Shown piece by piece: positions 1 through 64,000 of a DNA stretch of 64,000 nucleotides. The first letter of the stretch is position 1; every line of letters begins with the position of its first letter. The stretch is from the NCBI GenBank assembly GCA_021829835.1, contig JAKBPE010000003.1, positions 1 to 64,000 of the forward strand. Direction: 5' to 3'. The position numbers were made by a program, and so were the translations under genes. The notes under the pieces were generated by a model that worked only from the letters and a program-made list of their open reading frames with translations, was not told where the DNA came from and did not search any database. Source of the stretch: a bacterium. GTDB taxonomy: Archaea; Micrarchaeota; Micrarchaeia; Micrarchaeales; CABMGC01.

Positions 1-541
1 GTTTTGCAAACAAAGTCTTGTCATGTTTATTTGCAGGTTCTATGGAAAATCCCAGAGGGATCTCGTTTTCCGCATCTGCAATCATGTGTATCTTGTATCC
101 AAACCCAAGGACCTTTGCCTTATCCCTGAAATCATCCTGCTCCCTCTTTGACGGCGTCCTGTGCCCCCACCTTGCATCCTTGTCGGATTTTGAGTGGGCA
201 GGAATATCCGAGCTGTCCTGTGCAAACAGGCGGATTTGCCTGCCTTTTAATCTGTCCTGTACAATCCAGTCATAGACGTCCTTGAAGATTCTAGGGTCTG
301 CCCTCATACGCACCTTCGAGAAAGTCGAAGGATGCGGTTTCTTCTTGTAACCCAACATCTTTCCGATCGGGTCTTTACCAAGAAACTCGACAAGTTTTAT
401 ATCCTTGAAGTTCTCACACTGCCTTATCACCAAGGCGACAGCGTGTTTTGCAAATTTCTTTGTATGGCCATACTTCTGCACAATGACCCGTGCAGCCGCC
501 CAAACCTCTACTATTTTATTCTTTAGTTCTATAATACCCAT
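1..541 (-). mobile_element. Transposase (IS5/IS4-like DDE family), N-terminal part, truncated by window edge
   Basis: Manual reverse-strand translation is open from ATG (541) to base 1: MGIIELKNKIVEVWAAARVIVQKYGHTKKFAKHAVALVIRQ...LFAQDSSDIPAHSKSDKDARWGHRTPSKREQDDFRDKAKVLGFGYKIHMIADAENEIPLGFSIEPANKHDKTLFAK. D...GYK.H...D...P.....PAN.HD is typical of DDE transposases. Missing from the ORF track because its stop lies outside the window. Confidence 0.85.
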
Positions 542-548
542 GTTATTT

Positions 549-586
549 GTCTCCTGGCAAGGACGACCAACGTCCAAACAGGAGAC
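549..586. repeat. Imperfect hairpin just upstream of the transposase start
   Basis: GTCTCCTG-gcaa-GGACG-accaa-CGTCC-aaa-CAGGAGAC: two nested perfect stems of 8 and 5 bp. Confidence 0.7.
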
Positions 587-696
587 CTCATACTCACTGT
601 TTTCCGACGATAAAAAGAGAAGAGAAAACCTTAAAATGTTATAAAACACAAAGTTATTTAATTTGTCAACTTCCTATCTTATACCAGTTGGCTCTT

Positions 697-2238
697 ATGA
701 AACTATCAGAAATACGTGGCAAAATAGACCGAAAGGAGTGGATATTGCCACCATTTCAAAGGGATTATGTTTGGGCAGGGCCCCAAGAGATAATATCATT
801 TATGGATTCCATATATAAATCATGGCCTATCGGTAGTATCATCTTATGGGTACCTCATCCAAAAGAAAAATTAAATTTCAAAAGTAGGGAACTCAGTGTT
901 AGCGCTAATGCAGAAAAAGAATATAAACCCGAATATATCCTTGACGGTCAACAAAGACTGACAACTTTATTCAGAGTATTTTCTAATCAACCTTTCAGAA
1001 TAGATAACTCTGACAAATTTCTGTACTTTGACTTTAATGGGAAAAAATTTATCTTTAAAGAAAAGATGAATACAGAATCTAATGAGATGCTCATTGGCAA
1101 TATACTAGATTTAGGTCATAGACAGATAATAAATAAGCTTAACAACCCCACGGAGGACATTCACGATGTGATAGATCAATTAAAAAGTATGAATAATTAT
1201 GAAATTAGTGTACTTCGAACTCCAGAAATCTATCTAGCAGATGCCCTTGAACTTTTTATAGCATTAAATACTGGTGGAATGACGTTGCCTTCAGTAGATC
1301 TTGCTTTAGGTTATATATCCTTATTATGGGATAGTTCAAGAAATGAATTTAAGTCATATAAAGAAGAACTAGCAAAAAAAGATTTCAAATTTAATCTAGA
1401 TTTTTTGGTTAGATCGTTAGCCATAGTATCACAGAAACAAGCTCTAAAACGAAAAAACATTAGAGAATTTAAAGCTAACATTATCGAGAAAGATTGGATA
1501 AAGACAAAAGATTGTATAAATAAAACTATAGATTTCTTAAAATCTGAACTAAATCTAGATAGTAATGCATTTTTAGATGCAGAAAATGTATTAATGCCAA
1601 TAATTTTTATATATTCTAAATATGGGGATGTATCAAAAACTAAACTTCTAGCTTACTGGCTATTAGTATCTTATTTAAATCAAAGATTCAGCAAGGGCCA
1701 GTCAACTAGTATAGTCAATAATGATATTGATATAATCTCCAAAAGTGGTGATAACGATTCCACAACGGCTATAACTAATCTAGTAAAAAGTCTTGAAGAA
1801 GATAATCACATCATAAAGAAAGTAAAACCTAGAGACATAGAAGGAGAACAATTTAAATTCATTTTATATTATCTAATCAGAACAAGAGGCACAAGAGATA
1901 TTGGCTCAGATAAAAGAATTGGTAAAGCTATATCTAATATAAACAGGCCTGAGTTCCATCATATCTTTGCTGATGCAATACTAAAAAAAACCAAATTTAA
2001 AGATATGAAGGAAGACATAGCAAATAAGACCTTTCTAACTAGTAAATCTAATAAAAAAATAAGCGATGCCGATCCAACTTACCTATCTGAATATAAGAAA
2101 TCTGTACTCAAAAAACATTTTATACCAACAAATAAAAATGTGTGGAACCTGAAACGATACGAAGATTTCTTGTATGAACGTAAAAAAATCTTAAGTAGAG
2201 AAATAAACCTGAGTCTCAGAGAGTTAATTAAAGAATAA
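697..2238 (+). CDS. GmrSD-like protein: DUF262 (DGQQR) domain fused to DUF1524/HNH-like domain
   Basis: Internal ATG at 697 fits the family start (MKLSEIRGKIDRKEWILPPFQRDYVWAGPQEIISFMDSIYKSWPIGSI). Motifs: YILDGQQRLTTLF, FIALNTGGMTLPSVDLALG, and C-terminal EFHHIFADAIL...NKTFLTSKSNKKISDADPTYLSEY. Confidence 0.85.
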   Translation: MKLSEIRGKIDRKEWILPPFQRDYVWAGPQEIISFMDSIYKSWPIGSIILWVPHPKEKLNFKSRELSVSANAEKEYKPEYILDGQQRLTTLFRVFSNQPFRIDNSDKFLYFDFNGKKFIFKEKMNTESNEMLIGNILDLGHRQIINKLNNPTEDIHDVIDQLKSMNNYEISVLRTPEIYLADALELFIALNTGGMTLPSVDLALGYISLLWDSSRNEFKSYKEELAKKDFKFNLDFLVRSLAIVSQKQALKRKNIREFKANIIEKDWIKTKDCINKTIDFLKSELNLDSNAFLDAENVLMPIIFIYSKYGDVSKTKLLAYWLLVSYLNQRFSKGQSTSIVNNDIDIISKSGDNDSTTAITNLVKSLEEDNHIIKKVKPRDIEGEQFKFILYYLIRTRGTRDIGSDKRIGKAISNINRPEFHHIFADAILKKTKFKDMKEDIANKTFLTSKSNKKISDADPTYLSEYKKSVLKKHFIPTNKNVWNLKRYEDFLYERKKILSREINLSLRELIKE

Positions 2239-2240
2239 TA

Positions 2241-2800
2241 TCAATTTGAGTTGGATATATTAAATATAGGTACACCATCTCCATAATAATTATCGTAGAA
2301 ATATTGAAATACCTCTTGGCATTTTTGTTGATAGTCTTCAGGAGTATAACTATTTGGTAAATGACGATCTAGTTGTTTTTCAATTTCAAGTTCGACTAAT
2401 GCTCTAGTTTGCTGCTTCTTTCTTCAATCAAGGACAAGTTTAGCTGGTTGAAGTTTATGCAATAGTTCAGTTGCTATGTTCTTAAGTTGTTGTTTATCCT
2501 TCTCAGTTAATTTTGGTTTCTTTAATTTATCAAAAAGAGCTAGCTCTTCTTCAGTTAGTCCTTCTACTACAGCTCTTCTCTCCTCTTCCTTTAGACTATT
2601 ACTAAACCTAATAAGTTCTTTGAAAAAGTTTTCTTGGTTTAGAGAACCAGCATTATTACATGGTAATATAGCTTCAATGATATTATAGCTAAACTTGTTA
2701 TATCCTTATCTGCTATGAACACTTCTCACATAGAGTTCATCAATCTTAAAATATCCGCTTCTTTGCTTGAAAACACTTCATTAGCTGAGAGTCTTAGCCC
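2241..2800 (-). pseudogene. hsdR: Degenerate C-terminal fragment of type I restriction subunit HsdR
   Basis: Reverse-strand translation: EAILPCNNAGSLNQENFFKELIRFSNSLKEEERRAVVEGLTEEELALFDKLKKPKLTEKDKQQLKNIATELLHKLQPAKLVLD*RKKQQTRALVELEIEKQLDRHLPNSYTPEDYQQKCQEVFQYFYDNYYGDG. This matches the HsdR C-terminus, with an in-frame TGA where LDWRKKQQTRA is expected (2424-2426) and a frameshift further upstream. Confidence 0.8.
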
Positions 2801-2802
2801 TG

Positions 2803-3054
2803 ATGAACGGAAAAAAATGGATTTTAGCTATCCAATCATATGCGAAGCAAGAAAAACAACACCTAACCGATATTAACGATAAAATTTCAAAAACAAAACT
2901 TCCAATTTCTTTATTTTCATCAAATCTCTATGAGATGCTTAAACAGATAGAAGAATCTTATAAAATAGTTTTATCTGACGTTGTAAATAGACTTCCAGCA
3001 CGTCAAAAAGAAGCTTTTGCCAAAGAACTACTAAAAGACTATACAATAAAATAA
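2803..3054 (+). CDS. Hypothetical protein
   Basis: ORF track, 83 aa; no recognised family. In the same frame as the next two ORFs. Confidence 0.4.
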   Translation: MNGKKWILAIQSYAKQEKQHLTDINDKISKTKLPISLFSSNLYEMLKQIEESYKIVLSDVVNRLPARQKEAFAKELLKDYTIK

Positions 3055-3066
3055 AAACCTGATATA

Positions 3067-3423
3067 ATGATTGATACAAAAGATCAGACTAATGTTATAG
3101 TTTATCTGGTAGGAACTAATCACGCAAGAGGAGTGGTACCTAATCCTGAGCTGGAGGAGGCAATAAAAACTGTTAGTGAAATAGAAATCGAAGGCATAGA
3201 TTACCAAAATACTAAACTCGCAACTATGCTAAAAGAACCATTTCTTGTCATAGCCACATTTTTACTCTTTCAACTAGAAAAAATCTTCTCTTCATCAAGA
3301 AAAAGTAGAAAGGATGTCGATTCGATAGTGGAAATTAAAAATAAACTAAGAGGCGCAGAGATGAAGATTATAAAAGAGTGCGATGCGTCTCTGGAAGAAA
3401 TGATTAATATGTATCATAAATAG
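3067..3423 (+). CDS. Hypothetical; possible N-terminal part of a TraB/PrgY-like protein
   Basis: VIVYLVGTNHARGVVPNPELEEAI...IEGIDY resembles the TraB N-terminus. Ends at TAG; the frame stays open after it. Confidence 0.4.
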   Translation: MIDTKDQTNVIVYLVGTNHARGVVPNPELEEAIKTVSEIEIEGIDYQNTKLATMLKEPFLVIATFLLFQLEKIFSSSRKSRKDVDSIVEIKNKLRGAEMKIIKECDASLEEMINMYHK

Positions 3424-3435
3424 TATACTATACCA

Positions 3436-3825
3436 TTGCAGATACTATTGATGGCTCTAGTTTTCCTCTTCGTAATTAGTGGCATCTATCGATTGGTCAG
3501 ACTTTTCAATGGTGACATTTCGATAGCTATCCTAATCGGATTGGTCTTAAGTTTCTTTTTTGTATCTTTGATTGTCCTATTTTATTTTGCTTTGTTTAAG
3601 ACTTATAAATATAGGAATGAAATAGTTGTAAAGAGAATCAAGGACCTCATTGAAAAGGGCCATAATAAGATTATGGCAGTATACGGTCAGGCGCACATAA
3701 GTTCAAGGAATCCGGATAATGTACTTTACAGTATACTATTCAAAATGACAAAAAACAAATCTCTAGAGGATATATTCGAAAGGGAAGGAATACATACAAA
3801 GATAATATCAGTAAAGTTTGCTTAA
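3436..3825 (+). CDS. Hypothetical membrane protein; possible C-terminal part of the same TraB/PrgY-like protein
   Basis: TTG start, same frame as 3067..3423. TM segments, then YRNEIVVKRIKDLIEKGHNKIMAVYGQAH, like the TraB C-terminal (RN..M...I......VAVVGAGH) motif. Confidence 0.4.
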   Translation: MQILLMALVFLFVISGIYRLVRLFNGDISIAILIGLVLSFFFVSLIVLFYFALFKTYKYRNEIVVKRIKDLIEKGHNKIMAVYGQAHISSRNPDNVLYSILFKMTKNKSLEDIFEREGIHTKIISVKFA

Positions 3826-3858
3826 TAAACACCATAAATTATTTATCCAACTCCTCTT

Positions 3859-4690
3859 TCATCTTCTCGAAAATAGTGACCGGCTCCCAAGAATTCTGAG
3901 TGCCTCTGCGTGTTGGGTAAATACTGATATTTCGTGAGTTGCATAATCTCGTGATATTTTATCTGCAACTATTATATCTTTTTCCAGATCTTCCCTATCG
4001 GGTTCTATTATTCCACTGGTTTTAAGATAATCTATTACAAATTTGATTCTTCCTTTTTCTTTAAGTTCCTCTTTCGAAGGTTTTATTGAGATACGATTCC
4101 ATGCTTGCTCCAGTATATGAGCGAAAACTTTACTTGAAATCATTGCAGGTGCTAGATCGTGCCCATTCTCAGCTTCTTCTATTGCCAATTCTATATTTTT
4201 AGTGTAAAGTTTACAAGTGTCACTTTTTGTATTGGTGGATATTCGTTCCAATTGTGCTATCAAATGCCCTAACCTTTCCACATCTGCAAGTGGTATGGGT
4301 TTGATCTTAGAATCTAACACAGTCTTAGATTTCTTAGAATTTCTAAGCATCATATCCAAATCTGGTTTTATCAGACGTGCTATTGGTATCGCATCCGGGG
4401 TCCGCATTACCTGCAGCCATAAGCTTATCTATATCTACCACCTCTAAGCTTATGTTGGTAAGTTTGCTCATCTTTGTTGCTGCTTCATTGTAATCCTGGA
4501 ATAAATCCATCGCAGTCTTGAGTTCTATCTGCAATACATTGTATATACCAACAAATGCGACCTCATAACCTGCATAAACAATTGCAGTTTTGTCTAGAAG
4601 TGAGTTCATACGTCTCATAACTTCTGTACCACTTGAGATAATGGTAACAAATTCTTCATCCGGTTCTATGAAATCTGCTTGGTTATTCAT
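3859..4690 (-). pseudogene. Hypothetical gene split by an apparent frameshift (ORFs 4343..4690 and 3859..4407)
   Basis: Two minus-strand ORFs overlap by 65 nt. Removing one C from the CCCC run joins them as ...KLMAAGNADPDAIPIARLIKPDLDMML.... Confidence 0.5.
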
Positions 4691-4979
4691 ACGATCCGTT
4701 CGTACTGCTTCTACGGATTTATTAATCTTTTATAATCTTATATTCTTCATAGATGCTATATGATTTTCTTTATCTTTGACTAAGTAGCTTGCACAAAGAT
4801 GGCTTATAATCCAGGCATAGCCTATATAACAGACTTTTTAGCATTGCTTCCAGTATATACACATACCAATTGGTGCAGACTATGAACAAAATCAAAGCTC
4901 GGCCAAGGCGCTTTCGTTTTAATTCGAGTGTTATAAAGGAACGCATATATTTGCATATGTAGTTGGCATAATCATCTTT

Positions 4980-5858
4980 GTGTTAGGTGTAACGTTGTCT
5001 AATTTTTTGATAGGCATTCTTTTTGGAATCTTTACCATGATTAGTTTTGGAATTCAGGACTTTTTAATGGCGAAGATATCAAGACAGATAGGCTCTTTCA
5101 GAACCTCCTTGTGGTTTGTTTTGCTATCGTTTGTTGTTTTCATCATTCTGGCACTGTTTTTGTTCACAGATAGTGGAATAAACCCCTTTATGATTGTACT
5201 TCTGATAGCAACAGGTTTTGTCTCAGTTACAGCAATACTTTCATTTACTAAAGGTTTGGAAATTGGCAATATTTCAATTATAGCTACAATAGGAAACACG
5301 TGGGGAGCAGTTACTGCGCTTCTTGGGTTTTTGATTCTGGGGCAGAGGATAAGCAGCTTCCAGATTTTAGATATCTGCATCATAATAATAGGTACTGTCT
5401 TAGTCTCGTTAAATCTGAAGGACATTTTCAAGCTTAATCCAAACAAGATTCACGTAGGCCTGAAATATGCTTTTATTGCGGCAATTACTTTCGGGCTTTA
5501 TTTCTTTCTCCTCTCATTTTTGACAAAGGCGTTGGGATGGTTTGATACGGCATTTCTTGTTACCATACCTATAATTCTGTTTTTGCTGTTGTACGGAACC
5601 TTGACAGGCAATAAATTGAGAGTAAAGAAAAGCAGGATGCCCCTTCTCTTTCTTATTGGTTTGTTAAGCATAGTGGGTCTTTTGTCATACAACCTTGGTG
5701 TGACATATAACTACACAGACATTGTTGCGCCTGTAAGTTCTGCTTCTCCTCTTGTAACAATAATTTTGGCTTCTCTGTTTCTTAAAGAGAGATTAACAAA
5801 CAGCCAGAAAATCGGCGTGTTTCTCATTTTGATAGGTTTAGTTTTATTATCAGTATAG
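4980..5858 (+). CDS. EamA/DMT-superfamily transporter
   Basis: 292 aa, about 10 TM segments, duplicated EamA architecture (APVSSASPLVTIILASLFLKERLTNSQKIGVFLILIGLVLLSV). GTG start. Confidence 0.8.
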   Translation: MLGVTLSNFLIGILFGIFTMISFGIQDFLMAKISRQIGSFRTSLWFVLLSFVVFIILALFLFTDSGINPFMIVLLIATGFVSVTAILSFTKGLEIGNISIIATIGNTWGAVTALLGFLILGQRISSFQILDICIIIIGTVLVSLNLKDIFKLNPNKIHVGLKYAFIAAITFGLYFFLLSFLTKALGWFDTAFLVTIPIILFLLLYGTLTGNKLRVKKSRMPLLFLIGLLSIVGLLSYNLGVTYNYTDIVAPVSSASPLVTIILASLFLKERLTNSQKIGVFLILIGLVLLSV

Positions 5859-5947
5859 CCTTAATCCGCTTTGTGTTGTTTGCAGTGGGATTTTTTACTT
5901 GTATGAAGCACTTGGACAGATAATGTAATGCAGCGTGTTATATTTTC

Positions 5948-7006
5948 TTACGCACTTTCTTTATTGTCGAGAAACTTTAATGATATCATTGCATTCATGT
6001 GCTGCAATGTAACTATGCCTATTGCCCTGCCATTTTTCGAGACAACTCCGAGTGGTTTGCCTTCCATCTCTATTTTTCTAATTGCAGATAGTATGTTAGT
6101 TCCGCTGTTGAATTGAGGTATAGGCATGCCTATGGCAGTTATATCTGAATCGGAGCGAACATTTTTCCTAAAAAGATCCAGCAGCAGGAAATCCTTTCCG
6201 TTTTTAGTTATGGCGACAGATGTGCCTCGTCCTTCCATAATCCGATATAGGTCTTTTATGGTGGTCTTTTTGTCTATGAGTACAAATCGCTTGTCTATGG
6301 CGCTCTTTATATTCATTTTTTCCGTCTTTTTTGTTATTATTGCATTCTGCACCTCAGCTATGGCTCCCCCATACAGGATAAACCCTACAAAGGCAAATAT
6401 TACAAAGTCGAGTATCTTTTCAGTTAATGAAAAGTTGGAGAGCCATAGGTAACCTATAGATCCTATGACAATAATGACTGCAACATACTTGCTTATCTTC
6501 CCAGTAAGCATTGTTGAGTCTAACATATTCCTCTTTTTTTCAAGGTAGCTTCGGAAGACTCTGCCCCCGTCAAGGGGAAATGCGGGGAGCAGATTTAGTA
6601 CTCCGAGAGCTACATTTAGTATGAAGAGTTCTTGCAGTACAAATACAAAATTCCCCATTGGAGCAAAGACGGAAAGGATTCCAAAAATGCCACCTAAGAA
6701 GACGCTCATCAACGGCCCTGATATGGCTATATTTAGCTCCTGTTTTCTATCTATTTTATCATTGTCGAGGGATGTTGCTCCGCCTAAAGGAGTCAGGAGA
6801 ATGTCTCTTACTTTTATATTGTTTTTCCTTGCAGTATAGGCATGTGCCGCTTCGTGTATGAAAACGCATACAAAAAGGAGCAGGAATATCAGGAAGATCA
6901 TAATGTTGTAAAACAGCAGGAAAAAAAGCATAAGCATGACAAATGTCCAGTGGAGATTTACATTTATCCCCCAGATCTTGCCTATGCGTATAGAATTCAA
7001 AGACAA
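5948..7006 (-). CDS. Site-2 protease family (M50) metalloprotease with C-terminal CBS-like region
   Basis: HEAAH zinc motif (FIHEAAHAYTARKNN) and NLLPAFPLDGGRVFRS; C-terminal CBS-like repeats. Confidence 0.88.
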   Translation of the reverse strand: MSLNSIRIGKIWGINVNLHWTFVMLMLFFLLFYNIMIFLIFLLLFVCVFIHEAAHAYTARKNNIKVRDILLTPLGGATSLDNDKIDRKQELNIAISGPLMSVFLGGIFGILSVFAPMGNFVFVLQELFILNVALGVLNLLPAFPLDGGRVFRSYLEKKRNMLDSTMLTGKISKYVAVIIVIGSIGYLWLSNFSLTEKILDFVIFAFVGFILYGGAIAEVQNAIITKKTEKMNIKSAIDKRFVLIDKKTTIKDLYRIMEGRGTSVAITKNGKDFLLLDLFRKNVRSDSDITAIGMPIPQFNSGTNILSAIRKIEMEGKPLGVVSKNGRAIGIVTLQHMNAMISLKFLDNKESA

Positions 7007-7131
7007 ACTAAAACCTGATTCTGGATGGGGTATTTAAGTATAAATATCATTCTGCACTTTGAAAGTGCGCATGTGGGTATAAAAATATGTAATATGTATA
7101 AAGATATTAATTTTCAATAGATATTGAGAAG

Positions 7132-7596
7132 TTGCATAGGTATAACATGGAGAAAACAGAAGGAATTTCTGGAAGGTGGCCTGGAGGATACAGAAGGATA
7201 CAGTGGCTTAGGTTAAGTATGGTATTCTTTGCCCTTCTCGGTGCCGCATCGCATATATTTGCAAGCCCTGGCGCTACTCCGGAAGTAACATTCTGGATAG
7301 AGACGGAAGTGGTAGCATATGTCATAATAGGGGTAGTCTACCTTTTTGGGCTTAAGATGTGGTATGTTCCAGCGATACTTTATACTGTGCTGAATCTGAC
7401 CATATTTTTTACATCCGCAGTTGTAGTCATACCAGGAATAACATCGGGGCTTTTAATAGGGCACATGCAGTTTGCAGAATACTCGTTCGGCAGGGCGGGA
7501 TCTCTTGTCTCATGGATGTATCTTCTTGTGGTAGGCATAATAATGCTGAAGATAGACAAGGGTTCAAAGATCAATGATCTTCTGAAACAAGGATAG
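7132..7596 (+). CDS. Multi-TM hypothetical protein
   Basis: 154 aa with about 4 TM; probable start at internal ATG 7147. Confidence 0.55.
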   Translation: MHRYNMEKTEGISGRWPGGYRRIQWLRLSMVFFALLGAASHIFASPGATPEVTFWIETEVVAYVIIGVVYLFGLKMWYVPAILYTVLNLTIFFTSAVVVIPGITSGLLIGHMQFAEYSFGRAGSLVSWMYLLVVGIIMLKIDKGSKINDLLKQG

Positions 7597-7605
7597 AATT
7601 GGGAA

Positions 7606-7887
7606 TCATCTATCTGCAAAAATATAAGTGCTCCCAGAGTAATGGATTATCCATGTGTCATTTATATGCACTATAGAGGAGTCTGGAAATGTTATAAGGC
7701 CATAGTCTGCGCGAACTGGAAAATTTATCGGAAATGATTCAGACTCGGCAGTGGCATATGCAAGAGAGTTGAGCCTGTAGTACATGGAATTCAGGTTGCT
7801 TGATTGAATATACATGCTTAACATTAATCCCATTTGTATCGTAGATGCAAAAATTATGGATATCAATAGTATTCCGTAAAAAGACAT
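7606..7887 (-). CDS. Pilin-operon hypothetical, N-terminal TM
   Basis: 93 aa; abuts the next gene of the pilin operon. Confidence 0.55.
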   Translation of the reverse strand: MSFYGILLISIIFASTIQMGLMLSMYIQSSNLNSMYYRLNSLAYATAESESFPINFPVRADYGLITFPDSSIVHINDTWIIHYSGSTYIFADR

Positions 7888-8265
7888 TCAGCCAGCCTCT
7901 ATGCATATATAACCAGTACCAGATGCTGCGTTATATGTGAAACACCTTGTTTGATAAGGCCCTGAAGACGCATTTCCAAATGGAACTACCTCGAATAACC
8001 TGAGGCCGTAAATATCCCGGTATTCCTGGGTTTTTATTCCACATGAGGGGTATTCCGGACCGTGTAAAAATATGCATTCGCTTTCGGATGAGTTGCGTGC
8101 AAGCTGGCTCATGAAGTCATATGATGCAAAGCCTGAAGCCATTATTTCTCTGGCTTTAGATGAAGATGCGGAGAAGCTTTTTATGCAGTATGTTGAGAAT
8201 AAGAGCACGAGAAGAACTACCATTAAAGAGGCTATTGATTCGAGGCTTGCAAACTGGATTTTCAT
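7888..8265 (-). CDS. Pilin-like protein
   Basis: MKIQFASLESIASLMVVLLVLLFSTYC: short charged N-terminus, Q..SLE and hydrophobic helix. Confidence 0.55.
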   Translation of the reverse strand: MKIQFASLESIASLMVVLLVLLFSTYCIKSFSASSSKAREIMASGFASYDFMSQLARNSSESECIFLHGPEYPSCGIKTQEYRDIYGLRLFEVVPFGNASSGPYQTRCFTYNAASGTGYICIEAG

Positions 8266-8269
8266 CAGA

Positions 8270-9559
8270 TCAGCTCACTTTCAGGTTTACTATTGAACCA
8301 TAATAAGGCAGAGTGGTATTGCCCGGATAGGTATTGTTGTAGAGAGTCAGGTTTATTATGTACGTAAATGGATAAGCCGGCTTGCAGTCATAGTATAAGC
8401 CGCTTATGCCGCATGATAAATTGCTGTTGTTATATTGATGGACACTGTCGAGAAGGCTCCTTGCATTCAAGTCCATAGCTGAAACAGCTTCCTGGATTGC
8501 TGATGAAGTGGAATAAGATACGCCTGTTGAGTTGTAGAATCTTAGAACCTGATATGCGTTATTTTCCGCTTCGATATATCCGGAGTATGCAAAGTTGCTT
8601 ATTTGGGAATATCCCTGCTGGCTTTGTATATATGGTGAGGTTGTTAGGCTGGATACGGTCACACTTTCCACTGTTGCATTTCCTATGATTTTGCCGTCCT
8701 GCATTATTAAAGAGGAGGGTTTTGCAGAAGAAAGATTAAATAGCAAGGTCTTTGAATCTCCATTTATTCTTACAAGTATCTTATAGTCGTAGGAATAGTT
8801 AGCAGTATTGGGAAGCAATATTCTGTATCCTGATTCTCCTGGAACAAAGCAGTAGGTTCTTGAGTATGACCAGTCTGGGGATTCACAACTCCCGTCAAAG
8901 ACCATGTAATCCCAGGAATTTGTTGAACCGCATTGTATGCTTGGGGGATATATAAGGCCAGACCAGACATCTTTTTCGGTGCAGTGATTGGATTCGTTTA
9001 TATATGAGACGCTTGATGCGCTGAAGGGATATGAAACACTTTCATTTTCATAGGTTATTGCGGCTGTAATTGCACTTTCATTTTTCTGTGCAGGAGCTGT
9101 GGAGGAATAGGTATTGTATTCGGAAGAGCCGGAGTTGCTGTATTTTCCGCAGGTGATGTTGTAATCAAGGTTTAGAAGATGCTGTCCTGAATTTTCAGGA
9201 TCGAAATAAAGATATTTTATTGTTGCTCCTGTAAAGTTGTAGGAAAGGCTGTTATTTGAAAAGGCTACTGAGGCGGAACTCAGGCTTAATTCCGCCTTTC
9301 CATTATTGCATCCGTAAGTTTCCATAAACATTGGATTTCCAGAAAGGGTAGTTGAATTTAATGGAACGTATGCGTAAAGATTAGGATGCTCTCCGGATGT
9401 TGAAGATAAGTTGTTTTGGATGTTATTTGGATTTGTGAATGCGTCATATGCCTGACGGCTTACAGCAAGAGTGTTTCCATACAGTGAGAGTATGCCGAGT
9501 GATAGGGCTGCAATGGCAGATAGTATAAGAAGAAATTCAAGGCTTGACTGGATATTCAT
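8270..9559 (-). CDS. Large Ser/Asn/Thr/Tyr-rich secreted protein with pilin-like N-terminus
   Basis: MNIQSSLEFLLILSAIAALSLGILSLYG: class III signal-like (QSSLEF) followed by a long extracellular-type domain. Confidence 0.65.
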   Translation of the reverse strand: MNIQSSLEFLLILSAIAALSLGILSLYGNTLAVSRQAYDAFTNPNNIQNNLSSTSGEHPNLYAYVPLNSTTLSGNPMFMETYGCNNGKAELSLSSASVAFSNNSLSYNFTGATIKYLYFDPENSGQHLLNLDYNITCGKYSNSGSSEYNTYSSTAPAQKNESAITAAITYENESVSYPFSASSVSYINESNHCTEKDVWSGLIYPPSIQCGSTNSWDYMVFDGSCESPDWSYSRTYCFVPGESGYRILLPNTANYSYDYKILVRINGDSKTLLFNLSSAKPSSLIMQDGKIIGNATVESVTVSSLTTSPYIQSQQGYSQISNFAYSGYIEAENNAYQVLRFYNSTGVSYSTSSAIQEAVSAMDLNARSLLDSVHQYNNSNLSCGISGLYYDCKPAYPFTYIINLTLYNNTYPGNTTLPYYGSIVNLKVS

Positions 9560-9909
9560 CGGCTAACCCTGAGTAGATACTGGATACCCTTCAGATAAAC
9601 AATCCTGCACACATCATATGCTCTGCAGCCTAGAGTGTTTCCCATGGGAGATAGGGATGCGTTTACACCATATGCTTCTGCAAGCCTTGTTGAGATTTCC
9701 AATGCTTGGGAATATCCTGCATTTTCCCTGTATATGGATAAAACAATCAACTGTGAGTCTGAGTATAATACTATCTGGTTAGAGTAGGCTGATTCGGATT
9801 TCTCATATGAGAACCTTATACCGTAGAATCCCACAGATATTATGAACATAATTATCAGTACTATGGGCATTGCCATCATAAGGTCCATGGAGATTAATTG
9901 CATCAACAT
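9556..9909 (-). CDS. Pilin-operon protein, N-terminal TM
   Basis: 117 aa; 4-nt overlap with the downstream ORF indicates translational coupling. Confidence 0.55.
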   Translation of the reverse strand: MLMQLISMDLMMAMPIVLIIMFIISVGFYGIRFSYEKSESAYSNQIVLYSDSQLIVLSIYRENAGYSQALEISTRLAEAYGVNASLSPMGNTLGCRAYDVCRIVYLKGIQYLLRVSR

Positions 9910-10098
9910 CTAACTACCCGAATTTAAACATCCACATGCTTCTACAACCGCAGCTACGCTGGAGTTGGCGGAATGCGTTGTATTATCCATACTTTTGGGA
10001 TAAGTAAAACCTCCTAAAACATAATGCAGTATAGCAAAAACTATGAGCATTGAAATGAACATGCTGATGATTACCTCAAAAAGAGACTGCATTTTCAT
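9910..10098 (-). CDS. Small pilin-like protein
   Basis: MKMQSLFEVIISMFISMLIVFAILHYVLGG. Confidence 0.55.
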   Translation of the reverse strand: MKMQSLFEVIISMFISMLIVFAILHYVLGGFTYPKSMDNTTHSANSSVAAVVEACGCLNSGS

Positions 10099-10466
10099 TT
10101 TGATATCACCACAGTGCCGTTTGTTTTATATTGAAGGTATAGGCGCGTGTAACTGCCTCCGGGACAGAAAGGGCTCCCCGAAAGTACCAACAACGCCACT
10201 TCTGAGAACTCACCATATTGAGTAGATAAATGGTATCCTGAAATTGTGGCATTGCAGAGCCCTTTTGGGATGTATGTGTAAAGGGTAGTATTTCCAGCCA
10301 TTATTCCGGAGCTTATCTCTTCTGCAAGCCTTTCTGTAGAGTATGTTGAAATAATCCCTTCGGCTTTTGGAAACATCCGCATCGACTCCGATCCCGCTAT
10401 AAGGATGGCTATGGCAGCAAGTGAGAGATAGAGCATTAGCTCAAGGGACATCTGGGCTTTTGCCAT
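10095..10466 (-). CDS. Class III signal peptide pilin-like protein
   Basis: MAKAQMSLELMLYLSLAAIAILIAGS; 4-nt overlap with the downstream ORF. Confidence 0.7.
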   Translation of the reverse strand: MAKAQMSLELMLYLSLAAIAILIAGSESMRMFPKAEGIISTYSTERLAEEISSGIMAGNTTLYTYIPKGLCNATISGYHLSTQYGEFSEVALLVLSGSPFCPGGSYTRLYLQYKTNGTVVISK

Positions 10467-10470
10467 CGGC

Positions 10471-10734
10471 TCAGCTTATGTTTTTTGACAATGAGCTTAT
10501 CTCTGATGATATCGCGCTTGAAACACTTAGATTTGAACCGCTTACTGTAACTCCTGAGCCCATGCTTCCTTTTAGCTTGACTATCATAGCTAAAGCCATG
10601 ACTATAACAATGCTTGCTGCTGCAACCATCATCATGTATTCCAGGGAACCCTGTCCTTTCCTGCTTCTTGCAAGTGCAAGAAACGAGACTGCTTCCAACG
10701 GCAGTATCTTTTCCAGTAATTCATTTGTTTTCAT
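10471..10734 (-). CDS. Class III signal peptide pilin (probable major pilin)
   Basis: RSRKGQGSLEYMMMVAAASIVIVMALAMIVKLKGS: textbook KGQ|GSLEYM class III signal. Confidence 0.75.
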   Translation of the reverse strand: MKTNELLEKILPLEAVSFLALARSRKGQGSLEYMMMVAAASIVIVMALAMIVKLKGSMGSGVTVSGSNLSVSSAISSEISSLSKNIS

Positions 10735-10742
10735 AAGATTAC

Positions 10743-11501
10743 CTATAATATTGAGACAGCATAATGCGCTGTTGCAGTCATCATGAATGCGGATATGGAA
10801 AATAAGGGCAGAACAGAGCCGAGCCTCTCCAATATGCCTTTATCGTGTTTTGAGAAAGTCTCGGTGATGTACAGAATTATCCCGATGTATGCAAGAACAG
10901 TCAGTAAAAATCCATTCTGAATTTCAGTGTAATTTTTCGCTATGAATCCCATAGATGTGCCAAGTATGCTTGAACTTATCCCTGCAAATAAAGGGAGGAA
11001 GAAGATGAGGCCCATATAGGTGATTCCCTTAAGGCCATTTACCTTCGAATAGAATTTCTCTTCGTTGCGTATTTCGGATTCTAGCCTTCTTGAAAAGAGG
11101 GAAAGTCTCTTAGATACGTTTTTTCCGTTCTCGATATGGATTGTAAGCATCTCTTGTATCTCGCCGATATGGCCTTTTGCAAGATTTTTTGAATGCAGGT
11201 TTAATTCTCCCAGCATTTTTCGCTTAAGGAGATTTATAACAGATATCATCCCTGGATTTTTTTCTTCTTCACCGACATATTTCAGATACGTGGATATGTT
11301 TCCTCCGGTTTCCAACATTGTCAGGATTTTTCTTGAGATTAGGAGAACTTCTCTCTTTTTGAAAGTATATGATCGTCTTTCCCTGTGTAGATACATTATG
11401 TAAATTAAAGGCGGCAACAACAGCAGATAGATAGTATATTTTATCGCAGCAAAGATGGCCAGTGCATCTGTAAGTATAAACAATATTTTTGTTTTATCCA
11501 T
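10743..11501 (-). CDS. Type II/IV secretion membrane platform protein (T2SF/TadC/FlaJ half-size), putative
   Basis: 252 aa with N- and C-terminal TM blocks; third in order after the ATPase and another half-size platform protein. Confidence 0.6.
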   Translation of the reverse strand: MDKTKILFILTDALAIFAAIKYTIYLLLLPPLIYIMYLHRERRSYTFKKREVLLISRKILTMLETGGNISTYLKYVGEEEKNPGMISVINLLKRKMLGELNLHSKNLAKGHIGEIQEMLTIHIENGKNVSKRLSLFSRRLESEIRNEEKFYSKVNGLKGITYMGLIFFLPLFAGISSSILGTSMGFIAKNYTEIQNGFLLTVLAYIGIILYITETFSKHDKGILERLGSVLPLFSISAFMMTATAHYAVSIL

Positions 11502-12189
11502 TTAATCTACCGTTAAGTCTGGAGTTTCCAATTGCATAGAGGGCAGGCAGGGCGAAAAGCATTATAACTGAGAATATCAGGAGTGAAGGATTGCTTTGGG
11601 AGATTATTGAACTTCCCACAAAACCGAATATAATAAAGGAGGGAAGCACAGACGATAGGAACATGTTTATAGTGGCATATCTCTGTGAATATTGTTCTAT
11701 GGACGATACTTTCTCTTCTTCTTCTGAATTTATTTTTTCAGTGAAAACCTGTAACGCTGAAGGCTTTAGCGATAGAGGAAGACCTGAGCCATCGAACATT
11801 TTAGACAATTTGGAAGAATTTTCATTAAACGGTTTTTCTGAACCTTCAAGATATTCTTTTTTGCTTAATGGCAATAGAATTTCTTTCAGTTCTCTGTCGT
11901 CAGATGAGTTGATGATTTTTAAGAGGGAAGAATATAAGGGCATATTACAAGAATGGTATTCTAGGAGTACATGCATTGCTGCGACAAACTTTTTTCTCAA
12001 TGCTGAAAGAGATATTTTCTCATCCGAAGACTTGATTATGGCATAAAACAACAATGATGAAAATATTGAAATAGAAGCTAAAAAGGCAACAGTGAATATT
12101 TTTGTGTTTCCGTAGAAGTGCAGAATTATTAATGAGGGTAAGAATGCGAATGAAAAAAATAGTATCAAATCTGTTCTTCGGTCATTCAT
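11494..12189 (-). CDS. Type II/IV secretion membrane platform protein (T2SF/TadB-like half-size), putative
   Basis: 231 aa; overlaps both neighbours by 8 nt; two N-terminal TM, cytosolic domain, two C-terminal TM. Confidence 0.6.
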   Translation of the reverse strand: MNDRRTDLILFFSFAFLPSLIILHFYGNTKIFTVAFLASISIFSSLLFYAIIKSSDEKISLSALRKKFVAAMHVLLEYHSCNMPLYSSLLKIINSSDDRELKEILLPLSKKEYLEGSEKPFNENSSKLSKMFDGSGLPLSLKPSALQVFTEKINSEEEEKVSSIEQYSQRYATINMFLSSVLPSFIIFGFVGSSIISQSNPSLLIFSVIMLFALPALYAIGNSRLNGRLNG

Positions 12190-13693
12190 GCACTACACCG
12201 TATCTGTATTCAGATATTGAAGCTATGATGTCATTCTGCTCTGGTTTTGAGTATCTTTCTTTCAGAAATGCTATTCGTTTTGCAATTTCGGATTTTGCCG
12301 CACTAATTGGGATTTTGTTCTTTGATGAAAAGAGTAACAGAGCCTTGGAGGCTGCAATAGTATTTCTTGATGTTCTTCCTTCGGAGCATATGACTCTGCC
12401 TTCAACAGAATCTCCGTTTCCTAGAGGCGTGCCATCTTTTATCTCTGCCTTGCTAAGCCACATGTATTCCATTATTGAGGATATTATTCTGGAATTTATC
12501 CCATTCTGGCGCATATAGATACAGGCGTCAAGCATTGATATGGAGCCGGGTTCGACTGACATAGGCCTTACCATTAGTTTTTTTATTGCAGAAAAACCGT
12601 CTGAGTTACTGTGCATGGTGGTTAAAAAGGGAATGCCTATGTTTGCACCGGCGAAGAGATCCTTGGTTTCCTCTCCACGTATTTCTCCGACTATCATCCA
12701 GTCTGGCCGCATGCGGAGGGCATTTATCATCTGGGACCTCGTATTTGAGATTCCATCATTTTTACCACGCAGTGATACCGTGTTTTGGATGCCGTAATTT
12801 ATATCGAGTTCATCTATCTCCTCTTCTATTATTACAGACTTATAGGTTTGCGGAATCAGCCTTGATAACGATCCTAGCATTGTTGTCTTGCCGCTTGCTG
12901 GAGACCCTGAAATTATTATATTCATACCCGCGTCTATAGCAATCCAGAGATATGCTATTGTTTCTATATCCATTGTTCCCATGCTTAACATGGAATTGAA
13001 GCTTATGCGTTTGCCTTTGCCTATCCGGATTGATGCGACCCCTCCTGATGAAGCATAAGGATGCATCTGCGCATGTACCCTGGATTCCGATATCTGTGCA
13101 TCTATTATGGGAAAATCTTCATTTAGTTCCTTTTCAGATTTTAGGATAAGCTTATTTACCGAATGCCTGAATGCGGGCTCCCCGGTGAATCGGATGTTTG
13201 TTTGGCATCTTCCATATTCAGAAGAATATATAGTTATAGGAGAACAGGGAGCATTGACCTCTATTTCCTCTATGCCTAATTTATCTTCCATCAGTATGCT
13301 GAAAGGTCCGGAGCCTGCAGTGTCATGTGCCACAAAATATGAGAGGTAATCAGCATTGGCAGTGTTTGTAAACTCCGATAGTTTTGCAAATGCAATCTTC
13401 CTGGAATCTTCAATGGAAGGCTCTTCATGCATTGAAAGATTTGAAGAGAGCAGATTTATGACTTGCGCCTTGGCAATAGCCATCAGGTCAAGGTCCTTTG
13501 AACTGAAACCATAATTACCTATAATATAAAAATATGAATTTTTGTGCATGATAAACCTTCCGGATGGAGTTTGGCTGGTGCTGTCTTTTGGAACTACGTA
13601 TGAAAAATTCTCAATCACGAAGTTTAAAGGAGATTTTGCTTCTTCCTTCTGTTCGGGTTTCTTGCGGATAAATGCAACAATATTATTTATCAT
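12182..13693 (-). CDS. Type II/IV secretion system ATPase (VirB11/TadA/GspE family)
   Basis: Walker A ISGSPASGKTTMLGSL, VIIEEEIDELD, MRPDWMIVGEIRGEETKDLFAGANIG, TTMHSN. Confidence 0.92.
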   Translation of the reverse strand: MINNIVAFIRKKPEQKEEAKSPLNFVIENFSYVVPKDSTSQTPSGRFIMHKNSYFYIIGNYGFSSKDLDLMAIAKAQVINLLSSNLSMHEEPSIEDSRKIAFAKLSEFTNTANADYLSYFVAHDTAGSGPFSILMEDKLGIEEIEVNAPCSPITIYSSEYGRCQTNIRFTGEPAFRHSVNKLILKSEKELNEDFPIIDAQISESRVHAQMHPYASSGGVASIRIGKGKRISFNSMLSMGTMDIETIAYLWIAIDAGMNIIISGSPASGKTTMLGSLSRLIPQTYKSVIIEEEIDELDINYGIQNTVSLRGKNDGISNTRSQMINALRMRPDWMIVGEIRGEETKDLFAGANIGIPFLTTMHSNSDGFSAIKKLMVRPMSVEPGSISMLDACIYMRQNGINSRIISSIMEYMWLSKAEIKDGTPLGNGDSVEGRVICSEGRTSRNTIAASKALLLFSSKNKIPISAAKSEIAKRIAFLKERYSKPEQNDIIASISEYRYGVVHE

Positions 13694-13854
13694 AGTATAA
13701 TCTTTTTACTTAAGTATATGTTTAGGTATATTAGTATATATTAAGATTTATATATCTTTCTAGAAATAGGCAGTTTAGGAGCAGTTCTAGAATCAGAGTA
13801 AATAAAATATACCTTTATAAAACTTAACAGAGAATATCTCTTGTGTGTGTCGCT

Positions 13855-14208
13855 ATGGTTAACACCATTTCAAAAAAATCAAAAGATGAAGATGATATCT
13901 GGCTTATAAGAAAGCTGCTAAGCAAGCCAAACTACGCTGTACTTAAATTGCTCATGGTGAAGTCACCCAGAACTACAAGGGAGCTGTATACGATGTTGGG
14001 CAAGAGCTTTACTAGGAAGACACTTATTCTGACTTTAAGGAACCTGTCTATGCACCTGAATGTACTCCAGCCTACACACATAAGGACTGAGAGAGGCTAT
14101 GATCTCGGGTATAACATAAATCCGAAGATGAAGGAAGTCATAAAGGTATTCCAGAAGCAGGAAAAAATAGCCGAATCCATAACGGAGGCCAAGCCTGGAG
14201 GCCAGTAA
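13855..14208 (+). CDS. Winged-helix DNA-binding protein, putative
   Basis: IRKLLSKPNYAVLKLLMVKSPRTTRELYTMLGKSFTRKTLILTLRNLSMHL fits a wHTH. Start placed at ATG 13855. Confidence 0.55.
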   Translation: MVNTISKKSKDEDDIWLIRKLLSKPNYAVLKLLMVKSPRTTRELYTMLGKSFTRKTLILTLRNLSMHLNVLQPTHIRTERGYDLGYNINPKMKEVIKVFQKQEKIAESITEAKPGGQ

Positions 14209-14368
14209 TTTGTTAAAAGTATGCACGTGAACGCTTAGGAATTAAAAAATCCAGGTTTTTGTGCATATTCCCGTTTTGCGATAGATTTATAAAGCAGATT
14301 AACGTAATTAATATTACGTAGTAAAGCATGGCTGAAAAGCACAGCTGATCCTACAGAGGAAAAATAGA

Positions 14369-14638
14369 ATGAACGGAGAATTTGGAGGAGACTCCAGACC
14401 AGACAGAGAAGACAGAAGAGAAGGACCAGGAATGAAACCTAACTATTTCCTGCCTAAGCCCGTAAAGGTCGGTGATGAGCTTGACCTTACAATAGAGGCT
14501 GTTGCTTCGAAAGGAGACGGAATAGCAAAGAAAGACGGATACGTTATCTTTGTTTCCGGAGCAAAACAGGGAGACACAGTAAAGGCCAAGATTACCGAAG
14601 TAAGGGCAAGATTTGCTATAGCAGAATTAGTGGCATGA
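14369..14638 (+). CDS. TRAM domain protein
   Basis: KPVKVGDELDLTIEAVASKGDGIAKKDGYVIFVSGAKQGDTVKAKITEVRARFAIAELV. Confidence 0.9.
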   Translation: MNGEFGGDSRPDREDRREGPGMKPNYFLPKPVKVGDELDLTIEAVASKGDGIAKKDGYVIFVSGAKQGDTVKAKITEVRARFAIAELVA

Positions 14639-14755
14639 ATAATTTCATGCGCCCCTTAAGGTAAAACAGTTTAATTTTAATATTTATTTTCTTATTTTAT
14701 TGCAGTTCTTATTTTAGTATATTGATTTGGATCGGGTATTCGGAATTCTGTAGTC

Positions 14756-15748
14756 TTATGATTTTGATCTTGAACTCAGGTTTTCAAATTTGATTGAGTT
14801 CTGGTATAAGTATTCAAACCTTGACTTTGAGTCTTTTGTATTTATCCTTGTAATATGTTCGCTTTTTTTATTTATTATATTAAACGGAGGTATTTTGTAT
14901 GAACCGTTGTCATCAAAAATAAAGCGTTCGTGTTGTGCAGTTGCATCAGCTTCTGCCATTATTTTCACTTCGAAATTTATGCCGATGTTCTTGAACTCTT
15001 CCTTCAGGTCATAATAATTCTGCCCGAATTTTGAATCCAGCATCGATTCAGATGTCAGCACTTTTATTGATTTTATCTTTGGATTGTCAGTAGAGATTAG
15101 GCGGTATAGGTTGTAAAGCGCTATGGAGTTGAAATGTTTGTCTACAATGCCTATCTCTCCTTGAAGCTTTTCGAATAACGTATTTTTCAATTGAACTATG
15201 TTGCCAAATGGAGTAAGCGGATTTATTGATATGTTTCCAGATAGCTTCCTTGATGATTCATATTTGCGGAGACCATATTCTAGATATATGTCAAAGAACA
15301 GAGAGAGGAATATTGAGGCATATGTAAGATATGAGTCAAAACTTGATATCCTGACAACTGCGGTTGCCCTCATTATTAGAAGCATTGAAAGGTATACTAT
15401 TGCAAGCATCATATGAACGGGAACATGGCGCCTTATGTATGATCCGTATCTGCTGTTTTTGTGGGTTAGAAGAGAGAATGCCATTAGCGACATTATGAAT
15501 CCTATGCCAGTCATAAAGACGGATTCAAGCACCATTTGGTAAGTACTCTGTATTTGTGAAGTTATAGTGCTAAGAACAGGTATAACGCTTATATTGTACG
15601 CACTGCTTTCTAGCAATGCGCCGGCGCCTACCCCGTATTGAACCGAAAACTGCTCTATTGCGAAAATTCCGTTTGCCAGAAGTACGACTGAAAACGCCAG
15701 AAGGAGTATTGCAATTGTTTTGTCTTCATATACATATAACGGATCCAT
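14756..15748 (-). CDS. Hypothetical multi-TM protein with possible degenerate PLD-like C-terminal domain
   Basis: Four predicted TM, then a soluble domain ending ...ATAQHERFIFDDNGSYKIPPFNIINKKSEHITRI, resembling the H-x-R-(Y/F)-I region of PLD-like proteins. Confidence 0.45.
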   Translation of the reverse strand: MDPLYVYEDKTIAILLLAFSVVLLANGIFAIEQFSVQYGVGAGALLESSAYNISVIPVLSTITSQIQSTYQMVLESVFMTGIGFIMSLMAFSLLTHKNSRYGSYIRRHVPVHMMLAIVYLSMLLIMRATAVVRISSFDSYLTYASIFLSLFFDIYLEYGLRKYESSRKLSGNISINPLTPFGNIVQLKNTLFEKLQGEIGIVDKHFNSIALYNLYRLISTDNPKIKSIKVLTSESMLDSKFGQNYYDLKEEFKNIGINFEVKIMAEADATAQHERFIFDDNGSYKIPPFNIINKKSEHITRINTKDSKSRFEYLYQNSIKFENLSSRSKS

Positions 15749-15791
15749 AAGGATAATTATCCATTAAGCTATAAAATCCCACAGGGGAAGG

Positions 15792-16436
15792 TTATCTTTT
15801 CAGATTGCGCATTATCTTTTCGAGGAGGGAAAACTGTCTTGTAGTTATAACAGGTTTCATTGAAGTTATTTCTTCTGCAAGTCTGCCTGCAAGATCTAGA
15901 CGTTCCTGCCTTTCAGGAGATATTCTTGGTTTCTCCATGTATATAGATATAGGAGCTTTTGTAGTCGAAGGAAGGCTTGCATGTATTTCCATAAAAGCAT
16001 CGCTTCCTTCTCTGAAGATATTATCCCTGCCTTCATCATATATTCCCACTTGCAAAGGAGATCTGCCATTAAAAAAGCGCACTCTCTTGGTAAAATCGTA
16101 TGCCAACCAATCTTTTTCGTTGGATATATGTTTGAATCGCTTACTTGGCTCTGCAGTGTAGTCTACAATAAACAACCCTTCTTCCTTGTTTTCCGTTAGG
16201 GATGCGTTCTCGATAGGAAGTGCATAGAACCATATATTCCCGTATGTTTTGTATCTCTTTGTATTTTTTAGCTGTTTTATGATTTGGGGTTCCAGTACTC
16301 TGTGCAGTTCGCCAAAAGTCAGAAGCTGGAAAAGTTCTCTGGATTCATTGAATGTTCTGTTTCCGAGAGAGACCCTGACAGGTTGCAATTTATTGTCAGG
16401 AAGGCTTGTTCTCAAAGTTTGCATGTAATCCATCAA
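15792..16436 (-). CDS. Hypothetical protein
   Basis: 214 aa ORF with normal composition; no family recognised. Confidence 0.5.
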   Translation of the reverse strand: MMDYMQTLRTSLPDNKLQPVRVSLGNRTFNESRELFQLLTFGELHRVLEPQIIKQLKNTKRYKTYGNIWFYALPIENASLTENKEEGLFIVDYTAEPSKRFKHISNEKDWLAYDFTKRVRFFNGRSPLQVGIYDEGRDNIFREGSDAFMEIHASLPSTTKAPISIYMEKPRISPERQERLDLAGRLAEEITSMKPVITTRQFSLLEKIMRNLKR

Positions 16437-16467
16437 TTTATCAGAAGACTATTGCATTTTTAGAAGA

Positions 16468-16540
16468 TGCGAATGCCGGGATTTGAACCCGGGCTCCTGC
16501 CTTGGCAAGGCAATGTCCTACCAGGCTAGACTACATTCGC
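16468..16540 (-). tRNA. tRNA-Ala (anticodon GGC)
   Basis: GCGAATG-TA-GTCTAGCCTGGTAGGAC-A-TTGCC-TTGGCAA-GGCAG-GAGC-CCGGG-TTCAAAT-CCCGG-CATTCGC-A, 73 nt, all stems pair. Loop UUGGCAA gives anticodon GGC. Confidence 0.88.
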
Positions 16541-16683
16541 ATTGATTTCAGATTGATATGCAGATTCATCCATAAAAACCTTTTGCAAAGAGCAGCTTTG
16601 CATATTATTATGCCGAAATATTGCTAGATAGGTTATTGCTTACAATTACGGCAACTTCAAAATTCTTGCTCTGATTGAAGCAA

Positions 16684-18876
16684 TTATTCCAGGAACTGCT
16701 GTGGTGTTGGAGGCTCCGGTGGAATTCCCTTTCTTGTCCTTATCTCCCTGACAACCTTGTCTTTCAACTCCTTAGGAAGCTTTTCGTAGCCCGCATATTC
16801 AGGATACCATATGGCCCTGCCTGCTGTCAGGCTTCTTATCTCGTTAGAAAAGCCTTTTATGACTTCAGCGACAGGCATCTTTGCTATGACAGTAGCCTGT
16901 TCGGCTTCCTGTTGTATGTCGACTATCTGCCCACGCTTGCCTCCTACAAATGTTATTATGTCTGAAAGATACTCCTGAGGTATGTTTATGGTGAACTTCT
17001 GCTTAGGCTCAAGAAGATCTACGCCTGCAAATAACATTCCCGCATAGATAGGTCTGCGCATGGCAGGTATTATCTGTGCCGGACCCCTGTGAACAGGATC
17101 CTCATGTATTGTGGCATCGGTTATAAGCACCTTTATTCCTGTGCATTTTTCCCTTGCAAGAGGCCCGTCTTTCATTGCTTCCTCAAATCCTTCTATCAGA
17201 AGTTCCATAACTTCATCAAGATACTGTACTCCCTTTGTTGCATCTATAAGGACATTAGTATCTGCAATATCAACTATGCCTTTTGCTTCGTCTCTTGACA
17301 TTCCTCCTTTTATGAAATCATCTACATAGGCTTTGCCTTTGGGCTTGCCTGGTTTTATATCCCCTGATTCTATAAGGGCTATAACTCCCTGCTCGAGAGG
17401 CATTACATTTACATAGAAACGGGAATGCTTGTTTGGGGATTTGCCTTCTATGTCCTTTACGGTTTTTTCTATAGTTTCCTTGTATACGACTATTGGCTCG
17501 CTTGTAGTTATATTTATCTTGTGCTCGTTTCGTAATTTAGTCTCTATTACTTCAAGATGAAGCTCTCCCATTCCGCTTACTAGATGCTCTCCTGTCTCCT
17601 GGTTGAGCTCTACGCGTATGGTCTGGTCTTCCTTTGATAGGCCTCGAAGAGCTTCTATAAGTTTCATAAGGTCTCTGGAGTCCTTGGCTTCTATGGCCTT
17701 GGTTACTACAGGCTGTGAATAATGTTTTATTAGCTCGAATGGAGTTATGTTGTTCTCGCTTGCGGTGTCTCCTATTGAAACATTTTTCAATCCGACGAGG
17801 CCTGCGATGTTTCCTGCAGATATCTCATCCACGATTACTCTTTCTGGGCCCATGAATATGTTTACCTGCTGCAACTTTTGCAGATTTGGATTTCCGGTAA
17901 CATAGAGTTCTGTTCCCTTTTTTACCACTCCGGAGAATACTCTGCCTATGGCAACTTCGCCGCTGTGAGGGTCGTTTGTTATTCCGAATATTACCATGTT
18001 TACCTTTGCTTTGGGATCTACACTTATCATGGCCTTCCCATCTTCGGTTTCAGCATCTCCGTGCCATAATTTTGGTATTCTGTATGGCTGTGCGACTGAA
18101 GGATCTGGAAGGTGCTCTATTATCATTGAGAGGGTAGCCTCGTCTATAGGTGCGACCTCTTGAAGCTTGGCAAGATCCCCTTTCTCGCTTAGGGTGAATA
18201 TGTCCTTGAATGTAACCTTGTATTTATTCATTATCTGGGAGGAGATTGCCCATTTGTCATATGCTGAACCGAAGCAGACACTGCCGTCTCCAACTTTCAG
18301 TATCCATTTTTCACGGAATTCCTCCGGAGCATATCGTCTTATCATGGTATTTATATCATTTATAAGCTTGAGAAGGCGCTCCATTGTCTGTTCCTGAGTT
18401 AGTCTTAACTCGGTAAGAAGCCTGTCTGTCTTATTTACGAAAAGAACTGGCTTTGCCCTTTCCTGAAGAGCCTGCCTCAGCACAGTCTCTGTCTGCGGCA
18501 TTATTCCCTCTACAGGATCAACAACAAGTACGACTCCGTCTACAGCCCTCATTGCTCTTGTGACGTGGCCTCCAAAATCCACGTGGCCCGGAGTGTCTAT
18601 GAGATTTATGATGTGATCTACACCGTTATACGGGAATGCCAGTGATATGTCTGCAGATTTGATTGTCATTCTCCTGTCTTTTTCTATCTGCTCGTAGTTG
18701 GTATATAAGGCATCTCCGGCTACTGATTTTGAGATTATTCCGGCTTTAGCCAGAAGGGAATCGGTAAGTGTAGTCTTTCCGTGGTGTACGTGAGCTATTA
18801 TGGCAACGTTCCTGACTTTATTTATGTCCTTCATAATTCTTGCTACTTCGTCAGCTACAAATTCCTTCCTTACCAA
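16684..18876 (-). CDS. fusA: Translation elongation factor aEF-2
   Basis: GTPase motifs AHVHHGKTTLTDSLL, DTPGHVDFGGHVTRAMRAVDG, NKTDRL; archaeal/eukaryotic C-terminus with PIYAGMLFAGVDLLEPKQKF. Confidence 0.97.
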   Translation of the reverse strand: MVRKEFVADEVARIMKDINKVRNVAIIAHVHHGKTTLTDSLLAKAGIISKSVAGDALYTNYEQIEKDRRMTIKSADISLAFPYNGVDHIINLIDTPGHVDFGGHVTRAMRAVDGVVLVVDPVEGIMPQTETVLRQALQERAKPVLFVNKTDRLLTELRLTQEQTMERLLKLINDINTMIRRYAPEEFREKWILKVGDGSVCFGSAYDKWAISSQIMNKYKVTFKDIFTLSEKGDLAKLQEVAPIDEATLSMIIEHLPDPSVAQPYRIPKLWHGDAETEDGKAMISVDPKAKVNMVIFGITNDPHSGEVAIGRVFSGVVKKGTELYVTGNPNLQKLQQVNIFMGPERVIVDEISAGNIAGLVGLKNVSIGDTASENNITPFELIKHYSQPVVTKAIEAKDSRDLMKLIEALRGLSKEDQTIRVELNQETGEHLVSGMGELHLEVIETKLRNEHKINITTSEPIVVYKETIEKTVKDIEGKSPNKHSRFYVNVMPLEQGVIALIESGDIKPGKPKGKAYVDDFIKGGMSRDEAKGIVDIADTNVLIDATKGVQYLDEVMELLIEGFEEAMKDGPLAREKCTGIKVLITDATIHEDPVHRGPAQIIPAMRRPIYAGMLFAGVDLLEPKQKFTINIPQEYLSDIITFVGGKRGQIVDIQQEAEQATVIAKMPVAEVIKGFSNEIRSLTAGRAIWYPEYAGYEKLPKELKDKVVREIRTRKGIPPEPPTPQQFLE

Positions 18877-18880
18877 AAAC

Positions 18881-19762
18881 TCACCTTGCCCTCCTTGCTA
18901 TCCTTTCGGATTCGACTCTCTTCTTTATCGCATAGCTTTCAGGAAGGTTCTGTGATGCTGTTGACAACTCGTCAGCAAGTGCTTCGGAGAGGCTTTTTTT
19001 CTTCTTGAATGCACCTATAAGTGCAGCAAGCGCAATATTCTTCAATGCCACATCCACTCTTCTGTTTGCGCTTATGCCTACAGCCACATTGTAGGATATC
19101 CCGCCATATCTTACCCTAGTAGTATCTTCTATGGGTGCAGAATTTTGGAGTGCGTCAATAAAAACCTGTACAGGATTCTTTCCGGTCTTCTTGTGTATTA
19201 TAGAGAATGAATTCTCCACAATGTGAAGTACCTTGAGCTTCTTTCCCTGAAGGCGGCCGTTGGTCCTTATAACCTTTCCACCTACCTTCTTGCCTGTTCC
19301 TCCACGCATTAACTTGTTTATAAGCCTCTCTATTATGCTTATATGTGAATCATAATATGACTTCCTGCGCCTTCTTCCGAATATGTTTGGGTATGCCTGC
19401 ATGTTGAACTTTACATATCCTAACATGCTTGGATCGGTTATCACTACATCCTTTATAGGATACTTGCCGAAAAGCATTACATTTTCGCTGTCCAGTTCAA
19501 GATCTGCCGCAGTATGGATCTTTGGTGGGGTTTTGTATACAGGCTCCTTCTTCTCTTCTAAGTTTGGCTCTTCTGATTTTGTTTCCTGAGTATCCTTTGC
19601 TGCGGACTTGTGGACTGCTTCATTGGATGCATGTTGAGGTACTGTTTCAGATTCGGATTTTGTAGATTTTTCCTTTCTTCTCTGAGGCTTTGAAGCATTT
19701 GCATTCTTTATACTCTCATCTGCTTGAGCTTCAACGATTGGTTTATTTGTATCTTCTGGCAT
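18881..19762 (-). CDS. rps7: Ribosomal protein uS7 with a long charged N-terminal extension
   Basis: GKYPIKDVVITDPSM...RLINKLMRGGTGKKVGGKVIR...GKNPVQVFIDALQNSAPIEDTTRVRYGGISYNVAVGISANRRVDVALKNIA. Confidence 0.95.
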   Translation of the reverse strand: MPEDTNKPIVEAQADESIKNANASKPQRRKEKSTKSESETVPQHASNEAVHKSAAKDTQETKSEEPNLEEKKEPVYKTPPKIHTAADLELDSENVMLFGKYPIKDVVITDPSMLGYVKFNMQAYPNIFGRRRRKSYYDSHISIIERLINKLMRGGTGKKVGGKVIRTNGRLQGKKLKVLHIVENSFSIIHKKTGKNPVQVFIDALQNSAPIEDTTRVRYGGISYNVAVGISANRRVDVALKNIALAALIGAFKKKKSLSEALADELSTASQNLPESYAIKKRVESERIARRAR

Positions 19763-19768
19763 AAATCA

Positions 19769-20197
19769 CTACCTCTTAGGTTTCTCCTTCCTGCCTTTCA
19801 CGACTTCGAAGAGATCTGCTCCGTTTACCATTACTACCCTGTATCTAAGCCCTGGAATGCTTCCCATCTGGCCTCTTTGTGAGCCTCCCATGCCCTGGAT
19901 TGTTACCTCGTCGTGCTCTTCTATTACATTTATTGAACCGTCGTAAGGCACATATGCGCCTACTATCTTGCCGTTCTTTATGAGTTGTACTCTTACACAT
20001 TTTATTAGACCCGAGTGTGGCTGCTTCTGCTGAAGTACGAACTTTTGGAGGACTAGGGCCTTTGCCATTGGAACTGGACCTACAGGATCAAACTTCTTTT
20101 TAAGGCCGAAATACTTACGCTTCCAGGCTTTATTTAAAAGCCTCTGCTTCTTTCTCTTCCTTATCAATTCCTTTGCAGCAAATTCTCCGTTAGGCAA
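19769..20197 (-). CDS. rps12: Ribosomal protein uS12
   Basis: PNGEFAAKELIRKRKKQRLLNKAWKRKYFGLKKKFDPVGPVPMAKALVLQ...KCVRVQLIKNGKIVGAYVPYDGSINVIEEHDEVTIQGMGGSQRGQMGSIPG. TTG at 20197 gives about 142 aa, as expected; the track start 20284 would overlap eL30. Confidence 0.93.
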   Translation of the reverse strand: MPNGEFAAKELIRKRKKQRLLNKAWKRKYFGLKKKFDPVGPVPMAKALVLQKFVLQQKQPHSGLIKCVRVQLIKNGKIVGAYVPYDGSINVIEEHDEVTIQGMGGSQRGQMGSIPGLRYRVVMVNGADLFEVVKGRKEKPKR

Positions 20198-20205
20198 TAA
20201 ATCAT

Positions 20206-20571
20206 CTAGTAATTCTCTTTTAATATGTTGGAATTTCCTGGAGAGAGCACTGCGAGGGCGTTTACTGAAAATGGTTTTCCGCATACTGTGCCGAGCTCAA
20301 GTGAATTTCCTGAAAACTTAAGCAGTTTTATCTGTGCTACTGAGCACATATGTATTATATCTTCTATTATCTCCTTCTTTCCTCTGGAAGATATGATGAC
20401 AGCCTGTACGCTTGAATCGTTTATGGCACGTATAACTGATTTGTTGCCTATCACAACCTTGCCTGTGTCCACGGCTAAACGTATATCATTGTTAATATCC
20501 GATATAAAATCACACTTTACTGATTTCAAAAGAATGCAGAAGCATCCGAATTGTAAGTATATTCTGTACAA
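20206..20571 (-). CDS. rpl30e: Ribosomal protein eL30
   Basis: DINNDIRLAVDTGKVVIGNKSVIRAINDSSVQAVIISSRGKKEIIEDIIHMCSVAQIKLLKFSGNSLELGTVCGKPFSVNALAVLSPGNSNIL. Confidence 0.88.
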   Translation of the reverse strand: MYRIYLQFGCFCILLKSVKCDFISDINNDIRLAVDTGKVVIGNKSVIRAINDSSVQAVIISSRGKKEIIEDIIHMCSVAQIKLLKFSGNSLELGTVCGKPFSVNALAVLSPGNSNILKENY

Positions 20572-20663
20572 AAAAGTATTTAAGCGCTATTGTTGTTATC
20601 CAGAAGGCAAGTCTGCTTAGTTTTATTTTGGAAAAGAGTTTAACAGGTTGTTAAATAGCATAT

Positions 20664-21092
20664 TCATACATGCTTCTGCTTCACGTGCGGCCTTAAACCT
20701 ATTACTTCTATTGCATCTGTCATCGATATCACATCTCCTACTTTATGCGGTTTTGCAGCGCGTATGTATAGCATTTCGTCAGGATTGCGTTTATAGAGCT
20801 CGTTAAGCCTGTCATAAAGCCGGTTAAGCAGAGGAAAGCCGGTTTTATGACAGGAGCCTGAGTATACCACGCCTCTCGCCGCATTTGATAGTGATACGCT
20901 TCGTTCCCTGTCCTGCAGTTCCCTTACTGTTTCTTCAATAAGAGAGCAGGTATCCGCTTCCTTCTTACCCATGATTAGCACAGAATATATGAAAGGGAAG
21001 CGTTGAGGGCTTGGAGAGGCTTCACTGTGCCTGCCAATTACATAATATACAATATCAGCATCTGTTTGAGGTGTAGTGCCGGAAGCATTCAT
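20664..21092 (-). CDS. Hypothetical protein
   Basis: 142 aa ORF, no family recognised. Confidence 0.45.
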   Translation of the reverse strand: MNASGTTPQTDADIVYYVIGRHSEASPSPQRFPFIYSVLIMGKKEADTCSLIEETVRELQDRERSVSLSNAARGVVYSGSCHKTGFPLLNRLYDRLNELYKRNPDEMLYIRAAKPHKVGDVISMTDAIEVIGLRPHVKQKHV

Positions 21093-21195
21093 GGAATCCG
21101 GAATTGTATAGGATCAGTTCAATATAAAAATATTTTGAAGTTGTCTTGAAGTAACAATATGGAAGAAAGGTTTTTATCTTTTTAAGAGTATAAAT

Positions 21196-21351
21196 TTGAT
21201 ATTCCTTCTTAGCTGCAGGAAAGATATCCTGGAAGGTTTAGCATTACTCTTTCTTGGAAATTGCTTAACTTGCGAGGAAATCGCACTATATGCTGGCTTC
21301 AATATTCGATGGGAAAAGCGCTGCGGATTTTTTCTTCCTATGGCATATTAA
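21196..21351 (+). CDS. Possible small ORF (51 aa)
   Basis: TTG start, manual translation MIFLLSCRKDILEGLALLFLGNCLTCEEIALYAGFNIRWEKRCGFFLPMAY*. Below the track length cutoff, in an otherwise empty 270-bp gap. Confidence 0.25.
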   Translation: MIFLLSCRKDILEGLALLFLGNCLTCEEIALYAGFNIRWEKRCGFFLPMAY

Positions 21352-21364
21352 AGCGTTTATTATG

Positions 21365-22171
21365 TCATAGATTTGCCCTGAAAAAATCCAGAAGCATAAC
21401 CCATGCCTCATCTGCAGCCTTTTTGTTATATGTCTGAGGCCTTGTGTCATTGAAGAATGCGTGGTGTGCCCCTGGAAATACCTTTAGCGTAAATGGCTTT
21501 TTATACTCAACCATGGCTTTTACAAGATCACCCAGCCCTGAGTTTATGCGATGGTCTTCTCCGCCATATAGGCCCATTATGGCTCCTTTTACGTTTTTTA
21601 TCTTGTCTATAGGGCTGGGATTTTCCCCGTAGAATATGACACATGCATCTGTCTTTCCCGTACATCCTAGATTTATTGACATGCCTCCTCCGAAACAGAA
21701 GCCTGCGCTGCCAATCTTTCCATTTACATTTTCCAGAGAGTTTAAATAGTCGGCACCGCTTGAGAGATATTCTGTGAGTAGGTCTACAGGCCTGTTTACG
21801 AATAGGATCTGGTTTGTATTGTTAACGGCTTCCTTTTCTGAAGGTTCTAGCTTTGAGAGCATCTCTTCCCTATATTTGGGATCTCGCTGTTTGTCTACAG
21901 GTATTGACATCATAAATTTCATTGTGGATGAGATGTTGGATGGAGTAAGCACACTTGAGAGTCTTCTGCTTGAAAAGAGATGTGGGGCAAGGACAACATA
22001 TCCTTCCGCTGCAAGCCTGTCTGCAACCTTTTTAGTATGGTCATCAAGCCCGAAAATCTCATGTATTAGTACTATGCCCGGGTATTTTCCATTGTCTTCA
22101 GGATATGCAAGATGTGCTGATATAGAATCTTCTGCAGTCTTATAGGTTACATTTTCGGATTTTATCTTCAT
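21365..22171 (-). CDS. Dienelactone hydrolase family protein
   Basis: YPGIVLIHEIFGLDDHTKKVADRLAAEGYVVLAPHLF, GSAGFCFGGGMSINLG, FPGAHHAFFNDTRP. Confidence 0.92.
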   Translation of the reverse strand: MKIKSENVTYKTAEDSISAHLAYPEDNGKYPGIVLIHEIFGLDDHTKKVADRLAAEGYVVLAPHLFSSRRLSSVLTPSNISSTMKFMMSIPVDKQRDPKYREEMLSKLEPSEKEAVNNTNQILFVNRPVDLLTEYLSSGADYLNSLENVNGKIGSAGFCFGGGMSINLGCTGKTDACVIFYGENPSPIDKIKNVKGAIMGLYGGEDHRINSGLGDLVKAMVEYKKPFTLKVFPGAHHAFFNDTRPQTYNKKAADEAWVMLLDFFRANL

Positions 22172-22276
22172 TTTATTACCTAATTGATATTACCGGCAAA
22201 AAATATATTGCCTTAGTTTCAGTTAGGTTTGGCCTTCTGCTGCTGGAAAAAATTAATTAAAGTGCTGTATGCCTCT

Positions 22277-23395
22277 TTATTTTATCAGGTAGAATATTTC
22301 AAGTATTATTTCGACGATTATGAGCACTATGACTATGCGTTCTAGGAATGCTTCATGCCAGAATGCCTCGATGTCTGAGATATATTTTCGTTCGTTGTCT
22401 ATCGCTTCCAGATCTTTTTCTATAGAGCTCTTGAGCACATCAAGCTTGAATACATTGGAAAATAGCGAATACACTCTTGAAAGATACCATTCGCCTAGGC
22501 CGAAGACAGTGTCATTTACATTATTTATTACGGTGCGTGTATTGTCATAGACGCTGCCCAGGGATCTGTTCATTTTTGCCATTTCGGAGTTTTTCATGCG
22601 CATGATTCCGGAATCCAATGAGTTAAGGACAGAACTGGATGATTCTAGCTTGACAGTGAGCATCTGGTGATATATTCGCATTTCTAGCAGTTGCAGATTG
22701 GATATCTCGGCTATTAGAAGCTCATGCTCGTAGGAATTTTCTTTGTCTATCATCACCGCGCCTTCCCATCCGACGAAAAGGACATTGCTTGAATTGTAAG
22801 AGATGTTTTTGCCGAGTATGTAGTCTATATATTCTGACTCTAAGGTATCCGCATGTACCTCGTCTATAAGCAAACCGGATATAAGCTTCTTTGATTTTAA
22901 AAGAATGTTCGATTTGTCACCTTCTAAATAGTAGAATTTATAGGTTTCGGAGATCTGATTTATGTTTATTTCCTTCTTTTTTGATAGAGCAGACGACACT
23001 TTTTTCTTTGTCTTGGATACTACTGCGTTGATGATGTCGTTTATCTCTTTATTGAAAGTCATCTTTGAGATAGTATCATTATTCCAATTTGCTATGGGAT
23101 ATCTTACCCTTATTGAGAATCCTCCGAATGGATATATAGCTACCTGCACTTTGAAATGGTATTCGGTGTTGCCTATTTTTTCCGTTTCTTCTTTGAGGTT
23201 GAATATGGAAGGAATGTTGAATGTTGCTATCTCTTCAGGCTCTGGTTTTGAGAATTCGTATTTTGAGAAGTCTTCAGGATTTTTAAGAAGGCCTGAAAGC
23301 TGGTCTTCGGTAAACCTGACTCCTGAGTCATACATAAACAAGTAGATTATTTCGCTGTTCATAAAGATATCAGAGCCATATTGGCACAATAACAT
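22277..23395 (-). CDS. RMD1/DUF155-like family protein, putative
   Basis: C-terminal EWYLSRVYSLFSNVFKLDVLKSSIEKDLEAIDNERKYISDIEAFWHEAFLERIVIVLIIVEIILEIFYLI resembles RMD1/YagE C-termini. Confidence 0.5.
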   Translation of the reverse strand: MLLCQYGSDIFMNSEIIYLFMYDSGVRFTEDQLSGLLKNPEDFSKYEFSKPEPEEIATFNIPSIFNLKEETEKIGNTEYHFKVQVAIYPFGGFSIRVRYPIANWNNDTISKMTFNKEINDIINAVVSKTKKKVSSALSKKKEININQISETYKFYYLEGDKSNILLKSKKLISGLLIDEVHADTLESEYIDYILGKNISYNSSNVLFVGWEGAVMIDKENSYEHELLIAEISNLQLLEMRIYHQMLTVKLESSSSVLNSLDSGIMRMKNSEMAKMNRSLGSVYDNTRTVINNVNDTVFGLGEWYLSRVYSLFSNVFKLDVLKSSIEKDLEAIDNERKYISDIEAFWHEAFLERIVIVLIIVEIILEIFYLIK

Positions 23396-23625
23396 CTATA
23401 CTTTGAATAATAAGAACCTTACGCATTCATAGTATGTTGATATCTGCATCTGGGACTTTTAGGATTTGATTGCCGGTTCACCGGATTTACTTCTTTCGTT
23501 TTATGTTCGCTTCTTAAATGATATCTGCTTCTACCTAGTAATATGTGATTTGCAGTTCACTTTGCCAGATTTATAGCTTATATGAGTTAACAAGCCGACT
23601 TTTACCTTTTATAATGGATGCTGTC

Positions 23626-23764
23626 TGGGGTTGTGGGGATTTGAACCCCAACTTGCTGGTTACTTCATTTTTCGGATTTCCAGATTTTCATCATCGCGTA
23701 TTAAAGCTCAAAAACCTATTAAATATCTGGAGCCAGCCGCGCTGCCAAGTTACGCAACAACCCC
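23626..23764 (-). tRNA. tRNA-Trp (CCA) with 66-nt intron
   Basis: Exon 1 GGGGTTG-TT-GCGTAACTTGGCAGCGC-G-GCTGG-CTCCAG (23764..23727); intron 23726..23661 between positions 37/38; exon 2 A-CCAGC-AAGT-TGGGG-TTCAAAT-CCCCA-CAACCCC-A (23660..23626). Confidence 0.92.
23661..23726 (-). ncRNA. Intron-encoded box C/D sRNA-like guide for C34 of tRNA-Trp
   Basis: Intron ATATTTAATAGGTTTTTGAGCTTTAATACGCG[ATGATGA]AAATCTGGAAAT[CCGA]AAAATGAAGTA. Box C (RUGAUGA), 12-nt spacer, D-like CCGA. TCTGGA is antisense to U33-A38, and the fifth nucleotide upstream of the D-like box pairs with C34. Confidence 0.72.
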
Positions 23765-23837
23765 TTTTACAGCAGACTCTGGTAGAATTAGAGATAACCA
23801 TTTTTATATATTAGTATCATAAGAGCTATGTGAGTAA

Positions 23838-24428
23838 TTGATAAAGGCAGTCATCTTTGATCTTGGCGCAGTTGTGGTAGACTTTACTAATCAGGATTAT
23901 TATGCACAACTGGCTAAAAAAACAGGACTGAAATTCAGAACTGTGGAAAAGACTTTTGATGGGATGGAACTGGATCTCATGGAGAAAGGCAGGATGAAAC
24001 TCGGTACTTTTGAAAAGAAAATGGCTGAAAAGCTGAATATAAAAGGAATTGGGTTAGGGTGGTGTGATTTTTTTGTCGAGAATGCTAAGATTAATTTTGA
24101 TGTACAGGAACTGGTTGGAATGCTCCATAAGGAGTACATTACTGCATTTATCAGCAATGTGGACAAATCAAGATATATATACACTAGGAAGATGATAAAT
24201 CTTGATTTTTTTGATTATAAGTTTGCCTCATGTTATATAGGATCCAGAAAACCTGAAAGAAAGATCTATGATTTTGCCATTAAGCGCATGGGAATAGCGT
24301 ATGAGAATGCAGTATTCATAGATGACCTTCAGGAGAATGTGGATGGAGCAAAAAAACTTGGAATAAAAGCCATAAGGTTCGAGAATAGAAGGAAACTTGA
24401 TAAGGAACTTTACAAACTTGGACTTTGA
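23838..24428 (+). CDS. HAD superfamily hydrolase
   Basis: VIFDLGAVVVDF; FISNVDKSRY; SRKPERKIYDFAIKRMGI; VFIDDLQENVDGAKKLGIKAIRF. Confidence 0.9.
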   Translation: MIKAVIFDLGAVVVDFTNQDYYAQLAKKTGLKFRTVEKTFDGMELDLMEKGRMKLGTFEKKMAEKLNIKGIGLGWCDFFVENAKINFDVQELVGMLHKEYITAFISNVDKSRYIYTRKMINLDFFDYKFASCYIGSRKPERKIYDFAIKRMGIAYENAVFIDDLQENVDGAKKLGIKAIRFENRRKLDKELYKLGL

Positions 24429-24529
24429 GGATTTCCGATATGGGAATATTCGGATGATATCTATTTTGTATTACGGCACTAATATATAAGCATTAAAAGA
24501 AATTAACATCTGCTTGACGAATTGGTACC

Positions 24530-25681
24530 TTGAAACTTAATGAACATGAAAAGATAATTATAGTACATTTTGGTGAGCTTTGGCTGCGTGGGCAGAACAG
24601 GAATGTTTACATAAAGAAGCTTGCCTCAAATATGAGAGAGATACTTTACGGGGAAGACATAAGGATAGATAGGCTATACGACAGGTTCTTAATAAGATTA
24701 GGCAGGGATGCTGATCTGGAGAGCATCAAGAAAAAACTTGGGTATGTTTTCGGAATAAGCAATTTCGAGATAGCATACATTACTAAACCGGAAATAAAAG
24801 CAATTTGCAGCCTTGGGGAGGAGATGCTTGAAGGACTTGATGGCAAGATAGTCAAGATATCTTCGCATAGGACATACAAGGAGCTTCCTTTTGATTCCAT
24901 AGAGATAATGGATAAGCTTGCTACTGCTGCGAAAAAGATGGGGCTGAGCCTGTCTAATAAGGGCTTTGATGTGGAGCTAAGAATTAATGTGACTAAAGAT
25001 GCTGCTTTCTGCTCTTGTGAGAAGACAAGCGCACCGGGAGGTCTTCCTGTCGGAAGCAGTGGAAAGGGAGTAGTTCTCCTTTCTGGAGGTATAGATTCGC
25101 CTGTTGCTGCATGGTATGCAATGAAGAGAGGAGTAGAACCGATATATGTACATATACATGGCTATTCCAGTACAGATGAAGCACTAAAATCAAAGATACC
25201 TGAAATAACCAAGATACTTGATAGATATTCTCCCGGATCGAAGACCTATTATCTGCCTTCCCATATCTTTCAGCTTGGAGCAATAAAGGCCGGAAGATAC
25301 GAACTTATACTTTTAAAGGCATTTATGCTTATGATTGCGGAGAAAATAGCTGAGAAGGAGGGTGCGGTGATGATATTCACAGGAGAGAGTCTTGGCCAGG
25401 TTGCATCACAGACCCCTTCAAATCTTGCAGCAGAGCAGAACGGAGTGGAGATGCCTGTTCTTAGGCCGCTGATAGGCTTCGACAAGCAGGAGATAATAAA
25501 GATGGCAAAGCAGATAGGCACATACGAGCTATCTATACTTCCTTATAAGGATGTGTGCTCCATAAACTCGAAAAACCCTAAGACATACACCGATATAGGT
25601 AGGATGAAATTGTTGAAGAAAGAGACAAAACTGAAGAGCATAGTATCCAGAACCCTGAAGTCTGGTTATATATCAGAGTAG
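24530..25681 (+). CDS. thiI: tRNA 4-thiouridine synthetase-like ThiI (THUMP + PP-loop)
   Basis: IIVHFGELWLRGQNRNVYIKKL; GVVLLSGGIDSPVAAWYAMKRG; TGESLGQVASQTPSNL; LRPLIGFDKQEIIKMAKQIGTYELS. TTG start. Confidence 0.93.
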   Translation: MKLNEHEKIIIVHFGELWLRGQNRNVYIKKLASNMREILYGEDIRIDRLYDRFLIRLGRDADLESIKKKLGYVFGISNFEIAYITKPEIKAICSLGEEMLEGLDGKIVKISSHRTYKELPFDSIEIMDKLATAAKKMGLSLSNKGFDVELRINVTKDAAFCSCEKTSAPGGLPVGSSGKGVVLLSGGIDSPVAAWYAMKRGVEPIYVHIHGYSSTDEALKSKIPEITKILDRYSPGSKTYYLPSHIFQLGAIKAGRYELILLKAFMLMIAEKIAEKEGAVMIFTGESLGQVASQTPSNLAAEQNGVEMPVLRPLIGFDKQEIIKMAKQIGTYELSILPYKDVCSINSKNPKTYTDIGRMKLLKKETKLKSIVSRTLKSGYISE

Positions 25682-25712
25682 AGAAAAACGAGGATCTGTA
25701 TTTGCAGGGTAT

Positions 25713-26798
25713 TCATTTTTGACTGAAGGCTGGTTTTCCACCGCCCAAATAACTGGCATAAAGGGTAAGCTCCTGCCTGTTCGCAGGAAGGCATCTTATG
25801 CTTATAATCTTGAATTTTCCAGAAAGTGCCTTTTCAGTTTTGCGGATATGGAGTTCTGCTTTTCGGTTTATGCATTTTACAGTTAGGATAAGCCCTGCGC
25901 CCGGATTGAGGTTCCCTAAGAGATTAAGAAGAATTGAAACTGAAGCTTCGGGTTCCATGTTCATATCGTCAAGGATAAGATCGACCTTTACTGCATCTCC
26001 GAGATATGAGACATCTCTGGCATTTGATTTTATATGGATAATATCATTCGTTTCTATGTCATAATGTTTTATAGGGAGTGATTCGGGTATTTTTACCCTT
26101 GTACCGTTGTTTTTGAATTTTTCATATTCTAGAAGACCATTGTCGATAGCGATTACCTTGTATTTATGGCGCAGCAGGCAGTTAGACCAGCCACCGGGAG
26201 CTGCACCCAGATCTATTGCAATCGTTCCTTGCCTTACTTCAAACTCATCAAACGCCTGTATCAGCTTGAGTTCAGACCTGCTTATTGGGTATTTGGCATT
26301 TGTATGGTAGTGGCGCTCGGGCTCTATGAATTTTTTCCATAATTTTCTGAAGTCTGAGACTCCCGAGTAGCAATGGTCATTTATCATAATTACATATGCC
26401 AGATAATCTGGAGATTTCAGATCTATGGCTCTGCCTTCCGCTTCAAGGCGTTCTCCCATAAATATCTCTATTTCTTTTGCAGAATATGAAGTCTTGCAGT
26501 TAAGATCTACACATTCTATTTTCAGGCTTCCTTCTTTTGGAAGTGCCTGATGCAGCTTTTGATAAAGTATTTCAAGGTAGTTTTCTTCTGTTATCTTAGC
26601 AACTCCATCCTGAAGAGACGCCATGTTGTAGATGAATATTGGACTACTTTGAATCAATTTACCTACAAAATCTCTTTCTTCCGATTCTATAACCATTGAA
26701 TTAAGAAACTCATCAAGTATCTTAAATTGCGAGATCTTGTTTAGCTCGTCTATACTGCTCTTCCTGAAACTGTTTGAGGTTATTGCAAAATACAGCAT
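25713..26798 (-). CDS. RlmM/FtsJ-like SAM-dependent methyltransferase
   Basis: GTIAIDLGAAPGGWSNCLLRHKYKVIAIDNG; VDLILDDMNMEP; LILTVKCINR. Confidence 0.8.
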   Translation of the reverse strand: MLYFAITSNSFRKSSIDELNKISQFKILDEFLNSMVIESEERDFVGKLIQSSPIFIYNMASLQDGVAKITEENYLEILYQKLHQALPKEGSLKIECVDLNCKTSYSAKEIEIFMGERLEAEGRAIDLKSPDYLAYVIMINDHCYSGVSDFRKLWKKFIEPERHYHTNAKYPISRSELKLIQAFDEFEVRQGTIAIDLGAAPGGWSNCLLRHKYKVIAIDNGLLEYEKFKNNGTRVKIPESLPIKHYDIETNDIIHIKSNARDVSYLGDAVKVDLILDDMNMEPEASVSILLNLLGNLNPGAGLILTVKCINRKAELHIRKTEKALSGKFKIISIRCLPANRQELTLYASYLGGGKPAFSQK

Positions 26799-26872
26799 TA
26801 TGGTACCTTCTCTAGATTAATTACATTACGCATGGTATTTATAATTTGAAGTTGTATTATAAATGTGATTAA

Positions 26873-27469
26873 ATGAAAGCATTATGGAATATTGGAGAGA
26901 AGGCACCTTCTATAAAGGCAAAGGGATGGTTTCCTGAGATTAATAAAATAAAAGAGTTCAATCTTTCAGATTATTCGGGAAAGTGGGTGATATTAACATT
27001 TTATCCTGGTGATTTTACATTTGTCTGCGCAACTGACATAGAGGCTTTCATGTCAAGTTATGAAGAATTCAGAAAAAATGGTGCCGAGATAGTTGCAATA
27101 AGCACAGACAGCATTTATTCACATAAAGCATGGAGTGATTCTTCGCCTAGAGTGAAGGAAAGCAAGATACCTCTGATAGAAGACTTTAACAAGAAGATAT
27201 CCGTTGATTACGGCTTTCTTAATGAGGAATCTGGGGCATCGAGACGTGGAACAATAATAGTGGACCCTGATGGAAATATACAGTATGTATCAATACATAA
27301 TGATGCCCTTGGAAAGGATGTTGACCACGTGTATACCTCTTTCATGGCGCTTAAGTATGTAAGGGATACCAAGACAGAAGAAGGCCACGTATGCGCTATA
27401 CCTGCTAACTGGAAGCTTGGAAAGAGAGCATTGGACATAGACATAGTAAATGACATAGGTAAGCTCTGA
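26873..27469 (+). CDS. Peroxiredoxin (AhpC/TSA, 2-Cys)
   Basis: LTFYPGDFTFVCATDIEAF with resolving-Cys region EGHVCAIPANWKLG. Confidence 0.95.
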   Translation: MKALWNIGEKAPSIKAKGWFPEINKIKEFNLSDYSGKWVILTFYPGDFTFVCATDIEAFMSSYEEFRKNGAEIVAISTDSIYSHKAWSDSSPRVKESKIPLIEDFNKKISVDYGFLNEESGASRRGTIIVDPDGNIQYVSIHNDALGKDVDHVYTSFMALKYVRDTKTEEGHVCAIPANWKLGKRALDIDIVNDIGKL

Positions 27470-27591
27470 TTGGCCAGTGAATATTTTCACGGATATGAAG
27501 TTAGAAAAATAGATTAGTTAGTATTTTTTTATTCTCTTTTATTTTAATTATATTATATAGTTTAAAAACCCAGAGATCAGGAGGATTTTGC

Positions 27592-27981
27592 ATGAATAAT
27601 TTTATTAGAAATAGGGTTGCCGCTTCTGCTTTATCAACATTGGTTCTGTTGAAGCCTGCAATAGCAGCTGAACCTGAGCATAGCATGGAGAGATGTGAAT
27701 CGGCAAAGACTTCAGAAGCAATAGCAGGAAATAATCCTTTTATTATACGCAGGCTTATGCTTGAAGATAAAAATAGGCTTGTCGAAATAAAAAGAGAAGA
27801 AGATAATGGCAGGTCTCTGGAAAATTTCAAAGAGATGCATACTGAGTGTACAAAGCAGATAAATAAGCTTAAGGAAGCGTTGAGGATAGATACACAAATA
27901 ACACCAGAATTGAAGCTTCTTGCAATTATAATAATCGCATTGATTGCCGGCGGACAGCAGGGCAGCATAATAAGTAAGTAA
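27592..27981 (+). CDS. Hypothetical secreted/anchored protein
   Basis: 129 aa with N-terminal signal-like segment (ending PAIAA) and C-terminal hydrophobic segment. Confidence 0.5.
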   Translation: MNNFIRNRVAASALSTLVLLKPAIAAEPEHSMERCESAKTSEAIAGNNPFIIRRLMLEDKNRLVEIKREEDNGRSLENFKEMHTECTKQINKLKEALRIDTQITPELKLLAIIIIALIAGGQQGSIISK

Positions 27982-28069
27982 AGAGGGAAATTGAAAGTAG
28001 CTGTTTATTTTCAATATTGAAACGTTATTGGAACATTATAATCTTTTTATAACCGGAAAAAAGAAAAAT

Positions 28070-28087
28070 GCAGGCATTTAAGCCTGC
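28070..28087 (-). terminator. Hairpin plus T-rich tail downstream of the ftsZ pair
   Basis: On the minus strand, GCAGGC-ttaaat-GCCTGC is followed by ATTTTTCTTTTTT, just past the ftsZ stop at 28105. Confidence 0.5.
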
Positions 28088-28104
28088 CTTAAGAAATAGT
28101 GGCG

Positions 28105-29124
28105 TCAGTATATGGCAGAAATGTTTTCCATCCTTAGGGAGGAAGACGTTTCAGAGTCACGCTCCTTTCTCGAGTCAAACTTTGCCTTGACTCCCGTTAC
28201 TATAGACATGACTCTGACTGTGTCCCCAAGCTCTGGAAGCATTCTGGCACCGAAAATCACGTTTGCGTCCGTAGCTAGATCTGAGGTTACACCTTCTCCA
28301 AGGCGAGTTGCATCGCTTATGGTGAGGTTTGAACCTCCTGCGACATGCAGAAGGGCGCCTTTCGCGCCTTCGTAGTCTACAGAGAGCAGTGGATGCGATC
28401 TTGTGGATTTTATCGCCTGCTCTATGCGTCCAGGCCCTGTTCCGGTGCCTATGCTTATTACAGCAGTTCCTGTATTCCTAACAACATTCCTCAAGTCTGC
28501 GAAGTCGAGGTTTATCAGGCTTGGAAGAGTTATGGTATCAGCTATTCCCTTAACTGCATTTCCAGTTACATTGTCTACAAGCTCAAAAGCCTTCTCTATA
28601 GGAAGGTTTGGAACATAGGATAGAAGCTTATCATTCTCTATCACTATTGTGCAGTCAGCCTGCTTGCTGAGCTGTTCTATGCCCCATTCGGCCTTCTGCT
28701 TCCTGCTTCTCTCCAATGCAAACGGAAAGGTTACTGTGGCGATAACAGTAGCTCCCATCTCACGTGCTGTCTTTGCTATTATTGGGGCAGAACCTGTTCC
28801 TGTTCCGCCTCCCATTCCTGCACATATGAAGACCAAGTCAAAGCCATTTAGAGCGTCTTCTATCTCGGCCTTGCTGACTTCGGCTGCCTTTGCTGCTACC
28901 TCCGGGAAACCTCCTGCGCCTAGACCCTGCGTTATGTCTTTTCCCAACAGAATCTTCTTGTGCGCCTTTATCATGTTAAGGTGTCCTACGTCGGTATTCA
29001 TGGCGATCGTAGTTGCACTCTTTATTCCATTCGTAAATAACCTATTCACCAGGTTACTGCCCTGCCCTCCTGCACCGACTACTGCTACTTTTGGAGTGTA
29101 GAGATCATAGTCTATTTCTGTCAT
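28105..29124 (-). CDS. ftsZ: Cell division protein FtsZ (second copy)
   Basis: VVGAGGQGSNLVNRLF; FICAGMGGGTGTGSAPIIA; INLDFADLRNVV. Confidence 0.95.
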   Translation of the reverse strand: MTEIDYDLYTPKVAVVGAGGQGSNLVNRLFTNGIKSATTIAMNTDVGHLNMIKAHKKILLGKDITQGLGAGGFPEVAAKAAEVSKAEIEDALNGFDLVFICAGMGGGTGTGSAPIIAKTAREMGATVIATVTFPFALERSRKQKAEWGIEQLSKQADCTIVIENDKLLSYVPNLPIEKAFELVDNVTGNAVKGIADTITLPSLINLDFADLRNVVRNTGTAVISIGTGTGPGRIEQAIKSTRSHPLLSVDYEGAKGALLHVAGGSNLTISDATRLGEGVTSDLATDANVIFGARMLPELGDTVRVMSIVTGVKAKFDSRKERDSETSSSLRMENISAIY

Positions 29125-29125
29125 T

Positions 29126-30184
29126 TTAGATCATCTCTAGGCCGAACGACTGTGTCGATTTATCCCTGTCGGCATATTTGCCGAGTATGCTTGAGCCGCT
29201 TACTCCGGTTACTATTGCAACTATCTCTAACTGGCCTTCGTATCCGGGTATGACTCTTGCGCCCCACTTTACGTTTGCCTTTGGATCCATCTTCTCAGTT
29301 ATTATCTCGCCTGCCTTTATTGCGTCTCCGAGAGTGAGGTCTGCAGCTCCTGAAATATGTATGAGCGCTCCCTTCGCATTCTCAAAGTCTACATCAAGCA
29401 GTTTGTTCTTTACTACGGATTCTGATGCTGCCTGAACCTTGTCATTTCCTTTGCCAGTTCCTACAGAGATAAATCCTACATCTCCGCTGCCCATTATCGA
29501 CCTTACGTCTGCGAAGTCGATGTTTATCAGGCTTGGCTGTGTTATTGTCCAGACAAGTCCGCCTATTGCCTTTGCAAGTATGTCATCTGCAACTGCGAAC
29601 GCATCATTCATTGGTAGATTAGGGAATAATTTTACCAGCTTGTTGTTGTCCAGTATTATGACGCTGTCTGAGTATTTTCTCAAGCGCTGTATTCCTTCCT
29701 CTGCCTTAACCTTTCTGACTCTTTCGAGATCGAAAGGATATGTTACCATTGAAACGACTATTGCTCCCTGCTCTTTTGCAATTTGAGCCATGACAGAGAT
29801 TGCGCCTGTTCCTGTTCCGCCTCCCATTCCTGCACATAGGAATACCAATTGTGCTCCTGAAACTACTTCCTCGAGCTGCTGCCTGTCTATCTCTGCGGCT
29901 TTTGCGCCTACTTCTGGGTCGCCTCCTGCACCCATTCCTCTTGTCATACTTTTTCCGATCAGTATCTTTTTGATTCTGTCATCAAGTATTTTGAAATGCT
30001 GTGCATCGGTGTTTACCGCCACAAGCTCTGTGCCTTTTACACCCACCCTTATCAGCCTGTTTACAGTATTGTTTCCTCCTCCGCCTAGTCCGAGAGTGAC
30101 TATCTTTATCTGCGGTGTGAAACTTATGCTGTTATCCACGCTGCTGCTGCCTTTACCTAACAAATCGGTTCCGAATTCTACCAT
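29126..30184 (-). CDS. ftsZ: Cell division protein FtsZ (first copy)
   Basis: TLGLGGGGNNTVNRLI; FLCAGMGGGTGTGAISVMA; INIDFADVRSIM. Confidence 0.96.
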   Translation of the reverse strand: MVEFGTDLLGKGSSSVDNSISFTPQIKIVTLGLGGGGNNTVNRLIRVGVKGTELVAVNTDAQHFKILDDRIKKILIGKSMTRGMGAGGDPEVGAKAAEIDRQQLEEVVSGAQLVFLCAGMGGGTGTGAISVMAQIAKEQGAIVVSMVTYPFDLERVRKVKAEEGIQRLRKYSDSVIILDNNKLVKLFPNLPMNDAFAVADDILAKAIGGLVWTITQPSLINIDFADVRSIMGSGDVGFISVGTGKGNDKVQAASESVVKNKLLDVDFENAKGALIHISGAADLTLGDAIKAGEIITEKMDPKANVKWGARVIPGYEGQLEIVAIVTGVSGSSILGKYADRDKSTQSFGLEMI

Positions 30185-30492
30185 TTGATCGCCGATTAAC
30201 TAATTATGATTAAGTTTATAAAACTTCTGTATTGCCACATATTAGTGGACGTAAAGCATTTTGAAGTCGCTATGCCATGCTTTAAATAAAGATTTAATAC
30301 TAAGACTTCTTTAAAAATTAAAAAATGTCCTTTTTGGCATCATACAAATTGCCTTTTGTTATAATAGTTTTGTATTCGGAAGGAAGAAATTTAGAATTGA
30401 AAAGTAATAGACAATTGCGAATTTTTTTGAAATAGAACCGAGAAAAATTTCCTTCGTCTTAATCCTGCTTTGATAAAGATATTTTAAATTAT

Positions 30493-31410
30493 ATGGTGCT
30501 TAGTTGTAGTAATACAGATGAAAACATGGAAATCAAACTTCAATCGGCAGTAGAGTACCTGATGACATACGGATGGGCCATACTCATCATAGCAGTTGTG
30601 CTCGGAGCTCTCTTCAGCCTCGGAATATTCAATTCGTTTAGTCTTGCACCTAAGGCAAGCCCAGGAGCATGCTCCGTAAGCAGGCCTAATGGGCCCGGAA
30701 GTACCTCTTTTGTAAATACAGTAGGAACATGTGACAACATTCCGGAATATACCATGCTCGTGAAAGGCAATGGTTACGTATACATCCAAAACATAAGCCA
30801 GATGGTAAGCCCGTATAACACTATAACAATCTCCGGATGGTTTTACAATCTTCAGGGAAGCGGGACAGAGACAGGTTTTGTTGCTGGCAATACTGCAATA
30901 AACCAGGGTTACATTTATTTCAGCAATGGAGGAGCCTGTGGGAATGGAGAAGTAGCTGTAGGAATTGGAAACACATATGCATGTACAGCTCCAGGAAGCC
31001 TCTCTTTCGTAAATAATTGGATTTTTGTTGTGGCCACATATAACGGAATGGATCTTAGCGGATGGGTATGCAGCAGTGGAGTCTGTACTGCCTCAGATAC
31101 AGTAACTCCTTCTTTCGCAATGAATAATTATGGGTATCTTTATATAGGAAGTGATCCTTCCAATCCACAGAATGGATGGCAGGGATACATATCAAACATA
31201 GAGGTATACAACACTTCATTCTCATTGAACGATACATTAGCTCTTTATCATGAAGGGATAGGAGGTGCACCTATAGCACTGCGCTGGCTACAGGGATGGT
31301 GGCCTCTGAATGATAATCCAAATGATTATTCAGGCAATGATAACACAGGAACGGCAACTAATGTTATATATATAACTAACTGGGAGAGTAACTACGCTAA
31401 CCCAGGCTGA
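30493..31410 (+). CDS. Pilin-type signal peptide protein with LamG/concanavalin-like domain
   Basis: MEIKLQSAVEYLMTYGWAILIIAVVLGALFSLGIFNSF class III-like N-terminus; C-terminal GYLYIGSDPSNPQNGWQGYISNIEVYNTSFSLNDTLALYHEG...WWPLNDN is LamG_3-like. Confidence 0.82.
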   Translation: MVLSCSNTDENMEIKLQSAVEYLMTYGWAILIIAVVLGALFSLGIFNSFSLAPKASPGACSVSRPNGPGSTSFVNTVGTCDNIPEYTMLVKGNGYVYIQNISQMVSPYNTITISGWFYNLQGSGTETGFVAGNTAINQGYIYFSNGGACGNGEVAVGIGNTYACTAPGSLSFVNNWIFVVATYNGMDLSGWVCSSGVCTASDTVTPSFAMNNYGYLYIGSDPSNPQNGWQGYISNIEVYNTSFSLNDTLALYHEGIGGAPIALRWLQGWWPLNDNPNDYSGNDNTGTATNVIYITNWESNYANPG

Positions 31411-31542
31411 TTGTACAGGTTAGAAATAAAATGAGAACAGCAGAATGAATCACTGAAATGGATGCCAGGAATAGGTTATGTTTGGGATGATACCATCCCA
31501 TAACATCCCTTATTCTTTTCGCAGATTTCTGAAACGAAGAAC

Positions 31543-32151
31543 TTATACAGTCTCCTTGCCGAAACGCTTGTCTACATCGTCCCAGTTTACAACATTCCAC
31601 CATGCGTCCACATACTTTGCCCTGTCATTCCAGTATTGCAGATAGTATGCATGTTCCCAGACATCAAGGCCTAACAAGATAGGAAGACCTGCAAGATGCA
31701 TGAAGTTCTGCTTTTCTATCTGGGTAAGAACAAGCTGGTCTGTTTCCTGGTCATATAGAAGAAGAGCCCAGCCGCTGCCTTCTACGGTCTTTGCAGCTTC
31801 TGTAAATTGCAGCTTGAATTTGTCGAAGCTGCCGAAATCAGTGTTTATTTTATCGGCTATCTTGCCGCCAACTTTACCGCCGCCCTTTCCAGGAGGAGCC
31901 ATGTTAGGCCAGAAGAGGCCATGCAGCTTATGCCCGCCGAAATTGAAGCTGTAGTCCCTCAAGACCGCTTTTATATCTATCTGAATTTCTCCGTTCCTCG
32001 CTTTTTCCAGTTTCTCGAGAGCGGCGTTTGCGCCGTTCACGTATGCTACATGATGCTTGTCATGATGCAGTTTCATTATCTGTTCGGATATATATGGTTC
32101 CAATGCATTGTATGCGTATGGCAGATTAGGAACCTCGTATTTTTTTCCCAT
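31543..32151 (-). CDS. sod: Fe/Mn superoxide dismutase
   Basis: LHHDKHHVAYVNGANAALE; GGHKLHGLFWPNM; LLGLDVWEHAYYLQYWNDRAKYVDAWWNVVNW. Confidence 0.97.
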   Translation of the reverse strand: MGKKYEVPNLPYAYNALEPYISEQIMKLHHDKHHVAYVNGANAALEKLEKARNGEIQIDIKAVLRDYSFNFGGHKLHGLFWPNMAPPGKGGGKVGGKIADKINTDFGSFDKFKLQFTEAAKTVEGSGWALLLYDQETDQLVLTQIEKQNFMHLAGLPILLGLDVWEHAYYLQYWNDRAKYVDAWWNVVNWDDVDKRFGKETV

Positions 32152-32257
32152 GTTTTACACCTGGATTATTAGGGAATGTCAAATTATTTAAAACCAGCCA
32201 GAGGATTTTGGGAATATTTTTCAGATTGTTTATAAATTACAACTTGGAAATAATAAT

Positions 32258-33823
32258 ATGATGGATATGTCTTTTGATCAGAGATGGCTTGGGATAGGCA
32301 GCGGCGTAGGAATACTCAACATGGAAGGGCTGGACTTCAGGGAATACCAGCTTAATATAATTAAAGCAATAAATGAAAATGGAAATACGCTTGTAGTGAT
32401 ACCTACAGGTCTTGGAAAGACATTCATAGGAACTGCCGTTATAGCCAATGCGATATCAGGAGGAGGAAAGGCCCTTCTTCTTGCACCAACAAAACCTCTT
32501 GCCGAACAGCATTACTCCAATCTGGTAGGCATGCTTAATATAGATCCTGGTAGGATACTTCTTCTTCTCGGTTCTACCGGAAAAGCCAAAAGGAAAGAGC
32601 TCGAATCAGATGCCAGCCTGATAATAGCGACCCCTCAGACCATAGCTAACGACATCAAAGCAGGACAGCTCTCCCTTGACGGATTCAAGGTTGCTGTCTT
32701 CGATGAATGCCATAGGGCTGTGGGAAAATATGCATATACTTACATAGCGAACGAGTGCATGCTCAGGGACATGCTAATAGTTGGGCTTACAGCCTCTCCC
32801 GGAGCTAAAAAGGAGAAGATAGAGGAGCTTACAGACTCGCTTGGGATAAGGCACATAGCGATAAGGATCTCTACAGATCCTGACGTTGTCAGGTATGTCA
32901 TGCCGAAAAATACGCATGTTGTAAGAGTTGGAATAGGAGATAAGCTTAATGAAATATCAAGGCTTATAGCCCCAGAGGCTGAGGCAAGCCTTGTGGCACT
33001 AAACAAGACTGGACTGATCCATTTCAAGAATTTTACCAGGATACCTAAAGGGAGGCTTCTGCAGATTGGCGAAGAGATAAACAGGATAAATGCCGTAAAC
33101 TTCAAATTTGCTGCAGTATACAGCTATGTGAGGCTTCTTAACCTGACACATGCCTACGACCTGCTTCTTACTGAAGGCATATACCCATTTTACAAATATA
33201 TGGAGAGTCTGGATATGCGTGAAAAAAAGAGCAGAGCTGTGGAGAGCCTTCTTAAAAACAAGAATATAATGCAGGCCAGAAAACTGGCTGAAGAGGCTAT
33301 GAAAAATGGGGAGGAGCACCCTAAGATAAAATCAGTATTAAATATTCTTAGGGAACACAGCGATAAGAGTGTAATTATTTTTGTCCAGTACAGATCTACA
33401 ATAAAGATGCTTGTGGAGCATTTAGTGAATAATGGATTCAGGGCAAAAGCGTTCGTAGGGAAGAAGGAGGGAGTGACCCAGGAGATGCAGAAAGAGATAA
33501 TTCAGGAGTTCAGAGATAAAAAATTTGATGTGCTTGTGGCAAGCTCGATAGCTGAGGAAGGGCTTGATATACCAAATGTGGATCTTGTCTTGTTTTACGA
33601 ACCTATCCCGAGCGAGATAAGGAATATACAGAGAAGGGGAAGGACAGGAAGGTTTAGAGACGGTGAGATATACATACTTGTGGCAGTAGGAACTAAAGAC
33701 GAGGTGTATATGCGCGTTTCAGACCAGCGGGAGAAAAAGATGCTTGGGATTATTCTTAAGATCAACGAAAGATTAAAGAAGGAGAGAAAAGAGAAGGATA
33801 AAGGGCAGAAATCCCTGCAATAA
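32258..33823 (+). CDS. Hef/FANCM-like SF2 helicase, helicase part only
   Basis: REYQLNIIKAI, PTGLGKTFIG, DECHRAVGKYAYTYIA, SSIAEEGLDIPNVDLVLFYEPIPSEIRNIQRRGRTGR; ends after the helicase core with no ERCC4 nuclease domain. Confidence 0.88.
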   Translation: MMDMSFDQRWLGIGSGVGILNMEGLDFREYQLNIIKAINENGNTLVVIPTGLGKTFIGTAVIANAISGGGKALLLAPTKPLAEQHYSNLVGMLNIDPGRILLLLGSTGKAKRKELESDASLIIATPQTIANDIKAGQLSLDGFKVAVFDECHRAVGKYAYTYIANECMLRDMLIVGLTASPGAKKEKIEELTDSLGIRHIAIRISTDPDVVRYVMPKNTHVVRVGIGDKLNEISRLIAPEAEASLVALNKTGLIHFKNFTRIPKGRLLQIGEEINRINAVNFKFAAVYSYVRLLNLTHAYDLLLTEGIYPFYKYMESLDMREKKSRAVESLLKNKNIMQARKLAEEAMKNGEEHPKIKSVLNILREHSDKSVIIFVQYRSTIKMLVEHLVNNGFRAKAFVGKKEGVTQEMQKEIIQEFRDKKFDVLVASSIAEEGLDIPNVDLVLFYEPIPSEIRNIQRRGRTGRFRDGEIYILVAVGTKDEVYMRVSDQREKKMLGIILKINERLKKERKEKDKGQKSLQ

Positions 33824-33851
33824 GAAGATTGATGAATGGAGTTTCTGTTTT

Positions 33852-34433
33852 GTGATGCGCCGCATCCACAGATTTGGTAAGAGCATGGATACATTAAAAA
33901 CAAGCAGCGAGCTTTCTAAGCGGCTGCCTATGATTCACGAAGCTGGAAACTTGAAGTGGTTTGATTCGAGAGCCGATTACCATCATTCGAAAATAATACT
34001 TGAAAAATATTCGTTGCGATTTTTGCATAGGGAGGATGTTGTTCGCGAGATAGTGCTTAATGAAAAATTAGCTGAAGCGTTCAGCGGTAAAGGTTTCTAT
34101 ATCGAAAGAAGAGAAAATGAGATCCTGAATACGGATAGGCCTATTGGATTTTTTATACCTGGGAAAAACAACAATCTTGAGTACATAGGGAATGAATACA
34201 ATGAAGGAGTAGAGTCATGGAAGAGGGGTGTTTTTAATGGAAAGCCGGTAATATATCTCTATTCTGGTAGCAGTTTTGAGATATTTTTTGTTTATAAGTG
34301 CCCCGTGGATGGCAGAAGGTTCGTACTTGATTCAAGCTACAACAGCGACAACATTGTGCCACTAGTTGTAGGAATGGAAAAAGAGTTGAGATCTGAGGGT
34401 ATAAATAAATCTTCGGTTCCTCTTAGAATCTGA
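33852..34433 (+). CDS. Hypothetical protein
   Basis: 193 aa ORF downstream of the helicase; start uncertain (33852 or internal ATG). Confidence 0.5.
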   Translation: MMRRIHRFGKSMDTLKTSSELSKRLPMIHEAGNLKWFDSRADYHHSKIILEKYSLRFLHREDVVREIVLNEKLAEAFSGKGFYIERRENEILNTDRPIGFFIPGKNNNLEYIGNEYNEGVESWKRGVFNGKPVIYLYSGSSFEIFFVYKCPVDGRRFVLDSSYNSDNIVPLVVGMEKELRSEGINKSSVPLRI

Positions 34434-34523
34434 TATTTTGGAACCGATATTTGGAAAATATTGCATCTTGTTATGTTTTGCATATATGGATTCTATTTTG
34501 AATCTGGCTTGCCTTTCTTCTCT

Positions 34524-35438
34524 TCAATACATATTCTGAAGTCGTTTTATTCTCTCATCTATAGGAGGATGTGTTGAGAATATGTTTGATATGCTTGATT
34601 TTTTAAATGGATTTGAAAAGTACATTGGTGCTGTAACCTGACTTACATTGTGTACAGGTCCTTTCGTTGGACTTGGAGTGAAATTCTTTATTTTTGTAAG
34701 TGCTGATGCCAGTGACTGCGGGGAACGCGTAAGCCTTGCTCCGTTCGCATCTGCCATATACTCTCTTCTTCTGGATATTGCAAGGCGTATCAACATGGCA
34801 AAAAATGGCGCTAAGAGCCCTACCAGAAGGCCTATTAGCAATAATATTCCTGCCGATTCCCCATTTCTCCTGCCTCCTGGGCCTCCAAAAAAGAAAGACA
34901 TGCGCATTATTCCAGCTATAATCCCTATTGCTCCTGCAAATACTATTGCGATCATCATGAATTGTATGTCGTTGTTTCCTATATGGGAGGCTTCATGCGC
35001 TATAACTGCCTCAAGCTCTGACCTATTCATGATTGCAAGAAGACCGGTTGTTACCGCTATGGATGCATGTTTCTTGTTCCTTCCTGTGGCAAATGCGTTG
35101 GGATTCTGGTCATTTATTACATATACCTTTGGCATCGGTATCTGCTGCGCTGCCGCGAGGCCTTCTACAGCACTGTATAGAGTAGGATATGCTGCTTTGT
35201 CTGCAGGCTTTGCTCCTGATGTCTTCAGTATGAATTTGTCGCCGGAATAATAAACGAAAAGACCATAGATCAGCAGAACAACTCCAGAGATAACCAATCC
35301 TAGCTCAATACTTAATCCGAAGTAGTATGATACAAAAGTTATCACAATGCAGAAAAATGCGCCGAAGACTAAGAGCATGAGTATTGATTTTATTCTGTTG
35401 CGTGCTATTTCGTCAAAAAAACTTGCCATTTTATTCAC
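34524..35438 (-). CDS. htpX: HtpX family M48 metalloprotease
   Basis: ELEAVIAHEASHIGNNDIQFM; PNAFATGRNKKHASIAVTTGLL; STHPPIDERIKRL. Confidence 0.96.
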   Translation of the reverse strand: MNKMASFFDEIARNRIKSILMLLVFGAFFCIVITFVSYYFGLSIELGLVISGVVLLIYGLFVYYSGDKFILKTSGAKPADKAAYPTLYSAVEGLAAAQQIPMPKVYVINDQNPNAFATGRNKKHASIAVTTGLLAIMNRSELEAVIAHEASHIGNNDIQFMMIAIVFAGAIGIIAGIMRMSFFFGGPGGRRNGESAGILLLIGLLVGLLAPFFAMLIRLAISRRREYMADANGARLTRSPQSLASALTKIKNFTPSPTKGPVHNVSQVTAPMYFSNPFKKSSISNIFSTHPPIDERIKRLQNMY

Positions 35439-35531
35439 CTAACCTTTTCACCGGTAAAATATTTTTGTGTTACGCTACCACCGCTAAAAGCGTACAGGCT
35501 GGACATACAGTGAAATTGTATGTTTTTTGAA

Positions 35532-35615
35532 GCCTGTATTGTTCATGCAGGCATTTATGTTTGTATGCCTTTTTTGTATTGTGGTTTGCTTTCATCCTGC
35601 CCATAAATAGGCAGG
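35532..35615. repeat. Cluster of three hairpins between lemA and htpX
   Basis: GCCTG..CAGGC, AGGCAT..ATGCCT followed by TTTTTT (+ strand), and CCTGCC-cataaata-GGCAGG-TTTT. Confidence 0.5.
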
Positions 35616-35653
35616 TTTTCCCGTTCACTTTATTAAAATGGAACATTGCCTCT

Positions 35654-36283
35654 TCATTTTTTTGCAGGCTTCGGTTGAACTGCAGGCTTGTCTTTTCCTG
35701 CGGTAGCATTGTTGACATCACTGAAATCCACCTTGACATTTTCCTTCTGCTCTGCCGGAGTCTGGAAGAAGTCTGCCTTCTTGAAGCCGAACTTTGTAGC
35801 AAATACATTGCCTGGAAACTCCTGAAGCGCGTTGTTGTAGTCCAGAACGTAGTCGTTGTATGACGTCCTTACAAAAGCTATCTTGTCTTCAGTGTCCATG
35901 AGCTGCTGCTGCAGATTCATGAAGTTCTGGGATGCTTTCAGGTCAGGGTAATTCTCAGCTACTGCAAATATGCTCTTCAAAGCCTGGCTTAACTGGTTAT
36001 TGGCATCTGCCTTTGCGGCTGCGGAGCCATTCATTATTGATGTCCTTAATTGGGTAACCTGGGTTAGAACGCTCTTCTCATATGTCATGTAGCCTTTTAC
36101 CGCGTTGATAAGATTTGGTATCAAGTCATATCTACGCTTTAATTGTACATCTATCTGCGCCCATGCGTCCTGAACCCTGTTGCGTTTTGAGACGAATCCG
36201 TTAAACACGCTTATTACAAGAATTATTATAGCGAGTATTACTACTGCCACAACACCTATTAAAGCATCAAAAAGAAATCCCAT
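35654..36283 (-). CDS. lemA: LemA family protein
   Basis: FVSKRNRVQDAWAQIDVQLKRRYDLIPNLINAVKGYMTYEKSVLTQVTQLRT; FVRTSYNDYVLDYNNALQEFPGNVFA. Confidence 0.96.
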   Translation of the reverse strand: MGFLFDALIGVVAVVILAIIILVISVFNGFVSKRNRVQDAWAQIDVQLKRRYDLIPNLINAVKGYMTYEKSVLTQVTQLRTSIMNGSAAAKADANNQLSQALKSIFAVAENYPDLKASQNFMNLQQQLMDTEDKIAFVRTSYNDYVLDYNNALQEFPGNVFATKFGFKKADFFQTPAEQKENVKVDFSDVNNATAGKDKPAVQPKPAKK

Positions 36284-36393
36284 AATAAAATCCCATAATA
36301 TTTATAGTTTACAATAGAATATCGAAATACTTAAATAAAAAGCTTCCTAAACGATTCGGCAGACTGGGCTTTGAGCTTGTTTGGATTCATACA

Positions 36394-38163
36394 TCATACC
36401 TTGGTTTTCTTCTGCTGGCTGAACATCTCTATTATCTCCTCTGTTGTTGTGGTCTCCTCTGGCCCTTTGTCTTTTCTTATGCCGTCACTTATAAGTCTCG
36501 GAAATCTTAAGGCATATCCTGATTCTCCAGTTTTTGCAGAACTAGCCATGCCGCAGGTATGCATTGGTGACCTTGTTATCTCGTCGGCATTTACCGTTAT
36601 TACATACTTTGGTTCTACCCAGAAGTCAGGTTCAAGAAGGGAATCTACCCGCGCAGGCTTCTTTTTTAAATGGATCTTCTCCAAAACAGATTTGAACATC
36701 TTCATCTGTTCTTCGGTGAAACCTGTTCCTATTTTGGTTATTGTTTCGAACATGTCTCTTTTTTGGTTGTATACCGCGGCAAGCAGTCCGCCGAATCCTA
36801 ATTCTGCCCTCTGCCCTTTTCCGAAGTAGTAACCTATTATAACCAAGTCTATGGAATCGGAAAGTTCACTCTTGTAACTGCGTTTCATCTTTATCCAGTT
36901 GAATTTTCTTGCGCCTGCTATGTATGGAGCTCTGGGATCTTTTGCAACTATGCCTTCAAGTCCACGCTCTATTGCAGATGCAAAATACCGTTCAAGCTCT
37001 TTTGGAGAGTCTGTGGTGATCATTTCAGATATTTTTATTACGCTGCCTTTTCCGACCACATCGGAGAGTTTCTTCCTTCTTTCACTGTAAGGATGGTTAA
37101 GATAACTTTCACCATCGCAATAGAGCAGGTCAAATGCGAAGAGAACCACCGGAAGCCTCTTGCTTGCTTCTTCGATTCCGTGCTTTCTTTTTCTCTGCAC
37201 AGTTTCCTGGAACGGATAGAATGTCCCTGAAACTTCATCGTATGCGATGGCTTCGCCTTCAAGGATACAGTTATCGCAGTTTGTATCTTCGAGAAGAGCC
37301 TTTGCGATATCCGGGAACATTTCAGTTATGACTTCCAGATTTCTTGAAAAAAGCCTTACCTTCTTGTTTTCCTTATCAAGATGTGCCTGCACTCGCATGC
37401 CATCGTATTTGCTCTCTACAGAACAGACGCCTCCTGTACGCTCCAGGATTTCTTCAGCAGTAGGAAGGCGCTCTGCAAGGGCGGGCCTGATAGGACTGAA
37501 GAGGATTACGCCTAGATGTTCTATTCCTGGAACGCCTTTAGTTGCAAGTACATATGCCACATTTCCAAGGTCACTACATATATTATATGCATTCTCAAGC
37601 TTGGGCTTTAACTTCCTGTCTCCTGTGGCATTTTTTGATAGTGCCTCTAGGATTGTAGCATCTCCGACCCCGAGCCTTAACTGGCCTAATACAAGACGCA
37701 TTATATACCTTGCGCCAATAGGGTTTGATGATGATATAAGAGAAGAAAGAAGTTTTATCTTCGCATCCTGACTCCCGTGTCCGCTGGTAGCTGATATCTT
37801 GATAAGCTTCTCGTGTATATCATTTACAGTGTGTGAAGTGTGTTCTATTCTTTTTAATTTTGTATTTTTGCGAAACTCTTCTGCAACTAAACCCATGTCC
37901 CCGCTTTTGTGGTAAAAATTGATTATCTCCGAATGATTATGGCCTGTAGACATTTCTACTGATAATTGTGCATATTTTTCAGCTATTCCGGTTTCTATCG
38001 AGTTGAAAGGCGGCCCTAGAAGACCTTGGGTCATGTATACTAGTACCTTAATCTCTTCCTTTGAAGCTTTTCCAAAAAGTTCTGCAAGTACATCTATCAT
38101 CTCTAATCTTGAGGAGATAGATTCAAGTTTTTCATAATATAAGGCAACTTCATCGAAGAGCAA
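36394..38163 (-). CDS. lig: ATP-dependent DNA ligase
   Basis: Active-site VESKYDGMRVQAH; LEGEAIAYD; EGIVAKD; KMKRSY; archaeal-type N-terminal domain. Confidence 0.97.
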   Translation of the reverse strand: MLFDEVALYYEKLESISSRLEMIDVLAELFGKASKEEIKVLVYMTQGLLGPPFNSIETGIAEKYAQLSVEMSTGHNHSEIINFYHKSGDMGLVAEEFRKNTKLKRIEHTSHTVNDIHEKLIKISATSGHGSQDAKIKLLSSLISSSNPIGARYIMRLVLGQLRLGVGDATILEALSKNATGDRKLKPKLENAYNICSDLGNVAYVLATKGVPGIEHLGVILFSPIRPALAERLPTAEEILERTGGVCSVESKYDGMRVQAHLDKENKKVRLFSRNLEVITEMFPDIAKALLEDTNCDNCILEGEAIAYDEVSGTFYPFQETVQRKRKHGIEEASKRLPVVLFAFDLLYCDGESYLNHPYSERRKKLSDVVGKGSVIKISEMITTDSPKELERYFASAIERGLEGIVAKDPRAPYIAGARKFNWIKMKRSYKSELSDSIDLVIIGYYFGKGQRAELGFGGLLAAVYNQKRDMFETITKIGTGFTEEQMKMFKSVLEKIHLKKKPARVDSLLEPDFWVEPKYVITVNADEITRSPMHTCGMASSAKTGESGYALRFPRLISDGIRKDKGPEETTTTEEIIEMFSQQKKTKV

Positions 38164-38544
38164 AATTACCTACCTGTTTTTTGAAGAAGGAACTGACATT
38201 TCCTGAAGAGCTGGTCCGTATCAATATGGCATCAGTTAATTGATACACGTATCTGAAACGGGGATAGAAGCTGGAATCTGACATTTCCCTAAATCCCATT
38301 TTACCAGTATAATATTACTCCGTTCATGTTTATATGCTTTCTTAGCTTTACCTGAATTTGACTTTTGTGGACCTTTATTGCAGTAGCTCTGTCTTGCGTT
38401 TTATGAAAAATACAGGCAGAAATGTAAAGATGGAGCCCATTTCACATAAAAATATGAAACGGGATGTTTCCCTTTTGGTTTTAAGCTTTCCTAAAGCTAT
38501 TTAATTTATTAAGTTGTCTATTTACAATTAGGTCAGGTTGCCGC

Positions 38545-39741
38545 ATGGTAGATGGAACAGGAATCTTTACAAATATAGACGCCTTTGTAAAATACCTTAA
38601 TGAACACGGTGAAACGGATAGCACAGTACTTGCCCAGGCGATGGGAGTAGGAGAAAGGAACATTGAGGAATGGGCAAAGATACTTGAAAGTTCGAAGATG
38701 GCCAAGATAACTTATAAATTAGGCAGAATGTTTATAGCCCCAGTCAATAGTAATTCGGTCGGAGGAGCAGAAGAAAAACAGACAGAAGAAGTAAAGAAGG
38801 CAGTAGTTGGCAGTGAAATAGATGCGCAGTTGAGGGATACTGAAAGAATACTTCGCAGGATAGATGAGTTTAAGAAAAACATATCTGCCAGCGAAAGTGT
38901 GATAGATGAGAATTCTGCAACTATAAAAAAGACGCTAGATAAGATAGAGGGCTTTAGAAATGAAGCTTTAAAAAGCTACGGAGAGATAAAAAGCAAGAAA
39001 GAAGAGGTAGAAAAGTTTTCTGAGGAGATAGGCAACATGCTGGATTCTCTTTCTGGTACTACAGAACTTACAAAGATAGAGACAACAAGAAAGAATGCAG
39101 AAGCACTTGGGGAGGATATACGGAAGAGGATAGAGACATACCAGAAAAGCATCATAGATATGGCAAAAACTTATGATCAGAATGTAAAGGAGCAGCACAA
39201 GAATCTCCTGGAATTTATAAAAAATGCAAAACAGGAGATAGGCCTTCTTAAAGATATGCTGAATGAAGAGAATAATGGATTGAAAAGATTTGATTCTACA
39301 TATAAGAGATATAAACAGGAAGCGGAAAAGGCGAAGAAAACAGTTGAGAGTGATAGGAGAGAACTTATTGACAAGACATCTAAGTCTAAATCGGATCTTG
39401 ATAATATATTCAACGAGACAGAGCAGGAATGGAAGAATATGGATCAGATACTTTCAAAAGCAAATTCTGGGATATCGGGATTCGTTGAAATGCAGAATAA
39501 GATAGGAGATATAAGGAAAGAAATAGACGAGGCTGAGAAAAATACAAATGAGATAAGAGCCCAGATAGAAAGCTTGTCGCAGCGCATTAAGATAGTGGGA
39601 AATACAAACAATCCTGAAACGAAGAGCAAAATAGAGAAGGTAGATTCGGAAGCCATAGCTACCTCAAAGAAGATAAAAACTCAGGAAGATAAACTTGTTG
39701 GAATAAAGAAAGATATTGATGAACTTGGAGGTAAGGGATGA
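38545..39741 (+). CDS. Coiled-coil protein with N-terminal winged-helix-like segment
   Basis: N-terminal ~75 aa HTH-like; remainder long charged heptad-rich coiled coil. Stop overlaps the next ATG by 4 nt. Confidence 0.7.
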   Translation: MVDGTGIFTNIDAFVKYLNEHGETDSTVLAQAMGVGERNIEEWAKILESSKMAKITYKLGRMFIAPVNSNSVGGAEEKQTEEVKKAVVGSEIDAQLRDTERILRRIDEFKKNISASESVIDENSATIKKTLDKIEGFRNEALKSYGEIKSKKEEVEKFSEEIGNMLDSLSGTTELTKIETTRKNAEALGEDIRKRIETYQKSIIDMAKTYDQNVKEQHKNLLEFIKNAKQEIGLLKDMLNEENNGLKRFDSTYKRYKQEAEKAKKTVESDRRELIDKTSKSKSDLDNIFNETEQEWKNMDQILSKANSGISGFVEMQNKIGDIRKEIDEAEKNTNEIRAQIESLSQRIKIVGNTNNPETKSKIEKVDSEAIATSKKIKTQEDKLVGIKKDIDELGGKG

Positions 39742-41255
39742 CCGTGGAAGAGCAAAACATTGTAAAAAAGAAGTATGACTCGTATAATCTCAATGCGCAG
39801 GGGCTCAAAGTTACGGTAGACATAGAAGACAGAGGAGATTTTGTACCCATATATTCGGTAAATTTTCCTGAGCTTGGAGAAGCAACTAGAACCTTGCTTA
39901 TGTCACTCAGACAGGAGCTGCTCAACATAGTACCTATAGACACTAGAAGAGTTGAAGATGAACAGTACCTTAAGGAACTTTCGATCAAATACAACGAAGC
40001 CGCAAATCTTATGATAGATAGATATCTGCCGGGTACTCCTGCAGAATCAAAAACAATACTTATAGCATATGTAATAAATACGATGTTGGGGCTTGGAGAT
40101 CTGGAACCCCTTCTTGCAGACAATAAACTTGAGGAAATAGCAGTCAACGATGCAAAAAGCCCGATATGGGTATTTCATAGCAAATATCAGTGGTGCAAGA
40201 CTAACATAACTATGCGAAGCGATGCTGCAATATATGATACAGTAGAACAGATAGGGAGAAGAGTCGGCAGAAGCATAACAAATCTTGCTCCTTTGATGGA
40301 CGCAGAACTTCCTGACGGCTCCAGAATAAATGCTACATTGTTCCCCATATCGCAGAAGGGAAATACAATTACAATAAGAAAGTTTGCGGAGAACCCTTGG
40401 ACAATGACCGCTCTCGTTGCAAACGGGACAATCTCTTCTGAACTGGCAGCCATGATCTGGCTATGCATACAGAATGAGATAAGCATACTTATATCGGGGG
40501 GTACCGCAAGCGGAAAGACCAGTTTTCTTAACGCTATGAGCATATTTATGCCTGCGAACCACAGAATAATATCAGTAGAGGAGACTAAGGAACTTAGGCT
40601 CCCTAGGTTTTTACATTGGCTCCCGATGCTTACAAGGCAGGCGAACCCAGAGGGAAAGGGAGAGATACTGCTTTATGACCTGATGATAAACGCATTAAGA
40701 CAGCGTCCTGATATAATGTTAGTAGGAGAAATCAGAGTTAAGAAAGACGCAGAAACACTCTTTGAAGCTATACATACCGGGCATGCAGTATATGGAACTG
40801 TCCACGCTGACAATGCTGAGGATACAGTGATAAGGATGACGAATCCGCCGATAGATATACCTAAGATAATGCTTAACTCACTTGGAGCAATAGTTTCACT
40901 CTTCAGGCATAGACGTCTTGGTATACGTAGGGTTCTTGAGTTTGGGGAGATGCTGCAGGTTGGAGATGTTACAGTTACAGACAGATGGGATATACGTTCT
41001 GACACATTTACTCAAATAAATGCGCTTTCTAGACTCGTTGAGACCATCTCTCTTTATGGTGGATATACGAGAAATGAGATAAAAGGCGATATTGCAGATA
41101 AGGTAAAGGTACTTCAGTGGATGGTTAAAAACAAGCTGCTTGATGTTGAGGTTTCTGGTGCCGTAGTTGCAAACTACTACAAAGACCAGAACAGGGTTAT
41201 CAAAATGGCAGAGGATGATGTTCCATTCTCAAATGATCTGATAAAGGGACTTTGA
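39738..41255 (+). CDS. Type II/IV secretion system ATPase (GspE/VirB11 family)
   Basis: ILISGGTASGKTSFLNAMS; IISVEETKELRLP; LRQRPDIMLVGEIRVKKDAETLFEAIHTGHAVYGTVHADNAEDTVIRM. Confidence 0.95.
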   Translation: MTVEEQNIVKKKYDSYNLNAQGLKVTVDIEDRGDFVPIYSVNFPELGEATRTLLMSLRQELLNIVPIDTRRVEDEQYLKELSIKYNEAANLMIDRYLPGTPAESKTILIAYVINTMLGLGDLEPLLADNKLEEIAVNDAKSPIWVFHSKYQWCKTNITMRSDAAIYDTVEQIGRRVGRSITNLAPLMDAELPDGSRINATLFPISQKGNTITIRKFAENPWTMTALVANGTISSELAAMIWLCIQNEISILISGGTASGKTSFLNAMSIFMPANHRIISVEETKELRLPRFLHWLPMLTRQANPEGKGEILLYDLMINALRQRPDIMLVGEIRVKKDAETLFEAIHTGHAVYGTVHADNAEDTVIRMTNPPIDIPKIMLNSLGAIVSLFRHRRLGIRRVLEFGEMLQVGDVTVTDRWDIRSDTFTQINALSRLVETISLYGGYTRNEIKGDIADKVKVLQWMVKNKLLDVEVSGAVVANYYKDQNRVIKMAEDDVPFSNDLIKGL

Positions 41256-42079
41256 TGTCAGAAGAGTATGATAGAGTTATAGGAAAGCTTACAGGAATGG
41301 AAAAAAAGACTACGGAAGAATCTCCAGTGGAACTGGATCTCAAGATTGCTATTTCAGATGAAGAAAATTTCTTTCATGAAGATGAATATAATAAAGCAGT
41401 GGAGAAGGTAAATAGGATAGTAGCCAAGATAACTGCCTTGGAGAAAGAGCAGAAAGGAAAATCTGCATTTTTCCTGCACGAAAAGGATGATAGTGATAAG
41501 GTTGCAGCTGTAAAAAACTTTAAGGCTCTTGCAAATAATACTTATGGTAATATATTTAAAAGGAATAAAGGCAGAGAAGCAACTGAAATAAAAGGCCAGT
41601 CTGCCGGTAATGTTTCAGGAAAGACAGACATGCCTGAAAAGACCAAAGCGGCGGATTCGATGTCAGGAATGGGGCTTGCAAAAATTCCTGAAAATATTCA
41701 GAAAGATATTTTAAAGGCAGTGGATAGTGCGAGTGAAAAGGCAAGGTTAGGCAGTAAAATGATTGATTCTGTAATCAAGCAGGATAGGCGGAAAAAACCC
41801 CTTAGCGGAAGACCTGAAGACCTTTCGCCTCTAGATCAGATAAATCTTCTTAATAAGATAATAGACAGCATAGGCAAAGGAGAGGTAAACCAGGATAAAT
41901 TACAGGATTATATAGATACGGTAAGAAGGATAAAGAAAAACGCGGAAGATGGAAATACAGTTGCTCTGGGAGGTGCGGATTCATACATATATAAAATGAG
42001 GGAGGAGAGAATAGATTATGCCTGGAAAATTTTGGATTCTTACTCTTCAAAAAAAGGAAATTCGGGACAGGGACAGTAA
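41252..42079 (+). CDS. Hypothetical soluble protein of the secretion/pilus locus
   Basis: 4-nt overlap with the upstream ATPase; charged, no family recognised. Confidence 0.55.
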   Translation: MMSEEYDRVIGKLTGMEKKTTEESPVELDLKIAISDEENFFHEDEYNKAVEKVNRIVAKITALEKEQKGKSAFFLHEKDDSDKVAAVKNFKALANNTYGNIFKRNKGREATEIKGQSAGNVSGKTDMPEKTKAADSMSGMGLAKIPENIQKDILKAVDSASEKARLGSKMIDSVIKQDRRKKPLSGRPEDLSPLDQINLLNKIIDSIGKGEVNQDKLQDYIDTVRRIKKNAEDGNTVALGGADSYIYKMREERIDYAWKILDSYSSKKGNSGQGQ

Positions 42080-42117
42080 TTTAATAATGGTAGTATTACT
42101 AAAAGATAGTAGATTGG

Positions 42118-43452
42118 ATGGAAGAAAACATCGTAAGTATTGGAAGTAATCCCAACACTGACGTTGGAAGTAGTACTGCTCCAGAACAGCCCAGATTTAC
42201 TAAAAGAAAGCAGTTTCTTTTCTTCAAGATAAAATCAAAACCCATAAACCAATCTCAGAGTCAGACGAATGCAGATCAACAGGCTAGGAAAAGAAACGGT
42301 GGAATTAAAAACCCTGAGCCTATTGGATGGCTAATATCAATTATAGTAGCCGCCGCAGTTATAATTTTCTCCAAATATTATGGATTCAGTAAGATTATAG
42401 CAATTATATTCGGGATTCTTTCTTATATCGTTATATTCGGGATTTTTGCAGTTAGACAGTCTAGAAAGGTAAAAAGGTATGTGCAAAGAGAAAAAATCAT
42501 ATCTTCAATAACCGGCGAACAGACTTACCAAAATCCGGTTTCTTCAAGAATAAATGTGCAACCAAGCCATGTCCAGAAGAAACAGCATGTTGGCTCTCAG
42601 AAGGAAGAAGGTGTACCTTCGGGACCTTTGGGGAAATATATAGATTCAACAGTTAAAAAGAGAAAGACACTTGAGATGGATCTCAGGGCAGCAAACATAA
42701 AGAAGAGTCCTTACGAGTTCGTTAAATCCATGATGCTTTATGCCATTATTGTGGCAGTTACAATCACGATTGTTATGATGGTTGTTCTGGAACATTTTGG
42801 AGCGCCTTTGGCCCTAATGATCCTCGGTCCAGTGATAGGTTTCGGAGTGTACATGGCAATGTTCAACAGGTTTATGATGTACCCGAAACAGAGGAATAAG
42901 GTAATAGGCAGAAATGTTGAAAGAGACATACTTTTTGCGGCTAGAGACATAGTTATAGGAATGAGATCTGGAATGCCACTCTATAACGCAATAGCTGCAG
43001 TAAGTGCAGGATATGGAGATGCAAGCAGGGAATTCGGGAAAATAGTGGAACTTACACAATTAGGCATGCCCATAGAGCAGGCGATGGATCAGATAAGTGA
43101 AAAGAGCCAGTCTAAGACATTTAAGAGACTTATGTTGCAGGCAACAGTAAGCATAAAGGCAGGAGTTGACGTGACAAGCGCATTGCAGGATGTAGTAGAT
43201 GATGTCACGCAGGAAAGAGTTATAGACCTGAGAAGATATGGACAGAAGCTCAACGCCCTGGCTATGTTTTACATGCTTTTCGGAGTAATATTCCCAAGCA
43301 TGGGAATTGCGGTTGCTACCATAATGTCTACATTTATCAGCATATTTCCAATAACATACATAGTACTTATAGTTGCATTGATATTCATTGCGTTCGTACA
43401 AATAATGCTGTTAAACATAATGAAGAATTCGAGGCCGGTATTCTCAATGTAG
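42118..43452 (+). CDS. Type II/IV secretion membrane platform protein (TadB/FlaJ-like)
   Basis: T2SF-like region: ERDILFAARDIVIGMRSGMPLYNAIAAVSAGYGDASREFGKIVELTQLGMPIEQAMDQ. Confidence 0.82.
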   Translation: MEENIVSIGSNPNTDVGSSTAPEQPRFTKRKQFLFFKIKSKPINQSQSQTNADQQARKRNGGIKNPEPIGWLISIIVAAAVIIFSKYYGFSKIIAIIFGILSYIVIFGIFAVRQSRKVKRYVQREKIISSITGEQTYQNPVSSRINVQPSHVQKKQHVGSQKEEGVPSGPLGKYIDSTVKKRKTLEMDLRAANIKKSPYEFVKSMMLYAIIVAVTITIVMMVVLEHFGAPLALMILGPVIGFGVYMAMFNRFMMYPKQRNKVIGRNVERDILFAARDIVIGMRSGMPLYNAIAAVSAGYGDASREFGKIVELTQLGMPIEQAMDQISEKSQSKTFKRLMLQATVSIKAGVDVTSALQDVVDDVTQERVIDLRRYGQKLNALAMFYMLFGVIFPSMGIAVATIMSTFISIFPITYIVLIVALIFIAFVQIMLLNIMKNSRPVFSM

Positions 43453-43459
43453 GGATTTT

Positions 43460-44452
43460 ATGGTAAATTTTGAGAGGCTTGTATCAAGAAATGTTGCAAA
43501 GTATCTTTCTGATGAGCTTGACCTTTCAGGATTAAAAATAAGCGTGAACAAGCTCATAGAGATGGCAATATTGGGGGCAGTGGCCATGCTTTTAGTAGGT
43601 ACACTTGCGCCTTTCTTGATACTTAAATACAGTATAATCCTATCAGTGCTTATAGGTATTGGAGCCGGTGCACTGGTTGTTGTCTCAATATACGCGTATC
43701 TTGAATTTGTGATAGACAAAAGAAAAACATTCGTAGAGGGTATTCTCCCAGATTACATACAGCTTACAGCTGCGAACCTGAGGAGTGGAATTTCACTCGA
43801 CAATGCCATGGTTTCTGCTGCCAGGCCCGAGTTTAAATTCTTCTCTGATGACATAAAAAACATGGATAAGCAGATATATTCAGGAGAAACAATGCAGAAT
43901 GCTTTGATAATGCTTGGAAAGAGATACAGGTCAAGGCAGCTGCAGCACATGATGCGCATGATAAATGAATCTATAAGATATGGAGGGAGCATGAACGACC
44001 TCCTCAAGCAGATGGCAAAAGACCTTAGAAATCAGGCAATAATACAGAAGGAGATATCCGGACAGCTCTTCCTTTATACCATATTTATTACGTTTGCAGT
44101 ATTGATAGGCGCTCCTGCACTTTATGCCCTTACAAATAAGATGATTGCAGTTACGGATGGAGTCTGGGCGGGAATACTGCAAAGCAATCCCAATGGTCTT
44201 CCTTCTACAGGAATATCATTCATAAGACCGAGCCCGCCTAAGATCACAGTCAGCCAGTATTACAACTTTTCAATAGTTGCAGTGGTAATGATATCTTCTT
44301 TAGGAGCTTTAATAGTCTCGGTAATATCGAACGGTTCAGTACTTAGAGGCATTAAATACCTGCCGGTTTTTCTTATAGTAGGCATTGCAGTCTTCTATGT
44401 TGTTTCAATAATAATAGCTACCATGTTTGCAGCTACAGGAACAGGTGTCTGA
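43460..44452 (+). CDS. Type II/IV secretion membrane platform protein (TadC/FlaJ-like)
   Basis: EGILPDYIQLTAANLRSGISLDNAMVSAARPEF...MRMINESIRYGGSMNDLLKQMAKDLRNQAIIQKEI. Confidence 0.82.
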   Translation: MVNFERLVSRNVAKYLSDELDLSGLKISVNKLIEMAILGAVAMLLVGTLAPFLILKYSIILSVLIGIGAGALVVVSIYAYLEFVIDKRKTFVEGILPDYIQLTAANLRSGISLDNAMVSAARPEFKFFSDDIKNMDKQIYSGETMQNALIMLGKRYRSRQLQHMMRMINESIRYGGSMNDLLKQMAKDLRNQAIIQKEISGQLFLYTIFITFAVLIGAPALYALTNKMIAVTDGVWAGILQSNPNGLPSTGISFIRPSPPKITVSQYYNFSIVAVVMISSLGALIVSVISNGSVLRGIKYLPVFLIVGIAVFYVVSIIIATMFAATGTGV

Positions 44453-44484
44453 AACTTTGACATTTGGATTGGAAGGAGATCGAT

Positions 44485-45024
44485 TTACTCTATGCCTAGA
44501 GTACTGTTTGACCATATTTCTAGTTGGACGGTAACAGGCCTTCCGTTTAGTACTGCCGGGAATTTTTCCACTTGTACTGAAGTTATGTTCTCCGTTGAAG
44601 GATTCATGCCAGCTTCGTAGTTGATGCCTTCTCCGGTTATTGTTATGTAGTAGTCATAGGCCAGACCAAGCGGAGGCTTTGTCTCCTGATAGTCATATTC
44701 GGAAAGAATCCTTAGCGCAGTCATTTTGTTATATGAGAGGCCATCGGCAGTCCCATTTCCTAAGCCTATGCTTATGTTTGCCCATTCCAGAGTATTTGTG
44801 ACACTTGATGTGTACTCCCAGTTTGGAGGGTAGCCTGTTGACATTAATTGTGCCCCGGTCTCTACAAGCTGTGATTGCATATGCTGTATGTTTGAACTGT
44901 ATGCCAATGAGAACTCGTTGTTTATATTTATCCATATGTAGGTCATAATGACCATTGCTAGGACAAATATTATTATAGCGAATACAAGATCAAATGACCA
45001 GAATTGAGCCTTCATCAAATGCAC
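44485..45024 (-). CDS. Pilin-like/secreted protein
   Basis: MHLMKAQFWSFDLVFAIIIFVLAMVIMTYIW N-terminal helix with extracellular-type remainder. Confidence 0.55.
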   Translation of the reverse strand: MHLMKAQFWSFDLVFAIIIFVLAMVIMTYIWININNEFSLAYSSNIQHMQSQLVETGAQLMSTGYPPNWEYTSSVTNTLEWANISIGLGNGTADGLSYNKMTALRILSEYDYQETKPPLGLAYDYYITITGEGINYEAGMNPSTENITSVQVEKFPAVLNGRPVTVQLEIWSNSTLGIE

Positions 45025-45130
45025 ATAGGGATTAGATAAATAGAAGTTTATATAGATTTATATTAGCACCAGGATTTTGTGGCATGGTTGGCTTCCCATT
45101 TCCGTGTTCAGTGAACAGAATATTGACATG

Positions 45131-45940
45131 TCATATATCTTCGCCTATGACATTTCCATTAACTGTCACACCATAGGTATAATAGGGAGATTTGCTCATG
45201 AAGAAATTTCCGACAGCAATGAATTGATTCTGCTGTGATGAGGAAGTCTGGGAGACATTAGATACTATGCGAAGTGTTACGCTCTTGCATAGCATTCCGG
45301 TAAGGTTTATGCTTGCAAATGTGAATATTCCAAGCGTGTTTGCGCCTGGTGCCGATGTTGTGTTATAATGATTTACAAGCAATTTATTTCCATTATATAG
45401 TATCTCTACATAGAGATTTTTGCTTCCTGGGGATGTTATCTGGAAGTTTAAATACGGTTCCACAACTACAAAATTTGAAGAGAGAATCCCTGGAAGAATC
45501 GGATGCGATTGTGAATAAGTAGTTGCGGCAAAATTACCGTAGTAGCCACTCCAAGGATTGCCATAATATAGCCCATTGTAATTTGCCTCGGATAGGTTTA
45601 ACGGCCCGGTTCCAAAGCCTGTCCCACTCGTAGACCATGCATAATATGTACCTGTGCTGAAATTTCCGTTGCCTACCCATACGTAAGAGGTATTTTGTGG
45701 TATGCAGTAAGTATTATTAGTTTTCACCGTTCTGTTTGCAGGGAGGCTTGGCAAGGGAATATTTGCGCTCTCACTTTTTGGTGAGGTAATTGCATTTCTG
45801 CCTGTCGCTGTCTGATTTTTAGGCAGTATTGCCTTGCTTGGAGCTTTGCCTGATGAAGACTTGAGATATAGAGTAAGGCCTATTACGGCGCCAAAGATTA
45901 CTACCACGAGTATAATTGCCATCCAGCTTTCCATAGACAT
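45131..45940 (-). CDS. Membrane-anchored extracellular hypothetical protein
   Basis: N-terminal TM; Asn/Ser/Thr/Tyr-rich C-terminal domain. Confidence 0.55.
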   Translation of the reverse strand: MSMESWMAIILVVVIFGAVIGLTLYLKSSSGKAPSKAILPKNQTATGRNAITSPKSESANIPLPSLPANRTVKTNNTYCIPQNTSYVWVGNGNFSTGTYYAWSTSGTGFGTGPLNLSEANYNGLYYGNPWSGYYGNFAATTYSQSHPILPGILSSNFVVVEPYLNFQITSPGSKNLYVEILYNGNKLLVNHYNTTSAPGANTLGIFTFASINLTGMLCKSVTLRIVSNVSQTSSSQQNQFIAVGNFFMSKSPYYTYGVTVNGNVIGEDI

Positions 45941-45988
45941 ATTTAAAAGGATGGATTTTTATCTTTAATTGTAAGATCGCTTAGCGGT

Positions 45989-46705
45989 TTAGGCTCTTAC
46001 TTCACAACGGCCAACATAGCCTAGCCCGTTTATCTCTAGGCATGTCTTATCTAGAATATTTTTTGAATATGGTTTTACTAAAGAGAGTTTACGGTCCAGA
46101 GTTTTTTCTGAATTGAATTGCTGCAGATAATAGGAATCTGCGCCTTTTATGGCCATTGAAATGCTTATCAGGTCAGAAGGGGAGACCAATCCAGGAACAA
46201 CAGTTGTCCTGAATTCGTGTGTTATCCCTGAGTTTATTATTAGGTTTATGCTCTTTATTATGTTTGATACTACCGATGTGCCTTTTAATCCGGTAGCTTC
46301 TGCATATTTTGAATTGTCAAGACCTGTTTTGATGTCCATGGCAATATAATTTACAAGACCGTTTTTTATTATGTCTTCTACTTTGTAAGGATTTAGCCCA
46401 TTTGTATCTAACTTTACGGAGAGGCCTATTTTCTTTATTTTCCCGAGAAATATTTCAAGATCTTTTTGCAGGGTGGGCTCGCCGCCGGTTATAGTTACAG
46501 CTTCTATAAAATTCTTGGATTCGTTTAGCTTTCCTAGAATTTCTTCCTCCTCATATATGTGCAAAGAACTGTAATCTCTTTTGACAAGACTGCCGTTATG
46601 ACAGAATGGACAGTACATGTTGCATCCGGTAAGAAAGATGATGGAGGTTATCTTCCCAGGATAGTCAATCAGACTGATCCTCTGAAAACCCCCTATCTCG
46701 ACCAT
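45989..46705 (-). CDS. nrdG: Anaerobic RNR-activating radical SAM protein
   Basis: TGCNMYCPFCHNGSLV (CxxxCxxC); AVTITGGEPTLQKDLEIFL; directly downstream of nrdD. Confidence 0.92.
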   Translation of the reverse strand: MVEIGGFQRISLIDYPGKITSIIFLTGCNMYCPFCHNGSLVKRDYSSLHIYEEEEILGKLNESKNFIEAVTITGGEPTLQKDLEIFLGKIKKIGLSVKLDTNGLNPYKVEDIIKNGLVNYIAMDIKTGLDNSKYAEATGLKGTSVVSNIIKSINLIINSGITHEFRTTVVPGLVSPSDLISISMAIKGADSYYLQQFNSEKTLDRKLSLVKPYSKNILDKTCLEINGLGYVGRCEVRA

Positions 46706-46709
46706 GCTA

Positions 46710-46907
46710 TCAGGCTTTCTGCTCTCTTGCTTTGTCGTAGGTCTTTCTATCCGAAAACTCTTCTTTCTTTCCCTGGTTCCATTGGGATACTGGCCTTAGA
46801 TAACCCACGATTCTGGAGTATACCTCACACTTTGTCCTTTCGGATGCATGCATTTCAAGTATCGTCTTTTCATTTACATCTATCTCGATCTGTTTTTCGT
46901 ATTTCAT
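46710..46907 (-). CDS. Stand-alone NrdD glycyl-radical C-terminal domain
   Basis: 65 aa: CEVYSRIVGYLRPVSQWNQGKKEEFSDRKTYD matches the RVxGYxRPVxxWNxGKxxEFxxRKxY end of class III RNRs. Start overlaps the nrdD stop by 4 nt. Confidence 0.9.
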   Translation of the reverse strand: MKYEKQIEIDVNEKTILEMHASERTKCEVYSRIVGYLRPVSQWNQGKKEEFSDRKTYDKAREQKA

Positions 46908-48922
46908 TTTTCCACCTTTTTAAGTATAAGTTCATCGCATTTTGGGCAGTACTCGTGTGAACCGTATATATGGCCATGTTTTGGGCATACACTGAATGTC
47001 GGAGTTATGGTATAGTAAGGCAGCTTAAAATTCTCAGCAATCTTTCTTACTAAAGCTTTTGTGGAATCCACAGAAGGCATAGCTTCGCCCAGGAAAGTAT
47101 GTATAACTGTTCCACCAGTGTACTTTGATTGTATTTCGTCCTGATGTTTCAATACCTCAAATACATCATCAGTATGACCTACAGGAAGATGTGAGGAATT
47201 TGTATAGTATGGAGCTGCGCCATTTCTGAATGAATCTTCGTTTGCGACGATTATATCTTTGAAGGCTTTTTTATCCTTTAAGGCGAGGGAATAAGCTGTG
47301 CTTTCTGCAGGAGTCGCCTCCAGGTTGTAGATGTGGTTAGTCTCAATCTGATAATCCTCAAGAACATCTCTCATGAAGTCTAGTGTTTTCAATGCGAACT
47401 TTCTTCCTTCGCTGCTGGCTATGCCGTTTTCCTTTCCGAGGAGGTTCATGCATGCTTCATTCATCCCTACTATGCCTATTGTTGCGAAATGGTTTTTCCA
47501 GTATTCTCCGTATGCTGACTTTATTCCGCTGAGATAATGCTTAGAATATGGATATAGGTTCATTTCGGTGAAGTTCTCAAGTGTCTTCCTCTTCACTTCA
47601 AGACCTTCTTTTGATACATCCATTATTTCATTAAGGCGCTCGAAAAACCCTTTCTCATCCTTTGCCAGATAGCCTATTCTAGGAAGGTTTATGGTAAAGA
47701 CACCTATTGATCCTGTTAGAGGGTTGGCTCCGAAAAGGCCGCCGCCTCTCTTCTTTAATTCTCGTGTGTCAAGCCTTAGTCTGCAGCACATGCTCCTTGC
47801 ATCTTCGGGGCGCATATCGCTGTTTATGAAATTTGAGAAGTATGGTATGCCATACTTCCTTGTCATCTCCCATATTGAATTATATCTCTCGTTTTCCCAG
47901 TCGAAATCCTTGGTTATGTTGTATGTGGGTATTGGAAAAGTAAATACCCTGCCCACCGCATCTCCTTCAGTCATTACTTCTGCGAATGCTCTATTGATCA
48001 TATCCATTTCATTCTGAAATTCCGAGTACGTGTTCTCAGTTATCTTGCCTCCTATTATGACACCTTCGCTCTTGAGATAATCCGGTACTTTGAGGTCAAG
48101 GGTCAGATTTGTAAAGGGGGTCTGAAAGCCGACTCGTGTGGGAACATTCATATTGAATAGAAACTCCTGCATTCCCTGCAGCACTTGGTTGTAGTTTAGA
48201 CCATCGTATTTGATGAATGGCGCGAGATATGTATCAAAATTTGAAAAAGCCTGGGCGCCTGCGCTTTCTCCTTGAAGAGTGTAGAAGAAATTGACTATTT
48301 GCATTAAGGCTGTTCTGAAATGTCTTGCAGGTTTTGATTCAACCTTGCCCCTCGCTCCACCGAAGCCTCGTATCAGCAGGTCTTTAAGATCCCAGCCGAC
48401 ACAGTATGGACCCAGGACATTCAATTGGTGTATATGCAGATCTCCGCTTTGATGCATCATTCTTAGCTTTTCGGGATATATGCGGTTAAGCCAGTATGCG
48501 GAAACTATCTTAGAAGTAACATAGTTGTTCAGGCCCTGCAGCGAGTAATCCATGTTTGCGTTTTCTTTTACTGCCCAGTCTTTTTTGTATATGTAATCTT
48601 CAACAGTCTCTATGTCTTTAACCAGTGATGAAAGCTGCCTTATTTCCTTGTGCTGTTGCCTGTATAGGATATAGGATTTTGCAAGTTCGGGGTAGTTGTT
48701 TTCTATTAAGGTAATCTCTACAATGTCCTGAATCTGCTCTACGGAAGGCGTGCTTTTATAATACTGGTCTATCTTGTCTGAAACTTCTGAAGTGAGTCTC
48801 GCCGCTTCGTTTTCCGAACCTTTAAAATTCACAGCAAGCATAGCTTTCTGTATTGCATCTTTTATTTTCTCAGGCTGGAAGGGAACCACTGATCCGTCTC
48901 TTTTTATTACAAAATTGGCCAT
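46904..48922 (-). CDS. nrdD: Anaerobic ribonucleoside-triphosphate reductase NrdD, large part (ATP cone + barrel + Zn site)
   Basis: ATP-cone start FVIKRDGSVVPFQPEKIKDAIQKAM; core FGANPLTGSIGVFTINLPRIGYLAKDE; ends SVCPKHGHIYGSHEYCPKCDELILKKVEK* with no glycyl radical motif. Confidence 0.95.
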   Translation of the reverse strand: MANFVIKRDGSVVPFQPEKIKDAIQKAMLAVNFKGSENEAARLTSEVSDKIDQYYKSTPSVEQIQDIVEITLIENNYPELAKSYILYRQQHKEIRQLSSLVKDIETVEDYIYKKDWAVKENANMDYSLQGLNNYVTSKIVSAYWLNRIYPEKLRMMHQSGDLHIHQLNVLGPYCVGWDLKDLLIRGFGGARGKVESKPARHFRTALMQIVNFFYTLQGESAGAQAFSNFDTYLAPFIKYDGLNYNQVLQGMQEFLFNMNVPTRVGFQTPFTNLTLDLKVPDYLKSEGVIIGGKITENTYSEFQNEMDMINRAFAEVMTEGDAVGRVFTFPIPTYNITKDFDWENERYNSIWEMTRKYGIPYFSNFINSDMRPEDARSMCCRLRLDTRELKKRGGGLFGANPLTGSIGVFTINLPRIGYLAKDEKGFFERLNEIMDVSKEGLEVKRKTLENFTEMNLYPYSKHYLSGIKSAYGEYWKNHFATIGIVGMNEACMNLLGKENGIASSEGRKFALKTLDFMRDVLEDYQIETNHIYNLEATPAESTAYSLALKDKKAFKDIIVANEDSFRNGAAPYYTNSSHLPVGHTDDVFEVLKHQDEIQSKYTGGTVIHTFLGEAMPSVDSTKALVRKIAENFKLPYYTITPTFSVCPKHGHIYGSHEYCPKCDELILKKVEK

Positions 48923-49067
48923 ATAACCACAACAGGTAGTGTTTTGAAGCTATTTGAATACTACATATTGCTATTTATATTTCCGCCACGGACCGCTGGA
49001 AAATCAAGTATATCCAAAATAGGATTTAAATAAAAAGGTAAAAGTATACTTAAGTATAGCTGAATTT

Positions 49068-49478
49068 CTAGTTTTTACTCGGTAATTCTGCTTTTTCGGG
49101 ATTGTGCTGCAGGAATAGATAGCATTCTGCACACTTACGTTCGGTGCAGAGTGGGCTTGTCCCATATGCCTTTGTTCCGAATGATTTCAGATCCTTTATG
49201 ATCTTCTCAAGTCCAAGACCGTTTTTCGTGAGCGTGTATTTAATATGTGTTACTCCGTTTTTTTTATATTCTGATTTTTTCACTATACCCGCATTGGAAA
49301 AATCCCTGAGTATCGCACTCAGGCCTCTTGGTGTTATCTCTTTCAACGAGAGCAGTATTTCGTTAAAGGATGTACTGCCACCTGCACCACTTATACTCTC
49401 TACTACAGGGATAGACCATCTCTTCCCCAGTATATGCAGAAGATTTAGGGTTGCGCATGATTCTGTTTCGGCTTTCAT
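49068..49478 (-). CDS. HxlR-family transcriptional regulator
   Basis: CATLNLLHILGKRWSIPVVESI...STSFNEILLSLKEITPRGLSAILRDFSNAGIVKK; C-terminal CTERKCAEC. Confidence 0.88.
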   Translation of the reverse strand: MKAETESCATLNLLHILGKRWSIPVVESISGAGGSTSFNEILLSLKEITPRGLSAILRDFSNAGIVKKSEYKKNGVTHIKYTLTKNGLGLEKIIKDLKSFGTKAYGTSPLCTERKCAECYLFLQHNPEKAELPSKN

Positions 49479-49516
49479 AATTGTTTTTTTGTTAATCTAT
49501 TATAAAAAGCATACTT

Positions 49517-50335
49517 TTGATGATGTGGGTAGAGTTGCCCGATAAGGCATCCTTTGTGGTAATTAATAAAAGCTTTTCTTTCCTACTCTGCCTAGGTAAT
49601 AGTTTGATAGAGTTTTTATTGCAGACAGTGACTAACAGCAGTACGGTCATCAATAATTATGTTACTGCCGGGGCTACATATACGGAAAATACAGTAATTG
49701 TGCTGCTTACAATGCTGACTGTCCTTGCACTTTCAATACAGATTGCAAGAAGGTATTTCATAAGGGTACTTAGAAAGTTTACCCTCAGGCTTGCTGCTGA
49801 TATCTGGTGGCTTATTTATGTAATACTTAGAGATGCAAGCATATTTCTGGTTGTATTCATGGGTTTGATGCTCTTCTGGCCTGGAATATATCAGGACTTC
49901 CCTATAGCTATGCCCTTTGCTCCTCTGGCTATTGATTTCTTTGCAGTTGCTCTTGTACTCATGCTGGTTGTTGACACTGAAGACAATTCATTTTACAATA
50001 GCCTTGTCTCGATATTCGTAATAATAGGATCGCTCCTGTATCTTGGAGGTATAGTCTTCGTTACCGAAAGCGCAGTGCAATTGGCAAAACTTCCACCTAC
50101 GGTGGCTACAAACACAGGAAATATATGGGGTTTTGCTTACAAATATTTCAATTCCATGAATAATCCCACGCTTTCAATATACACATTCTATGTATCTATC
50201 ACGATACTCGGAATATGCGGTCTGGTTGCCATAATCTACTCTTTTAACGGAGGAGTATTCAAGAGGGAGATAGAGCCTAAGGCAAATCCGATAGTGAAAC
50301 AGGCAGATGTTCCTTCGCCTGCGCAAAAGAAGTAG
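49517..50335 (+). CDS. Multi-TM hypothetical membrane protein
   Basis: About 6 TM; true start probably downstream (near 49604). Confidence 0.6.
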   Translation: MMMWVELPDKASFVVINKSFSFLLCLGNSLIEFLLQTVTNSSTVINNYVTAGATYTENTVIVLLTMLTVLALSIQIARRYFIRVLRKFTLRLAADIWWLIYVILRDASIFLVVFMGLMLFWPGIYQDFPIAMPFAPLAIDFFAVALVLMLVVDTEDNSFYNSLVSIFVIIGSLLYLGGIVFVTESAVQLAKLPPTVATNTGNIWGFAYKYFNSMNNPTLSIYTFYVSITILGICGLVAIIYSFNGGVFKREIEPKANPIVKQADVPSPAQKK

Positions 50336-50340
50336 AGTGC

Positions 50341-50790
50341 ATGGCATTCAAATTTACCTTTGATGACAATACATGCATACAATGCGGCATATGTGGGGAC
50401 TCGTGCCCCGTAAATGCGCTTGATTTCACAAGACCTAGGCATCCTAGGGTAGAAAATACAGACAGAGACAATACAGATACTGAATATATGACAGAGTATC
50501 CGATCCAGGTTTCGAAATGCACAGGATGCATGATATGCCCGACTGAGTGCCCCGTCTCCTGCATAACCATAGTCAAGACTGTGAAAGAGCCAAAATATGC
50601 GCCAAGACAGGGACCTATGCTTGATGAAGAACCTACCAAAGATGAGTTTGCCCTTTCCAAATATACTAAAGCAAGGCCATACAGGATGAAGATGAAAGAT
50701 CCTTGGGGGCATGAATATATCTATATGCCCAGAAGAAGAAAATCTACTACTCAGACTTGGGAGAAGCATGATGAAATGAATAAGGGTTAG
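50341..50790 (+). CDS. 2x[4Fe-4S] ferredoxin with C-terminal extension
   Basis: CIQCGICGDSCPVNAL and CTGCMICPTECPVSCI. Confidence 0.92.
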   Translation: MAFKFTFDDNTCIQCGICGDSCPVNALDFTRPRHPRVENTDRDNTDTEYMTEYPIQVSKCTGCMICPTECPVSCITIVKTVKEPKYAPRQGPMLDEEPTKDEFALSKYTKARPYRMKMKDPWGHEYIYMPRRRKSTTQTWEKHDEMNKG

Positions 50791-50797
50791 GAGTGTT

Positions 50798-51367
50798 ATG
50801 AAGAGAGCGATTCTTATACACAGGGCAAAGGGAGACTCCACAAGCGATTGGATACCTTGGCTCGGAGAAGAACTTTCTAAAAAAGGATTTGAGGTTATCT
50901 CGCCAGATATGCCTGAATTTGATTCGGCATCTATTGATGAATGGGTGAGTGTTATCTATAATCTGATTGGAGAGCCAGATATGGATACATATATAGTAGG
51001 GCATGGATTTGGATCTCTTGTAGTATTGAGATATCTTTCAACATTAAAGGAAGGAAGCAGGATAGGTGCTGTGTTTATGGTTGCGCCTTGGACTAAAGCA
51101 AAAAAGAACTGCATTGAAAAAACGCCAGACCTTAAGGAGTGGTTAAATGACTGGGTTTGGTGGAAACGGGCCAGGGATCATTCTCGGGACTTTTTTGTCT
51201 TCTATTCGGACAATGACAGGTGTGTAACCGAAAAAGAGTCATTGGAATTCGGCAGGATGATCGGAGCGGAAGTGATACTTGAGAGAAATAGGGGACATTT
51301 TACAGAGAGTGATGATGTTACCCAACTGCCTACGCTCTTGGAGAGAATTGTAAAGATTTCCGAATAA
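50798..51367 (+). CDS. RBBP9/YdeN-like serine hydrolase (alpha/beta fold)
   Basis: VGHGFGSLVVLRYL nucleophile elbow; FFVFYSDNDRCVTEKESLEF; NRGHFTESD. Confidence 0.85.
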   Translation: MKRAILIHRAKGDSTSDWIPWLGEELSKKGFEVISPDMPEFDSASIDEWVSVIYNLIGEPDMDTYIVGHGFGSLVVLRYLSTLKEGSRIGAVFMVAPWTKAKKNCIEKTPDLKEWLNDWVWWKRARDHSRDFFVFYSDNDRCVTEKESLEFGRMIGAEVILERNRGHFTESDDVTQLPTLLERIVKISE

Positions 51368-51392
51368 ACGCCATTTGTTTTACCTGCTGCGT

Positions 51393-52253
51393 TTATTTTT
51401 CATATGTGTAGAACCCTTCACCTGATTTTCTGCCAAGCTTGCCTTCTTTTACTAAACTTGCAAGCATATCCGAAGGTATGAATTTTGGATTGCCTGTTTC
51501 GGCATATATGGAATCCATTATATCCTTGCATACATCAAGGCCTATGAAGTCAGCAAGCTCCAGCGGGCCCATAGGGTGATTGAATCCCAGTTTTGCGATA
51601 GTATCTATGCCTTCTTTGTCTGCGGCTCCTTTTTCAAGCGCTATGATTGCCTCATTTATGAATGGCATTAGTATTCTGTTTGCTATGAATCCGGGATAAT
51701 CATTTACCATTACCGCAGTTTTTCCTAGTTTGTCTATAATCTTTTTTGCATCTGATATTGCCTGTTCGGATGTCTCATCACTTACTATCAGCTCGATGGG
51801 CTTCATTACTGGAACCGGATTGAAAAAATGCATTCCGAGAAATCTTTTTCTGTTCTTAAGTCCGTTTCCAAGTTTATGTATGGGAATTGAGGAGGTATTC
51901 GTAGCTATTATTGAATTGTTGCCAACATATGCCTCTGCGTTTTTTAAAACGTCGGTTTTTATATCGAGATTTTCAGATACTGCCTCCATTACCAGTATCG
52001 AGTTCTCAATGTCGTGATAATCAGATGAGAGATGAAGATTATTTAGCATATGTTCTGCCTCTCTTTCATTCAGGCTGCCTTTTTTTATCGCTTTGCTCAT
52101 GCTTGTTCTTAGCCTTTCTGCCCCTTTATCAAGGGATTCTTTGTTTCTGCCTACAAGTATGACTTTATAACCAACCTGCAGGAATACCTGTGTTATTCCG
52201 GTGCCCATGTGCCCTGGGCCTATTACGCTTATTTCATCTGCCATATTATTCAA
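51393..52253 (-). CDS. 3-hydroxyacyl-CoA dehydrogenase
   Basis: ISVIGPGHMGTGITQVFLQVGYKV; GMHFFNPVPVMKPIELI; GFIANRILMPFINEA; NHPMGPLELADFIGLD. Confidence 0.95.
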   Translation of the reverse strand: MNNMADEISVIGPGHMGTGITQVFLQVGYKVILVGRNKESLDKGAERLRTSMSKAIKKGSLNEREAEHMLNNLHLSSDYHDIENSILVMEAVSENLDIKTDVLKNAEAYVGNNSIIATNTSSIPIHKLGNGLKNRKRFLGMHFFNPVPVMKPIELIVSDETSEQAISDAKKIIDKLGKTAVMVNDYPGFIANRILMPFINEAIIALEKGAADKEGIDTIAKLGFNHPMGPLELADFIGLDVCKDIMDSIYAETGNPKFIPSDMLASLVKEGKLGRKSGEGFYTYEK

Positions 52254-53475
52254 CTCTGCTGACGACCATGGCCTCTGCGCCTCCGCCGCCGTGGCAGAGC
52301 GAGGCTATTCCCAGATCCTTTTTCCTGTCTTTTAGGGAGTAGATTAAGGTTGCAAGTATCATTGCGCCTGAGGCACCGAGCGGATGACCCAATGCCGTTG
52401 CTCCTCCGTTAACATTGAGTTTGTTTGTATCAATATTCATTCTTTTTACGACTCCGAGAACTTGCACGCAGAATGCCTCGTTTATTTCTACAAGATCCAT
52501 ATCTCCCAGAAGATGTCCTGATTTGTTTAGGGCCTTGTTCATGGCAGTTATTGGTGCGTAGCCGTACCAGCTTGGATCTATACCTGAACTTGCGTTGGAT
52601 TCGATTTTAGCCAATGGTTTTACGCCTAGCTCTTTTACCTTGCTGCCAGACATGATGAGTGCGAATGATGCACCATCACTTATTTGTGACGCGTTTCCTG
52701 CGGTGACCGTTCCGTTTTTTTCAAAGGCAGGCTTTAGCTGTGCAAGTTTTTCCATGCTTGTGTCTTTTCTTATCCCTTCGTCTTCTGCGTAGATTCTGCC
52801 ATCACTCAGCTTTATCGGTATTATTTCATCCTTGAATTTGCCTGAAGCGGTTGCCATGGCTGCCTTTCTATGGCTTTCGAAAGCAAACTTATCCTGGTCT
52901 TCCCTGCTTATGCTATCTTCCACCCCTATCTTTTCTGCCAGTGAACCCATATGCAGGTCGGCATAGCAATCCCACAAACCGGCATGGAGCAACTCGTCAA
53001 CCATCATCGCTTTGCCTGAGTCTTCTCCAATGCTGTTGATATAATCATAGTATTCCTTGATGCTTGAATTTCCAAGTTTTTTAAGTCTTCTGGCTCCTCT
53101 TACCGTATGCGCCGCATTTGTCATGCTTTCCATTCCGCCTGCAATTACAATTTCAAGATTTCCAGTTTTTATGCCTTCTGCTGCAATGGAGATGGCTTTT
53201 AGCCCTGATGCGCAGACTTTGTTTACATTCAGGGTAGATATTTCAGGATTGAGACCTGCATACATTGCAACCTGTTTTGCGGGATTCTGGCCCAATCCTG
53301 CAGATAAGACATTTCCAACAATTGCCTCTTCGATAGTTTCCTTCTTTATGTTGTTTCTTGCCAATAATCCTTTTGCAACTTCTCTGCCGATCTGTACAGC
53401 TGAGAATTCTGAAAGTGAGCCCATGAATTTCCCTATGGGGCTTCTGACTATGTCAACAATATATGCCTCTTCCAT
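52246..53475 (-). CDS. Acetyl-CoA C-acetyltransferase (thiolase)
   Basis: VNKVCASGLKAI; AGGMESMTNA; NVNGGATALGHPLGASGAMI; SLCHGGGGAEAM. Confidence 0.96.
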   Translation of the reverse strand: MEEAYIVDIVRSPIGKFMGSLSEFSAVQIGREVAKGLLARNNIKKETIEEAIVGNVLSAGLGQNPAKQVAMYAGLNPEISTLNVNKVCASGLKAISIAAEGIKTGNLEIVIAGGMESMTNAAHTVRGARRLKKLGNSSIKEYYDYINSIGEDSGKAMMVDELLHAGLWDCYADLHMGSLAEKIGVEDSISREDQDKFAFESHRKAAMATASGKFKDEIIPIKLSDGRIYAEDEGIRKDTSMEKLAQLKPAFEKNGTVTAGNASQISDGASFALIMSGSKVKELGVKPLAKIESNASSGIDPSWYGYAPITAMNKALNKSGHLLGDMDLVEINEAFCVQVLGVVKRMNIDTNKLNVNGGATALGHPLGASGAMILATLIYSLKDRKKDLGIASLCHGGGGAEAMVVSRVE

Positions 53476-53483
53476 TCAAACAC

Positions 53484-54251
53484 CTATTTCTCTCTGTTTT
53501 CCTGTTTTCTATGCCTGAGAAAGGCATTTATCCCATTCTTTCCTTTTTCGCTGATAAGATGCTCCACAAATTCCTTCTTTTCTTTTTCGTAATCGAATAC
53601 TATGCTTCTAGTTATGCTTCTTTTTCTTTCTATAGCTGCAGTATACCCGTTTTCCATTATCTCTGAAGCCAGCCTGGTTGCCTCCGAATCTAGATCTTGA
53701 TTGCCTACAAGTAGGCTTACAAGACCGATTTTCAATGCTTCCTCTGCACTGAAAGTCTTGCCAGTCGATATTAGCTCTTCGGCCTTCTCCCTTCCTACTA
53801 TTATGGGAAGTTTATGCTGTGCGCCTCCGCCTGGCACTATTCCGAGAGTAGTTTCTGGCTGGCCGAATACTGAATCGTAGGAGGCTATTCTTATATCGCA
53901 GGCTATTGCAAGCTCGTTTCCTCCGCCTAGACAGTATCCATGTATAGCCGCTATGAATGGCTTTTCGATCAGCTCTATCTGGTGAAATGCTGAGTAGATG
54001 AGATCGTAAAATTCTCCTGCGTCTTTTTTGTTTTCCAGACTATATAGATATTCAAGATCCGCTCCTGCAGAAAATGCCCGAGTACCAACGCCTTTTATTA
54101 TTGCGCATTTGCAGTTTTGATTTTCTGAAATCTTATTTAACGCCTGTTTTAGCTCATTGATGGTATCTCTGTCAAGTGAGTTCAGCTTGTTCGGCCTATT
54201 TAGCGTTATCTCTGAAATGGTTCCTTCTTTGTATATTATATTTTGGTTCAT
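53484..54251 (-). CDS. Enoyl-CoA hydratase/isomerase family protein
   Basis: ITLNRPNKLNSL; RAFSAGADLEYL; IHGYCLGGGNELAIACDIRIAS; FGQPETTLGIVPGGGA. Confidence 0.95.
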   Translation of the reverse strand: MNQNIIYKEGTISEITLNRPNKLNSLDRDTINELKQALNKISENQNCKCAIIKGVGTRAFSAGADLEYLYSLENKKDAGEFYDLIYSAFHQIELIEKPFIAAIHGYCLGGGNELAIACDIRIASYDSVFGQPETTLGIVPGGGAQHKLPIIVGREKAEELISTGKTFSAEEALKIGLVSLLVGNQDLDSEATRLASEIMENGYTAAIERKRSITRSIVFDYEKEKKEFVEHLISEKGKNGINAFLRHRKQENREK

Positions 54252-55471
54252 TTGTATGCCTCGAAATCCTTTCCTAGAAGGCTTGATGCGATTTTGAGAT
54301 CCTGAATTTCGTCGGTGCCTTCATATATTCTTGTTACTCTGCTGTCGCAGAATAACTGCCCTACAGGGGAGAGAAGGGAGTAGCCGAAGCCTCCGAAGAC
54401 TTGGACTGCGCGGTCTGCAGACTCGAACGCAAGCCTTGATGAGATGCGTTTTGCAAGGGCCGAATGCAGATCCATTTCTGCGATTAATTTTTTATCGCTG
54501 GGATTTTTGTCGTATGCTTCCTTTTTCAAGGCCGCGGTATATACAGGCCATCTTGCCATCTCAAGATTCTGCCTTATTGCAGAGATATGTTGTTGGATAA
54601 GTTGGTGTCTGCCTATTGGCTTTCCGAATTGGGTTCTCTCTCTTGACCTGTTTATAACAGCGTTTAATGCACCGCTTATCAGGCCTAGACTTGCCGAGCC
54701 TATGCCCAATCTGCCATTGATTAGCGATGAATATCCTACATGAAGGCCTTTGCCAAAATTACCCAATATGTTTTCCTCGGAGACTTCTAGATTATTGAAT
54801 TCCAGCATTGCGGTGTCTGATGTGAAGAGGCCTATCTTCTCTTTCAGGTGCATCGTTACCTCGAATCCGTCGCTTTTTGTATCTACTATAAATGCAGTTA
54901 TGTTGCCTTTCTCTTCTGCGGATGTTGCAAAGAGGATTATAAAATCGGCTATCGATCCGTTTGAGATCAGATACTTGGTCCCGTTTAATATGAATTTGCT
55001 GCCTTTTTTAATGTAATTCGTATGCATTGAAGATGGATCGCTTCCTGCTTCAGGCTCTGTCAGTCCAAATGCGAATATTTTATCTCCATTTGCAATCTCT
55101 TTTAGATACTCTTTCTTTTGCTCTTCACTGCCCCAGCGTTGTATTGCCAGTCCGCATATGAATATTTGGACATCATATAAAGTGGAGAATCCAAGCCCAT
55201 TCCGGCTTAGCCTCTCTTGCACTAATGCTAATGTTAATGGACTTGCGTCCTGTCCGCCGTACTCTTTTTTTATAGGAATTCCGAATAGATTGTACTTTTT
55301 AGCTATTTCAATGGATTCTCCGCTTAATTCGTGCTTTAGATAATGTTCGTACTCTGGCATTGCCATCTCTTCTGCTGCCTTGTCTGCATTTTCAAGAATC
55401 TTCATCTCGTCTTCGGTGAATTCGTGAAATTGCTTTAGATCGGTTATGCTCTGTTGAAATGTTTCTTCCAT
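54248..55471 (-). CDS. Acyl-CoA dehydrogenase (copy A)
   Basis: FAFGLTEPEAGSDPSSM; RTQFGKPIGRHQLIQ; QVFGGFGYSLLSPVGQLFCDSRVTRIYEGTDEIQ. Confidence 0.96.
   Translation of the reverse strand: MEETFQQSITDLKQFHEFTEDEMKILENADKAAEEMAMPEYEHYLKHELSGESIEIAKKYNLFGIPIKKEYGGQDASPLTLALVQERLSRNGLGFSTLYDVQIFICGLAIQRWGSEEQKKEYLKEIANGDKIFAFGLTEPEAGSDPSSMHTNYIKKGSKFILNGTKYLISNGSIADFIILFATSAEEKGNITAFIVDTKSDGFEVTMHLKEKIGLFTSDTAMLEFNNLEVSEENILGNFGKGLHVGYSSLINGRLGIGSASLGLISGALNAVINRSRERTQFGKPIGRHQLIQQHISAIRQNLEMARWPVYTAALKKEAYDKNPSDKKLIAEMDLHSALAKRISSRLAFESADRAVQVFGGFGYSLLSPVGQLFCDSRVTRIYEGTDEIQDLKIASSLLGKDFEAYK
54255..54459. repeat. 205-bp direct repeat, unit 1 (3' end of acyl-CoA dehydrogenase A)
   Basis: Identical by reading to 56027..56231 (constant offset 1772). 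Confidence 0.9.
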
Positions 55472-56011
55472 CTAGACAACTCCTACGCTCTCTTTTTTTT
55501 GTGCTTCCAGGTACCTATCCTTGAGTGCTACGTAATCTTTCCAGTTTTTGCTTATCCTTCTCTTATGCCTTTCGGATATTTTTCCAACTACTTTTCCTGG
55601 AATTCCGAGGACTATGGAGTTTGAAGGGATCTTTGCTTTTTCAGTGATTACTGCACCTGCGCCGATTATGCACCAATCCCCTATTTCGGCTCCTTCGAGT
55701 ATTATGCTTCCCATTCCAACAAGGCAGTTATTGCCGATTACACAGCCGTGTATTATGGCATTATGGCCTATGGATACATTGTCACCGACTATTGTAGGGT
55801 ATTTGTCTGCAGTTCCATGCATCACTGAATTGTCCTGTACACTCACGTTCTTCCCGATTTTTATATAATGCATGTCGCCCCTTAAGACTGCGCCGAACCA
55901 TATGCTGGAGTTGCTTCCTATATCCACATCGCCTATAATGGTTGCATTCTCAGCTATGAAAGTACTGTTGCTTATTTTTGGGCTCTTTCTATTGAATTTG
56001 ATAACTTTCAT
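55472..56011 (-). CDS. Gamma-carbonic-anhydrase-like hexapeptide transferase
   Basis: NSSIWFGAVLRGDMHYIKIGKNVSVQDNSVMHGT...VSIGHNAIIHGCVIGNNCLVGMGSIIL. Confidence 0.92.
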   Translation of the reverse strand: MKVIKFNRKSPKISNSTFIAENATIIGDVDIGSNSSIWFGAVLRGDMHYIKIGKNVSVQDNSVMHGTADKYPTIVGDNVSIGHNAIIHGCVIGNNCLVGMGSIILEGAEIGDWCIIGAGAVITEKAKIPSNSIVLGIPGKVVGKISERHKRRISKNWKDYVALKDRYLEAQKKESVGVV

Positions 56012-56019
56012 TTCATCAC

Positions 56020-57267
56020 TTATGCATATGCCTCGAAATCCTTTCCTAGAAGGCTTGATGCGATTTTGAGATCCTGAATTTCGTCGGTGCCTTCATATAT
56101 TCTTGTTACTCTGCTGTCGCAGAATAACTGCCCTACAGGGGAGAGAAGGGAGTAGCCGAAGCCTCCGAAGACTTGGACTGCGCGGTCTGCAGACTCGAAC
56201 GCAAGCCTTGATGAGATGCGTTTTGCAAGGGAGACTCTGAGGTCAATTTCCTTTAGAAGGTCTTTATTATTTGGATTTTCTTCGTATTCTCCTTTTCTTA
56301 TTGCTGCAAAATACGTAGGCCATCTGGCCATCTCAAGATTCTGCCTTATTGCAGAGATATGTTGTTGGATAAGCTGGTGTCTGCCTATGGGCTTTCCGAA
56401 TTGAGTTCTCTCTCTTGACCTGTTTATAACAGCGTTTAATGCCGCTTCTATTACGCCTACGCATCCTGATGCAACGCCTAGCCTGGCATTAAGCAGTGCG
56501 GAATAAGCAATATTCAGGCCTTTCCCTGGCTCTCCTATTTCACATTCTTCGCCTATTTCTACATTATTTAGGTCGATCATTCCTGTATCTGATGTAAAGA
56601 GGCCTATCTTCTCTCTTAAAGCAGTACGTTCAATCCCGCTGCTTTTTGTGTCTGCAATGAATGCGCTTATATTACGTCCGTTGCCAACACCTCTTTCTTT
56701 GGATCTTGCAAAGATTATCAGGTAATCTGCAATTGTGCCGTTTGAGATCAGATACTTGGTTCCGTTTAGTATGTACTTGTCGCCTTTCTTCTCGTATTCT
56801 GTCTTTAATGAAGAGGGATCGCTTCCTGCTTCTGGCTCTGTTAGGCCGAATGCGAAGATTTTATCTTTTTTGACTGCTTGCGGTAGGTATTTTTTCTTCT
56901 GTTCTTCACTGCCCCAGCGCTGTATTGTCTGTGCACAGAGAAACACCTGTACATTGAAGAAACTTGAGAAACCCATCCCTAATTGGCCTAGCCGTTCCTT
57001 GGCTAGAGTAGATATTATAGGTTTGAAACCTGAGCCACCGTACTCTTTTTTTATAGGGATTCCTAACAATCCGTATTTTGCAGCTATCTCGGTAGCTTCA
57101 TGGTTAAATTCATGCTTTAGGTAATGCTCGTATTCGGGCATTGCCATCTCTTCTGCTGCCTGGTCTGCATTTTCAAGAATCTTCATCTCGTCTTCGGTGA
57201 ATTTGCAGAATAAATTTAATTCCTCTACAGATTTGCTAAATAACTCTTCCATTTTATCCTGCCTCAA
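56020..57267 (-). CDS. Acyl-CoA dehydrogenase (copy B)
   Basis: Same motifs as copy A; C-terminal ~70 codons share nucleotide identity with copy A. Confidence 0.96.
   Translation of the reverse strand: MRQDKMEELFSKSVEELNLFCKFTEDEMKILENADQAAEEMAMPEYEHYLKHEFNHEATEIAAKYGLLGIPIKKEYGGSGFKPIISTLAKERLGQLGMGFSSFFNVQVFLCAQTIQRWGSEEQKKKYLPQAVKKDKIFAFGLTEPEAGSDPSSLKTEYEKKGDKYILNGTKYLISNGTIADYLIIFARSKERGVGNGRNISAFIADTKSSGIERTALREKIGLFTSDTGMIDLNNVEIGEECEIGEPGKGLNIAYSALLNARLGVASGCVGVIEAALNAVINRSRERTQFGKPIGRHQLIQQHISAIRQNLEMARWPTYFAAIRKGEYEENPNNKDLLKEIDLRVSLAKRISSRLAFESADRAVQVFGGFGYSLLSPVGQLFCDSRVTRIYEGTDEIQDLKIASSLLGKDFEAYA
56027..56231. repeat. 205-bp direct repeat, unit 2 (3' end of acyl-CoA dehydrogenase B)
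   Basis: Identical by reading to 54255..54459. Confidence 0.9.
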
Positions 57268-57697
57268 GCTTTTCTTTCATATTTGCTATTATGCCATTTA
57301 CCTTTTCGTTGGTGACATTCTTTATTATCTGTGAGCCTATTCCGCTGACTATGCCCCTGAACTCGGCATCTGCTTCCCATGATATCCCAGTTTTGTCTTC
57401 TTTTACAGACAAACTTGTCTTAAGGATTATCTTAGCTCTGCTTCCTAATCCAGACCCGGTTATAGTATATTTTACATTTTCTTGATCTTGTTTTTCTATT
57501 TCCACACGAATGGCTAATGAGCCGCTGACTGCCCCGAGTGAGAGGTCTGTAGTTACAGAGAAGCTTTTTTCGTCTGTTTTTCTGAAGTCCCTGGAGTCAG
57601 GTATACAAGAAGAGACTTGACTAGGATCGTTTATTAAGGCACTTACTTTGACTATCGGTGCACTTACTATAACTTCCCCACTTAATTTGAACTGCAT
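57254..57697 (-). CDS. CoxG/SRPBCC-family protein
   Basis: MQFKLSGEVIVSAPIVKVSALINDPSQVSSCIPDSRDF is typical of the CoxG-like START/SRPBCC N-terminus. Confidence 0.85.
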   Translation of the reverse strand: MQFKLSGEVIVSAPIVKVSALINDPSQVSSCIPDSRDFRKTDEKSFSVTTDLSLGAVSGSLAIRVEIEKQDQENVKYTITGSGLGSRAKIILKTSLSVKEDKTGISWEADAEFRGIVSGIGSQIIKNVTNEKVNGIIANMKEKLEAG

Positions 57698-57882
57698 ATT
57701 TCATCTATGATTAGAAGGTATATATTACTTTTTAATCGGCTTTTTGGGTGTATTGTCCTGATTAGGGTTCTCATGCCTAAGAAGTTATTCTTTGATGAGT
57801 TCGATAAAATGCATAAAGAAGTTAATTCAGATTATACATGGAGGAGGAATGGAAAGGAATAGATATTGGATTATTATTGAAA

Positions 57883-58629
57883 TTATTTTACTTCTGCCAA
57901 GATATTTCTCTGGAAATGACTCATTTCATCAAATCCGTTTATCTTTCTTCCAGTTTCAAGTTCAGTAAAAGAATTGTATCCTAAAGAATTTAATTCGTCA
58001 AATACTTCATTGTATTTACAATTTTTTCTATATAAAATATCCATCTGGACCTCAAAAATTATCTTCGGCTTCTGGTTTTTTATTAGATTACTTCCGCCTT
58101 TTATAACTTCTTTTTCATAGCCCTCCACATCTATTTTTACCAATTTCAAAGTAGGATACGGCTTTTGAAATAGAGAATCTAAAGTAATCGTATTTAATTT
58201 ATGTTTAGTTTTTAAGGATTTTGCAGGTATCAGAGAATTGCCTCCTGAGATCCCATCAGTAAAGAAGGTCTTTGATTCTTCTGATGCGCCCAAAGCGTAA
58301 TTGAATAGAGTTATATTTTTTTTATTTAACGTTTCTTTTTGCAAGACAGTAAATGTATCTGGTGTCGGTTCGAATGAATATACTTTCCCATTTTCTCCTA
58401 CAATTTCAGATGCTAGTTTTGTGAAATGGCCAATATTCGCACCGATATCAATAAAAAAATCACCTTTTTCTAGAATACTTCTTAACATCTCTGATGTTGC
58501 AGGTTCATATTCTTCATATTTGTTGTTTCGTGCAATAATTTCTCCTACAGTTATCCATAAGTATCTTATGCCTATTTTTGAAATTATATTGAATAAGGGA
58601 GAATGTTTTATGAAAAATTTTGCATACAT
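57883..58629 (-). CDS. FkbM-family methyltransferase
   Basis: DFFIDIGANIGHFTKLASEIVGENGKVYSFEPTPDTFTVLQKE; KLVKIDVEGYEKEVIKGG. Confidence 0.93.
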   Translation of the reverse strand: MYAKFFIKHSPLFNIISKIGIRYLWITVGEIIARNNKYEEYEPATSEMLRSILEKGDFFIDIGANIGHFTKLASEIVGENGKVYSFEPTPDTFTVLQKETLNKKNITLFNYALGASEESKTFFTDGISGGNSLIPAKSLKTKHKLNTITLDSLFQKPYPTLKLVKIDVEGYEKEVIKGGSNLIKNQKPKIIFEVQMDILYRKNCKYNEVFDELNSLGYNSFTELETGRKINGFDEMSHFQRNILAEVK

Positions 58630-58878
58630 AATCCATACACTTTAATTTATTTTGATAATTGGATAAAATATTGTTTACTTTTTCCATCTTTTACTTCAAA
58701 TTATAATTTAGATTATTTGAATAAAATTATATATGTTTAGTATTGATGCCTGCCTTGACCTGTTTTCTTATCTGTCAAATTTAAACAGTAAATGGTAGAC
58801 CTCTTCATTAGTTAGTATTTATTTGTAATTAAACTACAAAATAGTAATGAGTATTTAACTCTATAATATACACCAATG

Positions 58879-58914
58879 GAGGGATTCGAACCCTAAAGCC
58901 CCGAAGGGCACTGT
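58879..58914 (-). repeat. tRNA-Ser 3'-half fragment (variable arm + T arm)
   Basis: AGGGATTCGAACCCTAAAGCCCCGAAGGGCACTG shared with the intact tRNA-Ser at 59057..59180; no matching 5' half nearby, and the outer T-stem pair is broken. Confidence 0.8.
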
Positions 58915-59056
58915 TGTCTACTCCAGTTAAATTATTGTTTTTATGAAAGAAACCTATTGAAAATAAAGTATTCGCACCTGTTTACTTTTTGTTTACTAAA
59001 GTTCTGCTTGTTAGATTCAATATTTTCGAATCTACTTTGTCGATGAATTGGGAAAT

Positions 59057-59180
59057 CGCCAGGGTAGGGATTCGAACCCTAAAGCCCCGAAGGGCACTGG
59101 TTGGCTTGTTCGCATCACTAATCAGCTCTTGATGATTTAAATCTCAAGACCAGCGCGTTACCAGATTCTGCCACCCTGGC
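59057..59180 (-). tRNA. tRNA-Ser (UGA) with 40-nt intron
   Basis: Acceptor GCCAGGG/CCCTGGC, discriminator G73, anticodon stem CTGGT/ACCAG, loop CTTGAG^A, long variable arm GCCC-TTCG-GGGC, T arm TAGGG-TTCGAAT-CCCTA. Intron 59103..59142. BHB-like: 4-bp CTTG/CAAG flanked by AGA and CCA bulges. Confidence 0.88.
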
Positions 59181-59256
59181 ATATGTAGAAGTATTAGTCG
59201 CTTGCTTATTTATAAAGCTTTCAGCATGCTTATTAATTTTTCTTTTTAATAGATAT

Positions 59257-60516
59257 ATGGTCTATATGGCGATTAACAGGCTCAACAAGGAACAAGACGA
59301 GAGGATACTTGTACTCGCCATAGATGTAGATAATGATCTTTACAGAAAGACAAAGATAAGCGGGCCATTGATTGGAAAGGTGCAGAACCTAAACGGCGCA
59401 ACACAGCTTGCACTGGCTGATCCTGAAGAGACTGATGCAAATACAATGTTTGAAGCGGTGAAGATTTATGATGAGCTGAAGGAGAAGGGATATATAGTAA
59501 ACGTTGCTACGGTCACGGGAACAGAGACAGAGGGATATGATTCGGACCGAGAGGTTGCAAGACAGATTGATCTTATTCTTGAGAGAAACCATTCAGATGT
59601 ATGCATTCTTGTGACAGACGGCGCTAGCGATAATAGGGTAATACCCATCATACAATCAAGAATCAAGATAAACAGTGTCAAATATGTCAGAATGAAACAG
59701 TCAGAAGCTTTTGAGAACGCATACTTCACAGTGCTTGAGAAGCTCAAAGAACCGCATTACGCAAGGATAGTATTCGGAATACCTGCTGTGCTTATCCTTG
59801 GCCTGGCCATAAGCTATATGGCAGGGATAGGCTGGGAACCTGCGGCGGTGGTAATAGGGCTTTACCTGGTTCTTGTAGGCTTTGGAGTTATTGAATCGAT
59901 AGAAAATTCATTCAGAGGCTTTGGATTCAGCATAGAACATATGAGTTTTGCTTTCTATCTGGGTTCATTTATCTTCCTGGTAGCAAGTTTTGCCATAGGA
60001 GCCGGAAATTATGCAAGCCAGATTCTTAGCTTGGGAAATAATCAAGTTCTGGCATTGGCTTATGGAGTGGAAGGATTCATGCTTCTGCTTCCGATAACAT
60101 TAGTGCTCTACCTTATTGGAAGGATAATAGATGCCAGAAAGACCAAATATATATTTAGGGAGTTCAAGTATGGAGGATATATAGGCTCATCGCTGATATT
60201 ATGGGTTTTGATCTACTCGTTTGTAGCATGGATAATAGGTCAGATATACTTCTCAGCTTTTGTAAATTATACAGCAATTGCCATAATAATAGGGGTTGCG
60301 ATATCCTTTTCTTCAGGATTCCTGAGAAAGAGAGTTTTGAGAACAAAGAAGCTTAGGGGAAGGCTTGTTGTAAATGAACTCGGAGCCTCAATAGGCAAGG
60401 TTGAAAGGATAGACATAAACCAGGGGAGATTTATAATAAATACCAACTTTGGAAATCCTATAACTTATAACATAGACAGGATAGTAGAGGTATCCGACAA
60501 GGTAGTAATAAAATAG
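59257..60516 (+). CDS. DUF373 family archaeal membrane protein
   Basis: ILVLAIDVDNDLYRKTKISGPLIGKVQNLNGATQLALADPEETDANTMFEAVKIYDEL with C-terminal multi-TM region. Confidence 0.92.
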   Translation: MVYMAINRLNKEQDERILVLAIDVDNDLYRKTKISGPLIGKVQNLNGATQLALADPEETDANTMFEAVKIYDELKEKGYIVNVATVTGTETEGYDSDREVARQIDLILERNHSDVCILVTDGASDNRVIPIIQSRIKINSVKYVRMKQSEAFENAYFTVLEKLKEPHYARIVFGIPAVLILGLAISYMAGIGWEPAAVVIGLYLVLVGFGVIESIENSFRGFGFSIEHMSFAFYLGSFIFLVASFAIGAGNYASQILSLGNNQVLALAYGVEGFMLLLPITLVLYLIGRIIDARKTKYIFREFKYGGYIGSSLILWVLIYSFVAWIIGQIYFSAFVNYTAIAIIIGVAISFSSGFLRKRVLRTKKLRGRLVVNELGASIGKVERIDINQGRFIINTNFGNPITYNIDRIVEVSDKVVIK

Positions 60517-60658
60517 AGGTCATGCTATCTTGCGAATGGAATAGATGATTTGGTATAACTCCCATTTTCCTCGGATTGATACCTGAAGGATAATCTTTCC
60601 CTTCCAATTCCTGCATTTGACATGAAGAACCTAAAAACAATAACTTTCAATAATAGAT

Positions 60659-61345
60659 TTAGTTCTTTACTATGCTTCCGTTATGCTTCCTGTTTATTAT
60701 TGCGGACCTGAGCTCTTCTATCTGATCGTTTACAAACCTTATCTCGATATTCGCCCTCTTTGCAAGCTTGCTTGCCACAAGATCAAAGATGAATGATGCA
60801 TCAGCTTCCCTCGTATCGTATTTTGCAGCTATCTCGACGAGTTTGTTGTGGTCTAGCTTTTCGAGCCTTTTTGCTCCAGGCTTGGAAGGAGGTCTGTCAT
60901 ATACGAACGAACCGTTACCTATGTTTATCATTACTTTGCTGTTTACAACTTCAGAAGCTAGCACTGCAACAGAATCGGTTGTCATGCCCGGAGTAAGGCC
61001 TCCCATGAATACTATCTCGCTTGTTCTTGTGGCTGACCTTAGATCATCTAAGTTTGTTATTACATTTGGATATACATTAAGTTCGGAGAATATGTCTTTG
61101 ACTATGAGTGCATTTATACGCGTTATTGCTATTGCAATCTCATCAAGGACTTCGTTGTTTTTTATTATCTCCCTTGCAGGCTGGGTGTAGAGCCTGCTGG
61201 CATAACCTCCGCCGACAACTATTACAAATTTGTATATTCCTACATAATCTTTTATAAGTTTAAGAAATTTGTTTATGTAGTTTACATTTACCCCGTTCTT
61301 TTTGAAAACAACATGCCCGCCCAGAGATAAACATATAGTGTCCAT
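60659..61345 (-). CDS. pyrH: UMP kinase (archaeal PyrH-like)
   Basis: MDTICLSLGGHVVF; KFVIVVGGGYASRLY; VFMGGLTPGMTTDSVAVLAS; DREADASFIFD-like region. Start placed at ATG 61345. Confidence 0.9.
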   Translation of the reverse strand: MDTICLSLGGHVVFKKNGVNVNYINKFLKLIKDYVGIYKFVIVVGGGYASRLYTQPAREIIKNNEVLDEIAIAITRINALIVKDIFSELNVYPNVITNLDDLRSATRTSEIVFMGGLTPGMTTDSVAVLASEVVNSKVMINIGNGSFVYDRPPSKPGAKRLEKLDHNKLVEIAAKYDTREADASFIFDLVASKLAKRANIEIRFVNDQIEELRSAIINRKHNGSIVKN

Positions 61346-61520
61346 TATATCGAATAATAAGTACGGTTTATATTTATAAATCTGCCGCATTTTGGAAGGA
61401 TATATCAAGCTTTTCTGTATAATATTATATTTTAGCAAGATTTCTTTTCAGATTTTTATCCGTGTTAATCCCGTATATGAAAGGACTCAGATTGCTTTTT
61501 GATGCCTGGGAAGGAAAAAC

Positions 61521-62426
61521 TTATTTTCTGATTTGGCTTGAGAGATAGACAAGGATGGCAGCTTCGACATACATCTTGTTTCTTGCCTGTTCCCAGATTA
61601 TGGATGATTTTCCGTCTATAACTTCTGATGTTACCTCTTCTCCGCGATGCGCAGGCAGGCAGTGCATGAAAAAAGATCCGCTGGAAGCATAGGACATCGC
61701 TTTCTTGTTTACCTGATAGCCGGATAATTCTTTTTTCTTCTTTTTGGCTATAGATTCTTCCCCCATGCTTACCCATGTGTCAGTATATACAAATTCCGAA
61801 TCTTTTAATCCGTTTTTTAATGAATCAGATATGCTTACTATGCCCTGTGATCTGGCTTTCTTAAGGTATTCAGCGTTAGGCTTTATTGAATGTGGACCTA
61901 CCATTGAGAACTTCATGCCGAGCTTTGTTGAAGCGAGAAGCAGTGAATTTGCAGTATTTGTTGCTATGTCTCCGACAAATGAGAGCTTTATGCCGTTTAA
62001 GTCTTTTCTTATTTCGCGTATAGTGTATATGTCGCTGAGAGCCTGGCAAGGGTGTTCGAGATCTGTGAGTGCATTTATTACAGGCACATCTGAAGCTTTG
62101 GCGAATTCCAGCAGATCGCTATGCTTGTTCATTCTTGCAGCAATTATATCAGTATAAAGGCTTAGAATTTTCGAGGTGTCTTGATATGTCTCACCTCTTG
62201 ATGCCTGCATGGTTTTAGTATCGAGGTATATTGGAGAGCCTCCTAGCATAAGCATTCCAGACTCAAAGGATGTCCTTGTCCTGGTTGAAGGTTTTTCAAA
62301 AAGAAGGGCAAGCCTCCTGTCTTTCATTGAGTCTTTTAATCCGCCTCGCTTTATTCTGTCAGTAATCTCGAATATCTTGACGATGTCTTTCTTCCCCAAG
62401 TCATTTATGCTTACAAGATTTTTCAA
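61521..62426 (-). CDS. argF: Ornithine carbamoyltransferase
   Basis: FEKPSTRTRTSFESGMLMLGG; MNKHSDLLEFAKASDVPVINALTDLEHPCQALSDIYTI; FFMHCLPAHRGEEV. Confidence 0.95.
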   Translation of the reverse strand: MKNLVSINDLGKKDIVKIFEITDRIKRGGLKDSMKDRRLALLFEKPSTRTRTSFESGMLMLGGSPIYLDTKTMQASRGETYQDTSKILSLYTDIIAARMNKHSDLLEFAKASDVPVINALTDLEHPCQALSDIYTIREIRKDLNGIKLSFVGDIATNTANSLLLASTKLGMKFSMVGPHSIKPNAEYLKKARSQGIVSISDSLKNGLKDSEFVYTDTWVSMGEESIAKKKKKELSGYQVNKKAMSYASSGSFFMHCLPAHRGEEVTSEVIDGKSSIIWEQARNKMYVEAAILVYLSSQIRK

Positions 62427-62436
62427 CTTACAGCAC

Positions 62437-62811
62437 CTATCCGAAGATAGAGCCTATCCCTGATTCGCTGTTGGATATCTCTTCCTCTATCATCGAGATT
62501 ACTTTTTTTTCTGTTTCTGGATCTGCGCGTTTTGCATTTTCTATAGCTGAAAGAAGTTTTGGTTCTGCGAGCGCTAAGAATTCTTCGTTTGCATTTAGAT
62601 ATAGGTAGCATTTGTCTTTCTCCATGCCTATGGATATGCCATCTTTTATCTGGTAGTCCTGCCTTGCGAATATTACGTTTGCGGCTTTGTCCTGTTTCAA
62701 CGATGCAAGCTCTTCTTCTGTTTTGCTTTTGTCGAGATAGGGATCGTATGCCATCAGGGCCTTCAGTTTTTCCATATCCTTTTCGTCACAGAGATATACG
62801 CGTGCAGGCAT
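62437..62811 (-). CDS. Hypothetical protein
   Basis: 124 aa, between argF and eS8; no family recognised. Confidence 0.6.
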   Translation of the reverse strand: MPARVYLCDEKDMEKLKALMAYDPYLDKSKTEEELASLKQDKAANVIFARQDYQIKDGISIGMEKDKCYLYLNANEEFLALAEPKLLSAIENAKRADPETEKKVISMIEEEISNSESGIGSIFG

Positions 62812-62816
62812 CCTGA

Positions 62817-63212
62817 TTACCCTATCAACCTTGCATTTACGCTGCCTTCCTTCCCGGGTCTGTTGGTTATAATCGCCTTGCCTGCTTCTGTGGAAATTAT
62901 GGAGCCTTTTGTCATTATCCTTAATCTTGAGAAGTTTCTGTTGTCCGGAGATTCCAGAATGTCGGTAATCTTGACTTTTTTATATCCTGAAGGAGTAAGA
63001 AGGTTGACATTTGCAGCATATTGCAGCTTGTTCTTTTTGTTTGATCCTCTGCCTCTCACGCTCTTGAGATGATCTGTTTCCGATAAGGTTGTCTTTGCGA
63101 AGAATCCTCCGCTTTCGCTCCTCCTTTTGTCTCTGAATTTCTTCTTGGCTTTCCCATTGCCTTCCTTCTTTCTGAATGGTTTTCCATGGAATTGGGATCC
63201 GAACTGGCTCAT
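62817..63212 (-). CDS. rps8e: Ribosomal protein eS8
   Basis: VRGRGSNKKNKLQYAANVNLLTPSGYKKVKITDILESPDNRNFSRLRIMTKGSIISTEAGKAIITNRPGKEGSVNARLIG. Confidence 0.95.
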   Translation of the reverse strand: MSQFGSQFHGKPFRKKEGNGKAKKKFRDKRRSESGGFFAKTTLSETDHLKSVRGRGSNKKNKLQYAANVNLLTPSGYKKVKITDILESPDNRNFSRLRIMTKGSIISTEAGKAIITNRPGKEGSVNARLIG

Positions 63213-63289
63213 ACTACCACTTATTAATATAGTTATTATTTTTGCAACTAAAGGAATATATCCCTATGCCCTCTGCCAATATATGCCAT

Positions 63290-64000
63290 TCATCTGTTTT
63301 TTTTGGTTTTCTCTTTTATTTGGTCAAGCTTTTCAAGAAGATCGTTGTCGTCATCAGAAAGGAAGTCGCGGAATTTGTATTTTAATGCGCGTTCTTCGTC
63401 GTCATTTAAGAATACGGTGAGGATATCACCATCGTTTATCTGCCTTCCGAAGGTGACTCCATCCATAGATACGGCTATGTTTGCTGATTTTTTTGCCTCC
63501 TGCATGCTTATACCGTTATCCTGCATCTCTTTTATCTTTCCGAGGATCTCCCCCTGTGCATTTATCATCTGTACTCCGGGCCTTATCTTCCCCCTGATCA
63601 CCTCGACACCGAATATGGCAGGGTGTGATACCCTAAAGCATGAGTTTGGCAGTATCTTTATTTCTCCCGGATAACTTAGGGATCTCTCTATTGCGGTATG
63701 CTCCCTCTTCCTCTCTTCGGCCAGCCATAGATTGTAATCGTCTATTATCTTATAGATTATATTTCCAGAGATTATGTTTACCCCGGTTGCATATGCCTCC
63801 GCTTTGGCTTCTTCTTCAAGAGGCACATTGAATGCCAATATTACAGAACTGAATGGGTCAGTAGCTCTCATTCCGAAAGCATCAAGGACATCTCTTTTTG
63901 TGACGCTGCCTATCTCTTTCTTTCCGACATTTACTCCTGAGGATTTGAGCATTCTTGAAAGAGCCTCAAGACTCCCCATTGTGTCAGTCTTCAATATTAC
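63290..64000 (-). CDS. infB: Translation initiation factor aIF5B, C-terminal part (runs off window)
   Basis: KTDTMGSLEALSRMLK, HPAIFGVEVIRGKIRPGVQMINAQGEILGKIKEMQDNGISMQEAKKSANIAVSMDGVTFGRQI. Track ORF starts at 63994 only because of the window edge. Confidence 0.93.
   Translation of the reverse strand, partial: VILKTDTMGSLEALSRMLKSSGVNVGKKEIGSVTKRDVLDAFGMRATDPFSSVILAFNVPLEEEAKAEAYATGVNIISGNIIYKIIDDYNLWLAEERKREHTAIERSLSYPGEIKILPNSCFRVSHPAIFGVEVIRGKIRPGVQMINAQGEILGKIKEMQDNGISMQEAKKSANIAVSMDGVTFGRQINDGDILTVFLNDDEERALKYKFRDFLSDDDNDLLEKLDQIKEKTKKNR

Follow-up and report, generated by a model that had tools for sequence, protein, structure and literature searches.

The 66-nt intron of the tRNA-Trp gene in the window (the whole 64,000-nt stretch of DNA analysed here) is very probably a single-guide box C/D RNA that directs methylation of C34 of its own tRNA and that was reduced from a dual-guide form. 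The gene, tRNA-Trp(CCA), lies on the minus strand at 23626..23764 and matched Rfam RF00005 with 46 bits; parsing of the exons and intron placed the intron between positions 37 and 38. From the sequence and this parse, the 38-nt 5' exon (23727..23764, minus strand) terminates in ...GGCTGGCTCCAG, its last bases CTCCAG being positions 32-37, with C34 at window position 23730. The 35-nt 3' exon (23626..23660, minus strand) starts with A38 C39 C40 A41 G42 C43 (ACCAGC...). The intron between them (23661..23726, minus strand) reads in full ATATTTAATAGGTTT-TTGA-GCTTTAATACGC-G-ATGATGA-AA-ATCTGG-AAAT-CCGA-AAA-ATGAAGTA and holds the box C/D guide. ARAGORN with default settings did not call the tRNA-Trp at 23764-23626 because of the intron.

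The host genome is a Candidatus Micrarchaeota draft of 0.99 Mb in 38 contigs, 89% complete, and a DNA similarity search found a 99%-identical locus in Candidatus Micrarchaeota LSA5.bin106. A near-identical tRNA-Trp gene lies on another contig of the same draft (L061, G000:C8:1-120); it differs from the window gene mainly in the k-turn hairpin loop, and this second copy probably reflects strain variation. A 372-aa open reading frame that lacks a Pfam match (22277-23395, minus strand) adjoins the tRNA-Trp gene.

Conservation of the intron in the order

An earlier note on this DNA, made from the sequence alone, had described a 66-nt intron with the box C ATGATGA (23694-23688), exactly 12 nt (AAATCTGGAAAT) and a CCGA (23675-23672), and had predicted from it a box C/D guide aimed at the C34 of its own tRNA, a prediction that it made dependent on conservation in close relatives. 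All three elements were read directly here. By plain DNA similarity, in which the motif was not presupposed, homologous tRNA-Trp introns were found in about 50 of 60 relatives, and the arrangement NNGA-GC-loop-GC-N-RTGAY-NNNN-(N)TYTGGA recurs in 49 of the 50 introns parsed. The fiftieth (L058 in G048) keeps, by eye, a divergent version of the same design, with a GGC/GCC stem and 14 nt instead of 12 between the C and D boxes. The prediction is thus supported: the arrangement is conserved in relatives, NNGA is enriched at the +5 register, and the same guide occurs in stand-alone sRNAs of sister families.

A covariance model of the intron core matched about 140 genomes of families f1 and f2, which make up the order, at E < 1e-4. 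Elsewhere in the class it gave no strong match, and the two weak R1 matches that were inspected from outside the order, in G128 and G151, are stand-alone sRNAs rather than tRNA introns. In a pattern scan, nearly all records came from Micrarchaeota/Micrarchaeaceae, with the cultured Ca. Micrarchaeum A_DKE represented by its complete genome, and the remainder were four Thermoproteota and four bacterial matches. The bacterial matches (L088, L116, L128 and L164) were rejected as chance hits without tRNA 3' exons, and a looser pattern, CTCCARAN{20,50}CC, was uninformative. Nearly all genomes tested from the order keep the guide core TYTGGA and the k-turn, whereas the remainder of the intron can vary freely.

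Two predicted local C/D motifs joined by one guide strand

The first motif comprises a D-type box TTGA (called D'; 23708..23711), identified in the homologue parse, the hairpin GC-TTTAATAC-GC (23696..23707) and box C, ATGATGA (called C'; 23688..23694), all on the minus strand. The succession TTGA, GC, loop, GC, 1 nt, ATGATGA is the standard k-turn layout of stem, 3-nt bulge and tandem G.A, here with the D half placed 5' and the stem capped by a hairpin loop. In every parsed homologue, from the set found without a motif pattern, NNGA is followed by GC. TTGA or ATGA was present in 110/120 distinct introns. The GC/GC hairpin was present in 120/120 and the box C core was ATGAT or ATGAC in all distinct introns except three with GTGAT, although the counts for box C and the GAGC/GC stem are circular in pattern-derived sequences. 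The third stem pair covaries (76 of 98 introns, against 42.6 in shuffles with a maximum of 57), and more distant introns carry the stems GGGC/GCCC, CCTC/GAGG, CTCT/AGAG and CTCGG/CCGGG at the same site. Box C and its D-type partner can thus form a k-turn, as TTGA-GC..GC-G-ATGATGA with a covarying stem. The earlier note had taken TTGA for part of a remote pair; instead, the GC..GC hairpin sets TTGA and ATGATGA side by side as the two halves of a single k-turn, already in the linear precursor. Four introns (L047, L048, L057 and L045) have an extra hairpin inserted at the 5' end, with the guide unit untouched.

The second motif is CCGA-AAA-ATGAAGT, in which the degenerate D box CCGA (23672..23675, minus strand) is followed after 3 nt by a degenerate C-type box (23662..23668, minus strand), as in a k-loop. 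RTGA follows the D box in 76/80 introns, most commonly at a spacing of 3 nt, where about 14/80 would be expected. ATGAAGT overlaps GAAG, the 3' strand of the splice-site helix, and its conservation in the Micrarchaeales clade is not independent of that helix. For TGAAGTA, which the earlier note had offered as a second box, support as a C box comes only from sister clades, where the motif is clear. What stands is at best a degenerate C box; what does not is its partner, which is the local CCGA. Both C/D motifs can form locally and are joined by a single guide strand, and the strand that would carry a second guide is broken by the tRNA body. Circularisation of the intron, required by the earlier note for a second box pair, is therefore not needed.

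Guide register and target

The 12-nt guide region AAATCTGGAAAT (23676..23687, minus strand) was assigned from the register and pairing statistics. TCTGGA is, as the earlier note had it, antisense to U33-C34-C35-A36-G37 and the next A, and the G in the fifth position upstream of CCGA faces C34. The arrangement of box C, 12 nt, CCGA and C34 was reproduced 0 times in 400,000 shuffles of the intron. Across homologues, NNGA stood at the exact C34 +5 register in 80/120 distinct introns, where composition predicts 10.1 and shuffles gave at most 17, and in 26/31 representatives (<80% identity) against 2.6 expected. Because the search pattern did not specify the D box, the count is free of circularity. 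NNGA was absent from the exact position in 40/120 introns. A D box of the form CCGA rather than CTGA, noted earlier as unusual, is indeed present in the window; it is NNGA at that position, and not CCGA itself, that is conserved.

Furthermore, two sub-clades both place C34 at +5, one with UCUGGAAN.. and NNGA, the other with the longer guide UUUGGAGCN and mostly NTGA. In the latter, shifted sub-clade (UUUGGAGC), NNGA, mostly NTGA, was found in 29/33. That guide and D box shift together is a strong sign of guide function.

The predicted methylation target runs from U33 to intron U+2 across the 5' splice site (23725..23731, minus strand), with the Cm predicted at C34 (23730). Over this stretch, the guide AUCUGGA pairs with U33-C34-C35-A36-G37-A+1-U+2 of the unspliced precursor, giving 7 bp. 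Intron nucleotide +2 pairs with guide nucleotide 10 in 113/120 introns, above every one of 2000 shuffles, and compensatory A-T, C-G and G-T combinations occur at these two positions in divergent and Thermoproteota introns. Guide nucleotide 10 could pair with position 39 of the spliced tRNA in only 9 introns; these pairing patterns therefore suggest that the unspliced precursor is most likely the target. In addition, the guide-target helix formed in cis around the k-turn in 5/6 computed folds, and the minimum-energy fold of the precursor contains it in cis.

Methylation would proceed as follows. In the unspliced pre-tRNA, TTGA-GC-loop-GC-G-ATGATGA would fold as a k-turn and offer a site for L7Ae, and CCGA-AAA-ATGAAGT would form a weak k-loop as a second L7Ae site. 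L7Ae, Nop5 and fibrillarin would assemble on the guide strand between the motifs (AAAUCUGGAAAU), the guide would pair with U33 to intron U+2, either in cis or with another precursor, and fibrillarin would 2'-O-methylate C34 opposite the fifth guide nucleotide upstream of the D box. The guide spans the 5' splice site and the 3' C box shares nucleotides with one strand of the splice helix, so methylation should come before splicing.

Methylation machinery

The host draft contains a fibrillarin gene and encodes two L7Ae-family proteins. An L7Ae/L30e-family gene lies in the window itself (20209-20571, minus strand), about 3 kb from the tRNA-Trp gene. No Nop5 gene turned up in the 89%-complete draft; every complete relative tested has one, so a real absence was rejected, and the gene probably falls in the missing part of the draft. 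We thus counted L7Ae, Nop5 and fibrillarin as available to the host, Nop5 by way of the complete relatives.

A second candidate self-guide in tRNA-Ser(UGA)

The window has one other tRNA with an intron, tRNA-Ser(UGA) (59057-59180, minus strand; intron 59103-59142), and this intron reads ATTTAAATCA-TCAAGAG-CTGA-TTA-GTGATGC-GAACAAGCC. UCAAGA pairs with U31-A36 of this tRNA, and U34 lies opposite the A at +5 of CTGA. The core TCAAGAG-CTGA-TTN-GTGATGCGAA (as RNA, UCAAGAG-CUGA-UUN-GUGAUGC) is conserved in L335, from another genus, and in L375 from A_DKE, which belongs to another family, and the flanking hairpin changes by compensation (GATTT/AAATC, ATCC/GGAT, GTTTT/AAAAC). One C/D motif was seen in this intron and no C'/D' motif. 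From these pairings, the intron is predicted to be a self-targeting guide giving Um34.

Dual guides in introns and stand-alone sRNAs of sister families

Dual-guide introns for C34 and C39, with CTGA or a variant, were found in L236, L237, L249, L253, L254 and L246. The longer sister-family introns, of about 80-114 nt, belong to f11, f19, f28, f17 and f9 (registers assigned by eye) and run in the order GCAGGT-NNN, 5' D-type box, k-turn, C34 guide, CTGA, 3-4 nt and 3' C box (e.g. GTGATGC). By eye, GCAGGT-NNN upstream of the 5' D-type box sets a G opposite C39 at +5. In f17, the 3' exon CCUGA and the guide TTAGGT show a matching change; the f9 intron has ATGA in place of CTGA, and the f22 intron is single-guide. 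In other families the tRNA-Trp introns measure 12-46 nt and lack a guide. Three Thermoproteota tRNA-Trp introns (L292, L293 and L141) carry, by eye, the same unit of k-turn and C34 guide, preceded by a further guide in which the +5 nucleotide stands opposite A38, not C39.

Stand-alone dual-guide sRNAs for positions 39 and 34 of tRNA-Trp were found at ten loci (L263, L264, L268, L289, L230, L300, L301, L306, L308 and L310), in the form RTGATGA-..GCAGGTTTN-CTGA-..-TGATGA-NNNNCTGGAGCN-CTGA, with both guides in canonical order; a reversed-pattern control for this search was almost empty. They occur in f3, f4, f6, f7, f12 and f16, and at least the C34 guide occurs in f5, f18, f20, f21 and f26. In f12, the stand-alone guide ACAGGT matches that family's CCUGU stem. 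Families with stand-alone dual-guide sRNAs mostly have tiny tRNA-Trp introns, and in the order of the window no stand-alone Trp guide was found among the matches listed. A canonical stand-alone sRNA, TGATGAAGATCTTGAGTGCTGA, occurs in the host genome (L299, G000:C27 ~49805) and in many relatives; its guide is predicted to be directed at C34 of tRNA-Leu(CAA).

Judged from these sequences, a single phylum carries the same guide pair either within a tRNA intron or in a gene of its own, and the order of the window has a reduced intronic form. Since sister families share the C34 guide in dual-guide introns and sRNAs, the window intron would be a reduced single-guide descendant; its ancestor would have been an archaeal dual-guide (34 and 39) pre-tRNA-Trp box C/D RNA from which the position-39 guide was lost.

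Alternative explanations

The weak points of this reading are the degenerate D box and the guide duplex, which at 7 bp is shorter than the 8-10 bp reported to give high activity (PMC7089733). We weighed the view that the dual-guide ancestry is real but that the guide has decayed, no longer methylates and leaves the box C k-turn alone to persist. The lost position-39 guide, the NNGA in place of CTGA, its absence in a third of introns and the CTGA retained by the stand-alone sRNA L299 in the same genome all fit decay. Yet a decayed guide sits poorly with a TYTGGA core and k-turn retained almost throughout an order in which the rest of the intron varies, with a guide-D register held even in the shifted, longer-guide sub-clade, and with the lack of a stand-alone Trp guide in the order among the matches listed, and we consider decay very unlikely. 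We regard as similarly unlikely the view that the intron-exon complementarity and GAAG serve splicing alone, through a bulge-helix-bulge, with ATGATGA incidental. A splice-site helix is required, a GAAG-type sequence by the 3' splice site pairs with C32-C35, and the endonuclease of ARMAN-2, a Micrarchaeum, accepts relaxed substrates (PMC12397907). However, the guide lies about 20 nt from that helix, sister families splice 12-46-nt tRNA-Trp introns without a guide, the same guide is found in stand-alone sRNAs, and the +5 NNGA register, the covariation of the k-turn stem and the box C core have no splicing role.

Least likely is a dual guide that includes position 39 and is completed by circularisation of the excised intron. 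Published euryarchaeal introns do guide 34 and 39 and circularise, and in sister-family introns a guide for position 39 does precede the TTGA-type box. In 116 introns of the order, however, the segment upstream of TTGA matched positions 38-43 no better than shuffled sequence at any register (1.66 of 6 pairs against 1.85), and the strand that a circle would complete has no complementarity to position 39. The circular model for a second guide was thus rejected, and since the second guide is missing we class the intron as a single-guide variant rather than as the dual-guide form. A self-directed single guide for C34 remains our preferred reading.

Discussion

With these results, the predicted self-guided methylation of the tRNA-Trp wobble position reaches an order of ultra-small DPANN archaea, where it takes a form with one guide and a degenerate D box. 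The device itself is known in other archaea; what is new here is the stripped-down, one-guide version kept across an order. More tentatively, it is possible that Micrarchaeales tRNA introns are minimal cis-acting self-guides with one guide strand, the tRNA body replacing the second, as in Trp (Cm34) and Ser(UGA) (Um34, a single C/D motif in a 38-50-nt intron), and that in related lineages the Trp dual guide moved between intron and stand-alone gene. Carriage in an intron or in an sRNA gene within one phylum offers a natural experiment on the persistence of archaeal tRNA introns and on cis versus trans guidance. The cultured Ca. Micrarchaeum harzensis A_DKE has the same intron, which makes the prediction testable, and public RNA-seq exists for A_DKE (PMC8975820).

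That tRNA-Trp introns act as C34 guides elsewhere, as the earlier note stated, is established in Haloferax and other archaea. The 103-nt pre-tRNA-Trp intron of H. volcanii guides Cm34 and Um39, must act before splicing and can be deleted with no growth defect, and guidance by pre-tRNA-Trp introns has been reported in at least 29 archaea (PMC2584109; PMC7994747; PMC4090602; PMC7714728). Cm34 of tRNA-Trp has been measured in S. acidocaldarius, H. volcanii and T. kodakarensis (PMC7668247), and methylation by fibrillarin at +5 and binding of L7Ae to k-turns and k-loops are described (PMC7089733). The window intron is like those of H. volcanii and Pyrococcus sR50 in the tRNA concerned, the 37/38 position and the box C/D elements, and in a C34 guide pairing that includes the intron, with methylation expected before splicing (PMC2584109; PMC7994747). 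Compared by their descriptions, the published introns are dual guides (C34 and U39) and longer (103 nt in H. volcanii), whereas those found here have a single guide, about 60-75 nt and a degenerate D box; the window intron thus shares the published C34 guide and lacks the dual-guide feature.

Nanoarchaeum equitans, also a DPANN archaeon, has permuted C/D sRNAs and a C/D RNA in a tRNA-Met intron, which resemble the window intron in box D lying upstream of box C and in a C/D RNA carried by a 66-nt tRNA intron; the tRNA is a different one, and the permuted sRNA24 was found as a circle (PMC3491384). In a circularly permuted RNA of the sRNA24 type, a circle is needed for the box order; in the window intron both motifs can form as local hairpins in the linear precursor, and the broken strand carries no guide. 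The sister Micrarchaeota dual-guide introns (L236, L237, L249, L253, L254 and L246) resemble the window intron in having the C34 guide between the k-turn and the D box, followed by a 3' C box, and differ in the C39 guide added upstream of the 5' D-type box and in mostly keeping the canonical CTGA. The stand-alone dual-guide sRNAs differ in being separate genes with the order C-guide39-D'-C'-guide34-D, accompanied by a tiny tRNA intron, and share with the window intron the same guides, the 12-nt spacing and the +5 rule.
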